Source: Acidihalobacter aeolianus (GTDB lineage Bacteria; Pseudomonadota; Gammaproteobacteria; DSM-5130; Acidihalobacteraceae). From it: a stretch of DNA of 64,000 nt. Below are positions 1 through 64,000 of this stretch, in pieces. The first letter of the stretch is position 1. The number at the start of each line of letters is the position of its first letter. Position numbers and translations under genes: made by a program. The stretch covers positions 1 to 64,000 of the forward strand of contig NZ_CP017449.1 in the NCBI RefSeq assembly GCF_001753165.1, written 5' to 3'. The notes beneath the pieces are model-generated. The model was not told where the DNA came from and made no database searches. It saw nothing but the letters and a program-made list of their open reading frames with translations.

Positions 1-1164
1 ATGTTCGATGCCAGTGAGACTGCAGCGGCTGCGCCACATACAGACGATGCTTGGCGCGCAGACTTCATTCGGCGTGCAGTGGCTCGTGGTATGCCACGGG
101 ATGAGGCTGAGCAGACTGCTCGAAAGATGGTCAGAGGGAAAACGATTGACTTGCCGGAGCGAATGAGTGGTAGATCGATCGGCACAAGGGGACCGCAGGC
201 CCCAAAGCTCATCCAGCCCACACAGACATCATTGTTTGATGAAAACGACTCCTTTGTCTCCGCAGGCGACCCGGGCTGTTTCTCGAAGAATGAGCTGAGT
301 ATCATCACTAAGCACCTGGAGATACACGAAACCCCCCCTACCTCGGAAGACATCGCGTTCCTGAGTACCGTCATGTGCCAGGTTGGCCTGCCACGATCAG
401 AAGTGGTTGAGCGAGAATTTTTCCGGCGTTCTGGCGATGCCTGGCTTATGGTTCAGGCAGGTGCAATTGATGAGGGTGGCGGTCCAGTAATGCAGCCTCT
501 GCCCTACGGTCCCATACCACGGTTGGCCATCGCCTGGTTATCGACTTACGCGCTACGAAATGACACTCGTGAAATCCCTGTCGGCCGGTCTGCCGCCGAA
601 TTCCTGCGCAACATCGGCAGCGATGACGGTGATACCCGTCGCCACCACATGCTGGCAAAACAATTGAAGTCATTGACGGCGTGCCGAATACAGATGGGTT
701 TTAGAGGGATCACTCATAATCCCGCGCCGATGATCAGTTCGCTGGTTACCTTTACCAAGGGCAAGCGCGGGAAACAGAGGATTGTATGGCCGGGGGTGCT
801 GTATATGTCCGAGGAATATTTCAAGACGCTTCAGAATGGCGCTACACCGTTAGATCGTCGCGCGATGTCAGCCCTGCGAGGCAGCTCGCTATGTCTTGAT
901 ATCTACTGCTTTCTCGCAAATCGGCTGCACCGAATATCTGGCAAACCGATAGTGCTTCACTGGAAAACTTTGCACGAGCAATTCGGTCAGGAATATGGCG
1001 GAAGCTCTGGCATCAAAAATTTCAAGCGCAAGTTCAAAGTCGCAATTAAATCCGTTTTGGCTGTCTACCCGCAGGCAAAGGCAAAAATCATTGAAGGCGG
1101 TTTGCAGATTGGATCGTCTCCGCCACCTATCGCCTACCGTACGAAATCCATCAAGTCGAAGTAG
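1..1164 (+). CDS. repA: Plasmid replication initiator RepA
   Basis: Probable initiator that binds the plasmid origin and starts replication. The 387-residue protein follows the plasmid RepA family layout: a variable charged N-terminus (about 1-90), the conserved block around residues 165-210 with PLPYGPIPRLAIAW followed by EIPVGRSAAEFL, and a C-terminal part with ALRGSSLCLDIYCFLANR and a tryptophan-containing segment near residue 320. The first base of the window is the ATG, so an upstream start or promoter cannot be judged. Five direct repeats follow immediately, as expected for an origin next to its initiator. The family is clear; host range and copy number cannot be inferred. Confidence 0.85.
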   Translation: MFDASETAAAAPHTDDAWRADFIRRAVARGMPRDEAEQTARKMVRGKTIDLPERMSGRSIGTRGPQAPKLIQPTQTSLFDENDSFVSAGDPGCFSKNELSIITKHLEIHETPPTSEDIAFLSTVMCQVGLPRSEVVEREFFRRSGDAWLMVQAGAIDEGGGPVMQPLPYGPIPRLAIAWLSTYALRNDTREIPVGRSAAEFLRNIGSDDGDTRRHHMLAKQLKSLTACRIQMGFRGITHNPAPMISSLVTFTKGKRGKQRIVWPGVLYMSEEYFKTLQNGATPLDRRAMSALRGSSLCLDIYCFLANRLHRISGKPIVLHWKTLHEQFGQEYGGSSGIKNFKRKFKVAIKSVLAVYPQAKAKIIEGGLQIGSSPPPIAYRTKSIKSK

Positions 1165-1182
1165 GGTGCTGCGGTCGTTTCA

Positions 1183-1558
1183 ATATGTGTAATCGGCACC
1201 CCCCGTGTCGCCGGGTTTGCGTCGACACCGATAGTTCTCTGCCCTACTTGATCATCCTCTTCGCCCCTCCGACATCGCTTTACGCCGCTTTCGGGTAATA
1301 CGTGTAATCGGCACCCCCTGGGTTGCGAAAACGGTGGTTGTTCCTTGCTTGATCTGGCGGCAGCCCTGCGAATCATATGTGTAATTGGTAGCCCCCAGGG
1401 CATGTCTTCAGCGAGACCGCCGTTCTGCCAGGTCATGCTTGGTTGGGCCGGATGATACGTGTAATTGGTAGCCCCTCAACGACAGGACGCTGAGGTTGGT
1501 TGGCTTCATTCCTCGCGCGAGGTTGAGGCCGAAATGATATGTGTAATAGGTACCCCCC
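1183..1558 (+). repeat. Five spaced iteron-like direct repeats, putative origin
   Basis: Five copies of a 22-bp repeat, consensus ATAYGTGTAATNGGYANCCC plus C-rich end, lie at 1183-1204, 1298-1319, 1375-1396, 1455-1476 and 1537-1558. All point the same way. Start-to-start distances are 115, 77, 80 and 82 bp, so they are not head-to-tail as in classical iteron arrays. Their position directly after repA makes RepA binding sites the best guess. The rest of this 420-bp gap holds no convincing gene. Confidence 0.6.
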
Positions 1559-1583
1559 CCTATGTTGAGCGCATTCGCTGCGC

Positions 1584-1967
1584 TCAAGAATGCATGCGGT
1601 CTAGCTGCCCAGTCAGCAAGCCTGCCGGCACCAGCAGCACCGTGACGCTCTTGGCTGTCATCACATAGAACAGTGGGCCGTTGCAGGCCCACTCGGCCGC
1701 CCGATGTCGTATCGACACCACCGACGCGGGTGTATCGAGTTCAGGGTCATTCGTGTCAATGCCAAAGATGTGGAGGTTGTACCCGTCCGGCTCCAATCGA
1801 GCGATGGGACGTCTGAGTGAAATCTCCACGCGATAAATCACGTGGCCCTCGACATCGCGGACGATGGGGCTGCAGACAACCCCCTTGATTGGCGACATCA
1901 CTTCGCCCAGTGGATGCTGAAGTGCAATTTCATAGGGGCAGTTCTCGGCTAACTCTATGGGGATCAT
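1584..1967 (-). CDS. Hypothetical protein, 127 aa
   Basis: I do not recognise this family. The protein starts MIPIELAENCPYEIAL, has no signal peptide or clear membrane segment, and reads as a small soluble beta-rich protein. An AAGG stretch lies just upstream of the ATG. It is convergent with the repeat region and ends 25 bp from the last repeat. A shorter overlapping frame (1408-1692) is less likely because it runs through the repeats. Confidence 0.5.
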   Translation of the reverse strand: MIPIELAENCPYEIALQHPLGEVMSPIKGVVCSPIVRDVEGHVIYRVEISLRRPIARLEPDGYNLHIFGIDTNDPELDTPASVVSIRHRAAEWACNGPLFYVMTAKSVTVLLVPAGLLTGQLDRMHS

Positions 1968-2128
1968 GTTGCCTTGACCTCAGTGACCTTGCCGCGAGTA
2001 TAGGGTGCACTTCGCCATGTGTCTTTACGGATCTCAGTTTTTCAGGTTGTGCCCGCACGTCTCACAAATCGTGTGTAGGTCATTTGCCTACGCCCGTGCG
2101 TCACGGTCATGACGATGTGGAGGCGTTT

Positions 2129-2395
2129 ATGTCGAAGTCGAATCGCACCCAAAAAGAGCGTTTCTTGTTCCAGCTAGCCGTCATCCAGAAAGGGCTGGCC
2201 ACCGCAGCCACCGTAGAGCGAATCCGAGATCTATTCGCTCAACGCTTCTGGCATTTGTCGGACGAAGCGGAAAGGGCGCTCGATCATGCATCATTGATGG
2301 GTGGCGAGCCGTACGATGCCCAAGTCATCTGGGCATCCGCTGTCGAGAGTGTTGGGCGACTGCGTCAAAATCAAGCTCGTCGACACGCTTCGTAA
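2129..2395 (+). CDS. Hypothetical protein, 88 aa
   Basis: A small charged, mostly helical protein starting MSKSNRTQKERFLFQL. The start is set by a strong GGAGG at 2119-2123, five bases before the ATG; a longer upstream reading has no such site. An intrinsic terminator follows directly. No family recognised. Single-gene unit of the plasmid backbone between the origin and the primase gene. Confidence 0.65.
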   Translation: MSKSNRTQKERFLFQLAVIQKGLATAATVERIRDLFAQRFWHLSDEAERALDHASLMGGEPYDAQVIWASAVESVGRLRQNQARRHAS

Positions 2396-2404
2396 TACTC
2401 AATA

Positions 2405-2433
2405 AGGCTCCCATATTTTTGGGAGCCTTTTTA
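2405..2433 (+). terminator. Intrinsic terminator
   Basis: A 9-bp perfect stem (AGGCTCCCA, 2405-2413, with TGGGAGCCT, 2420-2428), 6-base loop and a T-rich tail. It ends the 88-aa gene 10 bp upstream. Confidence 0.85.
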
Positions 2434-2535
2434 TCGGGCGTTGATTAGGCGTATACGGAAACTAACGAAGATCAGAATAATTCACAGGTTCAGTGATCCA
2501 CTGCCATGGCGACATCCTCCTGTGATCGTTATTGG

Positions 2536-3918
2536 TTAGTGGTTGGTTGCAGGTACTGCTTGTCGCCTTGATTGAGCGGGATTCTGCGATCCCTTCGATG
2601 CTTGCCGTGGTTCGCGCACGGGCTTGTTCTTGGGAGCTTGTGGGTCGACACGTTGCCAGGCGTTGTCGTCGGTGTCTGGGTCTCGGTCCCAACGAGCTAC
2701 GCACAGTCCACCTTCGAGATCGACTACCTCGATACACGTGTACTCCGGCGTGCCGTGACTACGGATCAGGCCGGGCACGTCATCACCCTGCAGACAGGAA
2801 TGCCTGACCCGGTGCCCGTCATTCGCTTCGACCGTGATGCGGTAACGCACGGGAGTCGGGAGAAAGCGGAGGTGGCGCAGCACCGACAACAGCAGCTCGC
2901 GGGCCGTGCCGGAGGGTTTGCGATTCTGTTTGCGGCACCAGTCCCAGGCATCCTCGGTCTCGCGCAGACCGAGGCTCGTCGGTGGCAGCATGGCGAGGTG
3001 TTGACCTGGCACATTGGCAATCTGCCGATACAGCCATTCGGCTTTCTGGTCGCCGGGTTCATCGGGGTCCGGCCAGATCACGTGGTAGCGCGACTGTCTG
3101 GCGAGCAGTGCCTCAAAATCGTGAGCCTCTGGTCGTGAACCAATCAGGGACAAGGCAATGAGGTCGGGTGCGAGTTGGCGTAATGCGTCGGCGCTTTTCT
3201 CTCCTTCAACCCAGATCAGTGGCATCTGCTCGAACTGTGCGATCCGTTCGTACCCGTAGGGGTAGACGCGGAGGCCTCGCTCGATGTCGTCATACGACAA
3301 CCCCGAACCCGTCCAGCGGACCTTGCCATGTTCCCTGCGCGGCGTGGCCTGTCGAAAGGTCTTATCCATCTCGCCGTCGTGGTTCACGAGATCGAAGCGA
3401 TAGACGCGCAGCGCGGGTTCCCCTTCAGGCATCGCGTGATAGGTCCACGGACCGTAGCCACTGGGTTCGGCGCTGACAATGTCCTCATGCAGCCCCTTGA
3501 GCGCGTAAGGGTAACGGTCGGGTGGGGGCGGAGCCTTGAGAGACAACTCGGCAAATTCCTTGCGGGCGTCCTTCTTGTAGCGACTCGGGCCGCGTGCGGA
3601 TTGTGGGGCTGGTCGAGGGGTCGGGCGGTAAGTGCCTTTGCGGAGCGCGAGCAGGGCCGGGTGGTTGTCAGGCCACAGGTGCGGGGTGAGGCTTTCCATC
3701 ACCGTCACACGATCGCAGCCGGCGTAGCACTTGCACTGTGGCCAGCCGTCCTGATCGACCCAGAGCTGCAGCGAAGGGTTGTGGTCATCGTGTGCAGGGC
3801 ATAGCCCCACCACCGATTCGCCATAGCGTGTGCGCTTGCGCGAAGCGTGGCGCACGCCGCCGTCACCCGACCACAGGCCGATCCAGTCGGTGTTGGGTGG
3901 TGGCGGATATTCGCTCAC
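2536..3918 (-). CDS. Primase-like TOPRIM protein with zinc finger
   Basis: Likely plasmid DNA primase or primase-like protein, 460 aa. Residues 40-68 hold a CHC2-like zinc-binding pattern (C40, H43, C62, C64, C68 in GLCPAHDD and QCKCYAGCD). A TOPRIM region follows, with WVEGEKSADAL near 236-246 (the conserved Glu) and an acidic D284-P-D286 in YHVIWPDPDEPGD. The order zinc finger then TOPRIM is that of DnaG-type plasmid primases, but no helicase domain is present. The C-terminal 60 residues are basic and low in complexity. It is read leftward from a palindromic promoter/operator at 3955-3970. Confidence 0.75.
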   Translation of the reverse strand: MSEYPPPPNTDWIGLWSGDGGVRHASRKRTRYGESVVGLCPAHDDHNPSLQLWVDQDGWPQCKCYAGCDRVTVMESLTPHLWPDNHPALLALRKGTYRPTPRPAPQSARGPSRYKKDARKEFAELSLKAPPPPDRYPYALKGLHEDIVSAEPSGYGPWTYHAMPEGEPALRVYRFDLVNHDGEMDKTFRQATPRREHGKVRWTGSGLSYDDIERGLRVYPYGYERIAQFEQMPLIWVEGEKSADALRQLAPDLIALSLIGSRPEAHDFEALLARQSRYHVIWPDPDEPGDQKAEWLYRQIANVPGQHLAMLPPTSLGLRETEDAWDWCRKQNRKPSGTARELLLSVLRHLRFLPTPVRYRITVEANDGHRVRHSCLQGDDVPGLIRSHGTPEYTCIEVVDLEGGLCVARWDRDPDTDDNAWQRVDPQAPKNKPVREPRQASKGSQNPAQSRRQAVPATNH

Positions 3919-3954
3919 GTCTGAAAAGTACCTTATGAGGGTGATTGGTTGTGA

Positions 3955-3970
3955 ATAGTATTATACCAAT
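3955..3970 (-). promoter_or_regulatory. Palindromic operator overlapping -10 (site a)
   Basis: AGTATTATACC at 3957-3967 fits the RGTAT-N-ATACY palindrome found six times in this window. Read on the minus strand it contains TGGTATAAT, an extended -10 box, 37 bp upstream of the primase ATG. The small plus-strand operon at 4051 starts on the other side, so the site could serve both. Confidence 0.6.
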
Positions 3971-4050
3971 CGTCAGATTGAGGCCAGTCTTAAAGCCGCA
4001 ATCATGCGGTAACGCGGGGTGGGCGCTTTCCCACATTTGGAGAAATCACG

Positions 4051-4380
4051 ATGTCCACAATCAGGAAATCAGAGCTGTTTCTGGATATTCAGAACCCCGA
4101 CGGTTCGCAGATGTCGGTACGCGAAGTCAATGCACATGCGCATCGACTGATGCGCGTTGTCAGGGCCAGTACCGCATTTGGGGACTTTATGCTGAGCGAT
4201 ATTCATTATCGCATCGAAGCAATCGGTCAGCAGTACAAGCTGACATATACAGAGCGGCGTTCGTCGTTTCTGTTGCGCTTTTTCTTTGCGCCTGGGCTGA
4301 TCCTCTCGGGTCGGCGTCCATTTGGTTTTTTCACCCCGGACACACGTTCTTTGATGAAACAAATTGGAGGTCAGCCATGA
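4051..4380 (+). CDS. Hypothetical protein, 109 aa
   Basis: Small protein starting MSTIRKSELFLDIQNP, of unknown family. A hydrophobic patch (LLRFFFAPGLIL) near residue 75 may be a membrane-touching segment but is too short to call. The ATG is preceded by TGGAGAAATCACG. It overlaps the next gene by ATGA, so the two are translationally coupled. It is divergent from the primase gene and shares its palindromic operator region. Confidence 0.6.
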   Translation: MSTIRKSELFLDIQNPDGSQMSVREVNAHAHRLMRVVRASTAFGDFMLSDIHYRIEAIGQQYKLTYTERRSSFLLRFFFAPGLILSGRRPFGFFTPDTRSLMKQIGGQP

Positions 4381-4565
4381 GCGATGCGAGGTTCAAAGCG
4401 AGGAAAATGACCGCGAGCGGGCCACTGCAGGAAATGGAGTTTACCCGTCCTCGGTTGCCTAATCCGGTCACGCAACTAGCCGAAGCGACGACCTTTGCCA
4501 ACGAGGGCGTCGATCCGCTATCTGGCGTCTGGATCGCCGTCGAGCCGTTGCCTGACGACGAGTAA
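4377..4565 (+). CDS. Hypothetical protein, 62 aa
   Basis: Second gene of a two-gene unit; its ATG overlaps the upstream stop (ATGA), with TTGGAGG at about 4363-4369 as ribosome site. The product starts MSDARFKARKMTASG and ends in acidic residues. No family recognised. A terminator follows within 10 bp. Confidence 0.6.
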   Translation: MSDARFKARKMTASGPLQEMEFTRPRLPNPVTQLAEATTFANEGVDPLSGVWIAVEPLPDDE

Positions 4566-4573
4566 ATACATAC

Positions 4574-4605
4574 AACCCGGTCACATTATTGTGGCCGGGT
4601 TTTTT
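4574..4605 (+). terminator. Intrinsic terminator, target of the transposon
   Basis: Twelve-bp stem (4574-4585 with 4590-4601, one mismatch), ATTA-type loop and a T run. The T run is part of the 8-bp sequence TTTTAATT (4602-4609) duplicated by the large transposon that starts at 4610. Confidence 0.85.
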
Positions 4606-4609
4606 AATT

Positions 4610-4634
4610 GGGTATTCGGAATTGAGTGTTGAAC
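4610..4634 (+). repeat. Left terminal inverted repeat of ISL3-type transposon
   Basis: Starts GGGTATTCGGAATTGAGTGT and continues TGAAC. It is paired with 17346-17370 and abuts the left TTTTAATT duplication. Confidence 0.85.
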
Positions 4635-4760
4635 TCAGCAATGAAGATGGAGCTGCCTCTTGTTGAATGTCGGTCGCCGCAGAAGAATCGATGTTCGCAT
4701 CAAGTTGTTGAAAAGTGATTGGCGCAACAGGCTCAGGTCCGTCGATTATCTTTTATTGTA

Positions 4761-4784
4761 GGGTATCCAAAATTAGTGGTTGAA
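4761..4784 (+). repeat. Subterminal copy of the ISL3-type end
   Basis: GGGTATCCAAAATTAGTGGT followed by TGAA resembles the terminal repeat, in the same orientation and 151 bp inside the left end. No matching 8-bp duplication was seen, so it is more likely a second transposase-binding site or an old end than a separate insertion. Confidence 0.5.
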
Positions 4785-5005
4785 GATGACAGGATCTTTC
4801 AACGTAAAGTGGTGCCGTATTTGGTTGAAGCGGCCAAGCTATGAAGGGGTGATTGAGTTATGGACGGCTGCTTTTCATTTGGATGAGTGCGTACTTTCGA
4901 CCCGAAGCCGTCTGTTGTCTTCGCCAGGCCATGATGGCCGGTATCTGAACTAAAGCAGGCGACAATTGATAAGAAGTGTGTATAGGATTGATGACGACTT
5001 AGTCA

Positions 5006-5683
5006 TCAGCCTTCGCAATACTTCCATATGAACTCCCCTGAAAAGTCCATGAACCAGATGAATATCTGATGTACGCGATCGGACATGTGATCAGCCTCTA
5101 CACGGAGATTCTTGTTACGGGGTATATTCCAAATTTGACGTACGACGATACTATCTATGATGTCGTCAGCAACTTTGAAATACCAAAGATGAGCGGTGCT
5201 GCCTCTTGTTATCGATGAATACCTTGCGTCGGGACGACCTGCTCTGTCAGCAAGTGCCATTTTAATCATCTTGCCGCTTTCATCATAGTGAAATGCCAGA
5301 TTGTGACGAACGCGACCGATTATCTGCTCAAACTCCTTGGATTTCGGTGCATTCGGTAGGAATTGGACTAATTCCCAGAAGGATTGTTGCGTTCTATCGT
5401 CACAACGCGTAATGAGCGTCGAGAGTTGTGGGTCGTTCTTGATTTCTTCGATGACTTTAAATCCTTCTTTAAGGTGGGCAAGCTGTATTCTCAAGAAATA
5501 CATCCCGGCACCAATCTTTCGCGCGGTTAACCAACTCGGCCGCTCCTTCTTCCATTCTCCCAGGGACTGATTCGAAAGCGACAGGTCGTTGCAGACCATC
5601 ATCAGTTTGATGACGGAGATTGCACCGGGGCCCCTACCCTGAAATCGTTCAAGGTTTAATGACCGCGTGCTTGTCCTATTCAC
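5006..5683 (-). CDS. HEPN-like hypothetical protein, 225 aa
   Basis: Transposon cargo gene of unknown family. Most of the protein is predicted helical. Near residue 127 it has GRVRHNLAFHYDE, which contains R-H-x4-H, close to the Rx4-6H motif of HEPN ribonucleases and abortive-infection proteins. No nucleotidyltransferase partner is present next to it. It sits at the left edge of the transposon, pointing outward, and AT-rich sequence precedes its start. The HEPN assignment is an inference from one motif. Confidence 0.55.
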   Translation of the reverse strand: MNRTSTRSLNLERFQGRGPGAISVIKLMMVCNDLSLSNQSLGEWKKERPSWLTARKIGAGMYFLRIQLAHLKEGFKVIEEIKNDPQLSTLITRCDDRTQQSFWELVQFLPNAPKSKEFEQIIGRVRHNLAFHYDESGKMIKMALADRAGRPDARYSSITRGSTAHLWYFKVADDIIDSIVVRQIWNIPRNKNLRVEADHMSDRVHQIFIWFMDFSGEFIWKYCEG

Positions 5684-5803
5684 GTTAATGTGGCCCCATC
5701 GTAATAATTAACAGGTAATATAAGTAGAATAAATCTGTCGCGTGAGAAACCGAAGGGTGTTTGACTCGCTTATTAGGGGTATATTTTCAGATTAGTACAT
5801 TAA

Positions 5804-7105
5804 CAGGCTGTTGAAAAACTCCCCAGATTGTCGAAGATGGGGTCTCGGATAAATAAGGACGATAGCGAAGATGCGAGGAGCTGATATTCAGCAGGATGGG
5901 CTGTTCAGCACGGTGAGTCCGGAGCAACGAGTGCCGAAGGATCACCCACTTCGGCCGATCCGGCAGATGGCCGACGAGGCGCTTGCGGCATTGGATGGCG
6001 ACTTCGATGCGCTTTACGCAGGACTGGGGCGCGACTCGATCCCACCGGAGAAGCTGCTGCGGGCCCAGCTGCTGATGGCGCTGTACTCGATTCGAAGCGA
6101 ACGCCAGCTGATGGAGCAGCTCGACTACAACCTGCTGTTTCGTTGGTTCGTGGGTTTTTCGATGGATGACAAGGTCTGGCACCACTCGACGTTCACCAAG
6201 AACCGCGATCGGTTGCTTGAGGGCGAAGTGGCGCACCGCTTTTTTGCCCAGGTGCTCGAGCAGGCCCGGGGTGCGGATCTGTTGTCCAGGGAGCATTTCA
6301 GCGTCGACGGCACCCTGATCGAGGCCCTGGCTTCGCTCAAGAGCTATCGGCCGAAGGATGAAGACGAACCGCCGACGCAGGGCAGCGGCCGCAACCCCTC
6401 GGTGGACTTCCGCGGTGAGCGCCGCACGCGCGACACCCATGCCTCGAAGACCGACCCGCAGGCCTTTCTCTTTCGCAAGAGCCAAGGCACGACCGCCAAG
6501 CTCAGCTACATGGGCCATCTGCTGATGGAGAACCGCCACGGCCTGGTGGTCGATGCGCGGGTCAGTCAGGCGACGGGCCGGGCCGAACGGGAGGTGGGTG
6601 CCGAGATGGTCGAAGCGCTCACAGGCACGCATCGGGTGACCGTGGGCGCGGACAAGAACTACGACACACGGGGCTTCGTGCGGCGGCTTCGCGAGGCGAA
6701 CGCCACGCCACACGTTGCGCAGAACGACACCCGGCGTGCCTCGGCGATCGATGGACGTACCACGGCACGTCCTGGCTACCGCAGCAGCCAGACGATCCGC
6801 AAGCGGATCGAGGAATGCTTTGGGTGGGCGAAGACGATCGGTGGGCTGCGCAAGAGCCGGTTTGTAGGTCCCGAGAAGCTCGACTTTCAGTTCGTGCTGA
6901 CGATGGCCGCCTACAACCTGGGTTCGGATGCGCAATCTGGGGGTGGCGGCATGTTGAAGGCTGTCATTCGAGGGATTACTGCGTCCGAAACACCGATTTC
7001 CAGAACCATTGACCCAACAATTGGCGTAATTCATCCGTATCGGCATTTGCAGACGATCTTTCGCGCCCAAAATGCCGAGAAATCGCGGCCAATTTCAACA
7101 GCCTG
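5804..7105 (+). mobile_element. IS5-family insertion sequence (nested)
   Basis: The ends are CAGGCTGTTGAAA at the left (5804) and its exact complement TTTCAACAGCCTG at the right (to 7105). TTAA flanks both sides (5800-5803 and 7106-7109); a 4-bp YTAR-type duplication is usual for IS5. The 1,302-bp length fits the family. It inserted inside the larger ISL3-type transposon, between the HEPN-like gene and a periplasmic protein gene, so it is younger than the transposon. Confidence 0.85.
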
Positions 7106-7109
7106 TTAA
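5871..7109 (+). CDS. IS5-family DDE transposase
   Basis: 412 aa. The N-terminal DUF772-like region (KLLRAQLLMALYSIRSERQL) is followed by the DDE core: FSVDGTLIEA (first Asp), VGADKNYDTRGFV (second Asp) and KRIEECFGWAKTIGG (Glu). This is complete and probably active. The reading frame runs through the right inverted repeat, and its stop codon TAA lies inside the TTAA target duplication, so the last residues and the stop depend on the insertion site. Confidence 0.9.
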   Translation: MRGADIQQDGLFSTVSPEQRVPKDHPLRPIRQMADEALAALDGDFDALYAGLGRDSIPPEKLLRAQLLMALYSIRSERQLMEQLDYNLLFRWFVGFSMDDKVWHHSTFTKNRDRLLEGEVAHRFFAQVLEQARGADLLSREHFSVDGTLIEALASLKSYRPKDEDEPPTQGSGRNPSVDFRGERRTRDTHASKTDPQAFLFRKSQGTTAKLSYMGHLLMENRHGLVVDARVSQATGRAEREVGAEMVEALTGTHRVTVGADKNYDTRGFVRRLREANATPHVAQNDTRRASAIDGRTTARPGYRSSQTIRKRIEECFGWAKTIGGLRKSRFVGPEKLDFQFVLTMAAYNLGSDAQSGGGGMLKAVIRGITASETPISRTIDPTIGVIHPYRHLQTIFRAQNAEKSRPISTAC

Positions 7110-7153
7110 GAAAAGATCTTCCCTCAATTATTCCATGTTAGGTAGAGCTCTAT

Positions 7154-7618
7154 TTATGGAGTTATGCCTTGCCATTTTCGAACAAGATCACAAGACTGCC
7201 TTATATCAGACCTTAGCTGCTGGGCATCAATGACCATCGCAGCATCTTGGATGCTGCCCATAATCTGGCTGATGTATTGATCGGTCATTTTACATCTATA
7301 ACCAAACAACAATTTTTCTCCCGACAGTTGGTAATAAACCAATCGTTTGTCTTTTGGATTCCCCATGCTGGTATATAGACTGGCAAGCGTGCCCAGAAAA
7401 TTAAGGTGAGTAGTTATGCTTTCTGCTGCTGATGATAGGCCATCTTGAATAGATGGAACTATGTCAGGCCCTTGTAGGCTATAAATATCATGATCATCGA
7501 CTCGCAATTTTTTTACGATCTTGGAAAGAGGGGCATCTTCATATTTGAATGTGCTTGCATGAACTGATGGCACGATGATCACTAGTGAAATCAGCAAAGG
7601 AATATTTCTTATAGACAT
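7154..7618 (-). CDS. Exported hypothetical protein, 154 aa
   Basis: The start at 7618 (MSIRNIPLLISLV) is chosen because it has AGAGGA upstream and gives a clean signal peptide, MSIRNIPLLISLVIIVPSVH then A-S cleavage. A TTG 33 bases upstream is the alternative. The mature part has two Cys (CKMTDQ and SCDLVRKW) that could form a disulfide. No family recognised. Cargo of the large transposon, placed between the IS5 element and hsdR. The 320 bp to its left-hand neighbour hsdR (7619-7942 on the far side) shows nothing else. Confidence 0.6.
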   Translation of the reverse strand: MSIRNIPLLISLVIIVPSVHASTFKYEDAPLSKIVKKLRVDDHDIYSLQGPDIVPSIQDGLSSAAESITTHLNFLGTLASLYTSMGNPKDKRLVYYQLSGEKLLFGYRCKMTDQYISQIMGSIQDAAMVIDAQQLRSDIRQSCDLVRKWQGITP

Positions 7619-7942
7619 ATAGGAAATCCTCTTTGAGAAGGGTGGGTTCAATTGCAGTCAGTTTCTCATATTGAATCGCCACCTCTTATATAGGCACAGG
7701 TGATCCACATTCTGTTTCATAGCGAGACAGGCGACAATCGGAAGCAGTCAATCAAATGTCCAAGGAGTAGATGCTGTGACCGACTCCTTCTGGCCGAAAG
7801 CACCAGTTCAGACAAGCATCCACATAACGGACACTACCAGAATCAGCTATCTCCATCACAGACGTAGTCAACCACATAGTTAGAGATAGGGCCCGGTGAT
7901 GACAGTTGGTATTTCAACCAGTATTTTATGCGGAGACCACCG

Positions 7943-11148
<3,206 letters not shown>

Positions 11149-11149
<1 letters not shown>

Positions 11150-11516
11150 CACACCCCCTCCCACGACGTGGGGGCGCGATTCATCGTACCCGGAATCGCA
11201 TGCGGATTTTCGGGCGTTTGGGGCGCAATGAATTGCGCCCCTACGGGTTGAATGCAGACGATTCCGTGAAAACGATTGGGCATCATCACACACGCATCCA
11301 GGGTCACACCGTTGAATCGTTCCGGCAACGTCATCCATTGCTCGTGCAGGCAGCGTCCGGCCTCGGTCAGCCGTATTTTCATCGTCCGCAACCTGCCCCA
11401 AATAAACACGCCCGGTCCTGCGTGCAGATCGTCACGAAATACGCCCCGGCCTGGGCATAGTCGTAATCCTTCAGGCGCAGGCTGCGGCGATGGTGGTGAT
11501 CGGGGCTGAAGGTCAT
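11149..11516 (-). pseudogene. Truncated, frameshifted RAYT (Y1 transposase-like)
   Basis: Starts MTFSPDHHHRRSLRLKDYDY at 11516, with the REP-associated tyrosine transposase hallmark [16 protein letters not shown]. The frame breaks near 11395 and resumes in another phase with [10 protein letters not shown] and [12 protein letters not shown]. The family signature MPNHxH here reads MPNRFH, so one metal-binding His is lost. Sequence ends abruptly at the hsdR start, lacking the C-terminal catalytic part. It overlaps both neighbours by start/stop codons. Probably a non-functional remnant left when the operon was assembled. Confidence 0.75.
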
Positions 11517-12496
11517 GCGCCAACCTCTTTCAACAACACAAAATGCTCCGCCAGCTTCACCATCAGTTCTTTCTGAGCGGGCTTGCTTTCGGCCACCAGC
11601 AGCGCCAGCGCCACCAGAGTGTTGTCGTTGATCAGCCGCTCCACGGGCCGCGCCAGCAGGTGCTGGTTCAGGCGCAGGTACCACAGGAACAGAAAAGACC
11701 CGGTGCGCTTGTTGCCATCGGCGAAGGGGTGGTTCTTGATCACCAGATACAGCAGATGCGCCGCCCGGCTGGCGACGTTGGGGTAAAACAGCTCGTCGCC
11801 AAAGCCCTGCTCGATGGTGGCCAGGGCGGATGCCAGCCCGTCGCCGCGCACCTGGCCGAACAGCTCGGTGGCCTCGCCTTTGGCGATCAGCTCGGCCTTG
11901 AGCCGGGCAATGGCGGACAGCACGGTATCCAGTTCCAGCGCCTGCATGCCCTGCTGCTTGCCGGTCTGCCCGGTCAGGCTCTGCTCGTCGTAACCCTGCA
12001 ACAGGCTCCAACTGCGGGCGTAGTCGGCAATTACGCCCAGCACCGCTTCGCCTTCGGCGCTGACCAGTTGCTGGTTGGCCAGCGTGCGCGAAAGCAAGTC
12101 CAGCGCCTGCTCGAACTCGATGCCGCGCTCGCGCAGGCGTTGTTGGTTGAGGGTGTAGCCCTCGACCAGGTGCTGGCGCAGCACGCCGGTGGCCCATTGG
12201 CGGAAGCGGGTGGCGCGGGTCGAGTTGACCCGGTAGCCGACGGAGATAATGGCGTCGAGGTTGTAATACTCAACCTGATAGGTTTTGCCATCGGCGGCAG
12301 TTGTTGCATTTTTTGCAACAACTGCGCTTCGCTCCAACTCCTTGGTATCAAGGATGTTTTTCAGGTGGCGGGAGATCACCGACTTGTCGCGCTCGAACAA
12401 CTCGGCCAACTGCTGAAGGCTCAACCAGACCGTTTCGCCCTCCAGCCGCACCTGTACCGGCTGGTCGCCGTACTCGAAAATCACGATCTTATTCAT
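11513..12496 (-). CDS. RhuM-family protein with Fic domain
   Basis: 327 aa, starting MNKIVIFEYGDQPVQV. The N-terminal half is RhuM/virulence-protein type (WLSLQQLAELFERDKSVISR; YYNLDAIISVGYRVNS). The C-terminal half is a Fic/Doc domain with an intact HPFADGNKR motif at 256-264, so AMP or phosphate transfer to a protein target is possible. RhuM-type genes are often found inside type I R-M operons, but their role there is not settled. Coupled to hsdS through a 42-codon remnant, and to the RAYT remnant by ATGA. Frame start taken from the ATG after GGAGGGAACC. Confidence 0.8.
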   Translation of the reverse strand: MNKIVIFEYGDQPVQVRLEGETVWLSLQQLAELFERDKSVISRHLKNILDTKELERSAVVAKNATTAADGKTYQVEYYNLDAIISVGYRVNSTRATRFRQWATGVLRQHLVEGYTLNQQRLRERGIEFEQALDLLSRTLANQQLVSAEGEAVLGVIADYARSWSLLQGYDEQSLTGQTGKQQGMQALELDTVLSAIARLKAELIAKGEATELFGQVRGDGLASALATIEQGFGDELFYPNVASRAAHLLYLVIKNHPFADGNKRTGSFLFLWYLRLNQHLLARPVERLINDNTLVALALLVAESKPAQKELMVKLAEHFVLLKEVGA

Positions 12497-12617
12497 GGGT
12501 TCCCTCCCCGGGTGTTGTGGCGCCTGAACGCCACCGCCCCGCCAGCGCGAGCGTATCCAGCGCGGCGCGCTCACGCACCCAGCTCAGCAGCTCGGGGTTG
12601 ACGGGGAGGCGGGTCAT
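12489..12617 (-). pseudogene. N-terminal remnant of XRE/ImmA-like gene
   Basis: A 42-codon frame beginning [20 protein letters not shown] and then diverging to a short tail before TAA. The opening matches the usual start of XRE-type HTH proteins fused to ImmA/IrrE metallopeptidases (MTR.PVNPELLRWARE pattern). Its ATG overlaps the hsdS stop (ATGA) and its end overlaps the RhuM-Fic start, so it still may act as a translational relay. The assignment is from memory of the family. Confidence 0.5.
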
Positions 12618-13880
12618 GCCACGCGCTCCAGGAATTTCTCGGCATCCTTGATGCGCAGTTCGCCGGAGATCAGCTTGGGCAGCAGGGTGTCGCGGAGTTG
12701 GGAGAGGGTGCGGGATTCATGGATGCCGCCAATAATCTGCCCCACCCATGGCCGAACAATTTTATTAAACGTCCTAGCCAGCGCTTCTGGCGGCAACACC
12801 AAGCTGTAACGAGCCATCTCATTCCAACTCGTCCGTGGCATCTTCGTTCCAGTCGATCCCGCATTTGTGTACTCGACAAACTCATCGCTTGAAATATGGC
12901 AGAGCACAAGACCGAACCATCTTTCCTTCTTGGCGGTGACTACGACAATATCAGTGGAGCAAACACCACTAATTGGCGCGATGCCGACCTTATGGAAATA
13001 GGGGCGTAGCTTCCCGAACAGGATCTCACCTTCTCTAAACTCGAACTTGTTGCTTCCCAGTGAGTCCGCTCGATCCCAATCACTCAGAGCAATGCATCGC
13101 TTAGGCATATGTTCAAGTGCAATGTAAGGTGTATCTGGCTCAATATTATCGGGCTGGATGCTTCGGCGTGGATGCTCTGCCACATCGCCAAGCGTTCCCA
13201 ACTCCCACCCCTCCGGCTTCCCCTCATCATCCAGCCGCTCGGGAAATAGCGCCCAGATGTCGCGGGGCAGGTACGGCTCGCGCCCTTCCATCTTGGCGCG
13301 GACGGGGCCGAAGTCGACGAACCAGTCCTTGAACAGGGCGCGGGCCATGGCCTCCAGGGTCTGGTTGCGGCGGCGGTTGAGTTCGATCTTGTCGTCCAGC
13401 GTGCCGAGGATGTGGGCGATGGAACGCATATCATCAGTGCTGTTTGGAACCGGAATCGGAATCTTCCGTAAGGCACCCAACGGGATGTACTGCTGGGTTG
13501 TTCCGCGCGCTTGCTCGCGAATCAACTGCTGCGCTTGAGGTGTACGCAGGAAGTAGTAAAGCCACTTTCCATCAATCTCTCCCTTGCACTTGAAGAGACC
13601 GATGTTCTTGATGGCGAAGTCCGGATCATCTCTTATTAGGCAAGTTTCACCAACCGTGCCGATCATGGAAATTAGCACGTCCCAACGATCAACCTTGCTA
13701 CGCTTGTTGATCGCGTCGAAGTCTTCTTGCGAGATCAAATAGGCATTGCTTAGGTCAAGCCGTCCCCCGGTGATATGCCGCGAAGTCACTAGGGAACGCC
13801 CATGATCGACCGACTTCGGAGAGTCATGTGTTCCGTCGCGAACTGAGGCACAGAAATCCTCCGCCGCCAATGATTGCCAG

Positions 13881-13891
<11 letters not shown>
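12614..13891 (-). CDS. hsdS: Type I R-M specificity subunit
   Basis: Recognises the DNA target for both modification and restriction. 425 aa with two target-recognition domains (about 1-160 and 215-390), separated by a helical spacer ([20 protein letters not shown], near 165-185) and closed by a second one ([20 protein letters not shown]). The typical IPIPVP edge motif is at the end of the first domain. Overlaps the hsdM stop by 11 bp and the next frame by ATGA. Target sequence cannot be predicted by eye. Confidence 0.92.
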
Positions 13892-15455
<1,564 letters not shown>

Positions 15456-15507
15456 CTGTGATTCCTGTTGTTCATAGGCGGTGAGAATCGGTTTGCCGGC
15501 GGGCGGG

Positions 15508-15760
15508 TCAGTCCAGCACCCCCAGAAATTCCGTGGCCAGCGCCTCCGGACGCACGGCGCGAGTATCCGGGCTGCGGTGCAGCTTGACCAGACCGTAACC
15601 CTCCAGATTGCGCAGCGTGCACGATAGGTTGCTGGCGGCGCGGCCGGACAGCTCGGCCAGATCTCATACCGTGCGCGGCTGTGATCCTGTATAGGTGCAG
15701 CAGTGCCCGGTTCTCGTCTGACAACACGCCGGCCAGCTGGCAGAGCCCGCGAATCGTCAT
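15508..15760 (-). pseudogene. Degraded MarR-like HTH gene
   Basis: Two phases together resemble a winged-helix regulator. An N-terminal part ([20 protein letters not shown]) is followed in another frame by [20 protein letters not shown], then [20 protein letters not shown] and a stop at 15508. The junction contains both a frameshift and an in-frame TGA before DLAEL. It lies between hsdM and the ISL3 transposase, whose stop is 10 bp away. Probably the remains of an HTH antitoxin or operon regulator. Confidence 0.6.
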
Positions 15761-15769
15761 CAGCGTTGT

Positions 15770-17161
15770 TCAGTCGAAATCGCCCGCCTCAAGCTTATGG
15801 GCGAGCGTGGGGAGATAGGGTCCGTATTCGACCCTCCTTTCCTCAATTACAGTCTTGTATCTGCTTTGGCTGGGCGCTTGATACATTGCATCAGACATCG
15901 TGTAACCGAACGTATCCGGAGGCTGAACACGTTTCCTGACTTTCTTGCGGACGGTGGTCCGCGTATCGGCCCGAGCCTCATCATCAAAGAGCAGGCGTGC
16001 CCGGATCACGTCGAAGCTGTAGCCGCGTCCCATGCGATTCATGCCCTTGGCGATGTTGTTGATCGATTCAGTGTAGCCGTTTGAGATCGGATGATCGTAA
16101 TAATTGAATATCTCCGTCCACCAGCTATGCAGAGCGCCTTTGACTTCCCTAAATGCCCAGGCCACATTCGGATTGAGACTGGCTTCCCAATCTTTTGCAG
16201 CTCGCATCGCATCGCTTTTTGTAGGGTGGTTGTAGATGTCGTGAAATGCTTCCTTGGCGGCGTAAGCCATACCCAGATGTGGATGAAGCATGCTCCAATA
16301 ACTCAGCTTCTCCTGCGCGCTACTGCTCAAGTTGTCATGGCGTGAAAGCAGGATAAATCGGTCATTTTTGAGCTTGAGCCTTTCACGAGTAGACAGTTCT
16401 TTCCTGATCTGTTTACGCACCCGTTCAATCGCATCATTGGCCATGCGCACAACATGGAAGCGATCCGCCACGATCATGCGGCCAGGGAATTGATCCTGCG
16501 CGACCTGCCGGTAGACGCTCCACAAATCCATTGTCAGGACCTTGACTCGCCTTTTCTCTGGCAGTGCCTTGAAGTAGATGATGAGATCGGCTTTGTTGCG
16601 GGTCGGGAGCATGTCGAACAGTGCGCGCTTTTCGACGTTGGTAATCATGGCGCGGTATTGACCGATGATCTTGAGTTCATCGATACCCAACACCTCCGGG
16701 GTTTCAAAGACAACGTCCTGTTTCAGGCGGGCCACATAGTCATCGAAGATGTGGCGGACGGTCTTGTCATCGATACCCACTTCTCGGGAGAGTTCGGCGA
16801 AGGTTTTGCGCAGGCAATGTGTCTCGACGTACTTCACCAGCCGTGTTGTCGCTAAACGCTTGTCGTCGATGTCCGGTAGAGGCTCAAACAGCGTCTTGCC
16901 GCAGTTTTTGCATCGAAACCGTCTGCGCTGAATGTCGAGGGCAACGCGCTTGCCGTGTATGGGGGTATCCATGTAGGTCTGAGGCTGAGTGCCATGTCGA
17001 TATAATGACGACGCACACAAGGGGCAGGCGGTCGGCTCGACCATACCTTCCGCCTTGATACGGTAATGGTCGCCGTTCTCCTCAATCTCACGGGCTCTGA
17101 GCTGCGGCAGATTGAGAATGTCGGCCACAGAGGGCGGTAACTCAAGCATGTCTTGAGTCAT
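15770..17161 (-). CDS. ISL3-family transposase
   Basis: 463 aa. N-terminal zinc-ribbon ([12 protein letters not shown] and CKNCGKTLF, about 47-90), HTH ([18 protein letters not shown]), then the DDE-type catalytic region ([45 protein letters not shown]; late [16 protein letters not shown] with the Glu). Length and motifs are complete. It lies 209 bp inside the right transposon end, and no inverted repeat lies on its left side, so it is taken as the transposase of the whole 12.8-kb element. It may also move the 1.8-kb relative at 30694. Confidence 0.92.
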
Positions 17162-17245
17162 CGACAGGCCAGAAGTCTTAATCCATCAAAATTGTGCGCC
17201 TGGTGGCCAGAGTATTGTTTGCATCCAAAATCGAATTGCATCGAC

Positions 17246-17319
17246 CTCAACACTCCATTCCGAGTTTCGGACAAAGAGTGACATTGATGGAATCAACAGT
17301 CAATTCCGAGATGCGGATA
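17246..17319 (-). repeat. Two subterminal copies of the transposon end
   Basis: CTCAACACTCCATTCCGAGT (17246 on) and ATCAACAGTCAATTCCGAGA (17292 on) resemble the terminal repeat at 17346-17370 in the same orientation, spaced 46 and about 53 bp. They look like extra transposase-binding sites at the right end. Confidence 0.55.
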
Positions 17320-17345
17320 CATTGATCAGACCAATCAAGGGCCGG

Positions 17346-17370
17346 GTTCAACAGTGGATTCCGGATACCC
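17346..17370 (-). repeat. Right terminal inverted repeat of ISL3-type transposon
   Basis: On the plus strand it ends AGTGGATTCCGGATACCC at 17370 and is followed by the right copy of TTTTAATT (17371-17378). It pairs with 4610-4634. Confidence 0.85.
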
Positions 17371-17390
17371 TTTTAATTTGCAGCACAGGT

Positions 17391-17449
17391 TTATCCACAG
17401 TTTATTAATTAATTTTTGGCTTGTTTTTATGGCTGTGCAGGACTAGTAT
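17391..17449 (+). promoter_or_regulatory. DnaA-box match and promoter before the PRTRC operon
   Basis: TTATCCACA at 17391-17399 equals the DnaA-box consensus and is followed by an AT-rich run. A plausible promoter is TTGTTT (17421-17426), 17-bp spacer, TAGTAT (17444-17449). The ParB start is at 17511. One box alone does not define an origin. In the pre-insertion plasmid this stretch directly followed the terminator at 4574-4605. Confidence 0.4.
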
Positions 17450-17510
17450 TAACCCATCGGTTCGATTACGAACCAGCGCACCGGGCGCCATCCCGGCAAT
17501 GGAGAAATCA

Positions 17511-19274
17511 ATGATGAGTGCTGCTGCCCATGTCATGCAGGGAGGGGAGGGGTTTCAATTAATCCCCATCGACCTGATTTCGACCGATCCCGCCCTAAAT
17601 CCCCGTTCGTGGTTCGATCAGACTTCGCTGGAAGAACTGGCCGCGAGCATCAAAGAGCAGGGCATTATTGAACCCCTGATCGTCCGTCCCGCCTTGGAAG
17701 GCGAGGGCTTTCGTCTGGTTGCCGGTGAGCGCCGGTATCGTGCGGCGAAGCTCGCTGAGTTGGCCGAATTGCCCTGCGTGGTGCGCCACCTTGACGATGC
17801 CGAGGCCTTGGAAACGGCCACCCATGAGAATGTCCACCGCGAAGATATGTCGGCGCCTGATGAGGCTCTGGCGGCACGCAAGATTCTGAGTCGTTGCGAC
17901 GGCGACCACGCCGAGGCTTGCCGTGCGCTGGCGTGGCCCCCGCAGAAGCTCAAGGCACGACTGCTGCTGCTTCACGCCCACAAAGATGTGCTGACGGCCC
18001 TGACCGAACGACGCATCAAGCTCGGTCACGCGGAATTGCTCTGTACGCTTGCGGAGGACATGCAGCCCGGAACGCTTGGAAGCGTGATTGAGCAGAAAAT
18101 CAACGTGTCCGACCTCAAGGCGAAGATTTCTCAGTTCGCAATGGACCTCGACAAGGCCATCTTCGACAAAACGCAGTGCGCCACCTGCCCAAGCAATTCG
18201 GATATTCAATGTTCGCTGTTCGAGGAAACGATCAGCGCCGGGAAATGCCAGAACCGCGCCTGCTATCAGGAAAAGTCCGAAGCGGCGCTTTCGGAGAAAA
18301 GGTCCGAGTACGCGACGGAATACAGCGTCGTGTTTCTGGACACGGAAAAGGCCCCGGAGGACTACAAGCAACTCGAATCGTCCGTGGTCGGCAAATCGCA
18401 GGCCCGTGCCTGCCGTGGCTGCGCGAATTTCGGTGCAATGCTCTCGACCCGTCCCGGTTCCTTCGGTCTTGCCACGGGTGAGCAGTGCTTCGACCTCGCC
18501 TGCATGAACGAGAAGGCCGAGGCCTACCAGCGGGCCTTGGAGGCGAGCGGCGATGCACCGCAAACCGCAACCGTGAACGCAGAGGACGCGACTGACGCGG
18601 GTGCGAAAGGCGAGGCCAGTGCGTCAAGCGCCAAGACCAAGACAGCCGCCAAAAAGCCGGACACCAAGGCGGCGTCACCGGGCGTGGCTAAGCTGCCTTC
18701 GGCGGTTCTCAAGGTCAATTACCAGCAGGCACGCGATTGGGCGCGTGACACCGTTCAAACGGACCCGCACCTGCAAATGGCCTTGGCACTGGATGCCCTG
18801 ATCGGACACAGGGGTTGCAAGTTGCCGGAAAACGCCAGTGGTGCGGTGGCAGGGATTTGCGCGAGTACCAGTGGTCGCCTCGAACGGCTATTCGCCGCCG
18901 ACGATGCGCTGCTCGAAGAAATCCTGCGCCTCATAACCGGCGAGCAGGCGGCAAACAACGGCGAGAACTCCAACATTCTCGATCAGAAGCCCTGTTACAC
19001 CGCGAGCGTGCTCAAGCTGCATGAGGTCAACTTCAAGGGCCGTGTCCAACTGACCCGCGATTATCTCGACGCCCATACCAAGAATGGCCTAGAGGACGTG
19101 CTGCGCGGGGCAGGGTTTGCCGACTGGTACAACGCGGAACAGGGTGAAGGGGCTTTTGCCAAGCTCATTAAGGGCAAGAAGCCGGAAATCCTCGATGCGG
19201 TCGAAGCGGCGACCAAGGCCGGGTTCAGTGTCGATGCCCAATATGTCCCTTCCGTCCTGCATAAGCTGAGCTAA
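17511..19274 (+). CDS. PRTRC system ParB-family protein
   Basis: 587 aa; first gene of the PRTRC cassette (ParB-related, ThiF-related), a plasmid gene set of unknown role. The start at 17511 is set by GGAGAAATCA. The N-terminal ParB/Srx domain (about 12-115) has EELAASIKEQGIIEPLIVRP, the nucleotide-binding LVAGERRYRAAKLA and HENVHREDMSAPDEA. A HTH-like section and a Cys-rich part follow (CATCPSN, CQNRACY, CRGCANF, CFDLACM, about 220-330), then an Ala-rich linker and a PRTRC-specific C-terminus. It may bind plasmid DNA, but no ParA is nearby, so a classical partition role is unproven. Confidence 0.88.
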   Translation: MMSAAAHVMQGGEGFQLIPIDLISTDPALNPRSWFDQTSLEELAASIKEQGIIEPLIVRPALEGEGFRLVAGERRYRAAKLAELAELPCVVRHLDDAEALETATHENVHREDMSAPDEALAARKILSRCDGDHAEACRALAWPPQKLKARLLLLHAHKDVLTALTERRIKLGHAELLCTLAEDMQPGTLGSVIEQKINVSDLKAKISQFAMDLDKAIFDKTQCATCPSNSDIQCSLFEETISAGKCQNRACYQEKSEAALSEKRSEYATEYSVVFLDTEKAPEDYKQLESSVVGKSQARACRGCANFGAMLSTRPGSFGLATGEQCFDLACMNEKAEAYQRALEASGDAPQTATVNAEDATDAGAKGEASASSAKTKTAAKKPDTKAASPGVAKLPSAVLKVNYQQARDWARDTVQTDPHLQMALALDALIGHRGCKLPENASGAVAGICASTSGRLERLFAADDALLEEILRLITGEQAANNGENSNILDQKPCYTASVLKLHEVNFKGRVQLTRDYLDAHTKNGLEDVLRGAGFADWYNAEQGEGAFAKLIKGKKPEILDAVEAATKAGFSVDAQYVPSVLHKLS

Positions 19275-19287
19275 GGAGCGAGCCATC

Positions 19288-19764
19288 ATGTTCAAGGAAC
19301 TCGAAAAACTGATGCAGGCGGATGAAAAGCTCGCGTTCAGTATCGAACGCCTCTCCGATGGCCGTTTGCGGGTGGCGATCCTGCCGCAGCTTACGGAAGC
19401 CGCCGCCGACCTCTCTGATGAAGCGCAGGCCATCCGGGCGGGACTTGCGATGCCGCTGATCTGGACGGCGACAGCCCCGGACCTCGATGCCCGCTTTGCG
19501 GAGCAAGTCACACAGATCAGTGCAGACCGCGCTGAATTGCAGGCAGGGTTCGAGGGCGTGCAGAGCCGCTTGAAAGATGCCAAGGCGACAGCCAGTCAGG
19601 CCAAGGGCAAGGGTGGGGCGACAGCCCCGCCCCCGGCACCCGACGCGGTATCGGACGATGATGCGGAGGAATCCGGTGCGGACGCCGTACCGCCGCCCGA
19701 GCCGGTCGCGGCACCCGAGCCGGTTGCAGCCGATACCAAGCAGAACCCGGCAAGCCTCTTTTAA
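19288..19764 (+). CDS. PRTRC system protein E
   Basis: 158 aa, starting MFKELEKLMQADEKLAFSIE. The N-terminal 100 residues form the conserved part and end in a helical segment; the C-terminal 50 residues are Pro/Ala-rich and probably disordered. Function unknown. Thirteen bp after parB and followed by AAGGAG for the next gene, so part of the same operon. Confidence 0.8.
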   Translation: MFKELEKLMQADEKLAFSIERLSDGRLRVAILPQLTEAAADLSDEAQAIRAGLAMPLIWTATAPDLDARFAEQVTQISADRAELQAGFEGVQSRLKDAKATASQAKGKGGATAPPPAPDAVSDDDAEESGADAVPPPEPVAAPEPVAADTKQNPASLF

Positions 19765-19776
19765 GGAGACAAGGTG

Positions 19777-19989
19777 ATGAGTGAAGTGATCGAAATCGAG
19801 GCCCGCCGCGAGTTCCGCATGGGTGCGGTGAAGTTCCCCGATCCGGGTAGCGACTACAACCCGGAGCAGGTGCTTGAGTTCTATCGACCCAACTTCCCCT
19901 ACCTACAGGGGGCGGTGGTCGAGGGGCCGGTGGTCGAGGGCGACGTGCTGGTGTTCACCTTCGTCGTTCGCGCCAAGTCCAAGGGCTGA
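19777..19989 (+). CDS. PRTRC system protein C, ubiquitin-like
   Basis: 70 aa, starting MSEVIEIEARREFRMG after AAGGAG (8-base spacing). In the literature on prokaryotic ubiquitin-like systems this family is treated as a beta-grasp, ubiquitin-like protein. Here the chain ends FVVRAKSKG, so the last residue is a Gly, as needed for activation by an E1 enzyme without processing. Genes for an E1 (ThiF), an E2-like protein and a JAMM protease follow in the same operon. Conjugation itself is inferred, not shown. Confidence 0.8.
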   Translation: MSEVIEIEARREFRMGAVKFPDPGSDYNPEQVLEFYRPNFPYLQGAVVEGPVVEGDVLVFTFVVRAKSKG

Positions 19990-19992
19990 GCC

Positions 19993-20235
19993 GTGGACCC
20001 TGCACAGGAGACTTTGACATGGCTGGAACTGGAATGCGCGTTGATCGAGGAACCCGTGGGCGTGGAGGCGTTGATGACCTACACGCCCACGCAAAAGGTA
20101 CGCAGAAAGCGCGGGAATCGCGCAGCAGTCACGGAAGCCAGAACGGGGCAAGAGCTTCGCGCCGCCTTCGACGCTCTCGGCAGGTTGCCGTCAGCCCCAA
20201 GCCGGTTGGATTGGAAACTTTTGCCGCCAGCCTGA
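19993..20235 (+). CDS. Hypothetical protein, 80 aa (PRTRC operon)
   Basis: GTG start 4 bp after protein C. The codon third positions are GC-rich, unlike the competing frame from 20019, so this frame is preferred for this stretch. The product (MDPAQETLTWLELECALIEE...) has a basic middle (QKVRRKRGNR) and no family known to me. Its stop overlaps the probable start region of protein F. Confidence 0.55.
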   Translation: MDPAQETLTWLELECALIEEPVGVEALMTYTPTQKVRRKRGNRAAVTEARTGQELRAAFDALGRLPSAPSRLDWKLLPPA

Positions 20236-21314
20236 GCCGCATTCCGCGTATCGAGGGCTTGAGCTTCGCGGAGAAACTTGCCCCGACAGTGCCTCAACGA
20301 CGCGCCGCCGCCAATGCGCTGCGCCTTGCGCTACGCGAGGGTTGGATCAGCCTGGAAGAGGTGGCACAGGCACGCCGTCCCGAGGGCTTGTGGCTGGATG
20401 CCTCCATCATCCAACGGGTCGGCCAGCAGGCCGCAGGTTGGGTGAATCGTGGCTTCCAGAAAGGTGCTGATGTGTGTGCCGATCAGGCGATTGAGTGGGG
20501 CACCTTTCTGGCCGTGTACGCACGTGTGGAAGGCCTGTGCGTCGAGTCCGAATCGACGCTGATGCACGATGTATGGCGTAGCCCGGACACCCCGAGCGAA
20601 GCGGAAAAGCAGCGCGATCTACTGCGTATGGCGCTTGCCCTGTATCCCTTCTGCCTGACCGGGGAGGAAGGCTTTTGCTCCTATGCGTTCGGGTTCTACG
20701 GGGAAGTGGTAAGCGATCTGTCGGTGGCGCACCTCACACTGATCGTGGGTACAGACCCGGAGGACGCAGAGCGTTGTGACGCCTTGCTGTCCGAACTGCT
20801 CGCCCACAAGGCAGGCCCGAGTCTGATCGAGGAAATCGAAAACGGCGGTCTGTACTGGCTCCAGACGGCCTCGGAACTGCGACTGATCGGTGAGCGCGGC
20901 ATACCGCAACACGCATGGTACGGGCAGGCCGTCCGCATGGAAGAAGCCGAAGCACAGGGGATTGTGAAGCGGCTTGAGCGGGACGGGGTTGAGGATGCGC
21001 GGGATCGTTGCTTGCTGCTCGGGGCACGACTGCTGTGCGAACTGCACACGGATGCGTGCTTGCCCTTCTCGGAAGATACGGTCGAAGACTCGTGGGGCCT
21101 TGGCGACCTCATGGGGGTTCGCGTGGGATGTGACTCGGAAGAACAAGCCATCCGCGATTGGACGCAGCAAGGGATGGAGGCCGGTGAGGGTTTTCTCGAC
21201 ACGTTCAGTTACAACGCGCCGCCCGGTGAGGTGAGTCAGGCCTTGTTGCGCTTCGGTACCTGTGTCGGATTCACCCACACCGTTGAACAGGCGCTTAGTC
21301 AGTCGGAGGGTTGA
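20211..21314 (+). CDS. PRTRC system protein F
   Basis: About 367 aa. The open frame extends back to 20019, but those first 64 codons are Arg-rich and read as a shadow of the 80-aa gene, so a TTG at 20211 inside that gene's end is my best start; the true start is uncertain. The body has LSFAEKLAPTVPQRRAAANA, EGLCVESESTLMHDVWRSPD and a Trp/Gly-rich C-terminus. Role unknown. Overlaps protein B (stop TGA shares a base with the next ATG). Confidence 0.7.
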   Translation: METFAASLSRIPRIEGLSFAEKLAPTVPQRRAAANALRLALREGWISLEEVAQARRPEGLWLDASIIQRVGQQAAGWVNRGFQKGADVCADQAIEWGTFLAVYARVEGLCVESESTLMHDVWRSPDTPSEAEKQRDLLRMALALYPFCLTGEEGFCSYAFGFYGEVVSDLSVAHLTLIVGTDPEDAERCDALLSELLAHKAGPSLIEEIENGGLYWLQTASELRLIGERGIPQHAWYGQAVRMEEAEAQGIVKRLERDGVEDARDRCLLLGARLLCELHTDACLPFSEDTVEDSWGLGDLMGVRVGCDSEEQAIRDWTQQGMEAGEGFLDTFSYNAPPGEVSQALLRFGTCVGFTHTVEQALSQSEG

Positions 21315-22057
21315 TGAATACCATCGAAATTGCAGCGGGTCGGGTCTTGGTTACAGACCGCCCGCGACCGCAGGCCCAAGCCATCATCATGGCGCAGACG
21401 GGCTACGAGGTTGAGGTGCGACATCACCCGGTCAGGGTGGGCGAGGATGGCATCGCCACGCTAGAGGCGGGTCGCGCACTACGGTTGGGCGACGTGCGGG
21501 ACTGGCTCGCCACGCTGGATGGTCAGAAAAAGCAGGCGGGCCTGCAGTGGGTGTCAGATCGGCTGCTCGCACAGGGCGGCGGAAGCCTCCTGTGGTACAC
21601 ACCGCCTGCCGTGCGCCCGATGTACTTTCATGTCGCGGGGAAGCGGGTCACGCTCAAGGCTGTCCCGTGGCCGGGACTGATCTTTCACGCGGCGGGTGAC
21701 TCGCTGAACGTGGCGGCTTACCGGGGGCGAGGCAGGCCCAAGTGCAAAACACCGCTCTATCACTCGCCGCTGATGAATGTCGGTCCACTCGGGCAAGTGT
21801 GCTTGGGTAGCGCGACACGACCGCGCAGCCACATGACGGTCGAACAGCAGATCGCGGTCTGGAATGACGCCATATTTGAGACGAATTTCACGCACGTCAA
21901 TCAACCCGCGACGTTGCTGCCCGGAAACAAGCGCAAGAAGGTCAGTAACGCACAGCATCTGGCCTTCTGGAAGAAGCTCGAAAACCTGACCGCTTTCCCA
22001 TCAGATCGACTCAATCCGATGGGTCGCCGCTTGGAGGAATTTTGCCGTGTTCGATAG
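21314..22057 (+). CDS. PRTRC system protein B, E2-like
   Basis: 247 aa. The C-terminal half contains YHSPLMNVGPLGQVCLGSA (149-167), which matches the catalytic core of ubiquitin-conjugating E2 enzymes: His-Pro-like turn, Asn155 and Cys163 in the VCLG context. The family has been described as a prokaryotic E2 relative. Predicted partner of the ThiF protein and of the Gly-ending protein C. ATG chosen over the in-frame TTG three bases upstream. Confidence 0.78.
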   Translation: MNTIEIAAGRVLVTDRPRPQAQAIIMAQTGYEVEVRHHPVRVGEDGIATLEAGRALRLGDVRDWLATLDGQKKQAGLQWVSDRLLAQGGGSLLWYTPPAVRPMYFHVAGKRVTLKAVPWPGLIFHAAGDSLNVAAYRGRGRPKCKTPLYHSPLMNVGPLGQVCLGSATRPRSHMTVEQQIAVWNDAIFETNFTHVNQPATLLPGNKRKKVSNAQHLAFWKKLENLTAFPSDRLNPMGRRLEEFCRVR

Positions 22058-22655
22058 TCTCTATACCGATCCGCGTGACCATGCCGCATTGGGTATCACG
22101 CCGATGCTTATGGCTCCACGCTTCGGGGAACTGCCGCCTGTCGGTCTTGGTCTTTATCGCTATGTCGCGGCGCAGGATGGGGTTTATCAAGAAGCTCGTT
22201 CAAATGCCCTCGATGTGTGTCTTAGGGTTCAGAAGGGGCGCTTCCCGTATGGCTCACGGCGTGCCAGGTTCACGATGCCGTTCGGGCCGGTGCCGCAGAA
22301 GCTGCTGAACGAGTGCATTGCGCTGGCGCGGGCTGTGTTGCCGAATGAGTGGGGTGGCCTGATCGTGGTTGAGAACGGCCAGTATCGCCTCGTAGCGCCC
22401 CCGCCCACCTTGGCCAATCCACACCGGCTCGACTACAGCGTGGTCGGTATCGACCCCGAGAATATCGCGGTGGATATTCATAGCCACGGCGCAGGTCGTG
22501 CCGGGTTCAGCCCCACGGATGACGCGGACGATAGGGGTTTCTACCTCGCTGCGGTGTTGGGTCGGCTGGACCGCCCCTCGCCGGAAATCGCCATGCGACT
22601 CTGCGTGCATGGACGCCACTTGCCTATCGACTGGACCCCTTGGAGCCGCGCATGA
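22047..22655 (+). CDS. PRTRC system protein A, JAMM protease
   Basis: 202 aa, GTG start inside the end of protein B. A complete JAMM/MPN+ zinc-protease motif is visible: Glu101 (NEWGGLIV), H145-S-H147, then seven residues, S155-x2-D158. Such enzymes remove ubiquitin or ubiquitin-like proteins. Likely substrate is a protein C conjugate or precursor, but since protein C already ends in Gly, removal rather than maturation is the better guess. Confidence 0.8.
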   Translation: MFDSLYTDPRDHAALGITPMLMAPRFGELPPVGLGLYRYVAAQDGVYQEARSNALDVCLRVQKGRFPYGSRRARFTMPFGPVPQKLLNECIALARAVLPNEWGGLIVVENGQYRLVAPPPTLANPHRLDYSVVGIDPENIAVDIHSHGAGRAGFSPTDDADDRGFYLAAVLGRLDRPSPEIAMRLCVHGRHLPIDWTPWSRA

Positions 22656-23434
22656 TGAAAACGCCCATGACCTTTGATATGCCTGCACGTTGGATCGACA
22701 GGCCGCTCAATATCGTGCTGCTCGGTGCGGGGGGGGCCGGGTCGGAAGTGTTCGATGGTCTGGTGCGCCTGCATAAAGTCCTGAACGCACTGGATCACCC
22801 CGGTCTGAGGGTCACGGTTTATGACGGCGACAGCGTTTCGCCGTCGAATACGGTGCGGCAACGCTTTTTCGATCAAGATGTGGGCGAAAACAAGGCCACG
22901 CTACTGGTGCATCGCGCCAACGTCTACCACGGACTGAGTTGGGCGGCGGTGCCGGAAATGTATGTGCCCGAAGTTGCTAACAGTGAGCCGGATTTATTGA
23001 TCGGGTGCGTGGACAGTGCAGCATTCCGGGTGGCGTTGCATGACGCCTATGCTCGGACTTACCGCCACACCTTATGGCTCGATCTTGGCAACGATGCTGT
23101 CGATGGCCAGTGTGTGTTGGGCCATTTGGGCCGACCTTCGCACGGCGACCGCCACCTGCCCAACGTGGTCGAATTGTTCCCCACACTGCGCGACACGGTG
23201 GACGACAACACGCCTTCCTGCAGTGCCGCCGAGGCGTTGCGCTCGCAGGATGCGTTCATCAATCGCACGTTGGCCGATGCCGCACTGAATTTGCTGTATC
23301 GGTTGCTCCGCGATGCGCAGATTCAGTACCACGGTAGCTTCGTGAATGTGAAAACCGGGGAGGTGCGGGCGTTGCCGATTGACCCTACGATGTGGGCGGC
23401 GCTCGGGTACACCTTCAATCAGTGGGGTGCATGA
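22652..23434 (+). CDS. PRTRC system ThiF-family E1-like enzyme
   Basis: 260 aa, ATGA overlap with protein A. E1-type adenylation domain: G25-A-G-G-A-G30 nucleotide loop, VYDGDSVSPSNTVRQRFF (the D..D..S.SN..RQ signature, 56-73), GENKA, and a candidate catalytic Cys190 in DDNTPSCSAAEAL. It should activate the C-terminal Gly of protein C by adenylation. All expected E1 positions are present. Confidence 0.85.
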   Translation: MMKTPMTFDMPARWIDRPLNIVLLGAGGAGSEVFDGLVRLHKVLNALDHPGLRVTVYDGDSVSPSNTVRQRFFDQDVGENKATLLVHRANVYHGLSWAAVPEMYVPEVANSEPDLLIGCVDSAAFRVALHDAYARTYRHTLWLDLGNDAVDGQCVLGHLGRPSHGDRHLPNVVELFPTLRDTVDDNTPSCSAAEALRSQDAFINRTLADAALNLLYRLLRDAQIQYHGSFVNVKTGEVRALPIDPTMWAALGYTFNQWGA

Positions 23435-23661
23435 TGATTCCCGCGAACGATTTGCCGTATTCCTTGGAGCGTGAGGGTGAGGGCCGCTACCGTATCCGTG
23501 TAACGGCAGGCTATATCGGCAACGTGACCGGGTTAAGCGGACACTGGATCGCTGAAATCCCGAACCAACCTCAGACACCCCCCTGTAAAACCCGGAAGCA
23601 GGCCGTAGAGGCTGCAATGCGGTCATGGTGGGGTACTACGGGGCACTCAGCGAGGATGTAA
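23431..23661 (+). CDS. Hypothetical protein, 76 aa
   Basis: Starts MMIPANDLPYSLEREG at an ATGA overlap with the ThiF gene, so it belongs to the operon. Sequence suggests a small beta-strand protein with GHWIAEIPNQPQT. No family recognised. Role in the PRTRC system unknown. Confidence 0.6.
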   Translation: MMIPANDLPYSLEREGEGRYRIRVTAGYIGNVTGLSGHWIAEIPNQPQTPPCKTRKQAVEAAMRSWWGTTGHSARM

Positions 23662-23663
23662 CG

Positions 23664-23858
23664 ATGCCACTGAATTACTGCATAGCGTGCGGCTGCCACG
23701 ACCAGGCGGCCTGTTGGGACGAAGTGGCTGAGCAACCCTGCTACTGGCTCAGACTAGACGAGGGGGTAAGGCTGGGCGTGTGCAGTGCGTGTCCGGGTGC
23801 GGTAGAGCGGTGGGATGCGGGCGAAAGGTCGGTGGCGGTACCGGTAGCTGATGAGTAG
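23664..23858 (+). CDS. Small Cys-rich zinc-binding-type protein, 64 aa
   Basis: Starts MPLNYCIACGCHDQAACWDE, three bases after the preceding stop. Two Cys clusters (C-x2-C-x-C and, later, CSAC with GVCSACPG) suggest one zinc site. Small proteins of this pattern occur at the ends of PRTRC clusters in my memory. Last gene of the operon; convergent with the toxin gene. Confidence 0.6.
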   Translation: MPLNYCIACGCHDQAACWDEVAEQPCYWLRLDEGVRLGVCSACPGAVERWDAGERSVAVPVADE

Positions 23859-23946
23859 ATCTGCTTGGGGCGTCGAAGCTGGATTGAAGGAGGTGCGGTT
23901 TGTGTCGTCATGTCGACCAATACCGACGCGACACCTTATCTCTAAC

Positions 23947-24228
23947 TCATACCGGTGGCCACTGCATGGCTGCATGTATGACGTTGAGAATTCGAACGGC
24001 CGCGTCGGTTTCTTTGTAAACCACGATGTAGTTAGCCGTTACGATCATTTCCCTAGTGCCCGCGACCCTGCCCTCTCGATAGAGCTTTGGGTGCTCAGGC
24101 AGCTTCGCGGCTTTGACCTCGATGTCGTCTTTAAGGTGCTGCGCCGCGTCCGGGTTTTCATCTGCGATGTATTCGATGAGCGCCAGTAGCTCAGCGCGGG
24201 CCTTTGGCGACCACTCCAGCTCAGGCAC
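23947..24228 (-). CDS. ParE/RelE-family toxin
   Basis: 93 aa from a GTG that overlaps the antitoxin stop; a TTG 21 bases further up is the alternative. The start MPELEWSPKARAELLALIEY and the later YREGRVAGTREMIVTANYIV are typical of the ParE/RelE superfamily. Whether it attacks gyrase or mRNA cannot be told. Second gene of a classic antitoxin-toxin pair, likely serving plasmid maintenance. Confidence 0.88.
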   Translation of the reverse strand: MPELEWSPKARAELLALIEYIADENPDAAQHLKDDIEVKAAKLPEHPKLYREGRVAGTREMIVTANYIVVYKETDAAVRILNVIHAAMQWPPV

Positions 24229-24517
24229 GTTGATTGCGCTTGCTATCAATCAGGGCCTGTACCTCATCCATAACCTTCTGATGCGGCACACCTGGTCTGG
24301 TGTCCGCCAGGGATTCCATCACCTTGGCGCGAAACCACGCGTCATAACTCTCTGCATCGAGCGTCAGGCTGGGCGGCAAGCCACCTTCCTCAGAAATACG
24401 AGTTAGCAACATGCGCACAGCTTCCGAAACGGTCAGGCCGAAGCGTGAAAGTACTTCGCCGGCACGATCTTTGAGTTCGTCTTCTACCCGAACATGCAGC
24501 ATAGAGGTACGGGCCAT
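24221..24517 (-). CDS. RelB/DinJ-family antitoxin
   Basis: 98 aa. The ribbon-helix-helix N-terminus (MLHVRVEDELKDRAGEVLSR, GLTVSEAVRMLLTRI) binds DNA and would repress the operon; the C-terminal part should wrap the toxin. An inverted repeat at 24552-24565 lies 35 bp upstream of the start and is the probable operator. Confidence 0.88.
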   Translation of the reverse strand: MARTSMLHVRVEDELKDRAGEVLSRFGLTVSEAVRMLLTRISEEGGLPPSLTLDAESYDAWFRAKVMESLADTRPGVPHQKVMDEVQALIDSKRNQRA

Positions 24518-24551
24518 CTCAGATCTCCAGTGTTATCCCGCCGCTAAGTGT

Positions 24552-24565
24552 ATCTCAAATGAGAT
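24552..24565 (-). promoter_or_regulatory. Probable operator of the toxin-antitoxin pair
   Basis: ATCTCA-AA-TGAGAT inverted repeat just upstream of the antitoxin start, a typical place for the autoregulatory site of a ribbon-helix-helix antitoxin. Confidence 0.55.
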
Positions 24566-25017
24566 GCATTGTGACGATTGTCCACAGCGGCCGTGGACGC
24601 CAATGAATCCACGCTGGGCTACGGATTCACCCCATTTGCCTACAACTTGATTGATCTTTGCCGAGATATTCTACCTGGCAGGTAGTTATATTGAGGAGGG
24701 CGACGATCGTAAGGCCGGAGGCAAATAGGCCAGACTTGAGTCTGTAGTGGCCTGTAGAAAAATTCAGCGAATCATATCATACCTATGGGCTCATCACCCC
24801 ACCTTATCTGTCACCTAGAGGTGCCCGATACACCGAGGCAGGTGCAACCTTTCTACAGTTTCCTTCTCTGACGAACGTGCCCAGGCCACGCTGCAAGCCT
24901 TGTGTGGCGCTATTGTCACGCGCTCGATCATGCTTTGTGCAGTGGGATTTGAACTCTGGAGCTGCCGCAAAGTCACAGGGTTATGTTTAGTATACCGTTA
25001 CCCTGCCACGCCATATG
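24566..25017. other. Gene-free stretch
   Basis: No frame with a ribosome site is seen in these 450 bp. A 15-bp palindrome CTACCTGGCAGGTAG lies at 24671-24685 and could be a protein-binding site. A half-like ATATCATACC near 24774 resembles one arm of the plasmid operator but is not symmetric. Confidence 0.4.
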
Positions 25018-25030
25018 TAGTATCATACTA
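25018..25030 (+). promoter_or_regulatory. Palindromic operator (site f)
   Basis: TAGTATCATACTA is a perfect 6+1+6 palindrome and fits RGTAT-N-ATACY. It lies 123 bp before the ribbon-helix-helix gene at 25153. Unlike the other five copies it does not contain TATAAT. Confidence 0.5.
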
Positions 25031-25152
25031 ATGCACGGGCGTGTAAGTAGATTGGCCTCGTTTAAGATTTTGATCTGTATGTCATGTCTATGAGCTCGGC
25101 TAGCACCGACGAGCGTCATAAAATTATTATTTCAAGGTATCGGAGGTTAGGT

Positions 25153-25524
25153 ATGGCGAGAATTACAGGAGAAGGCGGCAATTGTCTCCCCCCAGGCCGC
25201 AGGTCTCTTGACGAATTGCATGCCCCCGAACTCAACTATCCCGGCAAGCCGTGGGAAGACCCCAGTCTCCGCGATGACGTCACGAGAACATTCAATCTGC
25301 GCATCTCAGAGAAGATGTATTACAAAATACGCGAACTTGCCAGACATAGAGATGAGTCCATGCAGACAGTCGCGCTGGAGCACCTGGAAGCAGGCGTAAA
25401 AATGGAAGTTTCGAAAATGCTACGCACCCGCGCAAGACGCGAGGCTGCGCAGAGGCGGCGGGAAGTGGCCGCAACAGCGAAGCAGGGCCAGCAAGCAGGT
25501 CGTGGTCGCAGCAAGGAAGGCTGA
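25153..25524 (+). CDS. Ribbon-helix-helix DNA-binding protein
   Basis: 123 aa; the ATG at 25153 has GGAGG six bases upstream, which decides it over 25084. The central region (TRTFNLRISEKMYYKIRELA then RDESMQTVALEHLEAGVKM) has the beta strand plus two helices of the Arc/CopG fold. The C-terminus is long and very basic (Arg/Ala/Gln-rich). A copy of the plasmid-wide palindrome lies upstream, so this is my best candidate for the regulator that reads those sites. A relaxosome-type accessory role is the alternative. Confidence 0.6.
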   Translation: MARITGEGGNCLPPGRRSLDELHAPELNYPGKPWEDPSLRDDVTRTFNLRISEKMYYKIRELARHRDESMQTVALEHLEAGVKMEVSKMLRTRARREAAQRRREVAATAKQGQQAGRGRSKEG

Positions 25525-25548
25525 GTCTTCCCAGCGTTGAACCCGCAC

Positions 25549-25580
25549 AAAAAATCGACAGCCCGGAGAAGGCTGTCGAT
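25549..25580 (-). terminator. Intrinsic terminator (minus strand)
   Basis: Perfect 10-bp stem, ATCGACAGCC (25554-25563) with GGCTGTCGAT (25571-25580); on the minus strand it is followed by a run of six T. It ends the 25588-26091 gene and may also stop the plus-strand gene ending at 25524. Confidence 0.85.
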
Positions 25581-25587
25581 TGTGTGT

Positions 25588-26091
25588 CTACCACGCCCAG
25601 GACTGGGTGAGTTCGGTACGCGGTATTTGAAGAACCTGTTTCGCAACAGGGGAAGACGTAAACCGCTCCATGAATCTCTGAAACGGTAACACAGGCACAG
25701 TGAGGTCTGCGTTGAACAAAGCGACCGTGGAAATGGTCGTGACGAGATCAAATGCTTTCCTTCGATCCGCATCAGGATCGGATCTTATCAGTTCCTCGAT
25801 AATATCCAACGAGGGTTTGGCCCCCGGGGTATCGAAGTACCGTATCTGCTCAAGCATCTTGAGCCACCAGGCTTTGCCGTTGGGTAGGAAGAACAAGTCC
25901 GCCCCGTTCTGCATTTCGACATAGCCTTTTCGCTTCTTCTCGGTTTCCTTACCCCTTAGATAACCAGGTGGCTTGCTGGCCGTGTGCAACTGGGTATTGC
26001 TCATACCACCCCAGAACACCTGGTCACCCATTGTGGGGCCGATGACACCACCCCAGAACTTGCGATGTGCCGCATGGTAGTAAATCAACAC
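25588..26091 (-). CDS. Hypothetical protein, 167 aa
   Basis: GTG (26091) or TTG (26088) start behind AAGGAG. The product is soluble, with a Trp-rich N-terminus (KFWGGVIGPTMGDQVFWGG) and a helical C-terminal half (SLDIIEELIRSDPDADRRKA). No family recognised. Downstream of the YqaJ gene by 81 bp on the same strand, so possibly co-transcribed with it. Confidence 0.6.
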   Translation of the reverse strand: MLIYYHAAHRKFWGGVIGPTMGDQVFWGGMSNTQLHTASKPPGYLRGKETEKKRKGYVEMQNGADLFFLPNGKAWWLKMLEQIRYFDTPGAKPSLDIIEELIRSDPDADRRKAFDLVTTISTVALFNADLTVPVLPFQRFMERFTSSPVAKQVLQIPRTELTQSWAW

Positions 26092-26172
26092 GATCTCCTT
26101 GTACGCGCCAGAACTGTGGCGCTGACAGTGGGATAACCCGTGGGGATGCCACGAACGAAAAGCGTGAACCTG

Positions 26173-27159
26173 TTACCAGGCCCAGCCTGACGGCGCGGCT
26201 TCTTCGGTTGCGGGCGTGGGTAGGACGGCCGGTGGCGATGTCGGGTCACCTTTGGGGGTGATCCGCCAGGTCTCCGTGTCTTTGCCACGATGCGCAGCTT
26301 TAAGCTCAGCGAGGCGTTCATCCGGGATGCTGAACTCTGACTGCAGTGCCTTGAAAATCGCTTCGTTGTTCAGCGACCCCACTCGTGTGGAGCGGGTGAC
26401 CAGTACACCGCCACCTTCATTTCTGTCCACGCCATCCGGCATGGCTTCAATGATGAGTTGGCGAGCCTGCTCTACAGCGAACTTGGCATCATCATGCGCC
26501 TCGTTGGCTTGTCTCCAAACCCAAGCCGCCGCCAGGAAGGCATCACCCAGCGGCTCTGTTCCGTCATCGAGGTGTTGCTGGAACACGTGATACGCCTTGA
26601 TGAGCTGCTTCCAACGATCCGGATTGGGCTCAAACGGGACAACGGCCATTTCACCTTTGGGATGACCTGGTCGCCAGGACACATACTCCGCTTCAAGGTC
26701 ACGGATGTCGCACGAGAACGCCGTACAGATGACCAGCGCCTGGTGTTCCATCTGATCCCGATACTTCTTGGGGATGAAACCTGCGAGCGCGGCCTCATGG
26801 TCCGGGTTGGCAGGTGCCTTGATTTCACGAAGCAGGTGCCTAGCGTTTGGCCTTGCGGCATACCCGTCAAGCGATGCGCCGAGCCTAAGACCTTCGAGTT
26901 CACATTCAAGGCAGGCCGGGGGCGTTTCGATCAGGGTTTGAAATTCCCGATGTTCACGAGCGATCGGTTCCTCTTGGAGACCCCTGATCATGCCCGGGTG
27001 TGGAGGGAGAGGGGGGACCTGCTTGGTTTTCTCCTGCCACAGCCGGTAGGCGGTCTTGAAGGGGGACAAGCCCATGATCATCGGTGCTTCGGATGACTGG
27101 AAGCGGTCTTCGCGCCAGAGCAGCCACTCCGGAGTCCCTTGGACTAGAGGTACAAACAT
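26173..27159 (-). CDS. YqaJ-type exonuclease
   Basis: 328 aa from ATG 27159 (MFVPLVQGTPEWLLWREDRF), where the lambda-Exo-like YqaJ domain begins; the frame is open for 65 more codons but they read as spacer. Motifs: SSEAPMIMGLSPFKTAYRLW, EEPIAREHREF (Glu), GASLDGY (catalytic Asp) and REIKAP (Glu-x-Lys). It should resect double-stranded DNA ends 5' to 3'. With the ERF annealing protein at 44041 it forms a two-part recombination system like those of phages and SXT-type elements. Divergent from the RecD2 gene across an operator. Confidence 0.85.
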   Translation of the reverse strand: MFVPLVQGTPEWLLWREDRFQSSEAPMIMGLSPFKTAYRLWQEKTKQVPPLPPHPGMIRGLQEEPIAREHREFQTLIETPPACLECELEGLRLGASLDGYAARPNARHLLREIKAPANPDHEAALAGFIPKKYRDQMEHQALVICTAFSCDIRDLEAEYVSWRPGHPKGEMAVVPFEPNPDRWKQLIKAYHVFQQHLDDGTEPLGDAFLAAAWVWRQANEAHDDAKFAVEQARQLIIEAMPDGVDRNEGGGVLVTRSTRVGSLNNEAIFKALQSEFSIPDERLAELKAAHRGKDTETWRITPKGDPTSPPAVLPTPATEEAAPSGWAW

Positions 27160-27305
27160 GATTCTCGTTCTCCCATACACCGAATCCGCGGTGTGCGGTC
27201 GAGCGAAGTGCTCGAAGGTATTGAGCGGCGCGGGGGGATAGGGCGCACACATCCAGGGCCAGGTGTGCACGGGGGTTGCTACACGGAAGGTAATATTTTT
27301 GTAAG

Positions 27306-27320
27306 TGGTATAATACCATT
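27306..27320 (+). promoter_or_regulatory. Palindromic operator overlapping -10 (site b)
   Basis: TGGTATAATACCATT; the core GGTATAATACC (27307-27317) includes the extended -10 TGGTATAAT for the RecD2 gene starting at 27357. It lies between that gene and the divergent YqaJ gene. Confidence 0.65.
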
Positions 27321-27356
27321 CACTATGTAGCATGCCGACGCCGTATAGGGGCAATC

Positions 27357-29708
27357 ATGGGTTCGCCAAGCGTGGTGAAAGCGGATGTGGTCAGGCTGGT
27401 CCAGAGAGGTAACTGGGCGATGGCCGTACTTGAACGCGCCCAGCCTCCCGGTGTTGAGAAGGTCACCGGTACGATCCTGGTAACCGCCTGCGTACATGAA
27501 GGCGGGCGGTATTGCTTCACGGGCGAATACAAACATCACCCGAAATACGGACGCAGCCTGGAAGCCCAGGAAGTCGTACCCGATGTGGATGCGTCCGAGG
27601 CCGGGTTGTCCGTGTTCATGGCACGGGAATACAAGGGCTGCGGGAAGAAAACGGCCGCCAAAGTTGTCGCCTGGTATGAGGCAAGAGATCAGCTCGAGCG
27701 GTTGCGGAGTCTGTTGGTAGAGAAACCCTGGGAGCTGGTCGAGTGTCCTGCAGTCAAGGGCGCCTTCAAGGAATCGATCGAGGCGAGTCGTGAGCAGGGC
27801 GTAGAGCTCGCTGTCCTGCGCCTCTTTGCCGTCAACCTGAGTGGTGTTGGCGGGATCCCGATGGGTTTGTCGTCCCGGTTGGCCCACGAGTCTCTGGCTC
27901 GGCTGAGTATCGAGGAGGCGGCAAAGTCCGATCGGCAGCAGGTCGCTGAGGCGGCCTGGCAGCTCTTTGCCGGTGATCCTTACTCCCCCATCCAGCGGAC
28001 ACGCGGGTACGGGTTCTCGTTTGCTGACCGAATCGGCATGTGGCTCAAAGTCTCGCCGGCGCACCCCGTACGATTGGCCGCCCTCGGCGAATACGTGCTG
28101 ATGACCGCCTGCGAGCAGGAGGGACATAGTTACCTTACCGACGATGAGTTTCGCGAACGCATCGAGGTCTTCGAGCGGCGCTATAACCGGGAGGTCGACT
28201 ATCTGCGCATCGTCGAGTGCATCACGCAGTATCGGTTTCCAGTTGTCGCTGTCGGCGCGGGAGGCGGCGGGCAGAAAATCTACCCGCTCAAGCTACTTGA
28301 AAATGAGCGCGCGCTTGCACGTCGCATCGCGCGCATGTTGCTCCCACAAAGACCCCTGATGCAGCCGGATGAAGCGGAAGAAGCACTTGCCGTAGCACAG
28401 CAGCGTGTCGGACTGGTGTTGAGCAAAGAGCAGATGACGGCGCTCTACAGAATGCTGACGTCGCCGTTGCGATTGCACACCCTCACGGCAGGACCGGGCT
28501 GCGGCAAGACGGCCAGCATTGAGGTTTTCGCCACGGCCCTACGGGGCGAAAGCATTGCGTTTGCCGCACCAACGGGGAAGGCAGCGAAGAAACTCTCTGA
28601 GCGGGTACAGGGCAGGGGGTTTATCGCTACGACGCTACATCGGTTGATGGAACCCTACGTGGACGAGCACGGGCAGCTCGCCTTTGCACGCTGCGAGGAC
28701 GATCCGATTACGGCCGACGTGATCGTGATCGACGAGGGGTCCATGTGTGACCTCGAAATGACGCGCAAGGTCTTCGACGCTGTGCGCGCCGGCTCGCACG
28801 TCATCCTGCTTGGCGATGTTGACCAAATCCCCTCGGTTGGGCCAGGGAATGTGCTTGCGGACATACTCAAGCTGCCGGGCGACCATCATCGGTTGAACGA
28901 GGTGTTCAGAAACGAAGGCGGGATCCTCGAGCTGGTGCGAGAAGTGCGGGAAGGACAATTCCCGCGTGAGGCACCGGGGCCTGATGTCAGCCTGCCGGGT
29001 GACCCAGGCCTTGCAGCCTCGGGCTTCGGCCGTATCGAGCAGCTCCCCGACGGATCGATGGAGGTGATCGAGGGGCCGGTCATGGCCATGTATCTCCAAG
29101 CCCTGCAGCAGCACCCGATCGACGAAGTGGGCTTGTTGATCCCACGGAGAAAGGGGCAGTCGAACGCGCCCGGGTGGAATATCACCTACATCAACAAGCT
29201 CCTGCAGCAGCGCCTAAATCCCGAAGGCATGGATGTGGGCGCGACAGGGTTGCGTGTAGGCGACAGGATCATCCTGCGACGCAACCTGTCGTTGCCGGCG
29301 GCTGGCGGTACCGATGCTGTGGAGGTCGTAGTCAATGGCGACACGGGGTGGATCGATCAATGCACCCCCAAGAGCGGTGGAGGCGTCGAGGATGTGCTCG
29401 TGCAGCTCGATGACGGCCGGCGCGTGTCTGTCCCGGAGGCCCTCCTGACAGCAGTTCACCTCGGCTACGCGATCACGGTGCATTCGTCACAAGGCTCTGA
29501 ATATAACGTGGTCGTGATCGTAGCGCAGGAGGGGATGCCGCTTTTTGCAAATCGTTCGCTACTCTACACAGCGGTTTCACGAGCCAAGCAGGAACTCAGC
29601 GTCTTCGGTTCGTACGAACGGCTATCAAAAAGTGCACGTGTGCCGCCGGCAAGGCGAAATAGTCAGCTGGCGTGGCACGTGATGAATTTAATCGCGGAAG
29701 AGATGTAG
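27357..29708 (+). CDS. recD2: RecD2-like ATP-dependent DNA helicase
   Basis: 783 aa, SF1B 5'-3' helicase. The N-terminal RecD2-type region (OB-like start and GVGGIPMGLSSRL) precedes the motor. Walker A is TAGPGCGKTAS near 379-388, motif II IVIDEGSMCD near 457, then LLGDVDQIPSVGPGNVLADI, and late motif ITVHSSQGSEY and LYTAVSRAK. The protein lacks RecB/RecC partners. Likely helps plasmid recombination or transfer DNA processing together with YqaJ and ERF. Confidence 0.88.
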   Translation: MGSPSVVKADVVRLVQRGNWAMAVLERAQPPGVEKVTGTILVTACVHEGGRYCFTGEYKHHPKYGRSLEAQEVVPDVDASEAGLSVFMAREYKGCGKKTAAKVVAWYEARDQLERLRSLLVEKPWELVECPAVKGAFKESIEASREQGVELAVLRLFAVNLSGVGGIPMGLSSRLAHESLARLSIEEAAKSDRQQVAEAAWQLFAGDPYSPIQRTRGYGFSFADRIGMWLKVSPAHPVRLAALGEYVLMTACEQEGHSYLTDDEFRERIEVFERRYNREVDYLRIVECITQYRFPVVAVGAGGGGQKIYPLKLLENERALARRIARMLLPQRPLMQPDEAEEALAVAQQRVGLVLSKEQMTALYRMLTSPLRLHTLTAGPGCGKTASIEVFATALRGESIAFAAPTGKAAKKLSERVQGRGFIATTLHRLMEPYVDEHGQLAFARCEDDPITADVIVIDEGSMCDLEMTRKVFDAVRAGSHVILLGDVDQIPSVGPGNVLADILKLPGDHHRLNEVFRNEGGILELVREVREGQFPREAPGPDVSLPGDPGLAASGFGRIEQLPDGSMEVIEGPVMAMYLQALQQHPIDEVGLLIPRRKGQSNAPGWNITYINKLLQQRLNPEGMDVGATGLRVGDRIILRRNLSLPAAGGTDAVEVVVNGDTGWIDQCTPKSGGGVEDVLVQLDDGRRVSVPEALLTAVHLGYAITVHSSQGSEYNVVVIVAQEGMPLFANRSLLYTAVSRAKQELSVFGSYERLSKSARVPPARRNSQLAWHVMNLIAEEM

Positions 29709-29717
29709 GAACTGTGG

Positions 29718-30404
29718 ATGGTTATTTATCAATCGGCTTGGTTTGGGATGCTGGCTTTGACGGCCGCCAACATTGCGTTTGTCTGGTTTATGAGGGCGGA
29801 CTTTCGTTCAAAAACTAGAAGTGACGGTGTGATTTTAGCTCAATGCTGCCTGATTATTTTTACGACAGTATTGATCGCCATTGGAGGAGGCGTTGGTCAT
29901 GTCTTCGGCCAAGTAATATCGTCGGCAAAAAACGCAAATAAAATGCATGAGTATGGAATAACTCCAGCAGACGTGGTGCTTTACTCAGATACCTTAATGC
30001 CATGGCTTGCAGTTATCGATTCGGCAATATTTCTGGGTATTACCACCAACATTCTAGCAGCGCTTATCATGCAGAGACCTCGCGGCTCGAGAAATAGGAT
30101 GAATGTGTCGATGCTGCCTAGCAGCCGACAAATCACGATGGAAAATCTAATTTGCGACATGTTAAGAGGTCAGCATATCCGTTCTATGTCAGCGGACGAC
30201 ACTAAGAGGTATATCTATCTCGCAGGTGCCGCACTTCATACGCTGCCATTCTCTGAACGAGGCCGAGTCGAAATCACCGAAGAACAATTCAGGCAGATCG
30301 ACGCACTTGATCCGAATGCTCCGCTTGGTCGATGGGGACCCTGGGTAGAGGATCTGGCAAAAGGATTCGATTTAGACCTGCCCGCATATGATCAAGTTGG
30401 GTGA
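29718..30404 (+). CDS. Membrane protein of unknown function, 228 aa
   Basis: Three likely membrane segments in the first 120 residues (AWFGMLALTAANIAFVWFM; LAQCCLIIFTTVLIAIGGG; WLAVIDSAIFLGITTNILAA), then a soluble tail of about 110 residues. Nine bases after recD2, so probably the same transcript. No family recognised. Confidence 0.6.
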   Translation: MVIYQSAWFGMLALTAANIAFVWFMRADFRSKTRSDGVILAQCCLIIFTTVLIAIGGGVGHVFGQVISSAKNANKMHEYGITPADVVLYSDTLMPWLAVIDSAIFLGITTNILAALIMQRPRGSRNRMNVSMLPSSRQITMENLICDMLRGQHIRSMSADDTKRYIYLAGAALHTLPFSERGRVEITEEQFRQIDALDPNAPLGRWGPWVEDLAKGFDLDLPAYDQVG

Positions 30405-31037
30405 CAATAACGGATATATGCCTAAGTGTGTGACAGGACGAGGCATGGAAGTTTAGAAAACCGGCTACAGATATCCCTCTGAGGCCAAACCCCGAGAGTG
30501 AAAAAAGGAGAGACCAGTGAAAAATCCCAAAGCTAAAAAGGCCGTAATCGCCCTGGCAGGAAGTACGTTGGTCGGACTCGCCGCCGGCGCCGCCATGCCG
30601 GCCTATGCCTCAATGGGGTGTAAGCCGTGCGCGCCGAAGATGTCCATGTCTGGTTCCTGCGCATCGAAAAACCCATGTGCGGCTAAGAAAATGGGGTATC
30701 CGGATTTGAGTGTGTTTTGTTCGCCCCGATTCAGCTACCTGCAGGATCTTGAATAATGTGTTTCTGGTGGCGACCTAGTGGGTTCCGAAGTCATGTCCGC
30801 TTTCCGATCAGGTTTATTTCCGCTGTCGACCCCAACCCGCCATTCGGGACCGCAAAGCTTTAACGGCAGATGTACAATTGCGAAGCAGCCGCACGACCCT
30901 GCTTCTAAGAGCATGGCGCCCACGTTCGCGGTCATTGTGGAGACCGTCAAACAGCTAGTCATCTGAAGTCAGCTACTGATCAGCATGGATCAATGCGACT
31001 GGACACCTTCCTCAATGAAGTGGCAGTGGCAGACGAA

Positions 31038-31409
31038 TTAGTGGCCTTGATCTTGGTGTAACCTCTTCTCCAGCACCGTATACAGATTAATTGCGCCGGT
31101 CATAACGTCACTAAGTGGATGCTGCCTACAGTAATTATCCATCCAATAGTAGGCTTGAGCGGGCGCTCCCAATTCACTCAATGGCTCAAATTTTGGTAAC
31201 TTATTAATGTTGTCATATGCCGCCTGTGTCAGAGCAATCCCATTCATCGCGCCTGCCAGATAAAAGGCAGCGATTGCTTGAAGCCCTTGGTCACTAGATG
31301 TTCTGTAATTTATCCAATCTGCGCAGTTCATAATTGGCATCTCTTCTATAGCCGCCGCTGATCCTGTAGCGGAAAGCAGAATCAGGCCGACTAACCATGT
31401 TTTCCACAT
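31038..31409 (-). CDS. Exported hypothetical protein, 123 aa (element cargo)
   Basis: Start at 31409 (MWKTWLVGLILLSATGSAAA) after GAGGTGG gives a good signal peptide. The mature part has two Cys (MNCADWINY and DNYCRQHPLSDV), with the WMDNYCRQHP pattern reminiscent of HdeA/Rap1a-like small periplasmic proteins. Passenger of the 1.8-kb element, apparently intact. Confidence 0.6.
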   Translation of the reverse strand: MWKTWLVGLILLSATGSAAAIEEMPIMNCADWINYRTSSDQGLQAIAAFYLAGAMNGIALTQAAYDNINKLPKFEPLSELGAPAQAYYWMDNYCRQHPLSDVMTGAINLYTVLEKRLHQDQGH

Positions 31410-31452
31410 AAACCACCTCATCTGTGACCTTGCTTGAACTGTGGACTCGTAT

Positions 31453-31617
31453 TTACGCCAGTGTCCAGTCGATCAACGTGTCTGCGCAGTCATATTGACC
31501 CGCGATGATCAGCATAGTGAATGCTGCGTCCACTTCGTTGCGTTTTTCCAATTTGGCAGAAATGTCTTTGCGGTTCGGAGGAGGTAGAATCCCATCATGG
31601 CTATGATTTGGTATCAA
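31453..31617 (-). CDS. Small protein, 54 aa (element cargo)
   Basis: TTG start; GGAGG lies 11-12 bases upstream. The product, beginning MIPNHSHDGILPPPNRKDIS, is polar and ends DTLIDWTLA. The opening HDGILPP resembles the start of toxin-antitoxin-associated DUF6932-type proteins, so it may be a short or truncated relative. Low certainty because of the start codon. Confidence 0.4.
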   Translation of the reverse strand: MIPNHSHDGILPPPNRKDISAKLEKRNEVDAAFTMLIIAGQYDCADTLIDWTLA

Positions 31618-31741
31618 GGCTTAGTGTTTCCTCCAAAATGCATAACATAACTATGAAAGTAACCGAAATCGGAGCGAGGATCGCGGAGTGACTCCGACAT
31701 GCGCAGCATGTTGGACGTCCGGTTGACCGCAGAGTTAGGGT

Positions 31742-31981
31742 TTAGAGATCGGCAACCGAGCATGCGGTGGATTTTCCATCAATAATTTGTTGCCCTAAAA
31801 CATAACAATGGGCTACAGCTTCCTCTCTGGTTTCATATGTATCCGCGCTACTAAAATTCCTTTCGCGTGAATCGTTGCCAGAATGTCGCATGATATAAAG
31901 GTTTAGAGACCAACATCTAGAGTCGGTTAGCTTCAAAGGGGCGGGTCTAATTACATAACCCTTGTATTCGCGCATATCCAT
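31742..31981 (-). CDS. Small hypothetical protein, 79 aa (element cargo)
   Basis: Starts MDMREYKGYVIRPAPLKL after AGGAAA. The pattern YKGYVIRP..., SLNLYIMRH and YETREEAVAHCYVLGQQIID matches a small conserved family known from many proteobacteria, without known function (CV_2116-like in my memory). Passenger of the 1.8-kb element. Confidence 0.6.
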   Translation of the reverse strand: MDMREYKGYVIRPAPLKLTDSRCWSLNLYIMRHSGNDSRERNFSSADTYETREEAVAHCYVLGQQIIDGKSTACSVADL

Positions 31982-32809
31982 GATTGGTTTCCTATCTCAG
32001 CGAAGAGGGAATAGCCCTAACAGTAAATACAAAGGCCCGCAATAACAAGTTTAACCAACTGATTTGTCGGTATTTTACACTCTATTTATATGTATGTATG
32101 TATGAAAACGTGGGCTCGACGCTTACGCCAATCATGAGTAGGGTTAACAACGGGTTCTTACTGCATTCCTGCCTTCCAACAGCTCGATATCGAAGGAGCA
32201 TGAACGGCTGGTTGTGGCCGATCTGAGACAATGATCGAGCAGCTAACCTTAACTGTGAGAAGCGGACATTCCGGGATAGGCTGACACCTGACACTACCCG
32301 CCATAGGTGCGAACATTATGGGCGCGATGGGCTTCTACCACACGCACGATGTCTTTTCGATGGGTAGCCAGTGCCACGGAAGGCTTCATGAGGTTTTCCT
32401 GATTAGGCTCCGAACCCATCGTTGTGAACCGAACAGATCAACGCAACACCCTAATCCGATTTTACTATCGGCAGACAATTACCTCCAGCATCCGGTCAAA
32501 ACACACCCAAATCCGGATACCCAGAAAATGGGCGGCAAGCAGGGATGCGCCAGCAAGAATCCTTGTGCGTCAAAAGGGATGAAGCACAACAAATCCTCTG
32601 GTATGTAGATCGCTATATACCATGGCTGCCATCGCAAAAGGCGAACAGCCCTCATATTGATTGAAAGCCTTGCCCTCGCTGAATCATGCGGCGTGGGTAA
32701 GGCAATGCTAGTGCCGCACGCAATCCTTGTCCCCTGATGTCTCCCAATGCCGTTAGGTGCTACTACCTGACGGTTGCCTGGCCGTATCCAGGATGTGGAG
32801 ATGATGATC

Positions 32810-33157
32810 ATGAGCAATGTCAGTCTTCAAGACGGCGAACTTGTCGCTGTCTATGCCGGAGATGCCTTCGATTCGAACTTGGTTCTGATGGGTCGTGCGG
32901 TGGGGGCGATCGATCTCAAGCAGCTAGCGGCTGCATATGTCGCTCAGGACCCGCGTAATCCGCGATACGATTTTGAATTCGATGATTATGGGTTCGCTCG
33001 CTGGCTGGCAGAATCCGGACATGTGATGCCGGCCACTGTCAGGCGCGTCGACGGGCGAGATACCAATCCTCTGCCGAGCTATGACACTGAGCCGACGGCA
33101 CCCGTCGACCCGGAACCGTTGCCCCTGGAACCCTATTTCGATCTCCAGGGTGCCTGA
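32810..33157 (+). CDS. Hypothetical protein, 115 aa
   Basis: Start MSNVSLQDGELVAVYA chosen for GGAG nine bases upstream; in-frame ATGs at 32801 and 32804 are possible. Soluble, acidic, with a Pro/Glu-rich C-terminus. No family recognised. Followed by a strong terminator. Confidence 0.6.
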   Translation: MSNVSLQDGELVAVYAGDAFDSNLVLMGRAVGAIDLKQLAAAYVAQDPRNPRYDFEFDDYGFARWLAESGHVMPATVRRVDGRDTNPLPSYDTEPTAPVDPEPLPLEPYFDLQGA

Positions 33158-33163
33158 AATACT

Positions 33164-33195
33164 GGACCTGCGCATGATTATGCGTAGGTCCTTTT
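33164..33195 (+). terminator. Intrinsic terminator
   Basis: Stem GGACCTGCGCAT (33164-33175) with ATGCGTAGGTCC (33180-33191), one mismatch, loop GATT and TTTT. Confidence 0.85.
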
Positions 33196-33240
33196 GATGT
33201 GGGGTAGACCAATGCGGGCACGGAGCAACTAGATTGGGCT

Positions 33241-33705
33241 CTAGGCCAGGTTGAGCTTGAACGAGGTAAACCTGAGGATCGCGTCAAACACCTGCAGTGT
33301 CTGCGGGAGAATGAGGAATGCTGAAACGACCGCGGCATATGCAGGCACTCGCATGGCTGCATTGAGCGCCCATCTCGACTTGGCCCCCCAGCTTTCCGGC
33401 GTGAACCCAGACGGCATCATCCCCGAGGTCAGTACAGCGCCACCTACGATGGCAATCAGCAACCCGGCGGCAACTGGGTCGATGCCTACTACGCTGGGTT
33501 TCCCTTCAGCAAAACCCATGACGAACATCGCGCAGTAGCCGAAGGGCAATAGCGAGATGAGCGCGAGACCTCTCACAACCAGATCGGAAGCCTGTGCGAT
33601 TCGAAAGATCAAAGCGCTTCTTTGAAATACCCGACCTCTCACATTCACATCTATTGCCTGAATCATTCGAGCGAAACCCGCACGCCTTTGAATTGCCCCG
33701 TCCAT
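33241..33705 (-). CDS. Membrane protein of unknown function, 154 aa
   Basis: Start at 33705 (MDGAIQRRAGFARM) is preferred because the longer frame would begin upstream of the operator at 33741. Three hydrophobic segments are seen (VVRGLALISLLPFGYCAMFV; AAGLLIAIVGGAVLTSG; YAAVVSAFLILPQTLQVF). Divergent from 33813 across the operator; a transfer-related role is possible from context only. Confidence 0.6.
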   Translation of the reverse strand: MDGAIQRRAGFARMIQAIDVNVRGRVFQRSALIFRIAQASDLVVRGLALISLLPFGYCAMFVMGFAEGKPSVVGIDPVAAGLLIAIVGGAVLTSGMMPSGFTPESWGAKSRWALNAAMRVPAYAAVVSAFLILPQTLQVFDAILRFTSFKLNLA

Positions 33706-33738
33706 TGAATGAGCCCTCAGGTTGTCATGCAAGACATA

Positions 33739-33753
33739 ATGGTATAATACTAT
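33739..33753 (+). promoter_or_regulatory. Palindromic operator overlapping -10 (site c)
   Basis: ATGGTATAATACTAT; the core GGTATAATACT is at 33741-33751 and contains TGGTATAAT. It lies between the divergent genes at 33705 (minus) and 33813 (plus). Confidence 0.65.
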
Positions 33754-33812
33754 TGACAACGCGGACACACCCACTGCGTATTAATTCTTGGGTGCGAGAG
33801 GAGACCCCCATC

Positions 33813-34031
33813 ATGAGAACCCACCGTACACGCACGCCCGTCGATCTGTCTCGGATGGCGCTCTATCGACTCAATTCGGTCGAGGCCCGTGATTCCTACA
33901 AAGTTGGCAGACTCACATCCGGCGACACTGTTTGCTACGACATTGCGCTGAAGCCTGGCCGCAAGCCTAAAGAGCCGCATACGTTGCTCGGTATCGGCCG
34001 GCGCGTCACCGTCATCCAGTGGGACGCGTAA
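33813..34031 (+). CDS. Hypothetical protein, 72 aa
   Basis: Starts MRTHRTRTPVDLSRMALYRL, with GAGGAG nine bases upstream. Basic, beta-rich small protein ending VTVIQWDA. No family recognised. First gene of a small unit downstream of operator site c; the next gene starts at the adjacent base. Confidence 0.6.
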   Translation: MRTHRTRTPVDLSRMALYRLNSVEARDSYKVGRLTSGDTVCYDIALKPGRKPKEPHTLLGIGRRVTVIQWDA

Positions 34032-34295
34032 ATGACTGATCATGTTGCTGAAACGGAAGATGTGGCAGACCGGTTTAAGGCATATACCGTGGTGATGGTG
34101 AGCCACTGGGGCGTCATGGGAGCAGATCTCCTAAGCGAGCAGTACGCTGAATCGTCAACAGATGCCGTGCTCTACGCAAGCAATGATTATCGCAGAGAGT
34201 ATGGAGTACCGCCGCGGGTCGTTGCAGTACTCGAGGGGCATCCTAAACGCGCCGATTGGGCCGGGAATAAGAGCCTGGAGGTCTCTGTTTATTGA
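34032..34295 (+). CDS. Hypothetical protein, 87 aa
   Basis: ATG directly follows the preceding TAA. Starts MTDHVAETEDVADRFKAYTV. Soluble, no family recognised. Its stop precedes operator site d by about 40 bp. Confidence 0.6.
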   Translation: MTDHVAETEDVADRFKAYTVVMVSHWGVMGADLLSEQYAESSTDAVLYASNDYRREYGVPPRVVAVLEGHPKRADWAGNKSLEVSVY

Positions 34296-34334
34296 TGGGT
34301 CTCTACATCGTGCCAGGTTCAATACATAAACAGA

Positions 34335-34349
34335 ATGGTATTATACTAT
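34335..34349 (+). promoter_or_regulatory. Palindromic operator before the transfer operon (site d)
   Basis: ATGGTATTATACTAT; the core GGTATTATACT is at 34337-34347. On the plus strand TATACT can act as -10, with TTCAAT about 18 bp upstream as -35. It precedes the DsbB-like/TraW/TraU/TrbC/TraN operon. Confidence 0.6.
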
Positions 34350-34377
34350 CGCTCATTTAGAGTCGGCGGGTGACCCT

Positions 34378-35271
34378 ATGTGCATGAAGAAGATATTAGG
34401 GAGGCTGGTGCCAAACCTGGCGCAGGTCGGAGCGGGGGCAACGGCGGTCGCAAGTACAGGCGCCAGCCTTTGTGTCGGTGGTGTCTGTGCGATCGGCGTT
34501 CAAGCCGGCACAAGTCTGGTCACCGCAACCGGTACCATGACTGCAAGTGGTGTTCTCTCCGCGCTGGCCACCACATCAGTCTTGTCGACTCCGAGCTCCC
34601 TTCCTACGTCAAGCCCACATCCGTCCTGGCTGCTCATCGTTTCGCTGATCTTCCTGCTGGGCTCGACGATGTACACCGTTGCGCAGGTTCGCAACCGGGT
34701 TTTGTTGGCCATGTCCGCTGGTGCCGGCGGGCTGCTCGTCACTGCGGCGAACCTCGGGTGGGTCGCCTCTACACGAGACGCATCTCTGATGGCGGTGGGT
34801 GTCGGCCTTACGCCACTGCTACTCGCCCCCTGGTTACAGCGGGGTGTCCCGAAGTGGATCTTGTCGAGTACACGCTGGGTCATGGCCGGTGCTGCCGCGG
34901 CGGGACTCGGTGTGGCTCTTTATGCCCAGTTCGGTATGGGACTTGTGCCGTGCACGCTTTGCTGGGTTGAGCGTCTAGGACTGCTGTTGATTTTGGCAGG
35001 TTCGCTCGCGCATGTACGTTGGGTCATCTGGTCGGGAATTTTCGCCGGTCTTTGGTCTGGGTTCTACCAATTACTCGAGATGCAGGGGCAGGCCTCGGAC
35101 ATGGCGCACCTGTGTTCAATCACGGGGATAACAACTTGCTCGGCTGCGGGCTCGCAAGTCGTGGGTTTGTTCCCCATCGGTATCGAAGCGGCCGCTTACT
35201 TCGTGGTCATGTTCGTGGGTGGGTTGGTTTTGGTTGACTGGCGTACCAGACGTGAAGAGGTGGGTGAATGA
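34378..35271 (+). CDS. DsbB-like disulfide-forming membrane protein
   Basis: 297 aa. The C-terminal half is DsbB-like: a CxxC pair C192-T-L-C195 in PCTLCWVERLG after a membrane segment, and a second periplasmic Cys pair (C246, C254) in MAHLCSITGITTCS. The N-terminal half adds three further hydrophobic segments not found in plain DsbB. First gene of the transfer operon. F-type transfer proteins TraU and TraN are Cys-rich and need disulfides, which explains the position. Overlaps the next gene by ATGA. Confidence 0.75.
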   Translation: MCMKKILGRLVPNLAQVGAGATAVASTGASLCVGGVCAIGVQAGTSLVTATGTMTASGVLSALATTSVLSTPSSLPTSSPHPSWLLIVSLIFLLGSTMYTVAQVRNRVLLAMSAGAGGLLVTAANLGWVASTRDASLMAVGVGLTPLLLAPWLQRGVPKWILSSTRWVMAGAAAAGLGVALYAQFGMGLVPCTLCWVERLGLLLILAGSLAHVRWVIWSGIFAGLWSGFYQLLEMQGQASDMAHLCSITGITTCSAAGSQVVGLFPIGIEAAAYFVVMFVGGLVLVDWRTRREEVGE

Positions 35272-35660
35272 AGCGGCGGTTTGGCATCGTATTACTGAGC
35301 ACCGCCCTTATGGGCATGCCCGTGATGGCATCAGCCGGCGCTCTTTTAATCTGCGTCACGCAGCCCATAGCTTTTCAGCATAAATCGCAAAATGGCCCAT
35401 TTGGGCGAGCTGTGCCTGGTTCATTTATGTCGACCAAGTGGCTTACGGGCCCCTTCGCGCATGAGGCAAACAACGCGACTTACCACTGCAGTAACGGCCA
35501 AACGGCGCATCTGTCTGGGCTTCTGATGGGTGGGGGGTTTCACCTGATCAGCGTGCGCCCCATCCTGCACGTGGTTCGGCATGAGCGTGCCATCCCGAAA
35601 GGAGCAAAAGCCACCCCCATCAAGTGGCAGGTCATTGCGACCTTGGTCGCCGGACAATAG
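35268..35660 (+). CDS. Exported hypothetical protein, 130 aa
   Basis: Signal peptide MKRRFGIVLLSTALMGMPVM followed by ASA cleavage. The mature part contains two Cys (LLICVTQP and TYHCSNGQ) that could pair. No family recognised. Coupled by ATGA to the DsbB-like gene and two bases before traW, so probably a periplasmic accessory of transfer. Confidence 0.6.
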   Translation: MKRRFGIVLLSTALMGMPVMASAGALLICVTQPIAFQHKSQNGPFGRAVPGSFMSTKWLTGPFAHEANNATYHCSNGQTAHLSGLLMGGGFHLISVRPILHVVRHERAIPKGAKATPIKWQVIATLVAGQ

Positions 35661-35662
35661 CC

Positions 35663-36433
35663 GTGTTGATCCGGACAGTAGCCTTGGGAGCCGGGGCGCT
35701 GTTGCTTGTGACGATAGCCCCGGCGTCGGCACACAACCTCGGCGTACAGGGCCGCACATTCCCGATCGGCGAAGTCGATATGCGCTTGCTCGAAGCACAG
35801 AGCTTGTCGCACGTGAATATCAAGAAGATCGATGCGCAAATGACGCGCAGCGCCAAGGAATTCCCCGACCACCTTAAGCAATTCGTACTGCCGGCAGCCC
35901 GCGAGACGAAGACGCGGTGGGTCGATCCCAGTGTGGTGCTCAATCGAAATATTGAGGGCATGCACCGGACGGCCGGTGGGCAATGGCGGTGGGGTGTTCT
36001 CTGGAAACAAGGCACAGTGGTCAACCCGCTCAAGTACGTCAGACCGACGACGGCGCTCTTGTATATCAATGGGCTGTCGTCCAAGCAGACAGCGCTGGCA
36101 GCGTCAGCCGTCGACCAATGGCCATCACGCGTGGTTGTTATCGAAACCCAGGGTGACCCCGTCCTCTTGGCTCACCAGCTCGGCATGCCGGTCTACATGG
36201 CCAAGGCGCATAGTCTCGATCGCTATCAGGTTAAGGAAGTGCCTTCGTTGGTTGTGCCTGGGCCGCTTCGTACGGGACATGCCTACGATCTCCGTGTCAC
36301 TTCGCTGGGCCTGCCTTACACCGGCGACAACAGGATCATCGGACACATCCTCGATCAGACCTGGCCCGCAGATGGCGTCAGCCTCAAGTTGATCAAGGGG
36401 TCTCAGAAAGCCTACGGAGGGGCCGCCCAGTGA
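35663..36433 (+). CDS. traW: F-type conjugal transfer protein TraW
   Basis: 256 aa from a GTG at 35663 that gives a signal peptide (MLIRTVALGAGALLLVTIAP). The mature protein starts HNLGVQGRTFPIGEVDMRLL, the conserved TraW opening, and later has TRWVDPSVVLNRNI. A periplasmic assembly factor for the pilus. The C-terminal half (LLYINGLSSKQ..., GDPVLLAHQLGMPVYMAKAH) resembles the TrbC-type domain that often follows or fuses to TraW. Overlaps traU by four bases. Confidence 0.85.
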   Translation: MLIRTVALGAGALLLVTIAPASAHNLGVQGRTFPIGEVDMRLLEAQSLSHVNIKKIDAQMTRSAKEFPDHLKQFVLPAARETKTRWVDPSVVLNRNIEGMHRTAGGQWRWGVLWKQGTVVNPLKYVRPTTALLYINGLSSKQTALAASAVDQWPSRVVVIETQGDPVLLAHQLGMPVYMAKAHSLDRYQVKEVPSLVVPGPLRTGHAYDLRVTSLGLPYTGDNRIIGHILDQTWPADGVSLKLIKGSQKAYGGAAQ

Positions 36434-37425
36434 TTAAGCGGATTGCCAGCACTCTGCTGGCGTTGTCCTTGGGGATTGCGACGGCACACGCCTCGATTGC
36501 CTGTCACGGCAAATTTTTCAATCCAGTGTCGGATCCGAACTGGAACGATGGGTACCCGATCACCGTAGCGGGCGCCTCAATAGGCGGAAACAGCAACCCG
36601 CCCATGATGCACGAGAACGCAATCTGTTCCTGCCCGACACCCTACGGTCAGATGCCTGGTGTAGGCATTACCTACTGGCAACCGAGTTACCTCGCGGAGG
36701 TTGAGCGGACGGGTGGATGCTTTGCTTCGCTCGGCGGTAAGGAGCTTTTCCCGAATTACGAAGAGCTCGATAGCGGGCAGCAGATATCCGGGGACATGAC
36801 GAAGGGTAATCCCGGCAATGTCTTCATGAACGTGCACTGGTACAAGTATCCGTTGTTCGCTGTCATGGATCTTTTCTCCGGGTTGGCTTGCCGCATGGTC
36901 GGTGGGTTCGATCTGGCGGATATGACGGAAGTCGAGTCGAGCTGGAATGTTGCGGGCTGGTCCTCGATTACAAATCCCATCGGCATTCTCTTCGCCAATC
37001 CGGTCGGGCAGGTCTCGTGCATTCCCGACGCGATCGCATCCAGCCTGGGTTATCCGCTTGACCTCGAATTCTGGTGTGGCGGCACGACAGGCGTCGTGTA
37101 TCCCCTGAATGGGATGGCGCAGGCTTCCAATGGCCCAGACGACACGAACATGCATGATCTCTACAAGTACATGCTGCGGGACTCTGGTGTGGGTCTGTTG
37201 CTGGCGACTATCGGCCCGTGGGCTACATGTCATCCAGCCTATCTGCCGCAGTGGATCAAGTCGCAATACCGGATTGACCCGGTTGGCCCCATACCGCTCA
37301 AGGGCTCGCCCATTGTCGTCGGAGAAACCCCGTTTCGTTGGGATGGTCACCCCCCAGCGGTGACTCCGGTAGACACCTCAAATACGTTTCTCATCTGGGT
37401 GGGCACACAATGCTGCGCATTCTGA
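36430..37425 (+). CDS. traU: F-type conjugal transfer protein TraU
   Basis: 331 aa, periplasmic mating-pair protein. Signal peptide MIKRIASTLLALSLGIATAH. Conserved features: CHGKFFNPVSDPNWN, CSCPTPYGQMPGVGITYWQP, NVHWYKYPLFAVMDLF, and many Cys typical of TraU. Full length. Overlaps traW (ATGA) and trbC (16 bp). Confidence 0.92.
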   Translation: MIKRIASTLLALSLGIATAHASIACHGKFFNPVSDPNWNDGYPITVAGASIGGNSNPPMMHENAICSCPTPYGQMPGVGITYWQPSYLAEVERTGGCFASLGGKELFPNYEELDSGQQISGDMTKGNPGNVFMNVHWYKYPLFAVMDLFSGLACRMVGGFDLADMTEVESSWNVAGWSSITNPIGILFANPVGQVSCIPDAIASSLGYPLDLEFWCGGTTGVVYPLNGMAQASNGPDDTNMHDLYKYMLRDSGVGLLLATIGPWATCHPAYLPQWIKSQYRIDPVGPIPLKGSPIVVGETPFRWDGHPPAVTPVDTSNTFLIWVGTQCCAF

Positions 37426-38339
37426 CCCTGGCGTTGGTGGCCGCCCTGTTGTCGCCTGCGAGTGCGTTGGCTTCGGTTCAATCCGAAGCAATCGCGGCGG
37501 CGGAAGCGGCACAAAAGGCAATGGCCGATAACCCGTATGCACGCGAGGACGCGCAATACGCCAAAGAGGCACAGGAGGTGTCTCGTCACGCCATAGAGGC
37601 AGCACAGAATGCCGTGGCACGCGGCGAGTCGCCCTATGCCGCGGCGGCCAAGGCATCCGGTATCCCAGACAACGCACTGCTCAAGGCGCGCGAGAAGCAC
37701 CTGCAGGGGCTGGGCATTAATGATGTGAATGGGCGTCTGTATATCTTCATCAGCACGGTCACCATGCCTAAGGCGATGATCCGGGCATATGCGCGGGATG
37801 CGATCTGGACCGGTGCGATTCTGGTTGTCCGCGGCCTGCCGCCGCATACGACGTTGGCTCAGTTCATCCGCAATACGCTGATCCCGTATGCCAAAGCGGG
37901 CATCACCCTGCAGATCGATCCGCGCCTCTATAACGCCTTTGACGTAACGGCGGTACCGACGCAGGTTTACACGACACTTCCAAGCGTGGCGATGTGTGAC
38001 CACCAGATCCCGGTACAAGCCAAATACGAGGGGAAGGTCTACCGGTACGACGCCTGCAGCAAAGCCCCATCCAGGGATTACTGGAAGGTCGAGGGGGCGG
38101 TCACGACGCTTTGGGCATTGCGCTCGTTTAAGACGCAGGGCGCACCGGTGCAGGCGCTGATCCAGGCCCTGCGTGCTGAGGTGCCGTACCACAAACAGCT
38201 CAAAGGTATCTCCCGGGCAGTGTTTGCGGACACGCTAAAGCGTCAAAGTACCGGCTACCTTGTGAATCAGTACCTGCAACACGGTCAGCTACCGGGCGCG
38301 CAGATGTTGCCACTCAATGGCAACCAGGGCGGGAGTTGA
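37410..38339 (+). CDS. trbC: TrbC-type pilus assembly protein
   Basis: 309 aa with signal peptide MLRILTLALVAALLSPASAL. An Ala-rich coiled section follows (EAIAAAEAAQKAMADNPYA), then the TrbC domain with YIFISTVTMPKAMIRAYARD and FDVTAVPTQVYTT, the conserved ends of F-type TrbC. Periplasmic. Order TraW-TraU-TrbC-TraN is that of F-like systems. Confidence 0.85.
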   Translation: MLRILTLALVAALLSPASALASVQSEAIAAAEAAQKAMADNPYAREDAQYAKEAQEVSRHAIEAAQNAVARGESPYAAAAKASGIPDNALLKAREKHLQGLGINDVNGRLYIFISTVTMPKAMIRAYARDAIWTGAILVVRGLPPHTTLAQFIRNTLIPYAKAGITLQIDPRLYNAFDVTAVPTQVYTTLPSVAMCDHQIPVQAKYEGKVYRYDACSKAPSRDYWKVEGAVTTLWALRSFKTQGAPVQALIQALRAEVPYHKQLKGISRAVFADTLKRQSTGYLVNQYLQHGQLPGAQMLPLNGNQGGS

Positions 38340-38342
38340 AGC

Positions 38343-39947
38343 ATGAAGCTCCTCGGGACACTGGTTGCGGGGTTGCTGCTCGGGCTTGGGAGCCCCGTCT
38401 GGGCGTCTTCGACAACCGCTGGCGAAACCGCCGCCGGCGTCATGTCGTCACCCATGTCCAACTTTTCCAACGAAGCTCAGACAGCCAAGAATGATCTCGG
38501 CATCACATCTCAGGATTATTCGGGAGTCTATGGCGGCACTGCCGGCTCCAAAGGAACCTTTACTGCCAACGGGAATATCCAGTGCATCGCCGGCCAGCAG
38601 CGCTACATCGGTGGTGTTGGTGTCCTGATCAATGGCTGCACAACCAGTGGAACGAGTGTGAGCTCGATCAACGTGGGGTTGTGCAATAACGTTCGGGACA
38701 AGGGTTTGCCGTGTACCGCTTCGGACTACACGCAAACGGGATCAGCGACGCCTGGGACGCCGCTCACGCTAGGCAGCGACACCATCACATTTACCTGCAC
38801 AGGACTCGATTGCGGGGTACAAATCACGCTCCAGCGGTCGATGAGCTTAACTGGGCCATCAATCAGCGCGCAGGCACAGTCAGCAGCAAGCGCGGTTGGC
38901 AGTAGTGGATTGGTCAATCAGCTTTCGACCGTAATCAGCAGTCAGGCACTGCAAACCGACGTTACGAGCGAAGCCCAGATCGGGACCTGCTACAACAATC
39001 AGGTTTCGTCTCTCAATTCGACCGGCAATATTTCGAATTGCGCGGGGACCTACACCCTGCAGATGTATAACCCGACGACGGGTCTTTCAAATTTGTGCAG
39101 CAATTCCAGTGGCGGTGTTTCGTGGTTGCAATCGTGCACACAGAGTCAATCGATCAATGTCTCTAACTGCCATAGCTCTCTGGAGTGCGTCACGACGCAA
39201 AATACAACGCAGGTTTCCTGTCAGACAGGTACGCTGCAGCAACTGGTTATTAACCCTTCTACATGCGGCCCAGTCGAAACACTCACGAACAATCTGTTTA
39301 ATTATTTTTGGCTGCTAGATAATTATTTGTTTTACACAACGGACGGAACGATTTACGACACCTTTTGGGGCTCCACCGCGTCGGGTGTACCTTCATCGGT
39401 CGTTACCTATTTGCAAAGTGTGATTTCAGACTGGGGTACCACGGCGGGTTACTGGACGCTAAACCACCCATACACACTGTATGTGAACGGCACATATCAA
39501 GGGGTTGTGAGTTATCTTGCTACCTCGATCTTCTCGTCTACTTACGGCTTATATTCTGCGGCACCGTTTGATTTTATTAATTATGCGCCGTCCACCTTTT
39601 CTACATATTTGTATACATTGCCATATGTAAACACGGCGGGACTAAATGCACTGGTATATGGCGGCAGTTCTTTCCAACTATGCTCAGGAAACTGCAGCAG
39701 CATTTCCGTTCAGACTACAGCATCTGGAACCACATATGTTTGCTCAGCCACTACTGGGCCAAGCGGAGGAGGGACATGCCCCTCTGGTTTTACACTAAGT
39801 GGGGGGCTGTGTTACCAGAATGTGCCGATTACCAGCTCATGCTCTTACACCGGTAGCGTGCCTGTTAGCGTAACGGGTGCAGTTAGCGGGGAAATTCGCA
39901 ATTACAACTGCGACACATGCAGTACGTATCAGGCATTGGCGCCATGA
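38343..39947 (+). CDS. Large exported Ser/Thr/Cys-rich protein, 534 aa
   Basis: Signal peptide MKLLGTLVAGLLLGLGSPVW then AS. The mature chain is rich in Ser, Thr, Tyr and paired Cys, with a low-complexity surface-protein look. Located between trbC and traN and coupled to traN by ATGA. It may be an outer-membrane-associated partner of TraN in mating-pair contact; I do not recognise a family. The third quarter (39250-39660) is AT-richer than its neighbours. Confidence 0.65.
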   Translation: MKLLGTLVAGLLLGLGSPVWASSTTAGETAAGVMSSPMSNFSNEAQTAKNDLGITSQDYSGVYGGTAGSKGTFTANGNIQCIAGQQRYIGGVGVLINGCTTSGTSVSSINVGLCNNVRDKGLPCTASDYTQTGSATPGTPLTLGSDTITFTCTGLDCGVQITLQRSMSLTGPSISAQAQSAASAVGSSGLVNQLSTVISSQALQTDVTSEAQIGTCYNNQVSSLNSTGNISNCAGTYTLQMYNPTTGLSNLCSNSSGGVSWLQSCTQSQSINVSNCHSSLECVTTQNTTQVSCQTGTLQQLVINPSTCGPVETLTNNLFNYFWLLDNYLFYTTDGTIYDTFWGSTASGVPSSVVTYLQSVISDWGTTAGYWTLNHPYTLYVNGTYQGVVSYLATSIFSSTYGLYSAAPFDFINYAPSTFSTYLYTLPYVNTAGLNALVYGGSSFQLCSGNCSSISVQTTASGTTYVCSATTGPSGGGTCPSGFTLSGGLCYQNVPITSSCSYTGSVPVSVTGAVSGEIRNYNCDTCSTYQALAP

Positions 39948-42799
39948 CGAAAATCGCGAAAAAAACTGTCGTCGGTTTTCTCCTGCTATGGATTAATTTC
40001 TGGGGTATCTATGGCAATGCCGAGGCGAGCTATACGGCCTGTACCCAGAACACGTCGCCAGCTCCCACATGCAATTACGCGAACCCGCTAACGGGTCAGT
40101 GCGAAATCTACAATCAGACCTACACCTGCTACGACGCGAGTTCGTATACCAATTCGTGCGCAAGTACAAATATGACGGGGTATTACCAACTCAGCCCGAA
40201 CCAAGTGAACCTGCAGTACCCGGGCGGCAATACCTCGCTCCCGCCAAGCAGTTGGGACACGTTCTACGGGTCTGATACTACATCGTGCAGCCCAGTGCCT
40301 TCGGGTACCTGTGGTGGCATATATAACCTGGCTGCCCAGGGGAATATTACGGGTTACACCTACAACAAGGCGTGCTACGCCTCTGCACCCGGGACGATCG
40401 CGGCCTGTAATCCGAATCCCTCACAATGCACAACCCTGGATTCGAGCACTTGCCTGTCGACGATTGGTGGCTTGTGTGCGTCACAGAAGTACACGTATCA
40501 CTGTGGCGCTACGACCACGAGTTGCACGGGTGGCACGCAAGGACCGACACCTACCGCAGCAGCAGGCAACAATGGGTTTTCGAAATATGTCCTGCAGATG
40601 TCGATCGCGAATGCTTTAATCAAAAACTCAAGCTTTGTGGCCGGGCAGCTCCGCATATTCGGCGGCACGAACGACGAGTGCAAATTCATCACCAGTGGTG
40701 CGTTAAGTACGATCACGACGCTGAGCGCGATCCTCACGCTGGTCCTGACGATTTTCACGGCGGGTGGTTATGCCGCTGCTGCGGGCATTGTTAGTGCCTA
40801 CGGTGTTTCGGTTCTTAGTACGATGAAGTGCTGCAATACCAACCCCTCGCAGATCAATCCGGCCAACGGCTTGTGCACCCTGAGCGACGTCAGACTGTCG
40901 TATGCAAGGGAGAAGAATTTGGCGGTACGCGTGGACGGGGCCGGTAACGTGGGCGGCTCGCCAGCGGATAGCGGTACCGGTGCCGCCGATGACTGCCTCG
41001 ATGCCCCTGGGGCTGGTATTGGGCCTACCGGACCCATAGTGATCTCGACGAACACCTCCTGCGCGATTACGGACTATGTGCAGCAGAATGTCCTGATCAG
41101 TCAGCAATCCTGGTGCTATTTCCCCAATTTCTTGTCGAAGACCGTGCAGGTACAGGGGAGGGCGCAGCTGCAGCAGCTCCTTACCGCGAATGCGGCCGGG
41201 GCCATATCATCGCCACTCGCCGCGGCGTATTACGGATCCAGCGCGGGTGCCGGCGACTGGACTACGCCGATCAGCGTGAATGGCAACCTTGTTTCGATGT
41301 GGCAGTGGGCTGGTGAGTGCAGTTCACCTGCCACCTCGCCTGCAGGCGACCTCAATGGTATTTGTCCCACGCAAAACTCGGCCTGGCTTGCAATCTGCTC
41401 AGCCGGTACGTCTTGCCCTGCCTCACCCGGCGGGAACCCGAACTTCTCGGGTCCCAATACGCTGAACAACGGCAACGTGGGGTGGACCTTCGTGCCGATC
41501 GACAGCACGTCGACAACGCCGGCTACCCTCAATCGCTTTGCGTTGGCACAGGGTCAGTGCTCAGGTACTGGCACGGCCGACATGTGCAATTACACCGTCC
41601 ATGCGTGGAAAGCCGGTATCGGAGGCACCCTGCACGCCGCGCTCAAGCTCAAGTGGCCAGAGGCTTATCCAGCGACGACCGGCTTCAATTCCGACTTCAC
41701 GAGCACATCGCCTATGGGCGATAACATTGTGCTCGAGGCCTACACGTACAACGACAGCAACGGGCAACCGGCGAGTATGTCGCCTATCGTGCGGTATTCG
41801 CTCAATGGCGGCTCGACGTGGAGTGGCCCGATTACCTTGCCCACGAACCAACCCAGCATGAACTATGCGCTGCCGGGCGGGCCGGCGAGCCCTGCGATGA
41901 CGGTCTACGGCGGCTGCCAGCAGGGGATGTGCAACTACACCTTCTCGTACCAGGTCAATGTCACAACAAAACCGTGGGGCTACTACACGTGGAATGAGCA
42001 GCGGAACTGCGCGTTATGGGCCCCTCCAGTTTCATTGTTGGGGGCCTGTATTGCCAACTGCGGGTCCTACTGGGTCGACGAGACGTGCAACTCCAATACG
42101 GGCTGCACGGTGACAAACTCAACGACCGGCTCTTGCCTGTTCGGCCAGACAACACAAAGCTACGGCTATGTCTGGCACCCGGACTGCAGTGGATTCACGC
42201 TGCCGCAAATCGAGAGCATGGATTTCTCGAAAATGGATTTTTCGGCCTATCTGGCCTCGCTCTCGCCGCAGAATCCGGCCAGTTCGCTCGCTACCACCAC
42301 AGCGACCGTCAACAGCGCGCAGACGCGCGCCGCTGCGCTGCAAAGTGGCGCCCCAGTGAACGGCTACCTCAACAAAAATCAGCGCACCTTCACGATCAGT
42401 CCCGCCAATGGCGTGTGGCCCGGCACGCCGGTCACCCTCACGGCGAATACCTCCTATGTGTTGACGCAGAACAATACGAGCCAGGTGTTACCGGTCACGC
42501 AGATCGATGTGAATTGGGGCGACGGTTCGACGTCATCGCAGCTGGTGACGACGCAAACCCAGTTGGACTTCAGCCATAAATACGGGTCGCTGGGTTGTCC
42601 TTCTTCGCCGCCGACGACGTCATGCACGCCGACACCCTCTGCCCCTACCACATACCCGGTGACCGTCACTTTCCACACGGCACAGGGGAATTTCACCAAC
42701 GACGGCTCAATACTGGTGAGCACCCAGGCGCCCGTAATCAACCCGCAGAGCAACGGCACACAAACCCACGGCACCGTTGGCCCCTCTACTGCGCCATAG
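39944..42799 (+). CDS. traN: TraN-type mating-pair stabilisation protein
   Basis: 951 aa, secreted Cys-rich adhesin. Signal peptide MTKIAKKTVVGFLLLWINFW. TraN signatures: CCNTNPSQINPANGLCTLSD, LSYAREKNLAVRVDG, and QQSWCYFPNFLSKTVQVQGR. The C-terminus adds a PKD-like Ig fold (DVNWGDGSTSSQ ... FSHKYG) that is not in F TraN and may extend the surface stalk. Start after the ATGA overlap; a frame nine codons longer exists. Confidence 0.82.
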   Translation: MTKIAKKTVVGFLLLWINFWGIYGNAEASYTACTQNTSPAPTCNYANPLTGQCEIYNQTYTCYDASSYTNSCASTNMTGYYQLSPNQVNLQYPGGNTSLPPSSWDTFYGSDTTSCSPVPSGTCGGIYNLAAQGNITGYTYNKACYASAPGTIAACNPNPSQCTTLDSSTCLSTIGGLCASQKYTYHCGATTTSCTGGTQGPTPTAAAGNNGFSKYVLQMSIANALIKNSSFVAGQLRIFGGTNDECKFITSGALSTITTLSAILTLVLTIFTAGGYAAAAGIVSAYGVSVLSTMKCCNTNPSQINPANGLCTLSDVRLSYAREKNLAVRVDGAGNVGGSPADSGTGAADDCLDAPGAGIGPTGPIVISTNTSCAITDYVQQNVLISQQSWCYFPNFLSKTVQVQGRAQLQQLLTANAAGAISSPLAAAYYGSSAGAGDWTTPISVNGNLVSMWQWAGECSSPATSPAGDLNGICPTQNSAWLAICSAGTSCPASPGGNPNFSGPNTLNNGNVGWTFVPIDSTSTTPATLNRFALAQGQCSGTGTADMCNYTVHAWKAGIGGTLHAALKLKWPEAYPATTGFNSDFTSTSPMGDNIVLEAYTYNDSNGQPASMSPIVRYSLNGGSTWSGPITLPTNQPSMNYALPGGPASPAMTVYGGCQQGMCNYTFSYQVNVTTKPWGYYTWNEQRNCALWAPPVSLLGACIANCGSYWVDETCNSNTGCTVTNSTTGSCLFGQTTQSYGYVWHPDCSGFTLPQIESMDFSKMDFSAYLASLSPQNPASSLATTTATVNSAQTRAAALQSGAPVNGYLNKNQRTFTISPANGVWPGTPVTLTANTSYVLTQNNTSQVLPVTQIDVNWGDGSTSSQLVTTQTQLDFSHKYGSLGCPSSPPTTSCTPTPSAPTTYPVTVTFHTAQGNFTNDGSILVSTQAPVINPQSNGTQTHGTVGPSTAP

Positions 42800-42818
42800 G
42801 TGTGTAAGCGGTGTACAT

Positions 42819-42838
42819 TCACTACACGGAAGTAGTGA
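42819..42838. promoter_or_regulatory. Short inverted repeat before the LuxR-type gene
   Basis: TCACTAC-ACGGAA-GTAGTGA; 7-bp arms. It may be an operator for the LuxR-type regulator starting at 42871 or a weak hairpin after traN; there is no T run. Confidence 0.4.
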
Positions 42839-42870
42839 TAGCCGAGGCGGCCCGGACATGGGCACGTTGA

Positions 42871-43683
42871 GTGTCTGCGCCTGCCGGATACGTTTTCGAT
42901 GCGTCAATCCAGTGCTTGTGGGACGACCTCGCTGAATTCCCCGCATGGGAAGTCGATCGGGCTTTCAATACGCTCCTGCAGTTTCTGTGCGATGACGTCG
43001 GTGCACAGAATGTCTCCTGGCTTTTAATCTCACACACACGTGATGAGTTCCAGACCAAGGGCACGGATCTCGTCGTAAACGCCTCTGGATACCTGCATCC
43101 ACCGACCGATCAGCGGGGATGCAGTGCGCAGCAAAAAGCCGAAGCCAATAAACTTGAGCGCGTTATAGCAAGGTGCGTGTCGTTTCCGAAGAACTGGAGC
43201 GCTGTGCGCCTCGCGGATATTCATGAGGCAGAGTGGTTCGGGTCAGCTGAATTTCGTGAACACTATCTGGATTGCGGGCTGATCGATGCAATCTGGTGTG
43301 CCTGCCCGGTGTGGCCGCATGCGGATGTTTACTTGGGAATTTACCGGACAGGTGGCTTAATCCCATTTAGTATACGAGAACGCGACCGCTGTGGGTATGC
43401 GTTACGACAACTGAGGTGGCTATACCGACGCTTGATGTTGAGTCATTGTGCGACGGCCAACGGTTCAATGATGACCCATACCGAGAGACAAGTCCTGAAT
43501 CACCTGTTGGCCGGTGATAGCGAGAAGATTATCGCGGCCAACTTGAACCAGAGTCCGCATACGACTCACGACCACGTGAAATCAATCTACCGTAAATTTC
43601 ATATCAGAAACCGGGCCGGGTTGCTCTCGACCTGGTTGAGCGGTTCACCTGTTGCACACGGATCGCACCACCCTCGCAGATGA
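42871..43683 (+). CDS. LuxR-type transcriptional regulator
   Basis: 270 aa from a GTG. The C-terminal 60 residues form a LuxR/GerE HTH (MTHTERQVLNHLLAGDSEKI, then AANLNQSPHTTHDHVKSIYR, KFHIRNRAGLLSTWL). The N-terminal 190 residues do not look like a response-regulator receiver; they may form a sensor domain of unknown ligand. Downstream of traN, so a candidate regulator of transfer. Confidence 0.8.
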   Translation: MSAPAGYVFDASIQCLWDDLAEFPAWEVDRAFNTLLQFLCDDVGAQNVSWLLISHTRDEFQTKGTDLVVNASGYLHPPTDQRGCSAQQKAEANKLERVIARCVSFPKNWSAVRLADIHEAEWFGSAEFREHYLDCGLIDAIWCACPVWPHADVYLGIYRTGGLIPFSIRERDRCGYALRQLRWLYRRLMLSHCATANGSMMTHTERQVLNHLLAGDSEKIIAANLNQSPHTTHDHVKSIYRKFHIRNRAGLLSTWLSGSPVAHGSHHPRR

Positions 43684-43714
43684 TGCGACCCGTGTCATTT
43701 GCTAGTTAGCGCAT

Positions 43715-43744
43715 GCCTGGCCGGCTCTGACGGTCGGGCTTTTG
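43715..43744 (+). terminator. Intrinsic terminator
   Basis: GCCTGGCCG (43715-43723) with CGGTCGGGC (43731-43739), two G-U pairs, then TTTT. It ends the LuxR-type gene. The following 290 bp to the ERF gene show no other feature. Confidence 0.6.
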
Positions 43745-44040
43745 TCTTTTGCAATGATCGGCATTTGATCAGACATTCGTCTCCTTGGTGGAACCCCGGC
43801 GGAATTGCCGAGAAGCCTCATCGCGGGCGAAGGCTCGCTGTTTGAGGTGGGAGCAGGTTAGGAGCGAGATGGATATGAGCGAATCCCCGAAGCAGGGGGT
43901 ATGCGATTTGCGGGATACGTAGCGTGGCTCCCGTGTTCGCACGCTGTCCTGTCCGGCTTATTCGCGTGCGTACCGCAATTCACCTACAGGCATGTTGCCT
44001 GGCCTACCGTCCGGGCCCGGACGAATTGGAGCTTAATCCG

Positions 44041-44811
44041 ATGACAACAAACGCAGTTAAACCAGCGACCGTTTCCAGCATTAAGCAAAGTGAGGTCATC
44101 CAGCACGCAGGCTTGCACGAAGCCTTGTCTGCGGCTCAGTACGAGTTGATTGGCCTCGTCTTGCGTGATGGGACGAATGAGAACGTAGGGAAGGCGTATC
44201 CGACACTGGATAGGATTTTGTCGGTCCTCATCCCGGTGTTCTATCGCCACGGGCTGCTTCTGATGCAACCGCCGTCTCACCAAGAGGGTCGTCTCACTAT
44301 CAAGACGACGATCGTGCATGTCGCCAGCGGAGAAAGCGTGATCGAGCCCTTTGAGATCATGGTGCCATCCGGAGCGTCGATAACGGTAATTGGAGCGTTG
44401 ATTACCTATATGAGGCGATATTCGCTGAGTCCCTTGGTGGGTTTGTCTGCAGTCGCAGATGATGACGGCCAATCGATCGGTGCGTTGTCCGTAAATAATG
44501 CAGACACACCTCATGCAACAACCGTGAGTCTTCAAGGTCGACAGGAAGCTACTGCGAATCGGTCTGATCTCAAAGTCAGTCAGCGGCCAACCCAGGGTCA
44601 GCCAGCCGAGAGTCAGCAATCTACGCCTGACAGGATAAGGGCACACCTTAAAAGTACGGGGTTAGACCAACTGCCGGACGCAGTGGCGTTCATAAATGGT
44701 CGGCCTGACTTGTCTCAGGATGAGAAGGACGAGTTGCTCGGTTTGTGCAGTAAACGCAAGGAGGAACTCGAGGCACTCGAGGCTAACCAAGATGCTGGTC
44801 AGTCGTCATAA
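44041..44811 (+). CDS. ERF-family single-strand annealing protein
   Basis: 256 aa; start MTTNAVKPATVSSIKQSEVI has GGAG nine bases upstream. The ERF domain (about 25-145) shows YPTLDRILSVLIPVFYRHGL, VPSGASITVIGALITYMRRY and VGLSAVADDDGQ. A Gln/Ser-rich linker and a short helical tail follow. Partner for the YqaJ exonuclease in homologous annealing on the plasmid or incoming DNA. Own transcription unit. Confidence 0.88.
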   Translation: MTTNAVKPATVSSIKQSEVIQHAGLHEALSAAQYELIGLVLRDGTNENVGKAYPTLDRILSVLIPVFYRHGLLLMQPPSHQEGRLTIKTTIVHVASGESVIEPFEIMVPSGASITVIGALITYMRRYSLSPLVGLSAVADDDGQSIGALSVNNADTPHATTVSLQGRQEATANRSDLKVSQRPTQGQPAESQQSTPDRIRAHLKSTGLDQLPDAVAFINGRPDLSQDEKDELLGLCSKRKEELEALEANQDAGQSS

Positions 44812-44826
44812 TCGCTTTTAATTAAT

Positions 44827-44863
44827 AGAACCCGTACTCAATTCGAGTGCGGGTTCTCTATTT
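44827..44863 (+). terminator. Intrinsic terminator
   Basis: AGAACCCGTACTC (44827-44839) with GAGTGCGGGTTCT (44845-44857), one mismatch, followed by CTATTTG. It ends the ERF gene. Confidence 0.75.
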
Positions 44864-44961
44864 GTCCGCAGCAAAACTGCAAGAGGACGTCCCGCTACGC
44901 CGGCCTTGCGGGTTACAAGCCCGGCGGTCTCGGGACGCCTGTTCAAGCGGTGCTTTTGGCC

Positions 44962-45103
44962 GGTCCCTAATAGACGGAGATCCCGGCATCAGACCGCGGC
45001 GACGGTGCTCAATAGACAACAAGACACGCCAAAGAGTGGCTGGCACGCCATAGGTCGCGTATCTGCAGGGGCGTGATCCTCAGTTTTCCGTCTATTAGGG
45101 ACC
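44962..45103. repeat. Inverted repeat in a 530-bp gene-free region, oriT candidate
   Basis: GGTCCCTAATAGACGGA (44962-44978) and its exact complement TCCGTCTATTAGGGACC (45087-45103) pair over 17 bp, 18 with the next base. The core TCTATTRGG appears twice more, at 45009-45019 (inverted) and 45112-45122 (direct, ATCTATTGGGC). A second imperfect stem lies at 44884-44938 (CGTCCCG...CGGGACG with CGCCGG...CCGGCG inside). The region up to 45394 also holds a run of ten G (about 45147) and no credible gene. Placement before the TraD operon suggests oriT or another replication/partition site. Confidence 0.5.
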
Positions 45104-45394
45104 GAGAATTTCATCTATTGGGCATGGGGTCCCGTGATCTCTCAGGGGGGGGGGCAATTTACTCGTTACACTGCAACGGTAGCTGTGCTCATCATACCAG
45201 GAGACACAGACGTTCCTCTGGTTATCAAACAAGTATTCGCAACATCTAAGTGCGCGAAATTATTTCCGACATGTGCGAATGTGTCGATTTGTGCCGCATT
45301 TACCACCTATTTGTTAAGCGCACTCGGCGGGATAATTAATAGGCAGACCGGAGTGAACAGTCGGTCTCCACCTACTTAATCGCCGAGGTGCAAA

Positions 45395-45889
45395 ATGCCC
45401 ATTTTCAAACGCCGCGATCTAAACCCTATCGAGGGAGCATTGGAATCTTTGGAAATTATCGAGACCATCGCGGAATTCATGCTGGTCCGTGAGATAAAAC
45501 CGCTTGTCCACTTGGTGGAGGCGCTGTTGAATGTGTCGTTCGCGGGGGGGATCGGTGCGGGTGTCGTTGTGTTAGCAGAGCTAGTCTTTTTCGGTCACAT
45601 TATGATTTGGCCGGTGATGCTTGGGATCATCCTCCCGGCAATTGCCATTAACTGGCCTCTTATGTCGCTCTACCTCATCGTCCTCAAGGAAGGCCAGGAT
45701 TTACTCATTGACGAAATCGACTATTACGTGCCTTTCAACAGAAAAGCCTATAAAAATCTCATGCGTGTATTGGATGTGGAGCTTAACTACGATGCTATCT
45801 TGCGCTGGTGTCGCATAGAGCAAGAAGCGTTCGAGACGGCCTTGGTATCACTGGCGACTGAGCGTAACTCAACAATGAGCGGGAAGTAA
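45395..45889 (+). CDS. Membrane protein of unknown function, 164 aa
   Basis: Starts MPIFKRRDLNPIEGALESLE behind GAGG. Two adjoining hydrophobic segments (GGIGAGVVVLAELVFFGHIM; MLGIILPAIAINWPLMSLYL) lie between soluble ends. No family recognised. Upstream of operator site e and the TraD gene. Confidence 0.6.
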   Translation: MPIFKRRDLNPIEGALESLEIIETIAEFMLVREIKPLVHLVEALLNVSFAGGIGAGVVVLAELVFFGHIMIWPVMLGIILPAIAINWPLMSLYLIVLKEGQDLLIDEIDYYVPFNRKAYKNLMRVLDVELNYDAILRWCRIEQEAFETALVSLATERNSTMSGK

Positions 45890-45962
45890 CGCCACGGATG
45901 TCGTAATTCGGTCTCGAGGACATGTCGGCAATGCGCGATGTCTCAAGCACTGGAAATCGGCG

Positions 45963-45985
45963 CAGAATGGTATAATATCATTCTG
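45963..45985 (+). promoter_or_regulatory. Palindromic operator overlapping -10 (site e)
   Basis: The best copy of the plasmid-wide palindrome: CAGAATG and CATTCTG arms around GTATAATAT, symmetric over 23 bp. It contains TGGTATAAT as extended -10 and lies 25 bp upstream of the TraD-like gene, so repressor binding would block transcription directly. Confidence 0.7.
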
Positions 45986-46010
45986 TGCGTCGTGGCAGGA
46001 GTACGACTGA

Positions 46011-47753
46011 GTGTTCGATCCTCGTGGTATCAATCTGGGTGGTCGCGCCGATGGTGCGGCCATCGCCTCTCTCATGGCCGCCGGAATACTGACATCGCCT
46101 GCATTCCCGGACATGGCGAGCATGGTTGCGGGTCCGGCACTTGCTGCAGGCGGTGCTTCATGGCTCGCATGGCGCTACCTTCGTGAATGGCGACAGCGCC
46201 ACATGTTGCCCAGCAAATTGGGTTTTAGGTCAGATCCCCAGGTCATTGCCGCGGGCCGCCATGAGGCCATTCGAGAAGCTCTGCTGTTTGGGTATACGAC
46301 CGACAAAGGTCTGCCTGTCTGGGGTTCCTACCAGGACCTGATGGGACATTTGGTCGTTAAGGGCCAGTCGGGTGTCGGTAAAACGGTGGGCCAATCCGGG
46401 CTGATGTTTCAGCACATCCTGAATGGCGGTGGCGTCCTGTTTATTGACGGCAAGCTGGATTACGAAACCCTAGAAACGATGCACCAGATGATGGTGTGGG
46501 CCGGCCGTGAAGGTGATTTTCGCGTCATTAATCCTGGTAAGCCGGAAATCAGCAATACCTACAATCCCATCCTTGATGGTGACAGCGACGAAGTCGCGGC
46601 CAGGTGCTTGTCGTTGATACCCGACACGTCGAATTCACCGGGTGCAGACCATTTTCGACAGCAGGCCAACCAGGGTATTTCAACGCTGATTGCCGCGTTG
46701 CAAAGGACAGGTCTTGCTTACAACTTTATTGACTTGACGATACTGCTGCAAAGTTCAGCGGCGCTTGATTATCTTGAACGGATTTTGACCCGTGAGGCGC
46801 CCGATGCACCGGAGCGCATTAATCTGTCGATATTCCTGAACCAGTTTAGACGGGGAAAAGGAATCAATATCGAGGCGCTAAAAAGTACGTTCGGCGGTAT
46901 CGGTGGTCGGCTTTATATGTTTGGTACCGGGAAATTCGGGCAGGTCTCTAATCATTACAATCCACAGGTGCGTTTGTTTGATGATTTGTTAGCTCAGAGA
47001 GTGATTTATGTAATGCTCCCTACGATGGGCAAGGCTGAGGCCGCTAGTAATTATGGGAAGATGGTAACAGGAGATTTACGCACGGCTGTTTCATGGCTTC
47101 AAGATCTACCCAAGGAGCAACGCCCATGGCCGCCGACCTTCGGATTATTCGATGAGGCCGGATCATATATTACGAAGGCCTGGGACCGACTTTTTGAGCA
47201 AAGTCGGTCGAGTCATACGATTTTGGCCCCCGCCTTCCAAACGGACGCAAACCTTGAGGCCATCAGCCAGGAATTGCGTGAGATGGTGGAGGGTAATACC
47301 TGGTTCAAGCAGTACTACAAACTCGGCACTCAAGCTACGGCTGAGTCTGCTGCCGAAATGATCGGTATGATTACGCGGGTGCAACGCTCGCTCACGATGA
47401 GCGACTCTGAAAGCGCATCCAGTCAAGTACTTCGGACCACCCCCGAAAGTAACGAAGGCGCTGCCAGCGGCGTGGCCTACCAAGAACGAGAGCAAGAGGA
47501 GTACCGAATATCGCCGGATCAATTAAAGCGACTGGACCGTGGCGAATGCGTCCTCACTTATGGTGGCGACCGGGTTTATAACCTGCGTGTACCGATGATC
47601 CAGTTCAGCGACGAATTCAAAGAGAAATGCCCGCCCTTTACACCGCGCGATATCACCCCACCCTTCCGCCAGGGCATTAACCTATTTCGACGTGTCGGCG
47701 AATTCTTAAGCGCGGAATCGCAACAAACGCTCGAAAACGAGGCCAAGGGGTGA
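46011..47753 (+). CDS. traD: TraD-like type IV coupling ATPase
   Basis: 580 aa. Brings the relaxed DNA to the transfer channel. N-terminal hydrophobic stretch (about 15-55), then the VirD4/TraD motor: Walker A GQSGVGKT at about 118-125, VLFIDGKLDYETLE, and a Walker-B-like FGLFDEAGSYI near residue 380. The C-terminal TraD/TraG tail is present (RISPDQLKRLDRGECVLTYG). Shorter than F TraD and without its acidic tail. A GTG start directly follows operator site e. Confidence 0.82.
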   Translation: MFDPRGINLGGRADGAAIASLMAAGILTSPAFPDMASMVAGPALAAGGASWLAWRYLREWRQRHMLPSKLGFRSDPQVIAAGRHEAIREALLFGYTTDKGLPVWGSYQDLMGHLVVKGQSGVGKTVGQSGLMFQHILNGGGVLFIDGKLDYETLETMHQMMVWAGREGDFRVINPGKPEISNTYNPILDGDSDEVAARCLSLIPDTSNSPGADHFRQQANQGISTLIAALQRTGLAYNFIDLTILLQSSAALDYLERILTREAPDAPERINLSIFLNQFRRGKGINIEALKSTFGGIGGRLYMFGTGKFGQVSNHYNPQVRLFDDLLAQRVIYVMLPTMGKAEAASNYGKMVTGDLRTAVSWLQDLPKEQRPWPPTFGLFDEAGSYITKAWDRLFEQSRSSHTILAPAFQTDANLEAISQELREMVEGNTWFKQYYKLGTQATAESAAEMIGMITRVQRSLTMSDSESASSQVLRTTPESNEGAASGVAYQEREQEEYRISPDQLKRLDRGECVLTYGGDRVYNLRVPMIQFSDEFKEKCPPFTPRDITPPFRQGINLFRRVGEFLSAESQQTLENEAKG

Positions 47754-47756
47754 CGC

Positions 47757-48686
47757 ATGGCCGAGGGGCATCAAGAGACGATAGATGATGACGATGAATT
47801 CGATGCATTCCCCGTCTCAGACATCAACGAGCCTGAGCACGGCCAAGACAATATTCGATCAAGCCAATCACATCGCAGCGATCGCGCTACCGTACCTAGA
47901 ATGGACGCTGGCAATTTCGCTAGTGATGCTCCTGTTCAAACCGACGAGGGACTTGGTGCTCTGGATATATGGCACCTTGTTGACGCCAGCGGTATTAGCC
48001 GTGGCTGGGAAGTTCCTGATGTGGGTCTGGTGGATGATCAAGCAGATGGCGAAAGCCCACATCGTCGTGATGCGGAACTTGTTTTTGCCTCGCAGGCGCA
48101 TTTACCCAAGCCTAGAAAAGCCAGAAGACGGCGGCGGATAGGCGTCAACCTCCCGACATTTACTGAATACGATTTCGATGAAGGCGTTTCACGTGAGGCA
48201 TTCGTGTACTTGCGAGACAATGTCCGCGCCTGTTATCTCAAACGTGGCGTCGAGGCCTGGGAAAGACAACTAGCACTGACCTGGGTGTTTATCGGTGACG
48301 AGACGCAGCCCTTTTCATTTGACCTCTGCTGTCGCGTGCTCGAGGCCGACCCCCAGAATGTGCGGGCCCGCCTGCAGTACGAATTTTATCTTCGCGGTTA
48401 TGTCCTGAGCGAACCCTTTGGGCTCCTGTGTGCCCCTCTCCCCGAGTTTATTGCCAATCTCGCTGTGTACGCAGCGGGACAGCGCGGAGCCCGTGTGACG
48501 GCCGCCATCTGGCGCTGGCCGGGGGTGTGCGCACGCAACTTGAGCGCCTTTCTGGCCACCGAGGGCGAGCCTATACCTGATCGACAACTGGTTGAACTCA
48601 TCGAGCGCCTGGACTCCACCGGTGCGATCCAGGATTACGGGGCTGATTGTTGGTTTGCGACAGGGCGAGGCATGTGGAGTGACTGA
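47757..48686 (+). CDS. Hypothetical protein, 309 aa
   Basis: Starts MAEGHQETIDDDDEFDAFPV with AAGGGG seven bases upstream, three bases after traD. The first 120 residues are hydrophilic and overlap another frame; the C-terminal 185 (VNLPTFTEYDFDEGVSREAF ... CWFATGRGMWSD) are clearly coding. No family recognised. Its stop overlaps the next start (TGATG). Confidence 0.6.
   Translation: MAEGHQETIDDDDEFDAFPVSDINEPEHGQDNIRSSQSHRSDRATVPRMDAGNFASDAPVQTDEGLGALDIWHLVDASGISRGWEVPDVGLVDDQADGESPHRRDAELVFASQAHLPKPRKARRRRRIGVNLPTFTEYDFDEGVSREAFVYLRDNVRACYLKRGVEAWERQLALTWVFIGDETQPFSFDLCCRVLEADPQNVRARLQYEFYLRGYVLSEPFGLLCAPLPEFIANLAVYAAGQRGARVTAAIWRWPGVCARNLSAFLATEGEPIPDRQLVELIERLDSTGAIQDYGADCWFATGRGMWSD
47785..48141 (+). 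CDS. Membrane protein, 118 aa, overlapping in another frame
   Basis: A frame inside the 309-aa gene encodes two strong membrane segments (YLEWTLAISLVMLLF; LLTPAVLAVAGKFLMWVWWM) followed by a basic end (PRRRIYPSL). Its third-codon GC is higher than that of the other frame in the shared stretch, so it looks like the selected one there. A clear ribosome site is lacking. Possibly a TraD partner in the membrane. Confidence 0.5.
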   Translation: MMTMNSMHSPSQTSTSLSTAKTIFDQANHIAAIALPYLEWTLAISLVMLLFKPTRDLVLWIYGTLLTPAVLAVAGKFLMWVWWMIKQMAKAHIVVMRNLFLPRRRIYPSLEKPEDGGG

Positions 48687-49060
48687 TGGGTGCGAATTCC
48701 CTTAATTGCACAGGATGCGGCGCCCGCCCGGGTGAGCTGCATCGCCGCGGCTGCGAAATCGAATGTTGCCCCGAGTGCGGGCTCAGCCTGATTACACATC
48801 AATGTGCTCTCACCACGCCACGAATTCGGTGGAGCGGAGAACAGACGGGCACTGCTGAGTGCAGGGCCTTTGGCTGGTACACACGGCTGGTGTTGGGTAA
48901 AGGCTGGGTGCGGTGCGAGAAGCACGAGTCAGGTGCGCGTCCCGATTTACAGCGCCTGCATGTCGAGGCCGTTTGGGATAAGCGGGCAGCGCGTTTCCGT
49001 ATACCGCGCCCGCCACTTCACTTTCCGATCTCGCTGTGGCCTCAACGGGAAACCCGATAG
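48686..49060 (+). CDS. Zinc-ribbon-like hypothetical protein, 124 aa
   Basis: ATG overlaps the preceding stop. N-terminal Cys pairs (LNCTGCGARPGELH, CEIECCPECGLSLITHQC) suggest a treble-clef or zinc-ribbon fold. The C-terminus is basic. No family recognised. Operon member between the TraD-associated gene and the SprT-like gene. Confidence 0.6.
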   Translation: MGANSLNCTGCGARPGELHRRGCEIECCPECGLSLITHQCALTTPRIRWSGEQTGTAECRAFGWYTRLVLGKGWVRCEKHESGARPDLQRLHVEAVWDKRAARFRIPRPPLHFPISLWPQRETR

Positions 49061-49074
49061 GAGAGACACATGTC

Positions 49075-50670
49075 ATGTCTGTACCCAAATCAGACCTTAT
49101 GCGACTGCTCCGCACTTTCGGCCGTAGGTTCGTCGATGCCAAGTGCACACTGGTGAGGTTGGCAATCTGCGCGGACGGAGCCGGCGCTCACAGCGAACAG
49201 CGTCTGGTGTTTTACACACCGCAGGCGATTCCACTTGAAGCCCTATCCGCCGGCGGTACTCTGAGCCTTGAGTACGGCAGCCGTTGCAAAAGTACCATCC
49301 TTGCAATCAAGGCGAGACTCGCAAAGAAGGAATACGGGTGGCAGATCAGCGACCTCGCGAACCCCCAACGCTACATCGCGCTCGTGAAGGAGGGGCAGGC
49401 AAAGGCCGCCGCACCTCCTGTGGCGACAGGTCATCACCCGATCACTGATAAGGCTCATCAGTATCTGCAGAGCCAGGTGTCGCGCGCGGAAAGCATCTTG
49501 GCTAAGCACGGCTATCGGTTCACGTCCCAGTGGCGGTTGCGGATCGAGCCGCAGCGCTCCAATGCTAAGCGCAATCGTGGCGGATGGGATGAGCGCACCC
49601 AGAGTGCGGTACTCAGGCTCGGCGTGAACCGTGGGTTACACCACTTTGATGCCTATCGGGATGCGAGCGGACGGGTGCTGCGCAAGGAGTATCCGAGTAT
49701 TGCAGGCTCCCCCACGATCGGTGATTGGTGGTGCAGTTCCTGGCAGGAATATCTCACCGTGATATTTCTCCATGAGTTTGCGCACGGGGTGCAAAGGGCG
49801 CCGGCGTCATCGGTCGGGAAACCGGGTGATGGGCTGGATTACGACAAGCCTCACGGTGAGGGCTGGCAGCGGACTTACGAGCTGCTCCGTCTGGGTTTCG
49901 GGTTAGTGGAAGGGCAGCGTTCCATTTTGGCCGCGGACAACGCCCAGACGACCACCCCGCCGGCGATGTCCTGCAAGACCTTCAATGGCTGGCTTGAGAA
50001 GGCCGGCCTGCCGAAGCTGACTCAGCTCCAGTATGAGCGCGCCTGCGAAGCTCAGCCGAGCGAAAAGATCGCAGACGCCGCCCGCAAGGCGTGCTCAGTG
50101 ACCAATGCGCGGTTGTATCTCGAGCGCCTGCTTTCTGTGGTGGGGGTGCAAGCGGATCAGACACATCATGACGAAGACGGCAGCGTTGGGATGAGCGGTC
50201 ATGAGGAGGACCAAGACGCGGGAAGGGCCGCGTTCCGGTGCCACGCTGGGGGTTATGTCCTATCTGCCCATGTAGAGGCTTTGGCTACCGATCACGCGCA
50301 CACCTTATCGCTTTCGCTGACTGCAGACACCCAAGAGGCGGGTAGTACCGGCGAGTCAGTGAGCCTGGTGCTGACGCAACACCAACTCCCCTCTGTAACG
50401 GCCAGCTTGCTGGGACTGACCGGCGATTACAGCTGCGAGAACGAAGGGGTGGTCCTGCAGTTGAAACGTGAACGAGGTCACATCGTATTTCGGCTGGGTC
50501 GCCTTGGCGGCGAGATGGCCGAGGTGCGGGCCGACATGCCGCACGCCTACCTGATGAGCGCCTTGATGGTTGAAACGCTCAAGCGGAATCACCCAGGCCT
50601 CACCGGCGGCGACGTGATCCTGCTCTTGCGAGCGACAGTAGCGCAGGTCATGCGCGAGGAGGCGCTGTGA
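49075..50670 (+). CDS. SprT-like zinc metalloprotease, 531 aa
   Basis: Start MSVPKSDLMRLLRTFGRRF with AGGAG upstream. H233-E-F-A-H237 in IFLHEFAHGVQ plus H260 in DKPHGEGWQRTYELL form a zincin site of the SprT/WLM type, preceded by the strand-rich block AVLRLGVNRGLHHF. The N-terminal 120 residues and the C-terminal 200 are unassigned. SprT-like enzymes act on DNA-bound proteins or on peptides; in a transfer operon it could process relaxosome or coat proteins, which is speculation. Confidence 0.65.
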   Translation: MSVPKSDLMRLLRTFGRRFVDAKCTLVRLAICADGAGAHSEQRLVFYTPQAIPLEALSAGGTLSLEYGSRCKSTILAIKARLAKKEYGWQISDLANPQRYIALVKEGQAKAAAPPVATGHHPITDKAHQYLQSQVSRAESILAKHGYRFTSQWRLRIEPQRSNAKRNRGGWDERTQSAVLRLGVNRGLHHFDAYRDASGRVLRKEYPSIAGSPTIGDWWCSSWQEYLTVIFLHEFAHGVQRAPASSVGKPGDGLDYDKPHGEGWQRTYELLRLGFGLVEGQRSILAADNAQTTTPPAMSCKTFNGWLEKAGLPKLTQLQYERACEAQPSEKIADAARKACSVTNARLYLERLLSVVGVQADQTHHDEDGSVGMSGHEEDQDAGRAAFRCHAGGYVLSAHVEALATDHAHTLSLSLTADTQEAGSTGESVSLVLTQHQLPSVTASLLGLTGDYSCENEGVVLQLKRERGHIVFRLGRLGGEMAEVRADMPHAYLMSALMVETLKRNHPGLTGGDVILLLRATVAQVMREEAL

Positions 50671-51428
50671 AACGCAGTGCGGCATGTCTGATGGCGGCAA
50701 GTCTGATAGTGGCGGGCAGCGCCCAAGCTGCGGGTGGATTGACCACGTACTACGGCGTGGGTGGCGGTATCGGTACGCTGGACATGTCGGGTTCATACAT
50801 CCAAAGCCGGCGAGTCCCGTTCCTGCAGGTAGGTTGGGACGGGACTGGCCACGGCGCGTTCGTGGTGCTGCAGTCAGGTTTCGCCACCGATAACTCGGCG
50901 GCCTATATCAACACGCTGATTGGGTTCGGGTGGTCCTGGCTCAAGTTCGGGGGCGGATTCTGGCAGATCACGGCCACGACCCCGACCCGGGGCGGGCTGA
51001 ACCTGGCACCTTCGCTCGCCGCCTACGGGATACAGGTGGTGACCGACGGCAGCCGCCACACGCGGATGACCAACCAGGCGTTTCCCGTTTACGTGCGTAT
51101 TACGCCGTGGCACGACCACAACAACATCCTGACGCTCAATGTATGGCGTAGCCTGCATAACCTGGGGCGTGAATCGATCCCCGTCACACTGCTTGGCGGG
51201 ACGGGTTCCTTCAACACCAAGTGGGACGGTGAAGGCCAGATAGAGGGAGGGTCGATCCGCTATACGCACCGGCTGACACAGCATCTCGGAATCAACGTCG
51301 ATTATCTCTACATGGAAGGCCGTAACGCTCACGGCGTGCTGCCCGTGGCGTACGGACCCAGCGTGGCGGCCCCCGTCGTCCGCTGGCAAACGCGCGTACT
51401 GGTACTCAGTGCGCAGCTGGTTTTCTAA
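50667..51428 (+). CDS. Outer-membrane beta-barrel protein, 253 aa
   Basis: Signal peptide MKRSAACLMAASLIVAGSAQ. Alternating strand pattern, aromatic girdle residues (WSWLKFGGGFWQI) and a C-terminal Phe (RVLVLSAQLVF) point to a beta-barrel. No specific family recognised. Overlaps the SprT-like gene by ATGA-type coupling. Confidence 0.7.
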   Translation: MKRSAACLMAASLIVAGSAQAAGGLTTYYGVGGGIGTLDMSGSYIQSRRVPFLQVGWDGTGHGAFVVLQSGFATDNSAAYINTLIGFGWSWLKFGGGFWQITATTPTRGGLNLAPSLAAYGIQVVTDGSRHTRMTNQAFPVYVRITPWHDHNNILTLNVWRSLHNLGRESIPVTLLGGTGSFNTKWDGEGQIEGGSIRYTHRLTQHLGINVDYLYMEGRNAHGVLPVAYGPSVAAPVVRWQTRVLVLSAQLVF

Positions 51429-51447
51429 TCATCAACGAGGCAAACGC

Positions 51448-51804
51448 ATGGGACATATCACCGAGGAACTGATCAGTCTGCTGCCCGATACCGGCAACAA
51501 TATCGGCGCCGCTTATTACAGAGATAATGCGCGTCGGTTTTTCGGGGCACTGGAAGCTCTGATACCGCTGTGCGGCCTGTCACCGACCCGTACCTGGATG
51601 CTTCGTCTGGCTGCGCGCCCCGAGTCACTGGAGCGCTTCAGTCGATCGGCGCCGGCATCACCCGAGCGGGAGGTATTTTGCAACCTGTTGGAGAACTACC
51701 GTAAGAAGGGCTGCCAGGGATTGGACCTGCTACAGATTCGGTCTGTGGTGGGCGGTGTCGTAGCCCGCGCGGCCGAGGTCGACTCGGAACCTGCCAGCAC
51801 CTGA
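51448..51804 (+). CDS. Hypothetical protein, 118 aa
   Basis: Start MGHITEELISLLPDTGNNIG with ACGAGG upstream, 19 bp after the barrel gene. Soluble helical protein. The segment YYRDNARRFFGALEALIPLC resembles a piece of TraG/TraD-like coupling proteins, so it could be a detached domain; this is weak. Confidence 0.5.
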   Translation: MGHITEELISLLPDTGNNIGAAYYRDNARRFFGALEALIPLCGLSPTRTWMLRLAARPESLERFSRSAPASPEREVFCNLLENYRKKGCQGLDLLQIRSVVGGVVARAAEVDSEPAST

Positions 51805-51817
51805 CGCCGTCGCCGGC

Positions 51818-52660
51818 GTGCGAGATCGTCTGTTGTGCTGCCTGTTGGTTCTGTCCCCTGGCGTGACGCTCGCGCACCCCTCGATCTATGCCCCCACGGT
51901 AAGGATGCCTGAGCGAGCGGTTGTGTGGCGTAACTTCCTGGGGCTCAACACCCAACCGCTCTGGTTCACACCGAAGCAGTACACAGCACAGTTCACTGCG
52001 CTCAAGGCGCTCGGTCTCAACTGGGTCCGGATAGGTCTGCACTGGTCCGCCATGACCCGACCGGATGGGCGATTTCGCTACGGCCGACTGGATGCCCTGG
52101 TGCACACGCTGAAACGCCTGGATCTGCACTCAGATATTTACCTGGTTGGATCCGCGCGGTTCGATAGCTCAGGCCCGATAGAGGCATCCAATTTCGACCA
52201 GTACCCGCCGCGAGAAGACAGGCTGTACGTTCAGCAGCTCGCGGCTCTTGCGCGTCGCTACCCCTCGGTGAATGCCTGGGAGGTCTGGAACAAGGAAAAC
52301 CTGCCCGCGTTCTGGCGCGGTGACACCAAGGCGTATGCGCGTCTCCTGGTCGACGCCGGCCGCGCGCTGGCCGCCGAAGGTGCGCAGTCAAAGCTCGTAG
52401 TAGGCGGGTTTGCCTTCTATAGCCAGATACCGGCGCAGGGGCACACGCTGATGCTCGAGCAGCTGTGGCGACTGGGTGTGCTCAGGCCACCCATGATCGT
52501 CGCCTTTCACCCCTATAACGCTGCTGCATGCCACCGGCATCTTGCGAGTGTGGGCGAACGAGTGGGGCTGGTCCAGTTATCGCGCTCCGGATCCCCGGTG
52601 GGCGCGTTTTTTATGTTTTTTCATTCTCTTGAGCATGCCCTATGTTCGCGCGTCCTGTAA
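51818..52660 (+). pseudogene. Broken glycoside hydrolase (GH39/GH5-like)
   Basis: GTG start and signal peptide (MRDRLLCCLLVLSPGVTLAH). TIM-barrel glycosidase features: LGLNWVRIGLHWSAM and AWEVWNKENLPAFW. The usual acid/base motif is W-N-E-P/E-N; here it reads W-N-K-E-N. After FHPYN (about 52515) the frame shifts; the nucleophile segment WANEWGWSSY is found in another phase at about 52548-52577, and the sequence then loses homology. The frame as it stands runs to 52660. Probably inactive. Confidence 0.6.
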
Positions 52661-52665
52661 TCGGT

Positions 52666-53115
52666 TCAGTAGTAATAAAACATATACAGGTCGAGCACGT
52701 TGTTTTGGTGGGTCTTTCCCGAATAATCAATCTTGGTCTGCAGAATAAATGCCCGCTCAATGCAGTTAGTGCACGAGTTTTGGGTTGAAACGTCAAACCC
52801 TCTGAATTTGCTCAGATGTCCATGCGGCCACACCAGTTCTGCCAAATGGTGCGCACCACCAAGATCAAATGTAGTTGATCCGGCGATAGGCTTTTCAGGG
52901 CCATTAAACACATCTTGATCTCCGCCGCCTTGGAACGACAACGTCACAGATTGAATTGCCGCTGGTGTATCTGAGCGTCTGTTTTTCAGGGTTAGATAAA
53001 CATCACCACGTCTGTTGCTCACCGAGTAATCGATGTTGCCATTCATGTGTGCTGCATGAGCTGGTGCGGCCACAAATGCGATGGCTGTCGCGAAGATGAT
53101 CTGTAGCAGTTTCAT
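52666..53115 (-). CDS. Exported hypothetical protein, 149 aa
   Basis: Start at 53115 (MKLLQIIFATAIAFVAAPAH) has AGGAAA upstream and gives a clean signal peptide; the frame is open further but without support. A beta-sandwich pattern follows, with two close Cys (NSCTNCIE). Lower GC than its neighbours suggests separate acquisition. Function unknown. Confidence 0.65.
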   Translation of the reverse strand: MKLLQIIFATAIAFVAAPAHAAHMNGNIDYSVSNRRGDVYLTLKNRRSDTPAAIQSVTLSFQGGGDQDVFNGPEKPIAGSTTFDLGGAHHLAELVWPHGHLSKFRGFDVSTQNSCTNCIERAFILQTKIDYSGKTHQNNVLDLYMFYYY

Positions 53116-53299
53116 AAGGTTTTCCTGTGTAGGACAGTAGGACTCAATTTTACCAACCAGACGCGCCTCAAAAAAGCGGCCACGCACCAGATTTGCCATC
53201 TTCTGAGCGCGTCCTGTTCCATCACGCCCTGCAATACCGTGGGCGAGACCGTCATCGACATGGGGTCTGTGTCCGGTTGTTGCTCGCACTGGAGTGGAT

Positions 53300-53509
53300 A
53301 TGATCAAGATCGATATGATCAAAGTTGATTACGCCCTCGTGAAAAAGGGGGCTCGTGATTCAGGCGTGCTGATCTTCGTCAGTTCCTTTGGCGGCATCCT
53401 GCTAGGCAAGCTGGCGACGGTAGGCGGAGTCTATGGTATCTTCGTAGGCGTCCTGTTTCTTTTGTTAGGATCGACTGAGGTTCAGACGGAGGTGAGCGAT
53501 GAGCACTAA
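53300..53509 (+). CDS. Small membrane protein, 69 aa
   Basis: Start MIKIDMIKVDYALVKKGARD with GGAG five bases upstream. Two hydrophobic stretches (GVLIFVSSFGGILLG; GGVYGIFVGVLFLLLG). First of two overlapping small membrane-protein genes. Confidence 0.65.
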   Translation: MIKIDMIKVDYALVKKGARDSGVLIFVSSFGGILLGKLATVGGVYGIFVGVLFLLLGSTEVQTEVSDEH

Positions 53510-53621
53510 CGCCAGCTTTATTGTCGTGGTGACGGTGGCCTTAGTCTTGATGGCCGCCATCCTGTACTTCGTGCCCAAGTACAACCGTTGGGTTGACCGG
53601 CACAACAGTAAGCGCAAGTAG
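53499..53621 (+). CDS. Small single-span membrane protein, 40 aa
   Basis: MSTNASFIVVVTVALVLMAA then ILYFVPKYNRW and a basic tail. GGAGG lies six bases upstream and the gene overlaps the previous one by 11 bp. One membrane span with the basic end inside. A terminator follows. Confidence 0.6.
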   Translation: MSTNASFIVVVTVALVLMAAILYFVPKYNRWVDRHNSKRK

Positions 53622-53648
53622 CGCTACCACGTAGCAGTAACACCACAG

Positions 53649-53682
53649 CGGCCGGAGAAGATATCTCCGGCCGTTTCTTTTT
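53649..53682 (+). terminator. Intrinsic terminator
   Basis: Perfect 10-bp stem CGGCCGGAGA (53649-53658) with TCTCCGGCCG (53664-53673), loop AGATA and a TTTCTTTTT tail. The 250 bp after it are gene-free and AT-rich near 53870-53915. Confidence 0.9.
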
Positions 53683-53932
53683 ACACGGGCAGAAAACGCC
53701 AGCGCAACATTGGCAGAGGCCCTTGATAAAGAAAGGATCTACCGGGATATGGGTGGTAGGTTGATGGGGTAATACCCGTAGTGTGCCCTGTTTTTCATAA
53801 GAAGCACGTAGATCGTCAGGTGCGCGGTGGTAGGGGCATACAACCGAGCCGAATTGTGGTAAAAGCGATCATTATTACATTATAAAAGTACAACTAAATT
53901 AATAATAATTCCCTATATTCGGAGTCGCTAAT

Positions 53933-54286
53933 GTGACGAAGGTAAACGGAACACATCATGAGCTGACACTAGAGACCGTCAATCTGCTGCACGCCAAGCC
54001 GTCTCGCTTTGAGGAGCGGCTGACCTGGTCAATTATTGGCGTGCTGCTATTGGCTTGCTTGATCACCCTGCCGTTCTCTACCCACCAGTGGCCGGCGACG
54101 AATATGCTCTTTGCCGCAGCCGGTGTCGCATCTCTGGCAGAGATCACGACGGGGGCCTTGCTGTTGAGTCAGGCGATGCCTTTGCGCCACTATGCCGGAC
54201 TCGCCCTGGGCTTTGGCTACGAACCAGGTGGTCGGAGGTTCGAATCCTTCCGGGCGCGCCATATAGAACAAAGGCTTAGCGTTTAG
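53933..54286 (+). CDS. Truncated membrane protein ending in a tRNA scar
   Basis: GTG start with CGGAG. Three hydrophobic segments (WSIIGVLLLACLITLPFS; MLFAAAGVASLAEITTGALL; HYAGLALGFGY) resemble the first half of a MASE4-type membrane sensor. From about residue 95 the frame reads through the tRNA-Arg fragment (54217-54261), so the real C-terminus is missing. The gene was probably cut by integration of the element to the right; its other part should lie past the far end of that element. Confidence 0.5.
   Translation: MTKVNGTHHELTLETVNLLHAKPSRFEERLTWSIIGVLLLACLITLPFSTHQWPATNMLFAAAGVASLAEITTGALLLSQAMPLRHYAGLALGFGYEPGGRRFESFRARHIEQRLSV
54217..54261 (+). other. 3' half of tRNA-Arg(ACG), attachment-site scar
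   Basis: Starts at the anticodon loop CTACGAA (anticodon ACG at 54219-54221) and continues with stem CCAGG, variable loop, T-arm GGAGG-TTCGAAT-CCTTC, acceptor CGGGCGC and CCA. The upstream 30 bases do not form a D-arm or 5' acceptor, so it is not a complete gene. Such 45-bp 3' ends mark att sites of tyrosine-recombinase elements. No integrase lies in the window. Confidence 0.75.
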
Positions 54287-54304
54287 TCAACGCTAAGCCT
54301 TTTT
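54272..54304 (+). terminator. Intrinsic terminator after the tRNA fragment
   Basis: Perfect 12-bp stem AGGCTTAGCGTT (54272-54283) with AACGCTAAGCCT (54289-54300), then TTTT. Probably the native terminator of the original tRNA gene, carried along in the att region. Confidence 0.85.
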
Positions 54305-54368
54305 CATTTATGCGGTTTTATTGCTTCCTGCACCCACACTGCACCCACATTTCCGCCCGGTACTTTCT

Positions 54369-54992
54369 TTAAATCCAGTCTTCGATTGACTCCCCCAGCA
54401 GGTTCAGCTTTGCCGCCATCCCGGCCAATGAAATCTGCACGAAAGCATCATGTTGCGCGGTCAACCGCTCGAAGGTGTTCCAGTGCATCCCCTTGGGCTT
54501 CCAACCGTTGCCGTTGAGGATACCCGGCTCCCATCCCAGCTTGTCGCGGATTCTGTCCGCCCGCCGTGCCATCCTGTCGTAGCCCGTTTCCCGCTGGCTT
54601 GGGTAGGCCAACTGGTAACAGTGCCGACAAGCGAAGATGCCGCCACCGTAGAGGATCGCCACGCGCCGACCGCAGCCACGGGCGGGGCATAGAAACCAGG
54701 GACGTTGCCCACCAAGGTTACAGGCGGTCCAGTCGAGATAGACGGGATAACTTTCGTCCTTCCAATCGTCGCCGCCGCTTCGGTGTCGATAGGTAAGGAT
54801 TACCCGGTGCGGTTCAGTGCGCACGCGGATGGAGGCGACTACTTCGCCATGCCGCGACCATTGCCAGCCGAAGGATTGATGCGGACTGAGCAAGCCGTCC
54901 CGTTTCCAGCGCCGCACGTCGATGGATCGGTAATCGTCGGTGGTGTCTTTTGCACCCCAGTACCAGTGCCGCCCGCTACCCATTCCGCCCAT
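54369..54992 (-). CDS. Island-associated conserved protein, 207 aa
   Basis: ATG at 54992 (MGGMGSGRHWYWGAKDTTDD) with GGAGG five bases upstream. A zinc-ribbon pattern (CPARGCGRRVAILYGGG and FACRHCYQLAYPSQRE) sits in the middle. Conserved in integrative elements as far as I recall; function unknown. Last gene of the minus-strand island operon, closest to the att scar. Confidence 0.7.
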   Translation of the reverse strand: MGGMGSGRHWYWGAKDTTDDYRSIDVRRWKRDGLLSPHQSFGWQWSRHGEVVASIRVRTEPHRVILTYRHRSGGDDWKDESYPVYLDWTACNLGGQRPWFLCPARGCGRRVAILYGGGIFACRHCYQLAYPSQRETGYDRMARRADRIRDKLGWEPGILNGNGWKPKGMHWNTFERLTAQHDAFVQISLAGMAAKLNLLGESIEDWI

Positions 54993-55032
54993 GTCTACCT
55001 CCAAATTTTTTAACCGAAATCATTTGGGATAT

Positions 55033-55683
55033 TCACCTTTTTGTATCGGCCCTTGGGGGCCTTGGTTGGTCGTTGTGGGTTTGCTGTGGCCTTGGTAAAA
55101 AGCATTCGCAATATCGCCGGTCCATGTCCCACAATCCGGCGATGGCTTCCGGCTCGCCTTTGGAGCAATGGCCAAGGTGCGGATGGTTAATTCGCTTGAA
55201 GTGGATGCAATCGCCGCAGTGGACGGAACACGGGCGCGGTATCGGCTTATCGGCTGCTCGATTCCAGCACCAGGGGCAACCCAACACCTCACCGGAGAAC
55301 CACAACCAGATCGGCCCGCAGTGCTTGCAGGTGGCAGTCTCCGTGTAGTCGTCTGGGCATTTGCCCTGATCCATGTCTCGACGCTGCACCAGTGAGTGGG
55401 CGAATGCGGCCAGGGTATCGGTGCTGATCGTGCCGTTGCGCCAGTCGTCGATGTCTTCCGCTGCCAGTGCCAGCTTCACCTCGGTAGGTGTGATGGCAAG
55501 GCCTCGGCAGGCATCGGCCAGGGCCTCCAGCAGTTTGGAGCTTTCCTGTTTTGAATCCCTATACGCAGAATCCGCAATATCCGCACAATTCCCCGGCTCG
55601 GTGTGTTTCTGCGTATTCTGCGAATTATGCGTATAAGGTCGTTCGGTCGAAGGGGGTGCCCCGAGGGTTTCGCGCCAGCTCAT
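55033..55683 (-). CDS. Island hypothetical protein, 216 aa
   Basis: Overlaps the start region of the DUF3987 gene's end. Hydrophilic N-terminus, then Cys-rich C-terminus (CKHCGPIWLWF, CPWCWNRA, CSVHCGDCIHF) typical of a multi-zinc region. No function known. Coupled to the DUF3987 gene by ATGA. Confidence 0.65.
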   Translation of the reverse strand: MSWRETLGAPPSTERPYTHNSQNTQKHTEPGNCADIADSAYRDSKQESSKLLEALADACRGLAITPTEVKLALAAEDIDDWRNGTISTDTLAAFAHSLVQRRDMDQGKCPDDYTETATCKHCGPIWLWFSGEVLGCPWCWNRAADKPIPRPCSVHCGDCIHFKRINHPHLGHCSKGEPEAIAGLWDMDRRYCECFLPRPQQTHNDQPRPPRADTKR

Positions 55684-57206
55684 CGCCAGGCCCTCGCAAT
55701 CTCCGGCCTCACCCGCACCAGGGGCGAAGGAGGGCGGCCGGGACCATCACGCGGCGGTTCGTTCACCTCCAGATAGCCACGCTCTTCCAGCGCCTCCAGG
55801 GCTTCGCGCAGCATGGCGACACGGGGAAAGGTGCCGCGCAGGGCGTTGAAGGCTTCGCGTACGGTGAAGCGAGCCAGCCGCCCGCGTTCGATCCAGTCCC
55901 ATACCAGTCGGGCGGCGGCAATGGTGGGATCGGCTCCCATCATGTCCATCGCCGCCAGACTGTGGCGGGTGATAACGGCCATGATCTCCAGTGCGGCGGT
56001 CATGGTCTCGGCGGTAATGGCAGCTTCCCAAGGCGTGCCGTGTGCGTGCTTGATGCCGTGCAGCACCCCGGCCAGGCGTGCCGCTGCCCCCGGTGCCTTG
56101 CCGGCCCAGTCGGTGAAGTGTTCCAGTTCCCGGCCCGGTTGCATCTGCGCCTCGATGGCCTGGGCAAAGGCGTACCACTCCGCATAGGCTTCATCGCTCA
56201 GGCGTAGCAGGTGCGGCCTTTCCTCTCCTCCGTGTTCGTTGGTGGCGGGCTCCCAATCCAACATGGCACGGAGACCGGCCGCATAGGCGTCGCGCACCCC
56301 TTCCGGTACAGGATTGGACTGCAAAGCGCGATACCCCAGCGGGGACGGCGGCAGCAGATAGAGGAATCGCCCTAGCAGGCCACGGCCCCGGAATCCCGGC
56401 TTGGCCGCCAGTCCCCGCAATACATCTGGCTGCGGGCTCAGGCCGATACTCAGGCGCGGGCCTTTCAGGAAGACCGGCGGACGGCTGCCCCGGTCCACCC
56501 GTTCCGCATCGCCGCTATGGGCCTTCAGCACCAGGTCCAGGTTGGGGATGCCGTTGGAGTAACGGCCTTGCAGCAGGTCGAAGACACCACCTTCACTGGA
56601 AAGCCAGGCCATGCACTCGCCATGCTCGGCCAGCAGTGCGCCCAACCGTTCCGGGGTGGCGTCCGATGTCCATATCTGCGGTTGCATGGGGATGTCGGGA
56701 AGTTCGGCCTCGATGTCGGCGGCCTCCCGAGCCAGCTCCGCCGCCTTGCCGTTGTCCTTCTCCTTGGCGGCCTTGCTGCGCTTCTCCTTGGCGCGGGCCT
56801 CCAGTGTTTTGCGCTCGCTGGTGATGCGCTTGATCTCCGATTCCATGATGGTGGCCTGATCGCGTTCCCACGCGACCAATGGCGCGGTGGCGGCGGACTG
56901 CACGGCACTCTTGCGGTTGCCAGGCGGCAGGGCGGCCACGGCCCACAGGTTGCACGGCTCGAAGTAACCCGGTTTCACCATCACCCGCAGACGGCGGGCG
57001 GCAGCGGTGGCGCAGGCGACCAGGACCATCCCGGCGGCCAGCTCTGGCGGGGTCTCCGTATCGGCGGCGATGGCGCGGGCATAGTCCCCGGCCCAGCCGG
57101 GCAGGTGAACCAGATCAAGGCGGGGCAGGTTGGGCGCGTCCAGCGGCACCAGCTCCGGCCAATCCTCAGGCGGTGGCGCGGCGGACTTCAGCAGGTCGGC
57201 GGTCAT
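55680..57206 (-). CDS. DUF3987 island replication protein
   Basis: 508 aa from ATG 57206. The DUF3987 pattern is seen: MVLVACATAAARRLRV, NLWAVAALPPGNRKSA (a P-loop-like G-N-R-K-S), coiled section about 155-200, WTSDATPERLGALLAEHGEC and SSEGGVFDLLQGRYSNG. Such proteins pair with a TOPRIM primase in phage-like islands and satellites and probably act as helicase-type replication factors. The next upstream gene is that primase. Confidence 0.8.
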   Translation of the reverse strand: MTADLLKSAAPPPEDWPELVPLDAPNLPRLDLVHLPGWAGDYARAIAADTETPPELAAGMVLVACATAAARRLRVMVKPGYFEPCNLWAVAALPPGNRKSAVQSAATAPLVAWERDQATIMESEIKRITSERKTLEARAKEKRSKAAKEKDNGKAAELAREAADIEAELPDIPMQPQIWTSDATPERLGALLAEHGECMAWLSSEGGVFDLLQGRYSNGIPNLDLVLKAHSGDAERVDRGSRPPVFLKGPRLSIGLSPQPDVLRGLAAKPGFRGRGLLGRFLYLLPPSPLGYRALQSNPVPEGVRDAYAAGLRAMLDWEPATNEHGGEERPHLLRLSDEAYAEWYAFAQAIEAQMQPGRELEHFTDWAGKAPGAAARLAGVLHGIKHAHGTPWEAAITAETMTAALEIMAVITRHSLAAMDMMGADPTIAAARLVWDWIERGRLARFTVREAFNALRGTFPRVAMLREALEALEERGYLEVNEPPRDGPGRPPSPLVRVRPEIARAWR

Positions 57207-58090
57207 ACACCACCTCCTGCCAACCAAACGGCCAGATCGTTGAAGTCCGTCAGATGGTCCGGGGCATCTTCCGGCCACTGGGGCAGCGCCAACAGCGCCC
57301 CCGATGCAATGGCGGCGGCCTTGGCCTTGGTGGCTCCGGGATTGCCTGCCGTCAGCCGGTCATCGTCACCCGCGATCACCAGTTCGGTGGAACGCCAGCG
57401 GCGGCTGGCGGCCAATGCAACCGGCTCCAGGTTGCCCGCGTCGATGGCGGCCAACACCAGCGCGGTGGGTTCATCATCGGCCAGGGTGCAGCCGGTGGCC
57501 CAGCCCTCGCAGATGATCACGCGGGCGGGGTCTTTCATATCACCCGCAACAGGAATGAAACAGCCGCGTTTGCGGCCGCCGGTGAGCAACAGCTTGCCGC
57601 CATCGGCGAAGAGGAATTGCAGGCTGGTCAACCTGCCGTCGAAGTCCATTACCGGCAGCGTCAACGCGCCCTTGTGAATCCTCGCGCCGTGCGGCTGGAT
57701 GCGCTTGCGGATCAGATAGGGGTGATTGCCGGGGGCGGGTGTGGCTGCGTTCCAGATCGCATCGGCTCGCTTGGCTGCATCAGCTTGCCGGGCATTGCGC
57801 TCCACCTCGGCCTGTCTCTTGGCTTCTTCCACCCGGCGGGCGAAAGCTGCTCGTTCGGCTCTTGAAAAGGGCTTGTCACTTTTTGCCTGCCAAGTCTCGG
57901 ATAGGCCAGTAGACCAGTCACCAAAACAACCGCCTCGCCTGTCGTCGAACAACAGGCACCACCCGGCCCGGTTGCTCGGGCGCTTGCCGGACCCAGGGAA
58001 GCGGTGGAGCGTTCCCGGCTCGATCACGTCGGGCGGCACCAGCCCGGCGGATCGCATTGCGTCGCGGAATTGGGAGATCGCATTATTCAT
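57203..58090 (-). CDS. TOPRIM primase-like protein of the island
   Basis: 295 aa; ATG 58090. The N-terminal part (FDDRRGGCFGDWSTGLSETW) matches the P4-alpha/primase-associated region, then a long helical linker, NHPYLIRKRIQPHGARI, and TOPRIM motifs ICEGWATGCTL (Glu) and VIAGDDDRLT (Asp-x-Asp). Initiates DNA synthesis for the island. Overlaps the DUF3987 start by ATGA. Confidence 0.82.
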   Translation of the reverse strand: MNNAISQFRDAMRSAGLVPPDVIEPGTLHRFPGSGKRPSNRAGWCLLFDDRRGGCFGDWSTGLSETWQAKSDKPFSRAERAAFARRVEEAKRQAEVERNARQADAAKRADAIWNAATPAPGNHPYLIRKRIQPHGARIHKGALTLPVMDFDGRLTSLQFLFADGGKLLLTGGRKRGCFIPVAGDMKDPARVIICEGWATGCTLADDEPTALVLAAIDAGNLEPVALAASRRWRSTELVIAGDDDRLTAGNPGATKAKAAAIASGALLALPQWPEDAPDHLTDFNDLAVWLAGGGV

Positions 58091-58271
58091 CACGCGGCCC
58101 TCCCATGCGGTTGATCCGCTGCGCCAGTCCGATGGGGAGCCAGCCCCACAGGGCTAGAGTCACGACGGCCGCTTTTACGCGGGAAACGATACCGGTAGAA
58201 TTACGGGTGCGTGTAGTAGTCTTGAGGGTCGCTTGGTTGCAGCCAGTGCGGCCCTTTCTGTTTGTGGTCAT
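58083..58271 (-). CDS. Small conserved island protein, 62 aa
   Basis: ATG 58271 with GAGG eight bases upstream; overlaps the primase start. Basic N-terminus (MTTNRKGRTGCNQATLKTTT) and a short hydrophobic helix (AAVVTLALWGWLPIGLAQ). I recall similar small proteins at this position in other islands. Confidence 0.5.
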   Translation of the reverse strand: MTTNRKGRTGCNQATLKTTTRTRNSTGIVSRVKAAVVTLALWGWLPIGLAQRINRMGGPRDE

Positions 58272-58286
58272 GGTCTTGGCCTCCCC

Positions 58287-58484
58287 TCAGTCCGCAGCCT
58301 TGCGGCTGGCCTCGATCTGCTGGTTCAGCCAGTCATTCACCTCCGCCTCGATCCAGCCGACGGCACGGCCGCCGAGGGAAACGGGCTTCGGAAAGCGACC
58401 CTCGGAAATGCGCAGGTAGATCGTGCTGCGGGAAAGCCCGGTGCGGGCCTTGACGGTGGGAAGTCTCAGGATTGCGGTAGCCAT
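58287..58484 (-). CDS. alpA: AlpA-family regulator/excisionase
   Basis: 65 aa from ATG 58484 with GGAGG eight bases upstream. MerR-like HTH: LRLPTVKARTGLSRSTIYLR, then EGRFPKPVSLGGRAVGWIEA and EVNDWL. AlpA proteins activate or direct excision of satellite-type elements. First gene of the island replication operon. Confidence 0.88.
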   Translation of the reverse strand: MATAILRLPTVKARTGLSRSTIYLRISEGRFPKPVSLGGRAVGWIEAEVNDWLNQQIEASRKAAD

Positions 58485-58625
58485 GTTTGCGCCTCCATAG
58501 GCGTTGTTGAACATGGCTGAATTACGGACGAGCTAGGGCACTACCCTTCAAGCTGGCTAGTGAAAATCGGCGCGAAGCGGCGTGGTTGCTGGGTTTGTGG
58601 TTGGAGAGTAGGTAGCCCTGTCTGG

Positions 58626-59393
58626 CTACCAGTAAGAGGCTTTCGATTTGGGGGCGGGATCGTCGTCCTGGATAAGCTGTTTGATCCGGGAGATGGAGAG
58701 CCCTTCTTCGTCGGCAACCGTTTTCAAAAATGCCCTGACTCCATGGGCCTTCAATTCATTAACCCGCTTTTTGATGCGTTCCCTTCTTTGCTCGGCCGAT
58801 TCAATATCCCCGGCCCCGGCAACGGGCTGATCGACCAGGCGGGTCAACCGTCGTTTATCCACCTTGAAGCGGTTGCCCTCCAGCGCCAGCACCTCGGTCA
58901 ACGCAATCGAGTGACCGGCCATGGTGAGGGTGAGCCTCTCGCCGGCCAGTAGAACAAGATGGCTGGCGTGTTTTTTACCCCGGAACACCCCGACTTCCCA
59001 GCGACCCGCCAATGAGTTGCCCATATTTGGGCGTTGCAGACTGAGCAAGCCCGCAAGCAGATCGGCGATGGAATCACCGGAAGCCTGCCACTGTTCGAGT
59101 TGGGCATCTGGCACCGGAACGCGGCTGATGTCGCTGCGCTTGTCGCAGACGATAAAGGCACCCGTGCGCCCCGCATCAGCCAAGGTATGCACGGGCATGA
59201 CACATTCGCGTTCGCAGCCGGGGCAGACTGCACTGACCGCAGGCCGCGCCCTGGTGATGACCTTTTGCGCCTTCAGCGTCGCGACCGTTTCCGCTGGCCA
59301 CTGAGCCAATTCGTCGGCGTTCAACAGCACCGCGTTGCCCTGTTGCGCGGCCACTCGGTCAAGCAGCTCAGCCAGTACCGCTTGCGGCGTCAT
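58626..59393 (-). CDS. Island hypothetical protein, 255 aa
   Basis: Starts MTPQAVLAELLDRVAAQQGN. A zinc-ribbon-like CPGCERECVMPVHT is near residue 58. The C-terminal 70 residues are basic and helical (RIKKRVNELKAHGVRAFLKT, GLSISRIKQLIQDD), perhaps HTH. Coupled to the upstream gene by ATGA. Conserved neighbour of AlpA-type islands, role unknown. Confidence 0.65.
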   Translation of the reverse strand: MTPQAVLAELLDRVAAQQGNAVLLNADELAQWPAETVATLKAQKVITRARPAVSAVCPGCERECVMPVHTLADAGRTGAFIVCDKRSDISRVPVPDAQLEQWQASGDSIADLLAGLLSLQRPNMGNSLAGRWEVGVFRGKKHASHLVLLAGERLTLTMAGHSIALTEVLALEGNRFKVDKRRLTRLVDQPVAGAGDIESAEQRRERIKKRVNELKAHGVRAFLKTVADEEGLSISRIKQLIQDDDPAPKSKASYW

Positions 59394-60610
59394 GCGTCAC
59401 CGGCTTCGGTCGCTTCTTCTACTTCCGTTGGCTCCTTGGGCTCGACGCCGGAGGCTTCCAGCATCTCCCGCAGCTTGATGCCCACTTCGTCGTACTTGAG
59501 CGAGCAGGAGTTGGGATAGGTGAGGCGGATTGCCACGGTTTTGGCCGGCTTGTCGGAATCGGTGACCACGGAGGCCGCAATCTCCACCTGGCTGACGTTG
59601 TACAGGTGCATCGGCAAGGACTTGCCCAGCTTGTCCAGCAGGTCGTAGACCGCATCGGGGTTACGGGAAGTATCCGCCTCCAGGGTGATGCGCTCGCCCC
59701 GGTTGACCCGCGAGGACAGTCGCAACTTGCGAACAACGACATCCTCAATGCCACTGCCCACGTCATAGGTGAAATCGAATCCCCGCTTGCTGAGCAGGTC
59801 CAGATCGTAGACCCGCTCGTCCCTGGGATCGGGCGGCAGTTCGTCCAGCTTCAGAATGGTGGTGGCGAACATGCCCTGGAGCGGTTCCACGGCCTTGCGG
59901 GGGCCGCGAAAGTTCAGGTCCAGCGTCCCTTCTTTCTGCGAGTAGACGAAGATCACCTCGAAAGCCGGGTTATGCGGCCGGCGGTCGAACTCGCCGTCCA
60001 CCCATTCGATACTCTGCTGGGAGTAGTCCTCGGGATAGGCAAAGAAGTAATCCAGCTCACCCCGGCGGAACGGTTCCACCACGCAGTTGTTGCCCCTACC
60101 TTCGGTACGGTGGAAATAGTTGCGGATCTGGTCCGCCAGTTGGTGGAGGCTGGCGTCGTCTACCGCCGCCGGCTTGTGGCCCATGTTCTTGCGCTTGCGC
60201 CAGTAGGGAAGCGTATCGGCATGATAGAAGCGGGTTGCGCCTTTCCAACACTCGCCGTGATCCAGATAGGTGACCATCGCCCGGTGATAGTGATCGGGCA
60301 ACGCCGACAGGGTTTCAATAAACGCCGTCACTGCCTCCGGGTCTGCCTGCATCTGCCAGCGGGCCTCGTCGATGATGGCCCGGAAACCCTTCTCGCAGCT
60401 TAGCTCGAAGATGTCCTGAAACTCGGCGTCCATCGGCTTGCGCTGTTCCTCGGGCAACGTCAGCCAGCCATCAAACAGCGCATCCGGCTTGGTTTCCTTC
60501 ATGGCCGCGAAGTCCAGATCGCCGAACAGCCCCCGGCCCGTGAAGTAACGCGCCAGCAGGGCGTTGGGCACCTGGCGGAAAAAGCTGCGGGTCGAGTAGT
60601 GGCGGGCCAT
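59390..60610 (-). CDS. Island hypothetical protein, 406 aa
   Basis: Starts MARHYSTRSFFRQVPNALLA after GGAGG. Soluble, full-length-looking, with ETLSALPDHYHRAMVTYLDH and a C-terminal beta-rich half. No family function known to me; always seen with the preceding zinc-ribbon gene in my memory. Divergent from the ribbon-helix-helix gene at 60705 across tandem repeats. Confidence 0.65.
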   Translation of the reverse strand: MARHYSTRSFFRQVPNALLARYFTGRGLFGDLDFAAMKETKPDALFDGWLTLPEEQRKPMDAEFQDIFELSCEKGFRAIIDEARWQMQADPEAVTAFIETLSALPDHYHRAMVTYLDHGECWKGATRFYHADTLPYWRKRKNMGHKPAAVDDASLHQLADQIRNYFHRTEGRGNNCVVEPFRRGELDYFFAYPEDYSQQSIEWVDGEFDRRPHNPAFEVIFVYSQKEGTLDLNFRGPRKAVEPLQGMFATTILKLDELPPDPRDERVYDLDLLSKRGFDFTYDVGSGIEDVVVRKLRLSSRVNRGERITLEADTSRNPDAVYDLLDKLGKSLPMHLYNVSQVEIAASVVTDSDKPAKTVAIRLTYPNSCSLKYDEVGIKLREMLEASGVEPKEPTEVEEATEAGDA

Positions 60611-60660
60611 GTGTCCTCCTTGGGCTGGCTCCCGGAGTCCCTTGGATTATATGGGATTTT

Positions 60661-60680
60661 ACAGTACATTACAGTACATT
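60661..60680. promoter_or_regulatory. Tandem 10-bp repeats, probable operator
   Basis: ACAGTACATT occurs twice in tandem (60661-60670, 60671-60680), 24 bp before a ribbon-helix-helix gene and 50 bp from the divergent 406-aa gene. Ribbon-helix-helix dimers often bind such tandem sites in their own promoters. Confidence 0.55.
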
Positions 60681-60704
60681 TGCAGTGAGATACTGGGGAA
60701 GGAG

Positions 60705-60899
60705 ATGGCCACCACAAAAACAGCAACCTTGACGTTCCGCATCGATCCCCACCTGAAAGATGCCCTGCGCACCGCTGCGCAGCAGGAGCACCGCTCCATC
60801 GCCAACATGGTGGAGGTGTTGATCCGGGATTACTGCGGGCGCAACGGCATCACGATCCCGGAGCAGGGCGACCTGCTGGGTGAAGAGAAGAAGCGCTGA
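60705..60899 (+). CDS. Ribbon-helix-helix regulator, 64 aa
   Basis: MATTKTATLTFRIDPHLKDA then LRTAAQQEHRSIANMVEVLI: beta strand plus two helices of the CopG/Arc fold. GGGGAAGG precedes the ATG. Probably represses its own and the divergent promoter through the tandem repeats. Confidence 0.8.
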   Translation: MATTKTATLTFRIDPHLKDALRTAAQQEHRSIANMVEVLIRDYCGRNGITIPEQGDLLGEEKKR

Positions 60900-60933
60900 A
60901 ACGACGCTCAACAACAATCAAGAACGGAAACCC

Positions 60934-61254
60934 ATGACGACGTTTGACAGCACCAAAGCATCATTGAACGATCTGCTGCGGGAAATCCGCGAGGGCAAGA
61001 TCCATCTCCCGGACTTCCAGCGCGGCTGGGTCTGGGATGACGACTACATTCGTGACCTGCTGGTCAGCATCGCGCGTTCGTTCCCCATCGGAGCCGTCAT
61101 GCTGCTGGAAGCTGGTGGCGAGCTACGCTTTCAGACCCGCCCGGTCGATAACCTGGAAAGGCTGATTACCCCGGATCGTGAGCCGGAGAAGCTGATCCTC
61201 GATGGCCAGACCATGCTAAAGGCCGATCAAAAAATGAGAATTTTCATATGCTGA
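60934..61254 (+). pseudogene. Truncated DUF262 (GmrSD-type) gene
   Basis: 106 codons with the DUF262 N-terminus: HLPDFQRGWVWDDDYIRDLL, SFPIGAVMLLE and EKLILDGQ. The family continues D-G-Q-Q-R; here the homology stops after DGQ (about 61213) and runs into the leader of the next gene. Full proteins are several hundred residues. The nuclease part is missing, so this is a remnant of a DUF262 defence gene cut at its catalytic motif, probably when the AAA ATPase cassette was joined. Confidence 0.75.
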
Positions 61255-62570
61255 AACGAATCAAGATATCCGGCTATAAATCGCTCAGGAATGTTGAGGT
61301 CGAGTTACAGCCTCTCTCCGTCCTGTTCGGCCCCAATGGCGCAGGCAAGAGTAATTTTCTTGATGCGCTGCAATTGTTATCGAAGCTGGCGACATCCAGG
61401 ACCCTGAAGGACGCCTTTGAGCCTCCCTATCGCGGCAAGCCTTTGGAGTCGTTTTCCTTTGGACCGGAAGGGATCAAGGGTTTGCTCAACTCGGAACGGG
61501 CGACCTTCAGTATTGAGGTGGATGTCGAGCTTTCTCCCGCGATCATCGACGCTGTTAATCAACAAATTCGGGAAATGAAGCGTACTTCACCCGAAGATGA
61601 TGAAAGCAATGTCTCATCGTCCAAGAAACTTGCCAAGGTGACAGAGAAATCGCTTCGTTACCGGATTGAAGTTGAAATTCTTCCCAAGAGCGGCCTCTTG
61701 CGCGTATCCGACGAGTATCTGACTGCACTCAACAGGAAAGGTGAGCCCACCGACAAGCGTAAACCTTTCCTTGAGCGGGTCGAGAAACGACTGCATTTGC
61801 GTATGGAAGGCCAGGCGCATCCGACCTATTACGAACGGTATCTGGATCACAGTATTTTATCCCTGCCGAATTATCCGCCTCACTATCCCCACTTGGTGGC
61901 CATGCGGCGGGAGCTGGAGAGCTGGTTCTTCTTCTACTTCGAGCCGAGAGAACGCATGCGGGCGGCCGGCCCGGTAAAGGAAGTCCGGCATATTGGCCTG
62001 ATGGGAGAGGAGCTGGCGGGGTTTCTAAATACGCTAAAGGCGGTGGATACGCCCCAGTTCAGGGCACTGGAGAAAGCCTTGCGTACCATTCTCCCCAACG
62101 TCGAGGGCATCGATGTCGAGGTCGATGAACTTGGGGAAGTGGAGTTGAAACTGCGTGAAAACGGAATACCGGTTCCGGCGCGCCTGCTCTCCGAGGGAAC
62201 CTTGCGGGTGCTTGGCCTGCTGGCACTGGCAGGTGCCAAGGAACAGCCTTCACTCATTGGTTTTGAAGAGCCTGAAAATGGCATTCACCCCCGCCGCATT
62301 CAGTTGGTGGCGGAACTGCTTAAGACCCGTGCCTCTCTCGGCGAAACGCAATATATCGTGACCACGCATTCCCCGCTGCTGCCGGACCTCATGTCGGATG
62401 ATTCCTTGTTCGTGTGCAAGCGATCATCCGAGGGCGAAACAACGATCGAGCCGTTCTCCGTATGGGGGCCGCTCGGCAAAAAGGCCGAGGTTGATAGCTC
62501 GCTGATGGAAGAGGGTGAGGAAGGCCTGACGGTCTCCGAGCGGCTGCTGCGGGGGGACTTCGATGCGTAG
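61248..62570 (+). CDS. AAA (OLD/ABC-type) ATPase of a defence module
   Basis: 440 aa. Walker A GPNGAGKS at 28-35, ABC-type signature LSEGTLR at 314-320, Walker B LIGFEEPE at 336-343 and the H-switch THSP at 373-376. The middle is a coiled insertion with a charged loop. This is the AAA_15/AAA_21 type used by OLD, PARIS and related anti-phage systems. Coupled to the next gene (8-bp overlap), which encodes a TOPRIM-like partner. The start lies in the end of the broken DUF262 gene. Confidence 0.82.
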   Translation: MLKRIKISGYKSLRNVEVELQPLSVLFGPNGAGKSNFLDALQLLSKLATSRTLKDAFEPPYRGKPLESFSFGPEGIKGLLNSERATFSIEVDVELSPAIIDAVNQQIREMKRTSPEDDESNVSSSKKLAKVTEKSLRYRIEVEILPKSGLLRVSDEYLTALNRKGEPTDKRKPFLERVEKRLHLRMEGQAHPTYYERYLDHSILSLPNYPPHYPHLVAMRRELESWFFFYFEPRERMRAAGPVKEVRHIGLMGEELAGFLNTLKAVDTPQFRALEKALRTILPNVEGIDVEVDELGEVELKLRENGIPVPARLLSEGTLRVLGLLALAGAKEQPSLIGFEEPENGIHPRRIQLVAELLKTRASLGETQYIVTTHSPLLPDLMSDDSLFVCKRSSEGETTIEPFSVWGPLGKKAEVDSSLMEEGEEGLTVSERLLRGDFDA

Positions 62571-63150
62571 GATCGCGCTGTTCGTGGAGGACTATGCCCA
62601 TAAGCAGTTTCTCGGCGCACTGCTGCAGCGACTTGCAGAGGATAGCGGTGTCAAGATCAGTCTCGACTGGCGCAATGCCCGGCGCGGGCATGGGGCGGTG
62701 GTCAGGGAGTTCAGGCAGTACCTGCATGATCTTCAGAGGGAGGGTGGTCGGCAACCCGATCTGATTGTTGCCAGTACCGACGCCAACTGCAAGGGGCTGC
62801 GCCAACGAACGAAAGCGTTGAGTGATGTCGCCCAGCAGGCCGATTTGCAGATCGTGTTTGCCGTTCCAGACCCACATATCGAGCGCTGGCTGCTGCTTGA
62901 CTCGGGAGCTTTCAAGAAAGTTTTCGGGCGTGGTTGCAAAGCGCCGGATCAGAAGTGCGAGCGGGTTCGGTACAAGAAGATGCTGATTGACGCCATTCGG
63001 GAGAGCGGCATCACGCCCAGCCTGGGTGGTATCGAATACGCGGAGGATATTGTGAAGGAGATGGACCTGGGACAGGCGGCGCGCAACGACGCATCCCTGC
63101 AACGGTTGCTTGAAGAGTTCAATGCGGTGTTTCGGGAGTGGCAGCAATGA
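62563..63150 (+). CDS. TOPRIM-like (DUF4276/AriB-type) partner protein
   Basis: 195 aa. Motifs match small TOPRIM partners of ABC-type ATPases: IALFVEDYAHKQFLGALL (Glu9), DLIVASTDANC (Asp73) and VPDPHIERWLLLD (Glu107 in the I-E-x-W motif). These partners act as nucleases or toxins once the ATPase senses a phage trigger. Strand order and the two Glu/Asp positions support TOPRIM; the second Asp of the usual D-x-D is Asn here. Which named system it belongs to cannot be decided by eye. Confidence 0.65.
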   Translation: MRRIALFVEDYAHKQFLGALLQRLAEDSGVKISLDWRNARRGHGAVVREFRQYLHDLQREGGRQPDLIVASTDANCKGLRQRTKALSDVAQQADLQIVFAVPDPHIERWLLLDSGAFKKVFGRGCKAPDQKCERVRYKKMLIDAIRESGITPSLGGIEYAEDIVKEMDLGQAARNDASLQRLLEEFNAVFREWQQ

Positions 63151-64000
63151 ACGATAAGAAATATGAAACCCGCATTCGCGATCTGATTCTAGCCACGATG
63201 CCAGAGGACGGCAGCATCATCGGCAATGTCAGTCTGTTCCGCGAGGTGCAGCAGGCTTTGGAGGCCGAAGGCCGGGAATACGACGAAGCGGCCGTGAATG
63301 CGGTGCGCGAGCGGTTGATTGCGGAAGGCGTGCTGGGCAAGGGTCGGGGCCGGGGTGGCTCGGTCTATCGCAAGGCGTCGGCGGCGCAGACGGGCGCGCA
63401 AGCCGTCGGTACAGCGAAACCATCCGGCGGCAAGCCGGTAAAGTCCGACAAGCCCCAAGCAGGCAATGGCAGTTACGGCAGCTATCAACATGCCGACGAG
63501 GCGACCCTGCGGCCCGAGGTAGGGTTGCAGGATCAGTTTCATCAGGTGCGGGAGCCCAAGAGCTACCGCTACGACTCCAGCCTGGCGCCGGAGCTGATGT
63601 GGGACGAGAATGCGGAGCGGGAGTTCGCCGAGTGGCTGTTGAATCTGGTGGCCGAGGCCGGGGAGAAGGGTGAAGACGTTGTTTTTGCCGAGCCGCAGCG
63701 GTGGCAGGGCACGGGCGAGGTGTTCCGTTCCAGCCGCGAATGCGCCGCGCGCCTGCGCAGCCTGACGCGGCCGTTTCTCAACTGGGCCGGCAAGGCGGAG
63801 CGCCAGCAGATCAGCGTGCCCACGGTGCCACTGTTCGTGCATGAGCGCCACTCCACCCGCGCCATCCTGGAACGGCTCAAGAGCTACAAGGCCGCCGGGC
63901 AGACCCTGGACCTGTTCGGCGACCCGCAGGTGGACCTCGCCGACCGGCTGGACGCCTACGAGCACAAGGGCCCCTGGACCAATCGCATGATCCTCGGCGA
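63147..64000 (+). CDS. DNA methyltransferase (type III-like), 5' part
   Basis: Partial; at least 284 residues before the window ends. Starts MNDKKYETRIRDLILATMPE by ATGA overlap. N-terminal winged-helix-like section (DEAAVNAVRERLIAEGVLGK), linker, then RSTRAILERLKSYKAAGQTL, DLFGDPQVDLADRLDAYEHK and PWTNRMILG, which in my memory directly precede the DPPY catalytic core of type III-like adenine methyltransferases. The core itself lies beyond base 64000. With the ATPase/TOPRIM pair it suggests a modification-linked defence locus. Confidence 0.65.
   Translation, partial: MNDKKYETRIRDLILATMPEDGSIIGNVSLFREVQQALEAEGREYDEAAVNAVRERLIAEGVLGKGRGRGGSVYRKASAAQTGAQAVGTAKPSGGKPVKSDKPQAGNGSYGSYQHADEATLRPEVGLQDQFHQVREPKSYRYDSSLAPELMWDENAEREFAEWLLNLVAEAGEKGEDVVFAEPQRWQGTGEVFRSSRECAARLRSLTRPFLNWAGKAERQQISVPTVPLFVHERHSTRAILERLKSYKAAGQTLDLFGDPQVDLADRLDAYEHKGPWTNRMILG

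Follow-up and report, generated by a model that had tools for sequence, protein, structure and literature searches.

The mobile insertion cassettes of Bacillus cereus consist of a passenger gene between IS231 ends, and by definition this passenger gene is dispensable for transposition. MITEs are defined as short elements that have no coding content and usually exist in many copies. As outlined in accounts of B. cereus, mobile insertion cassettes depend on an IS for their mobility and have no transposase of their own (PMC3281130, PMC4133298). ISL3 transposons with passenger genes are also on record: ISPpu12a, in the part of PMC4133298 that treats it, and ISPst2, in the corresponding part of PMC6305408, where the ends are given as beginning GGGTATCCGGA or GGGTATACGGA and as accompanied by 8-bp repeats. 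With both kinds of system already known, the 1,829-bp unit described here adds an ISL3-ended case.

Like the mobile insertion cassettes outlined in those accounts (PMC3281130, PMC4133298), the unit would be mobile DNA that lacks its own transposase and depends on an IS; it differs in its ISL3-type ends, and its movement in trans is putative. It has IS-type ends without a transposase, and the predicted 79-aa CV_2116 and 127-aa ORFs would serve as its passenger genes. It shares with ISPpu12a and ISPst2 the ISL3 family and the presence of extra genes, but the transposase kept in those two, as far as their descriptions go, is deleted here. Classification as a MITE was rejected: the unit is likewise non-autonomous with IS-derived ends, but it is longer (1,829 bp), single-copy and ORF-bearing. 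Integron gene cassettes carry attC and are inserted by an integrase, whereas the inverted ends and the 8-bp target duplication (TSD) of the unit point to transposition. Its ends are of ISL3 type (one agrees at 26/26 positions with an end belonging to a transposon that encodes an ISL3 transposase) and its duplication has the 8-bp length (8/8), but it has no DDE transposase of its own, so we class it as an ISL3 derivative and not a full member. No title or abstract opening among the literature matches listed describes a gene-carrying, transposase-less ISL3 cassette. Against the known cassettes and ISL3 passenger transposons, single-gene versions would thus be new, if proved mobile.

The unit and the interrupted gene

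The host, Acidihalobacter DSM 14174, later renamed A. aeolianus, is a halotolerant acidophile that oxidises iron and sulfur. We analysed a window of 64,000 bp, bases 1-64,000 of a 162,484-bp plasmid contig; the other contig has 3,363,634 bp. The strain and its plasmid, pABPV6, are described in PMC5255921.

An initial annotation had reported a 1,829-bp ISL3-type unit with its own cargo, near-perfect 26-bp ends, an exact duplication and no transposase, inserted in a Cys-rich gene. All of this held. The two ends are complementary at 25 of 26 positions, AGAAAATG flanks them 8/8 on both sides, and tblastn with four ISL3 transposase queries found no transposase in the unit at E 0.05. The unit is single-copy in the host genome and its G+C content is 0.48, compared with 0.58 for the window.

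Table 1. Features of the unit and of transposase-less elements with related ends (positions are those of the window unless a locus is named).
Feature	Location	Strand	Remarks
Transposase-less ISL3-type element, 1,829 bp	30694-32522	.	ends, TSD, no transposase match
Left terminal inverted repeat, 26 bp	30694-30719	+	25/26 to right end
Right terminal inverted repeat, 26 bp	32497-32522	-	26/26 to one end of the G001 transposon
TSD left copy, AGAAAATG	30686-30693	.	8/8 vs right copy
TSD right copy, AGAAAATG	32523-32530	.	8/8 vs left copy
Subterminal motif ATGTCCGCTT, left copy	30793-30802	+	
Subterminal motif ATGTCCGCTT, right copy	32260-32269	-	inverted
5' part of interrupted Cys-rich gene	30517-30693	+	59 codons, GTG start, signal-like N-terminus
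3' part of interrupted gene	32531-32608	+	25 codons and stop
Predicted cargo ORF, 127 aa	31038-31421	-	signal-peptide-like N-terminus (by eye), near-orphan
Predicted cargo ORF, 79 aa	31742-31981	-	CV_2116 domain protein (NF046097, E 2.8e-27)
mntA remnant, 41 codons	32294-32419	-	mntA is the nucleotidyltransferase partner of hepT
Left-end segment	30694-30846		unit positions 1-153, 94% to G001 transposon left end
Segment 3'-adjacent to transposase gene in G001	32215-32305		unit positions 1522-1612, 90%
Right-end segment	32305-32522		unit positions 1612-1829, 95% to G001 right end; begins at deletion joint
Element in MAG titled Thermaceae, 2,346 bp	L074: 194-2539		NotI-type endonuclease and D12 methyltransferase; exact TSD
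Element in viral contig, 577 bp	L095		phage-type DNA methyltransferase; exact TSD
Element in Mycetohabitans plasmid, 586 bp	L136		exact TSD
Element in Acidovorax plasmid, 317 bp	L137		exact TSD
Element in viral contig, 819 bp	L141		exact TSD
Element in viral contig, 490 bp	L142		DUF7574 ORF; exact TSD
Element in viral contig, 296 bp	L144		exact TSD

As a control, we counted all pairs in the window that have an exact 8-bp flanking repeat and lie 100-15,000 bp apart. Ends matching at 21 or more of 26 positions occurred in two pairs only, the unit (25) and a 12.8-kb transposon (21), and the next-best flanked pair reached 17/26. No further copy of the ends with up to three mismatches is present in the window (chance expectation 0.00). 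That a chance pair of repeats or an assembly artefact explains the unit is extremely improbable: it is an outlier among all flanked pairs, its ends also bound a transposon in another genome (G001), and the plasmid is circular and was assembled from hybrid data at about 32-fold coverage (PMC5255921). No support for either explanation was found; as published, the chromosome has a single gap in its assembly (PMC5255921). Near its ends, the unit carries inverted copies of a subterminal motif. The longer form of this motif, AATGTCCGCTTYY, was considered as a dispersed genomic repeat and rejected, as its three occurrences in five genomes of the family all lie in end regions of this type of transposon.

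Joining the flanks minus one copy of the duplication restores, as the annotation had predicted, an open 84-codon frame that runs from GTG to TAG. Intact homologues, whose absence would have spoken against the annotation, align with it. On the chromosome of the host (G000) the homologue is uninterrupted (78% across the aligned stretch); continuous frames are also present in G002 (75%), G001 (59%) and G003 (42%), and none was found in G004. Of the four other family genomes, three therefore have a homologue, and one of the 90 remaining genomes gave a weak match to the joined protein. All four homologues have ATG at the aligned start or one codon earlier; across the five-row alignment, the signal-like N-terminus is kept and two Cys residues are invariant. 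Related plasmids had been proposed as the place to look for the intact 84-aa gene. PLSDB holds no match to the unit or its flanks, so no related plasmid, and none to the joined protein; the homologues were found in genomes instead.

Comparing the joined gene with the chromosomal homologue, we find a single 3-base gap upstream; the match runs across the insertion point without interruption. Differences by codon position number 13, 9 and 50 over the 84 codons. The excess at the third position is present in both halves (8, 5 and 36 over 59 codons; 5, 4 and 14 over 25 codons), which argues that the gene was long under selection and shows no decay since it was cut. The unit thus interrupts a second, long-selected copy of the gene, neither part of which shows decay.

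Parentage, cargo and origin of the unit

We searched 95 genomes, host included, for the DNA of the unit, and some part of it matched in five. In the 94 non-host genomes only pieces matched: G001, G004 and G011 share end segments with the unit, and G002 shares an internal stretch of 128-141 bp. The congener G001 has a 5,303-bp transposon with ends 24-26/26 to those of the unit. Its genes encode an ISL3 transposase, HepT, an MntA-type nucleotidyltransferase and three further proteins, two of which match PADLOC models PDC-M48B (PDC standing for 'phage defence candidate').

Three blocks of the unit are collinear with this transposon, at 94, 90 and 95%. The second and third blocks are adjacent in the unit and 2,069 bp apart in G001. 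Between them, G001 has the complete transposase gene, hepT and the 3' portion of mntA, a gene whose first 41 codons the unit retains. Unit positions from about 154 to 1521 have no DNA match in the G001 transposon. The two elements are alike in their ends and terminal segments (94-95%) and unlike in that G001's has the transposase, hepT, mntA and other cargo. Judged from the collinear blocks, the unit is a deletion derivative of a G001-like 5.3-kb ISL3 transposon, with one 2.07-kb deletion and different cargo in the slot. The G001 transposon has no matching TSD (flanks ATTCTAAA / CGAAAAAA), so this model parent may itself be rearranged. The unit offers a clean case of a cargo transposon that loses its enzyme and keeps its ends and passengers, with the parent identifiable in a sister species.

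Three small minus-strand genes, one with an exported product, had been assigned to the unit. That count is generous: the 127-aa and 79-aa ORFs do look like genes, and the ORF at 32294-32419 is the start of a broken mntA. The 127-aa product has a signal-like N-terminus, as judged by eye. Its ORF gave one weak match outside its own genome among 274 genomes searched, distant matches on four Variovorax plasmids (E 2e-4) and no PDB sequence match; AlphaFold, run on the mature part as a single sequence, gives an all-helical model of poor quality (mean pLDDT 55). The 79-aa ORF has a sub-threshold match to HlyU. Neither ORF matched anything above the Pfam cut-off or in PHROGs or PADLOC, and two ORFs of 54 and 49 aa that lie between them have no family match. 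Window positions 32027-32222 are 71-77% similar to chromosomal loci, at which the cargo proteins have no significant match.

How the unit came to this site can be read in more than one way. We lean, with modest confidence, towards a mobile insertion cassette with ISL3 ends, in which the deletion would have preceded insertion and the transposase would have acted in trans. An autonomous G001-like ISL3 transposon would have lost about 2.07 kb (transposase, hepT, 3' mntA) in a single deletion, and the deleted unit would carry other genes in the slot of G001's metallo-hydrolase-fold genes. An earlier-resident G001-type transposon or an incoming replicon would have provided the cognate ISL3 transposase in trans; with this enzyme bound to its 26-bp ends, the unit would insert into the plasmid copy of the Cys-rich protein gene, duplicating 8 bp. 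Movement in trans as such seems somewhat the likelier course. Seven other transposase-less elements with related ends and exact 8-bp TSDs (Table 1) serve as class evidence for a cassette.

The unit is single-copy in the genome, so the deletion could have followed the insertion. The 94 other genomes match in pieces only and thus offer no direct proof that the deleted form has moved. A full G001-like transposon may have inserted with its own transposase and then suffered the 2.07-kb deletion, leaving a dead remnant that never moved in trans. We consider this course possible but rather doubtful. It agrees with the single copy, and the unit, unlike the seven others, keeps the start of mntA and the 3' flank of the transposase gene, as decay in place would leave them; moreover, at locus L086 the ends are intact and the TSD is exact, and the transposase that they enclose is broken. 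However, the gene halves and the TSD are undecayed, which leaves little time for the deletion, and compact single-ORF units are not readily expected from transposons decaying in place. The seven relatives, in which no remnants are detectable, show that such cassettes exist.

Transposase identity and end likeness

For the cassette reading, the enzyme has to be sought outside the unit, and the ISL3 transposase encoded by the plasmid's own 12.8-kb transposon had been suggested as the one that mobilised it. We compared ends and transposases of 14 sampled ISL3 transposons (91 pairs). The best end match to the unit is G001, at 26/26. The unit's ends are also 24-25/26 to those of seven other transposons, six in MAGs and one in a Rhodanobacter plasmid, with transposases 61-64% identical to that of G001. 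The ends of the 12.8-kb transposon had been called related to those of the unit; a family-level likeness stands, but it amounts to no more than 15-18/26, and the transposase is 41% identical to G001's. An 8.2-kb transposon on the host chromosome gives 13/26 and 38.5%.

Over the 91 pairs, transposase identity and end likeness are linked in a real but loose way (Spearman 0.54). Pairs with 30-45% identical transposases (n=25) have 13-20/26 end positions in common (median 16), pairs at 55-65% (n=32) have 13-24/26, and those above 65% (n=34) have 13-26/26. With so loose a link, end likeness alone is no proof of the acting enzyme. The start GGGTATCCGGA is also that of ISPst2, in the part of its description dealing with the ends (PMC6305408), and is thus a feature of the group.

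It is very unlikely that the same-plasmid transposase moved the unit in trans. Both are of the ISL3 family and in close proximity, over its first 12 bp the unit has a single mismatch to one end of the 12.8-kb transposon, and with the loose link distant transposases are not strictly out. But the full end agrees at best at 18/26, which lies within the family background of the 25 pairs at 30-45% identity, and the enzyme is only 41% identical to the transposase that has matching ends. The host genome holds no transposase closer than 42%, so the enzyme most likely came from elsewhere or has since been lost.

The 12.8-kb transposon itself (window 4610-17370, TSD TTTTAATT) carries the type I restriction-modification genes HsdR, HsdS and HsdM, with the transposase at one end.

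Related elements and the cargo of ISL3 transposons

A search for further copies of the ends around unrelated small genes had been proposed, and scans for related ends recovered the seven transposase-less, TSD-flanked elements of Table 1. A genome-contig scan by exact end pattern gave 23 stretches, two viral scans gave 3 and 9, overlapping, and among plasmids 26 records had an end match, which in seven spans 80% or more of the 30-base query; six of the 26 were inspected. None of the seven elements matched the four transposase queries at E 0.05, and the same queries did match in L086, L100 and L145. Their own two ends agree at 15-22/26, L136 being the weakest. A random-anchor control gave no pair out of 1,400 with an exact TSD and at least 15/26. 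The unrestricted window count has 16 chance-like pairs at 15-17/26, so the case for L136 draws in addition on its GGATTTGA core and the known end opposite.

Six of the seven are shorter than 850 bp, and four of these short elements are filled to 72-95% by a single ORF. Another Mycetohabitans species also has the 586-bp L136 element (95.6% identity). Among 24 viral loci related to the L095 methyltransferase (2-kb flanks, some shorter), the ends are present at one, L095's own contig; the gene is thus enclosed by the ends and does not always travel with them. One 20-base exact pattern for the empty site of L095 had no occurrence in viral contigs. No related transposase was found in the MAG of L074 or the virus record of L095, so the supposed helper is not seen beside these cassettes. 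Within the class such ends are rare: of 321 genomes drawn, 2 have the pattern, and one of these is the host.

We tentatively suggest that ISL3 transposases might serve a dispersed pool of tiny transposase-less cassettes among plasmids, chromosomes and phages, an integron-like shuttle of which the window unit could be a larger member. Just as tentatively, several cassettes of this pool may each pack one ORF of about 80-180 codons between the ends.

Other candidates were set aside. L099 (17/26, no TSD) and L100 (no TSD, a transposase fragment) were dropped; L072, L087, L089 and L098 lack a matching TSD, although each has both ends and a transposase. No partner end was found for L138, none with a TSD for L143, L146 and L094, and no far end for a Pandoraea transposon; for L096, the partner end was searched inside its short locus only. 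The L074 element consists of just the NotI-type endonuclease and methyltransferase genes, a possible mobile restriction cassette. L145 (7947-9690) is an ISL3 IS in a viral contig with an open transposase frame and an exact TSD.

We also checked the cargo of 18 transposase-bearing ISL3 transposons with both ends located, which were chosen by likeness of ends or transposase and are not a random sample. By family match or record annotation, 13 of the 18 carry restriction, toxin-antitoxin-like (nucleotidyltransferase/HEPN, AbiEii, Fic) or defence-candidate genes. The 8.2-kb transposon of the host chromosome (L054:8731-16923, TSD TATAAAAA) has the type I restriction genes HsdM, HsdS and HsdR, and a 4.0-kb one in G004 (L053:4625-8635, TSD ATTTGATT) has an Eco57I-type methylase and a BsuBI/PstI endonuclease. 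An 8.9-kb transposon in a Burkholderiales MAG (L097:494-9416, TSD 7/8) carries a Fic gene and a Wadjet/MksBEF-like operon, so called from DUF3584, MksE, DUF7281 and a weak PADLOC JetB match. The plasmid transposons L130, L131, L133, L134 and L135, with exact TSDs, have annotated nucleotidyltransferase/DUF86, N-6 methylase, Fic and AbiEii-type genes; L133 and L134 come from two genera and differ in their TSDs but carry the same set of genes. Mercury-resistance cargo also lies between ISL3 ends, as merR, merT, merP and merA in a Dyella plasmid transposon annotated ISStma11 (L139:7001-11621, exact TSD). As the wider set of transposase-less elements suggests, single genes and a restriction system are packaged between ISL3 ends for movement, also into phages, and ISL3 transposons and cassettes may be one route of defence-gene spread.

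Elsewhere in the window, a TGGTATAATACTATT-like motif occurs at 27301, 33735, 34331 and 45963, and inverted at 3948. Several copies stand directly before ORF starts, and the motif is possibly a shared plasmid operator. Positions 1182-1565 hold degenerate, ATATGTGTAATNGGTACCCCC-like direct repeats with 77-162 bp spacing, which are iteron-like.
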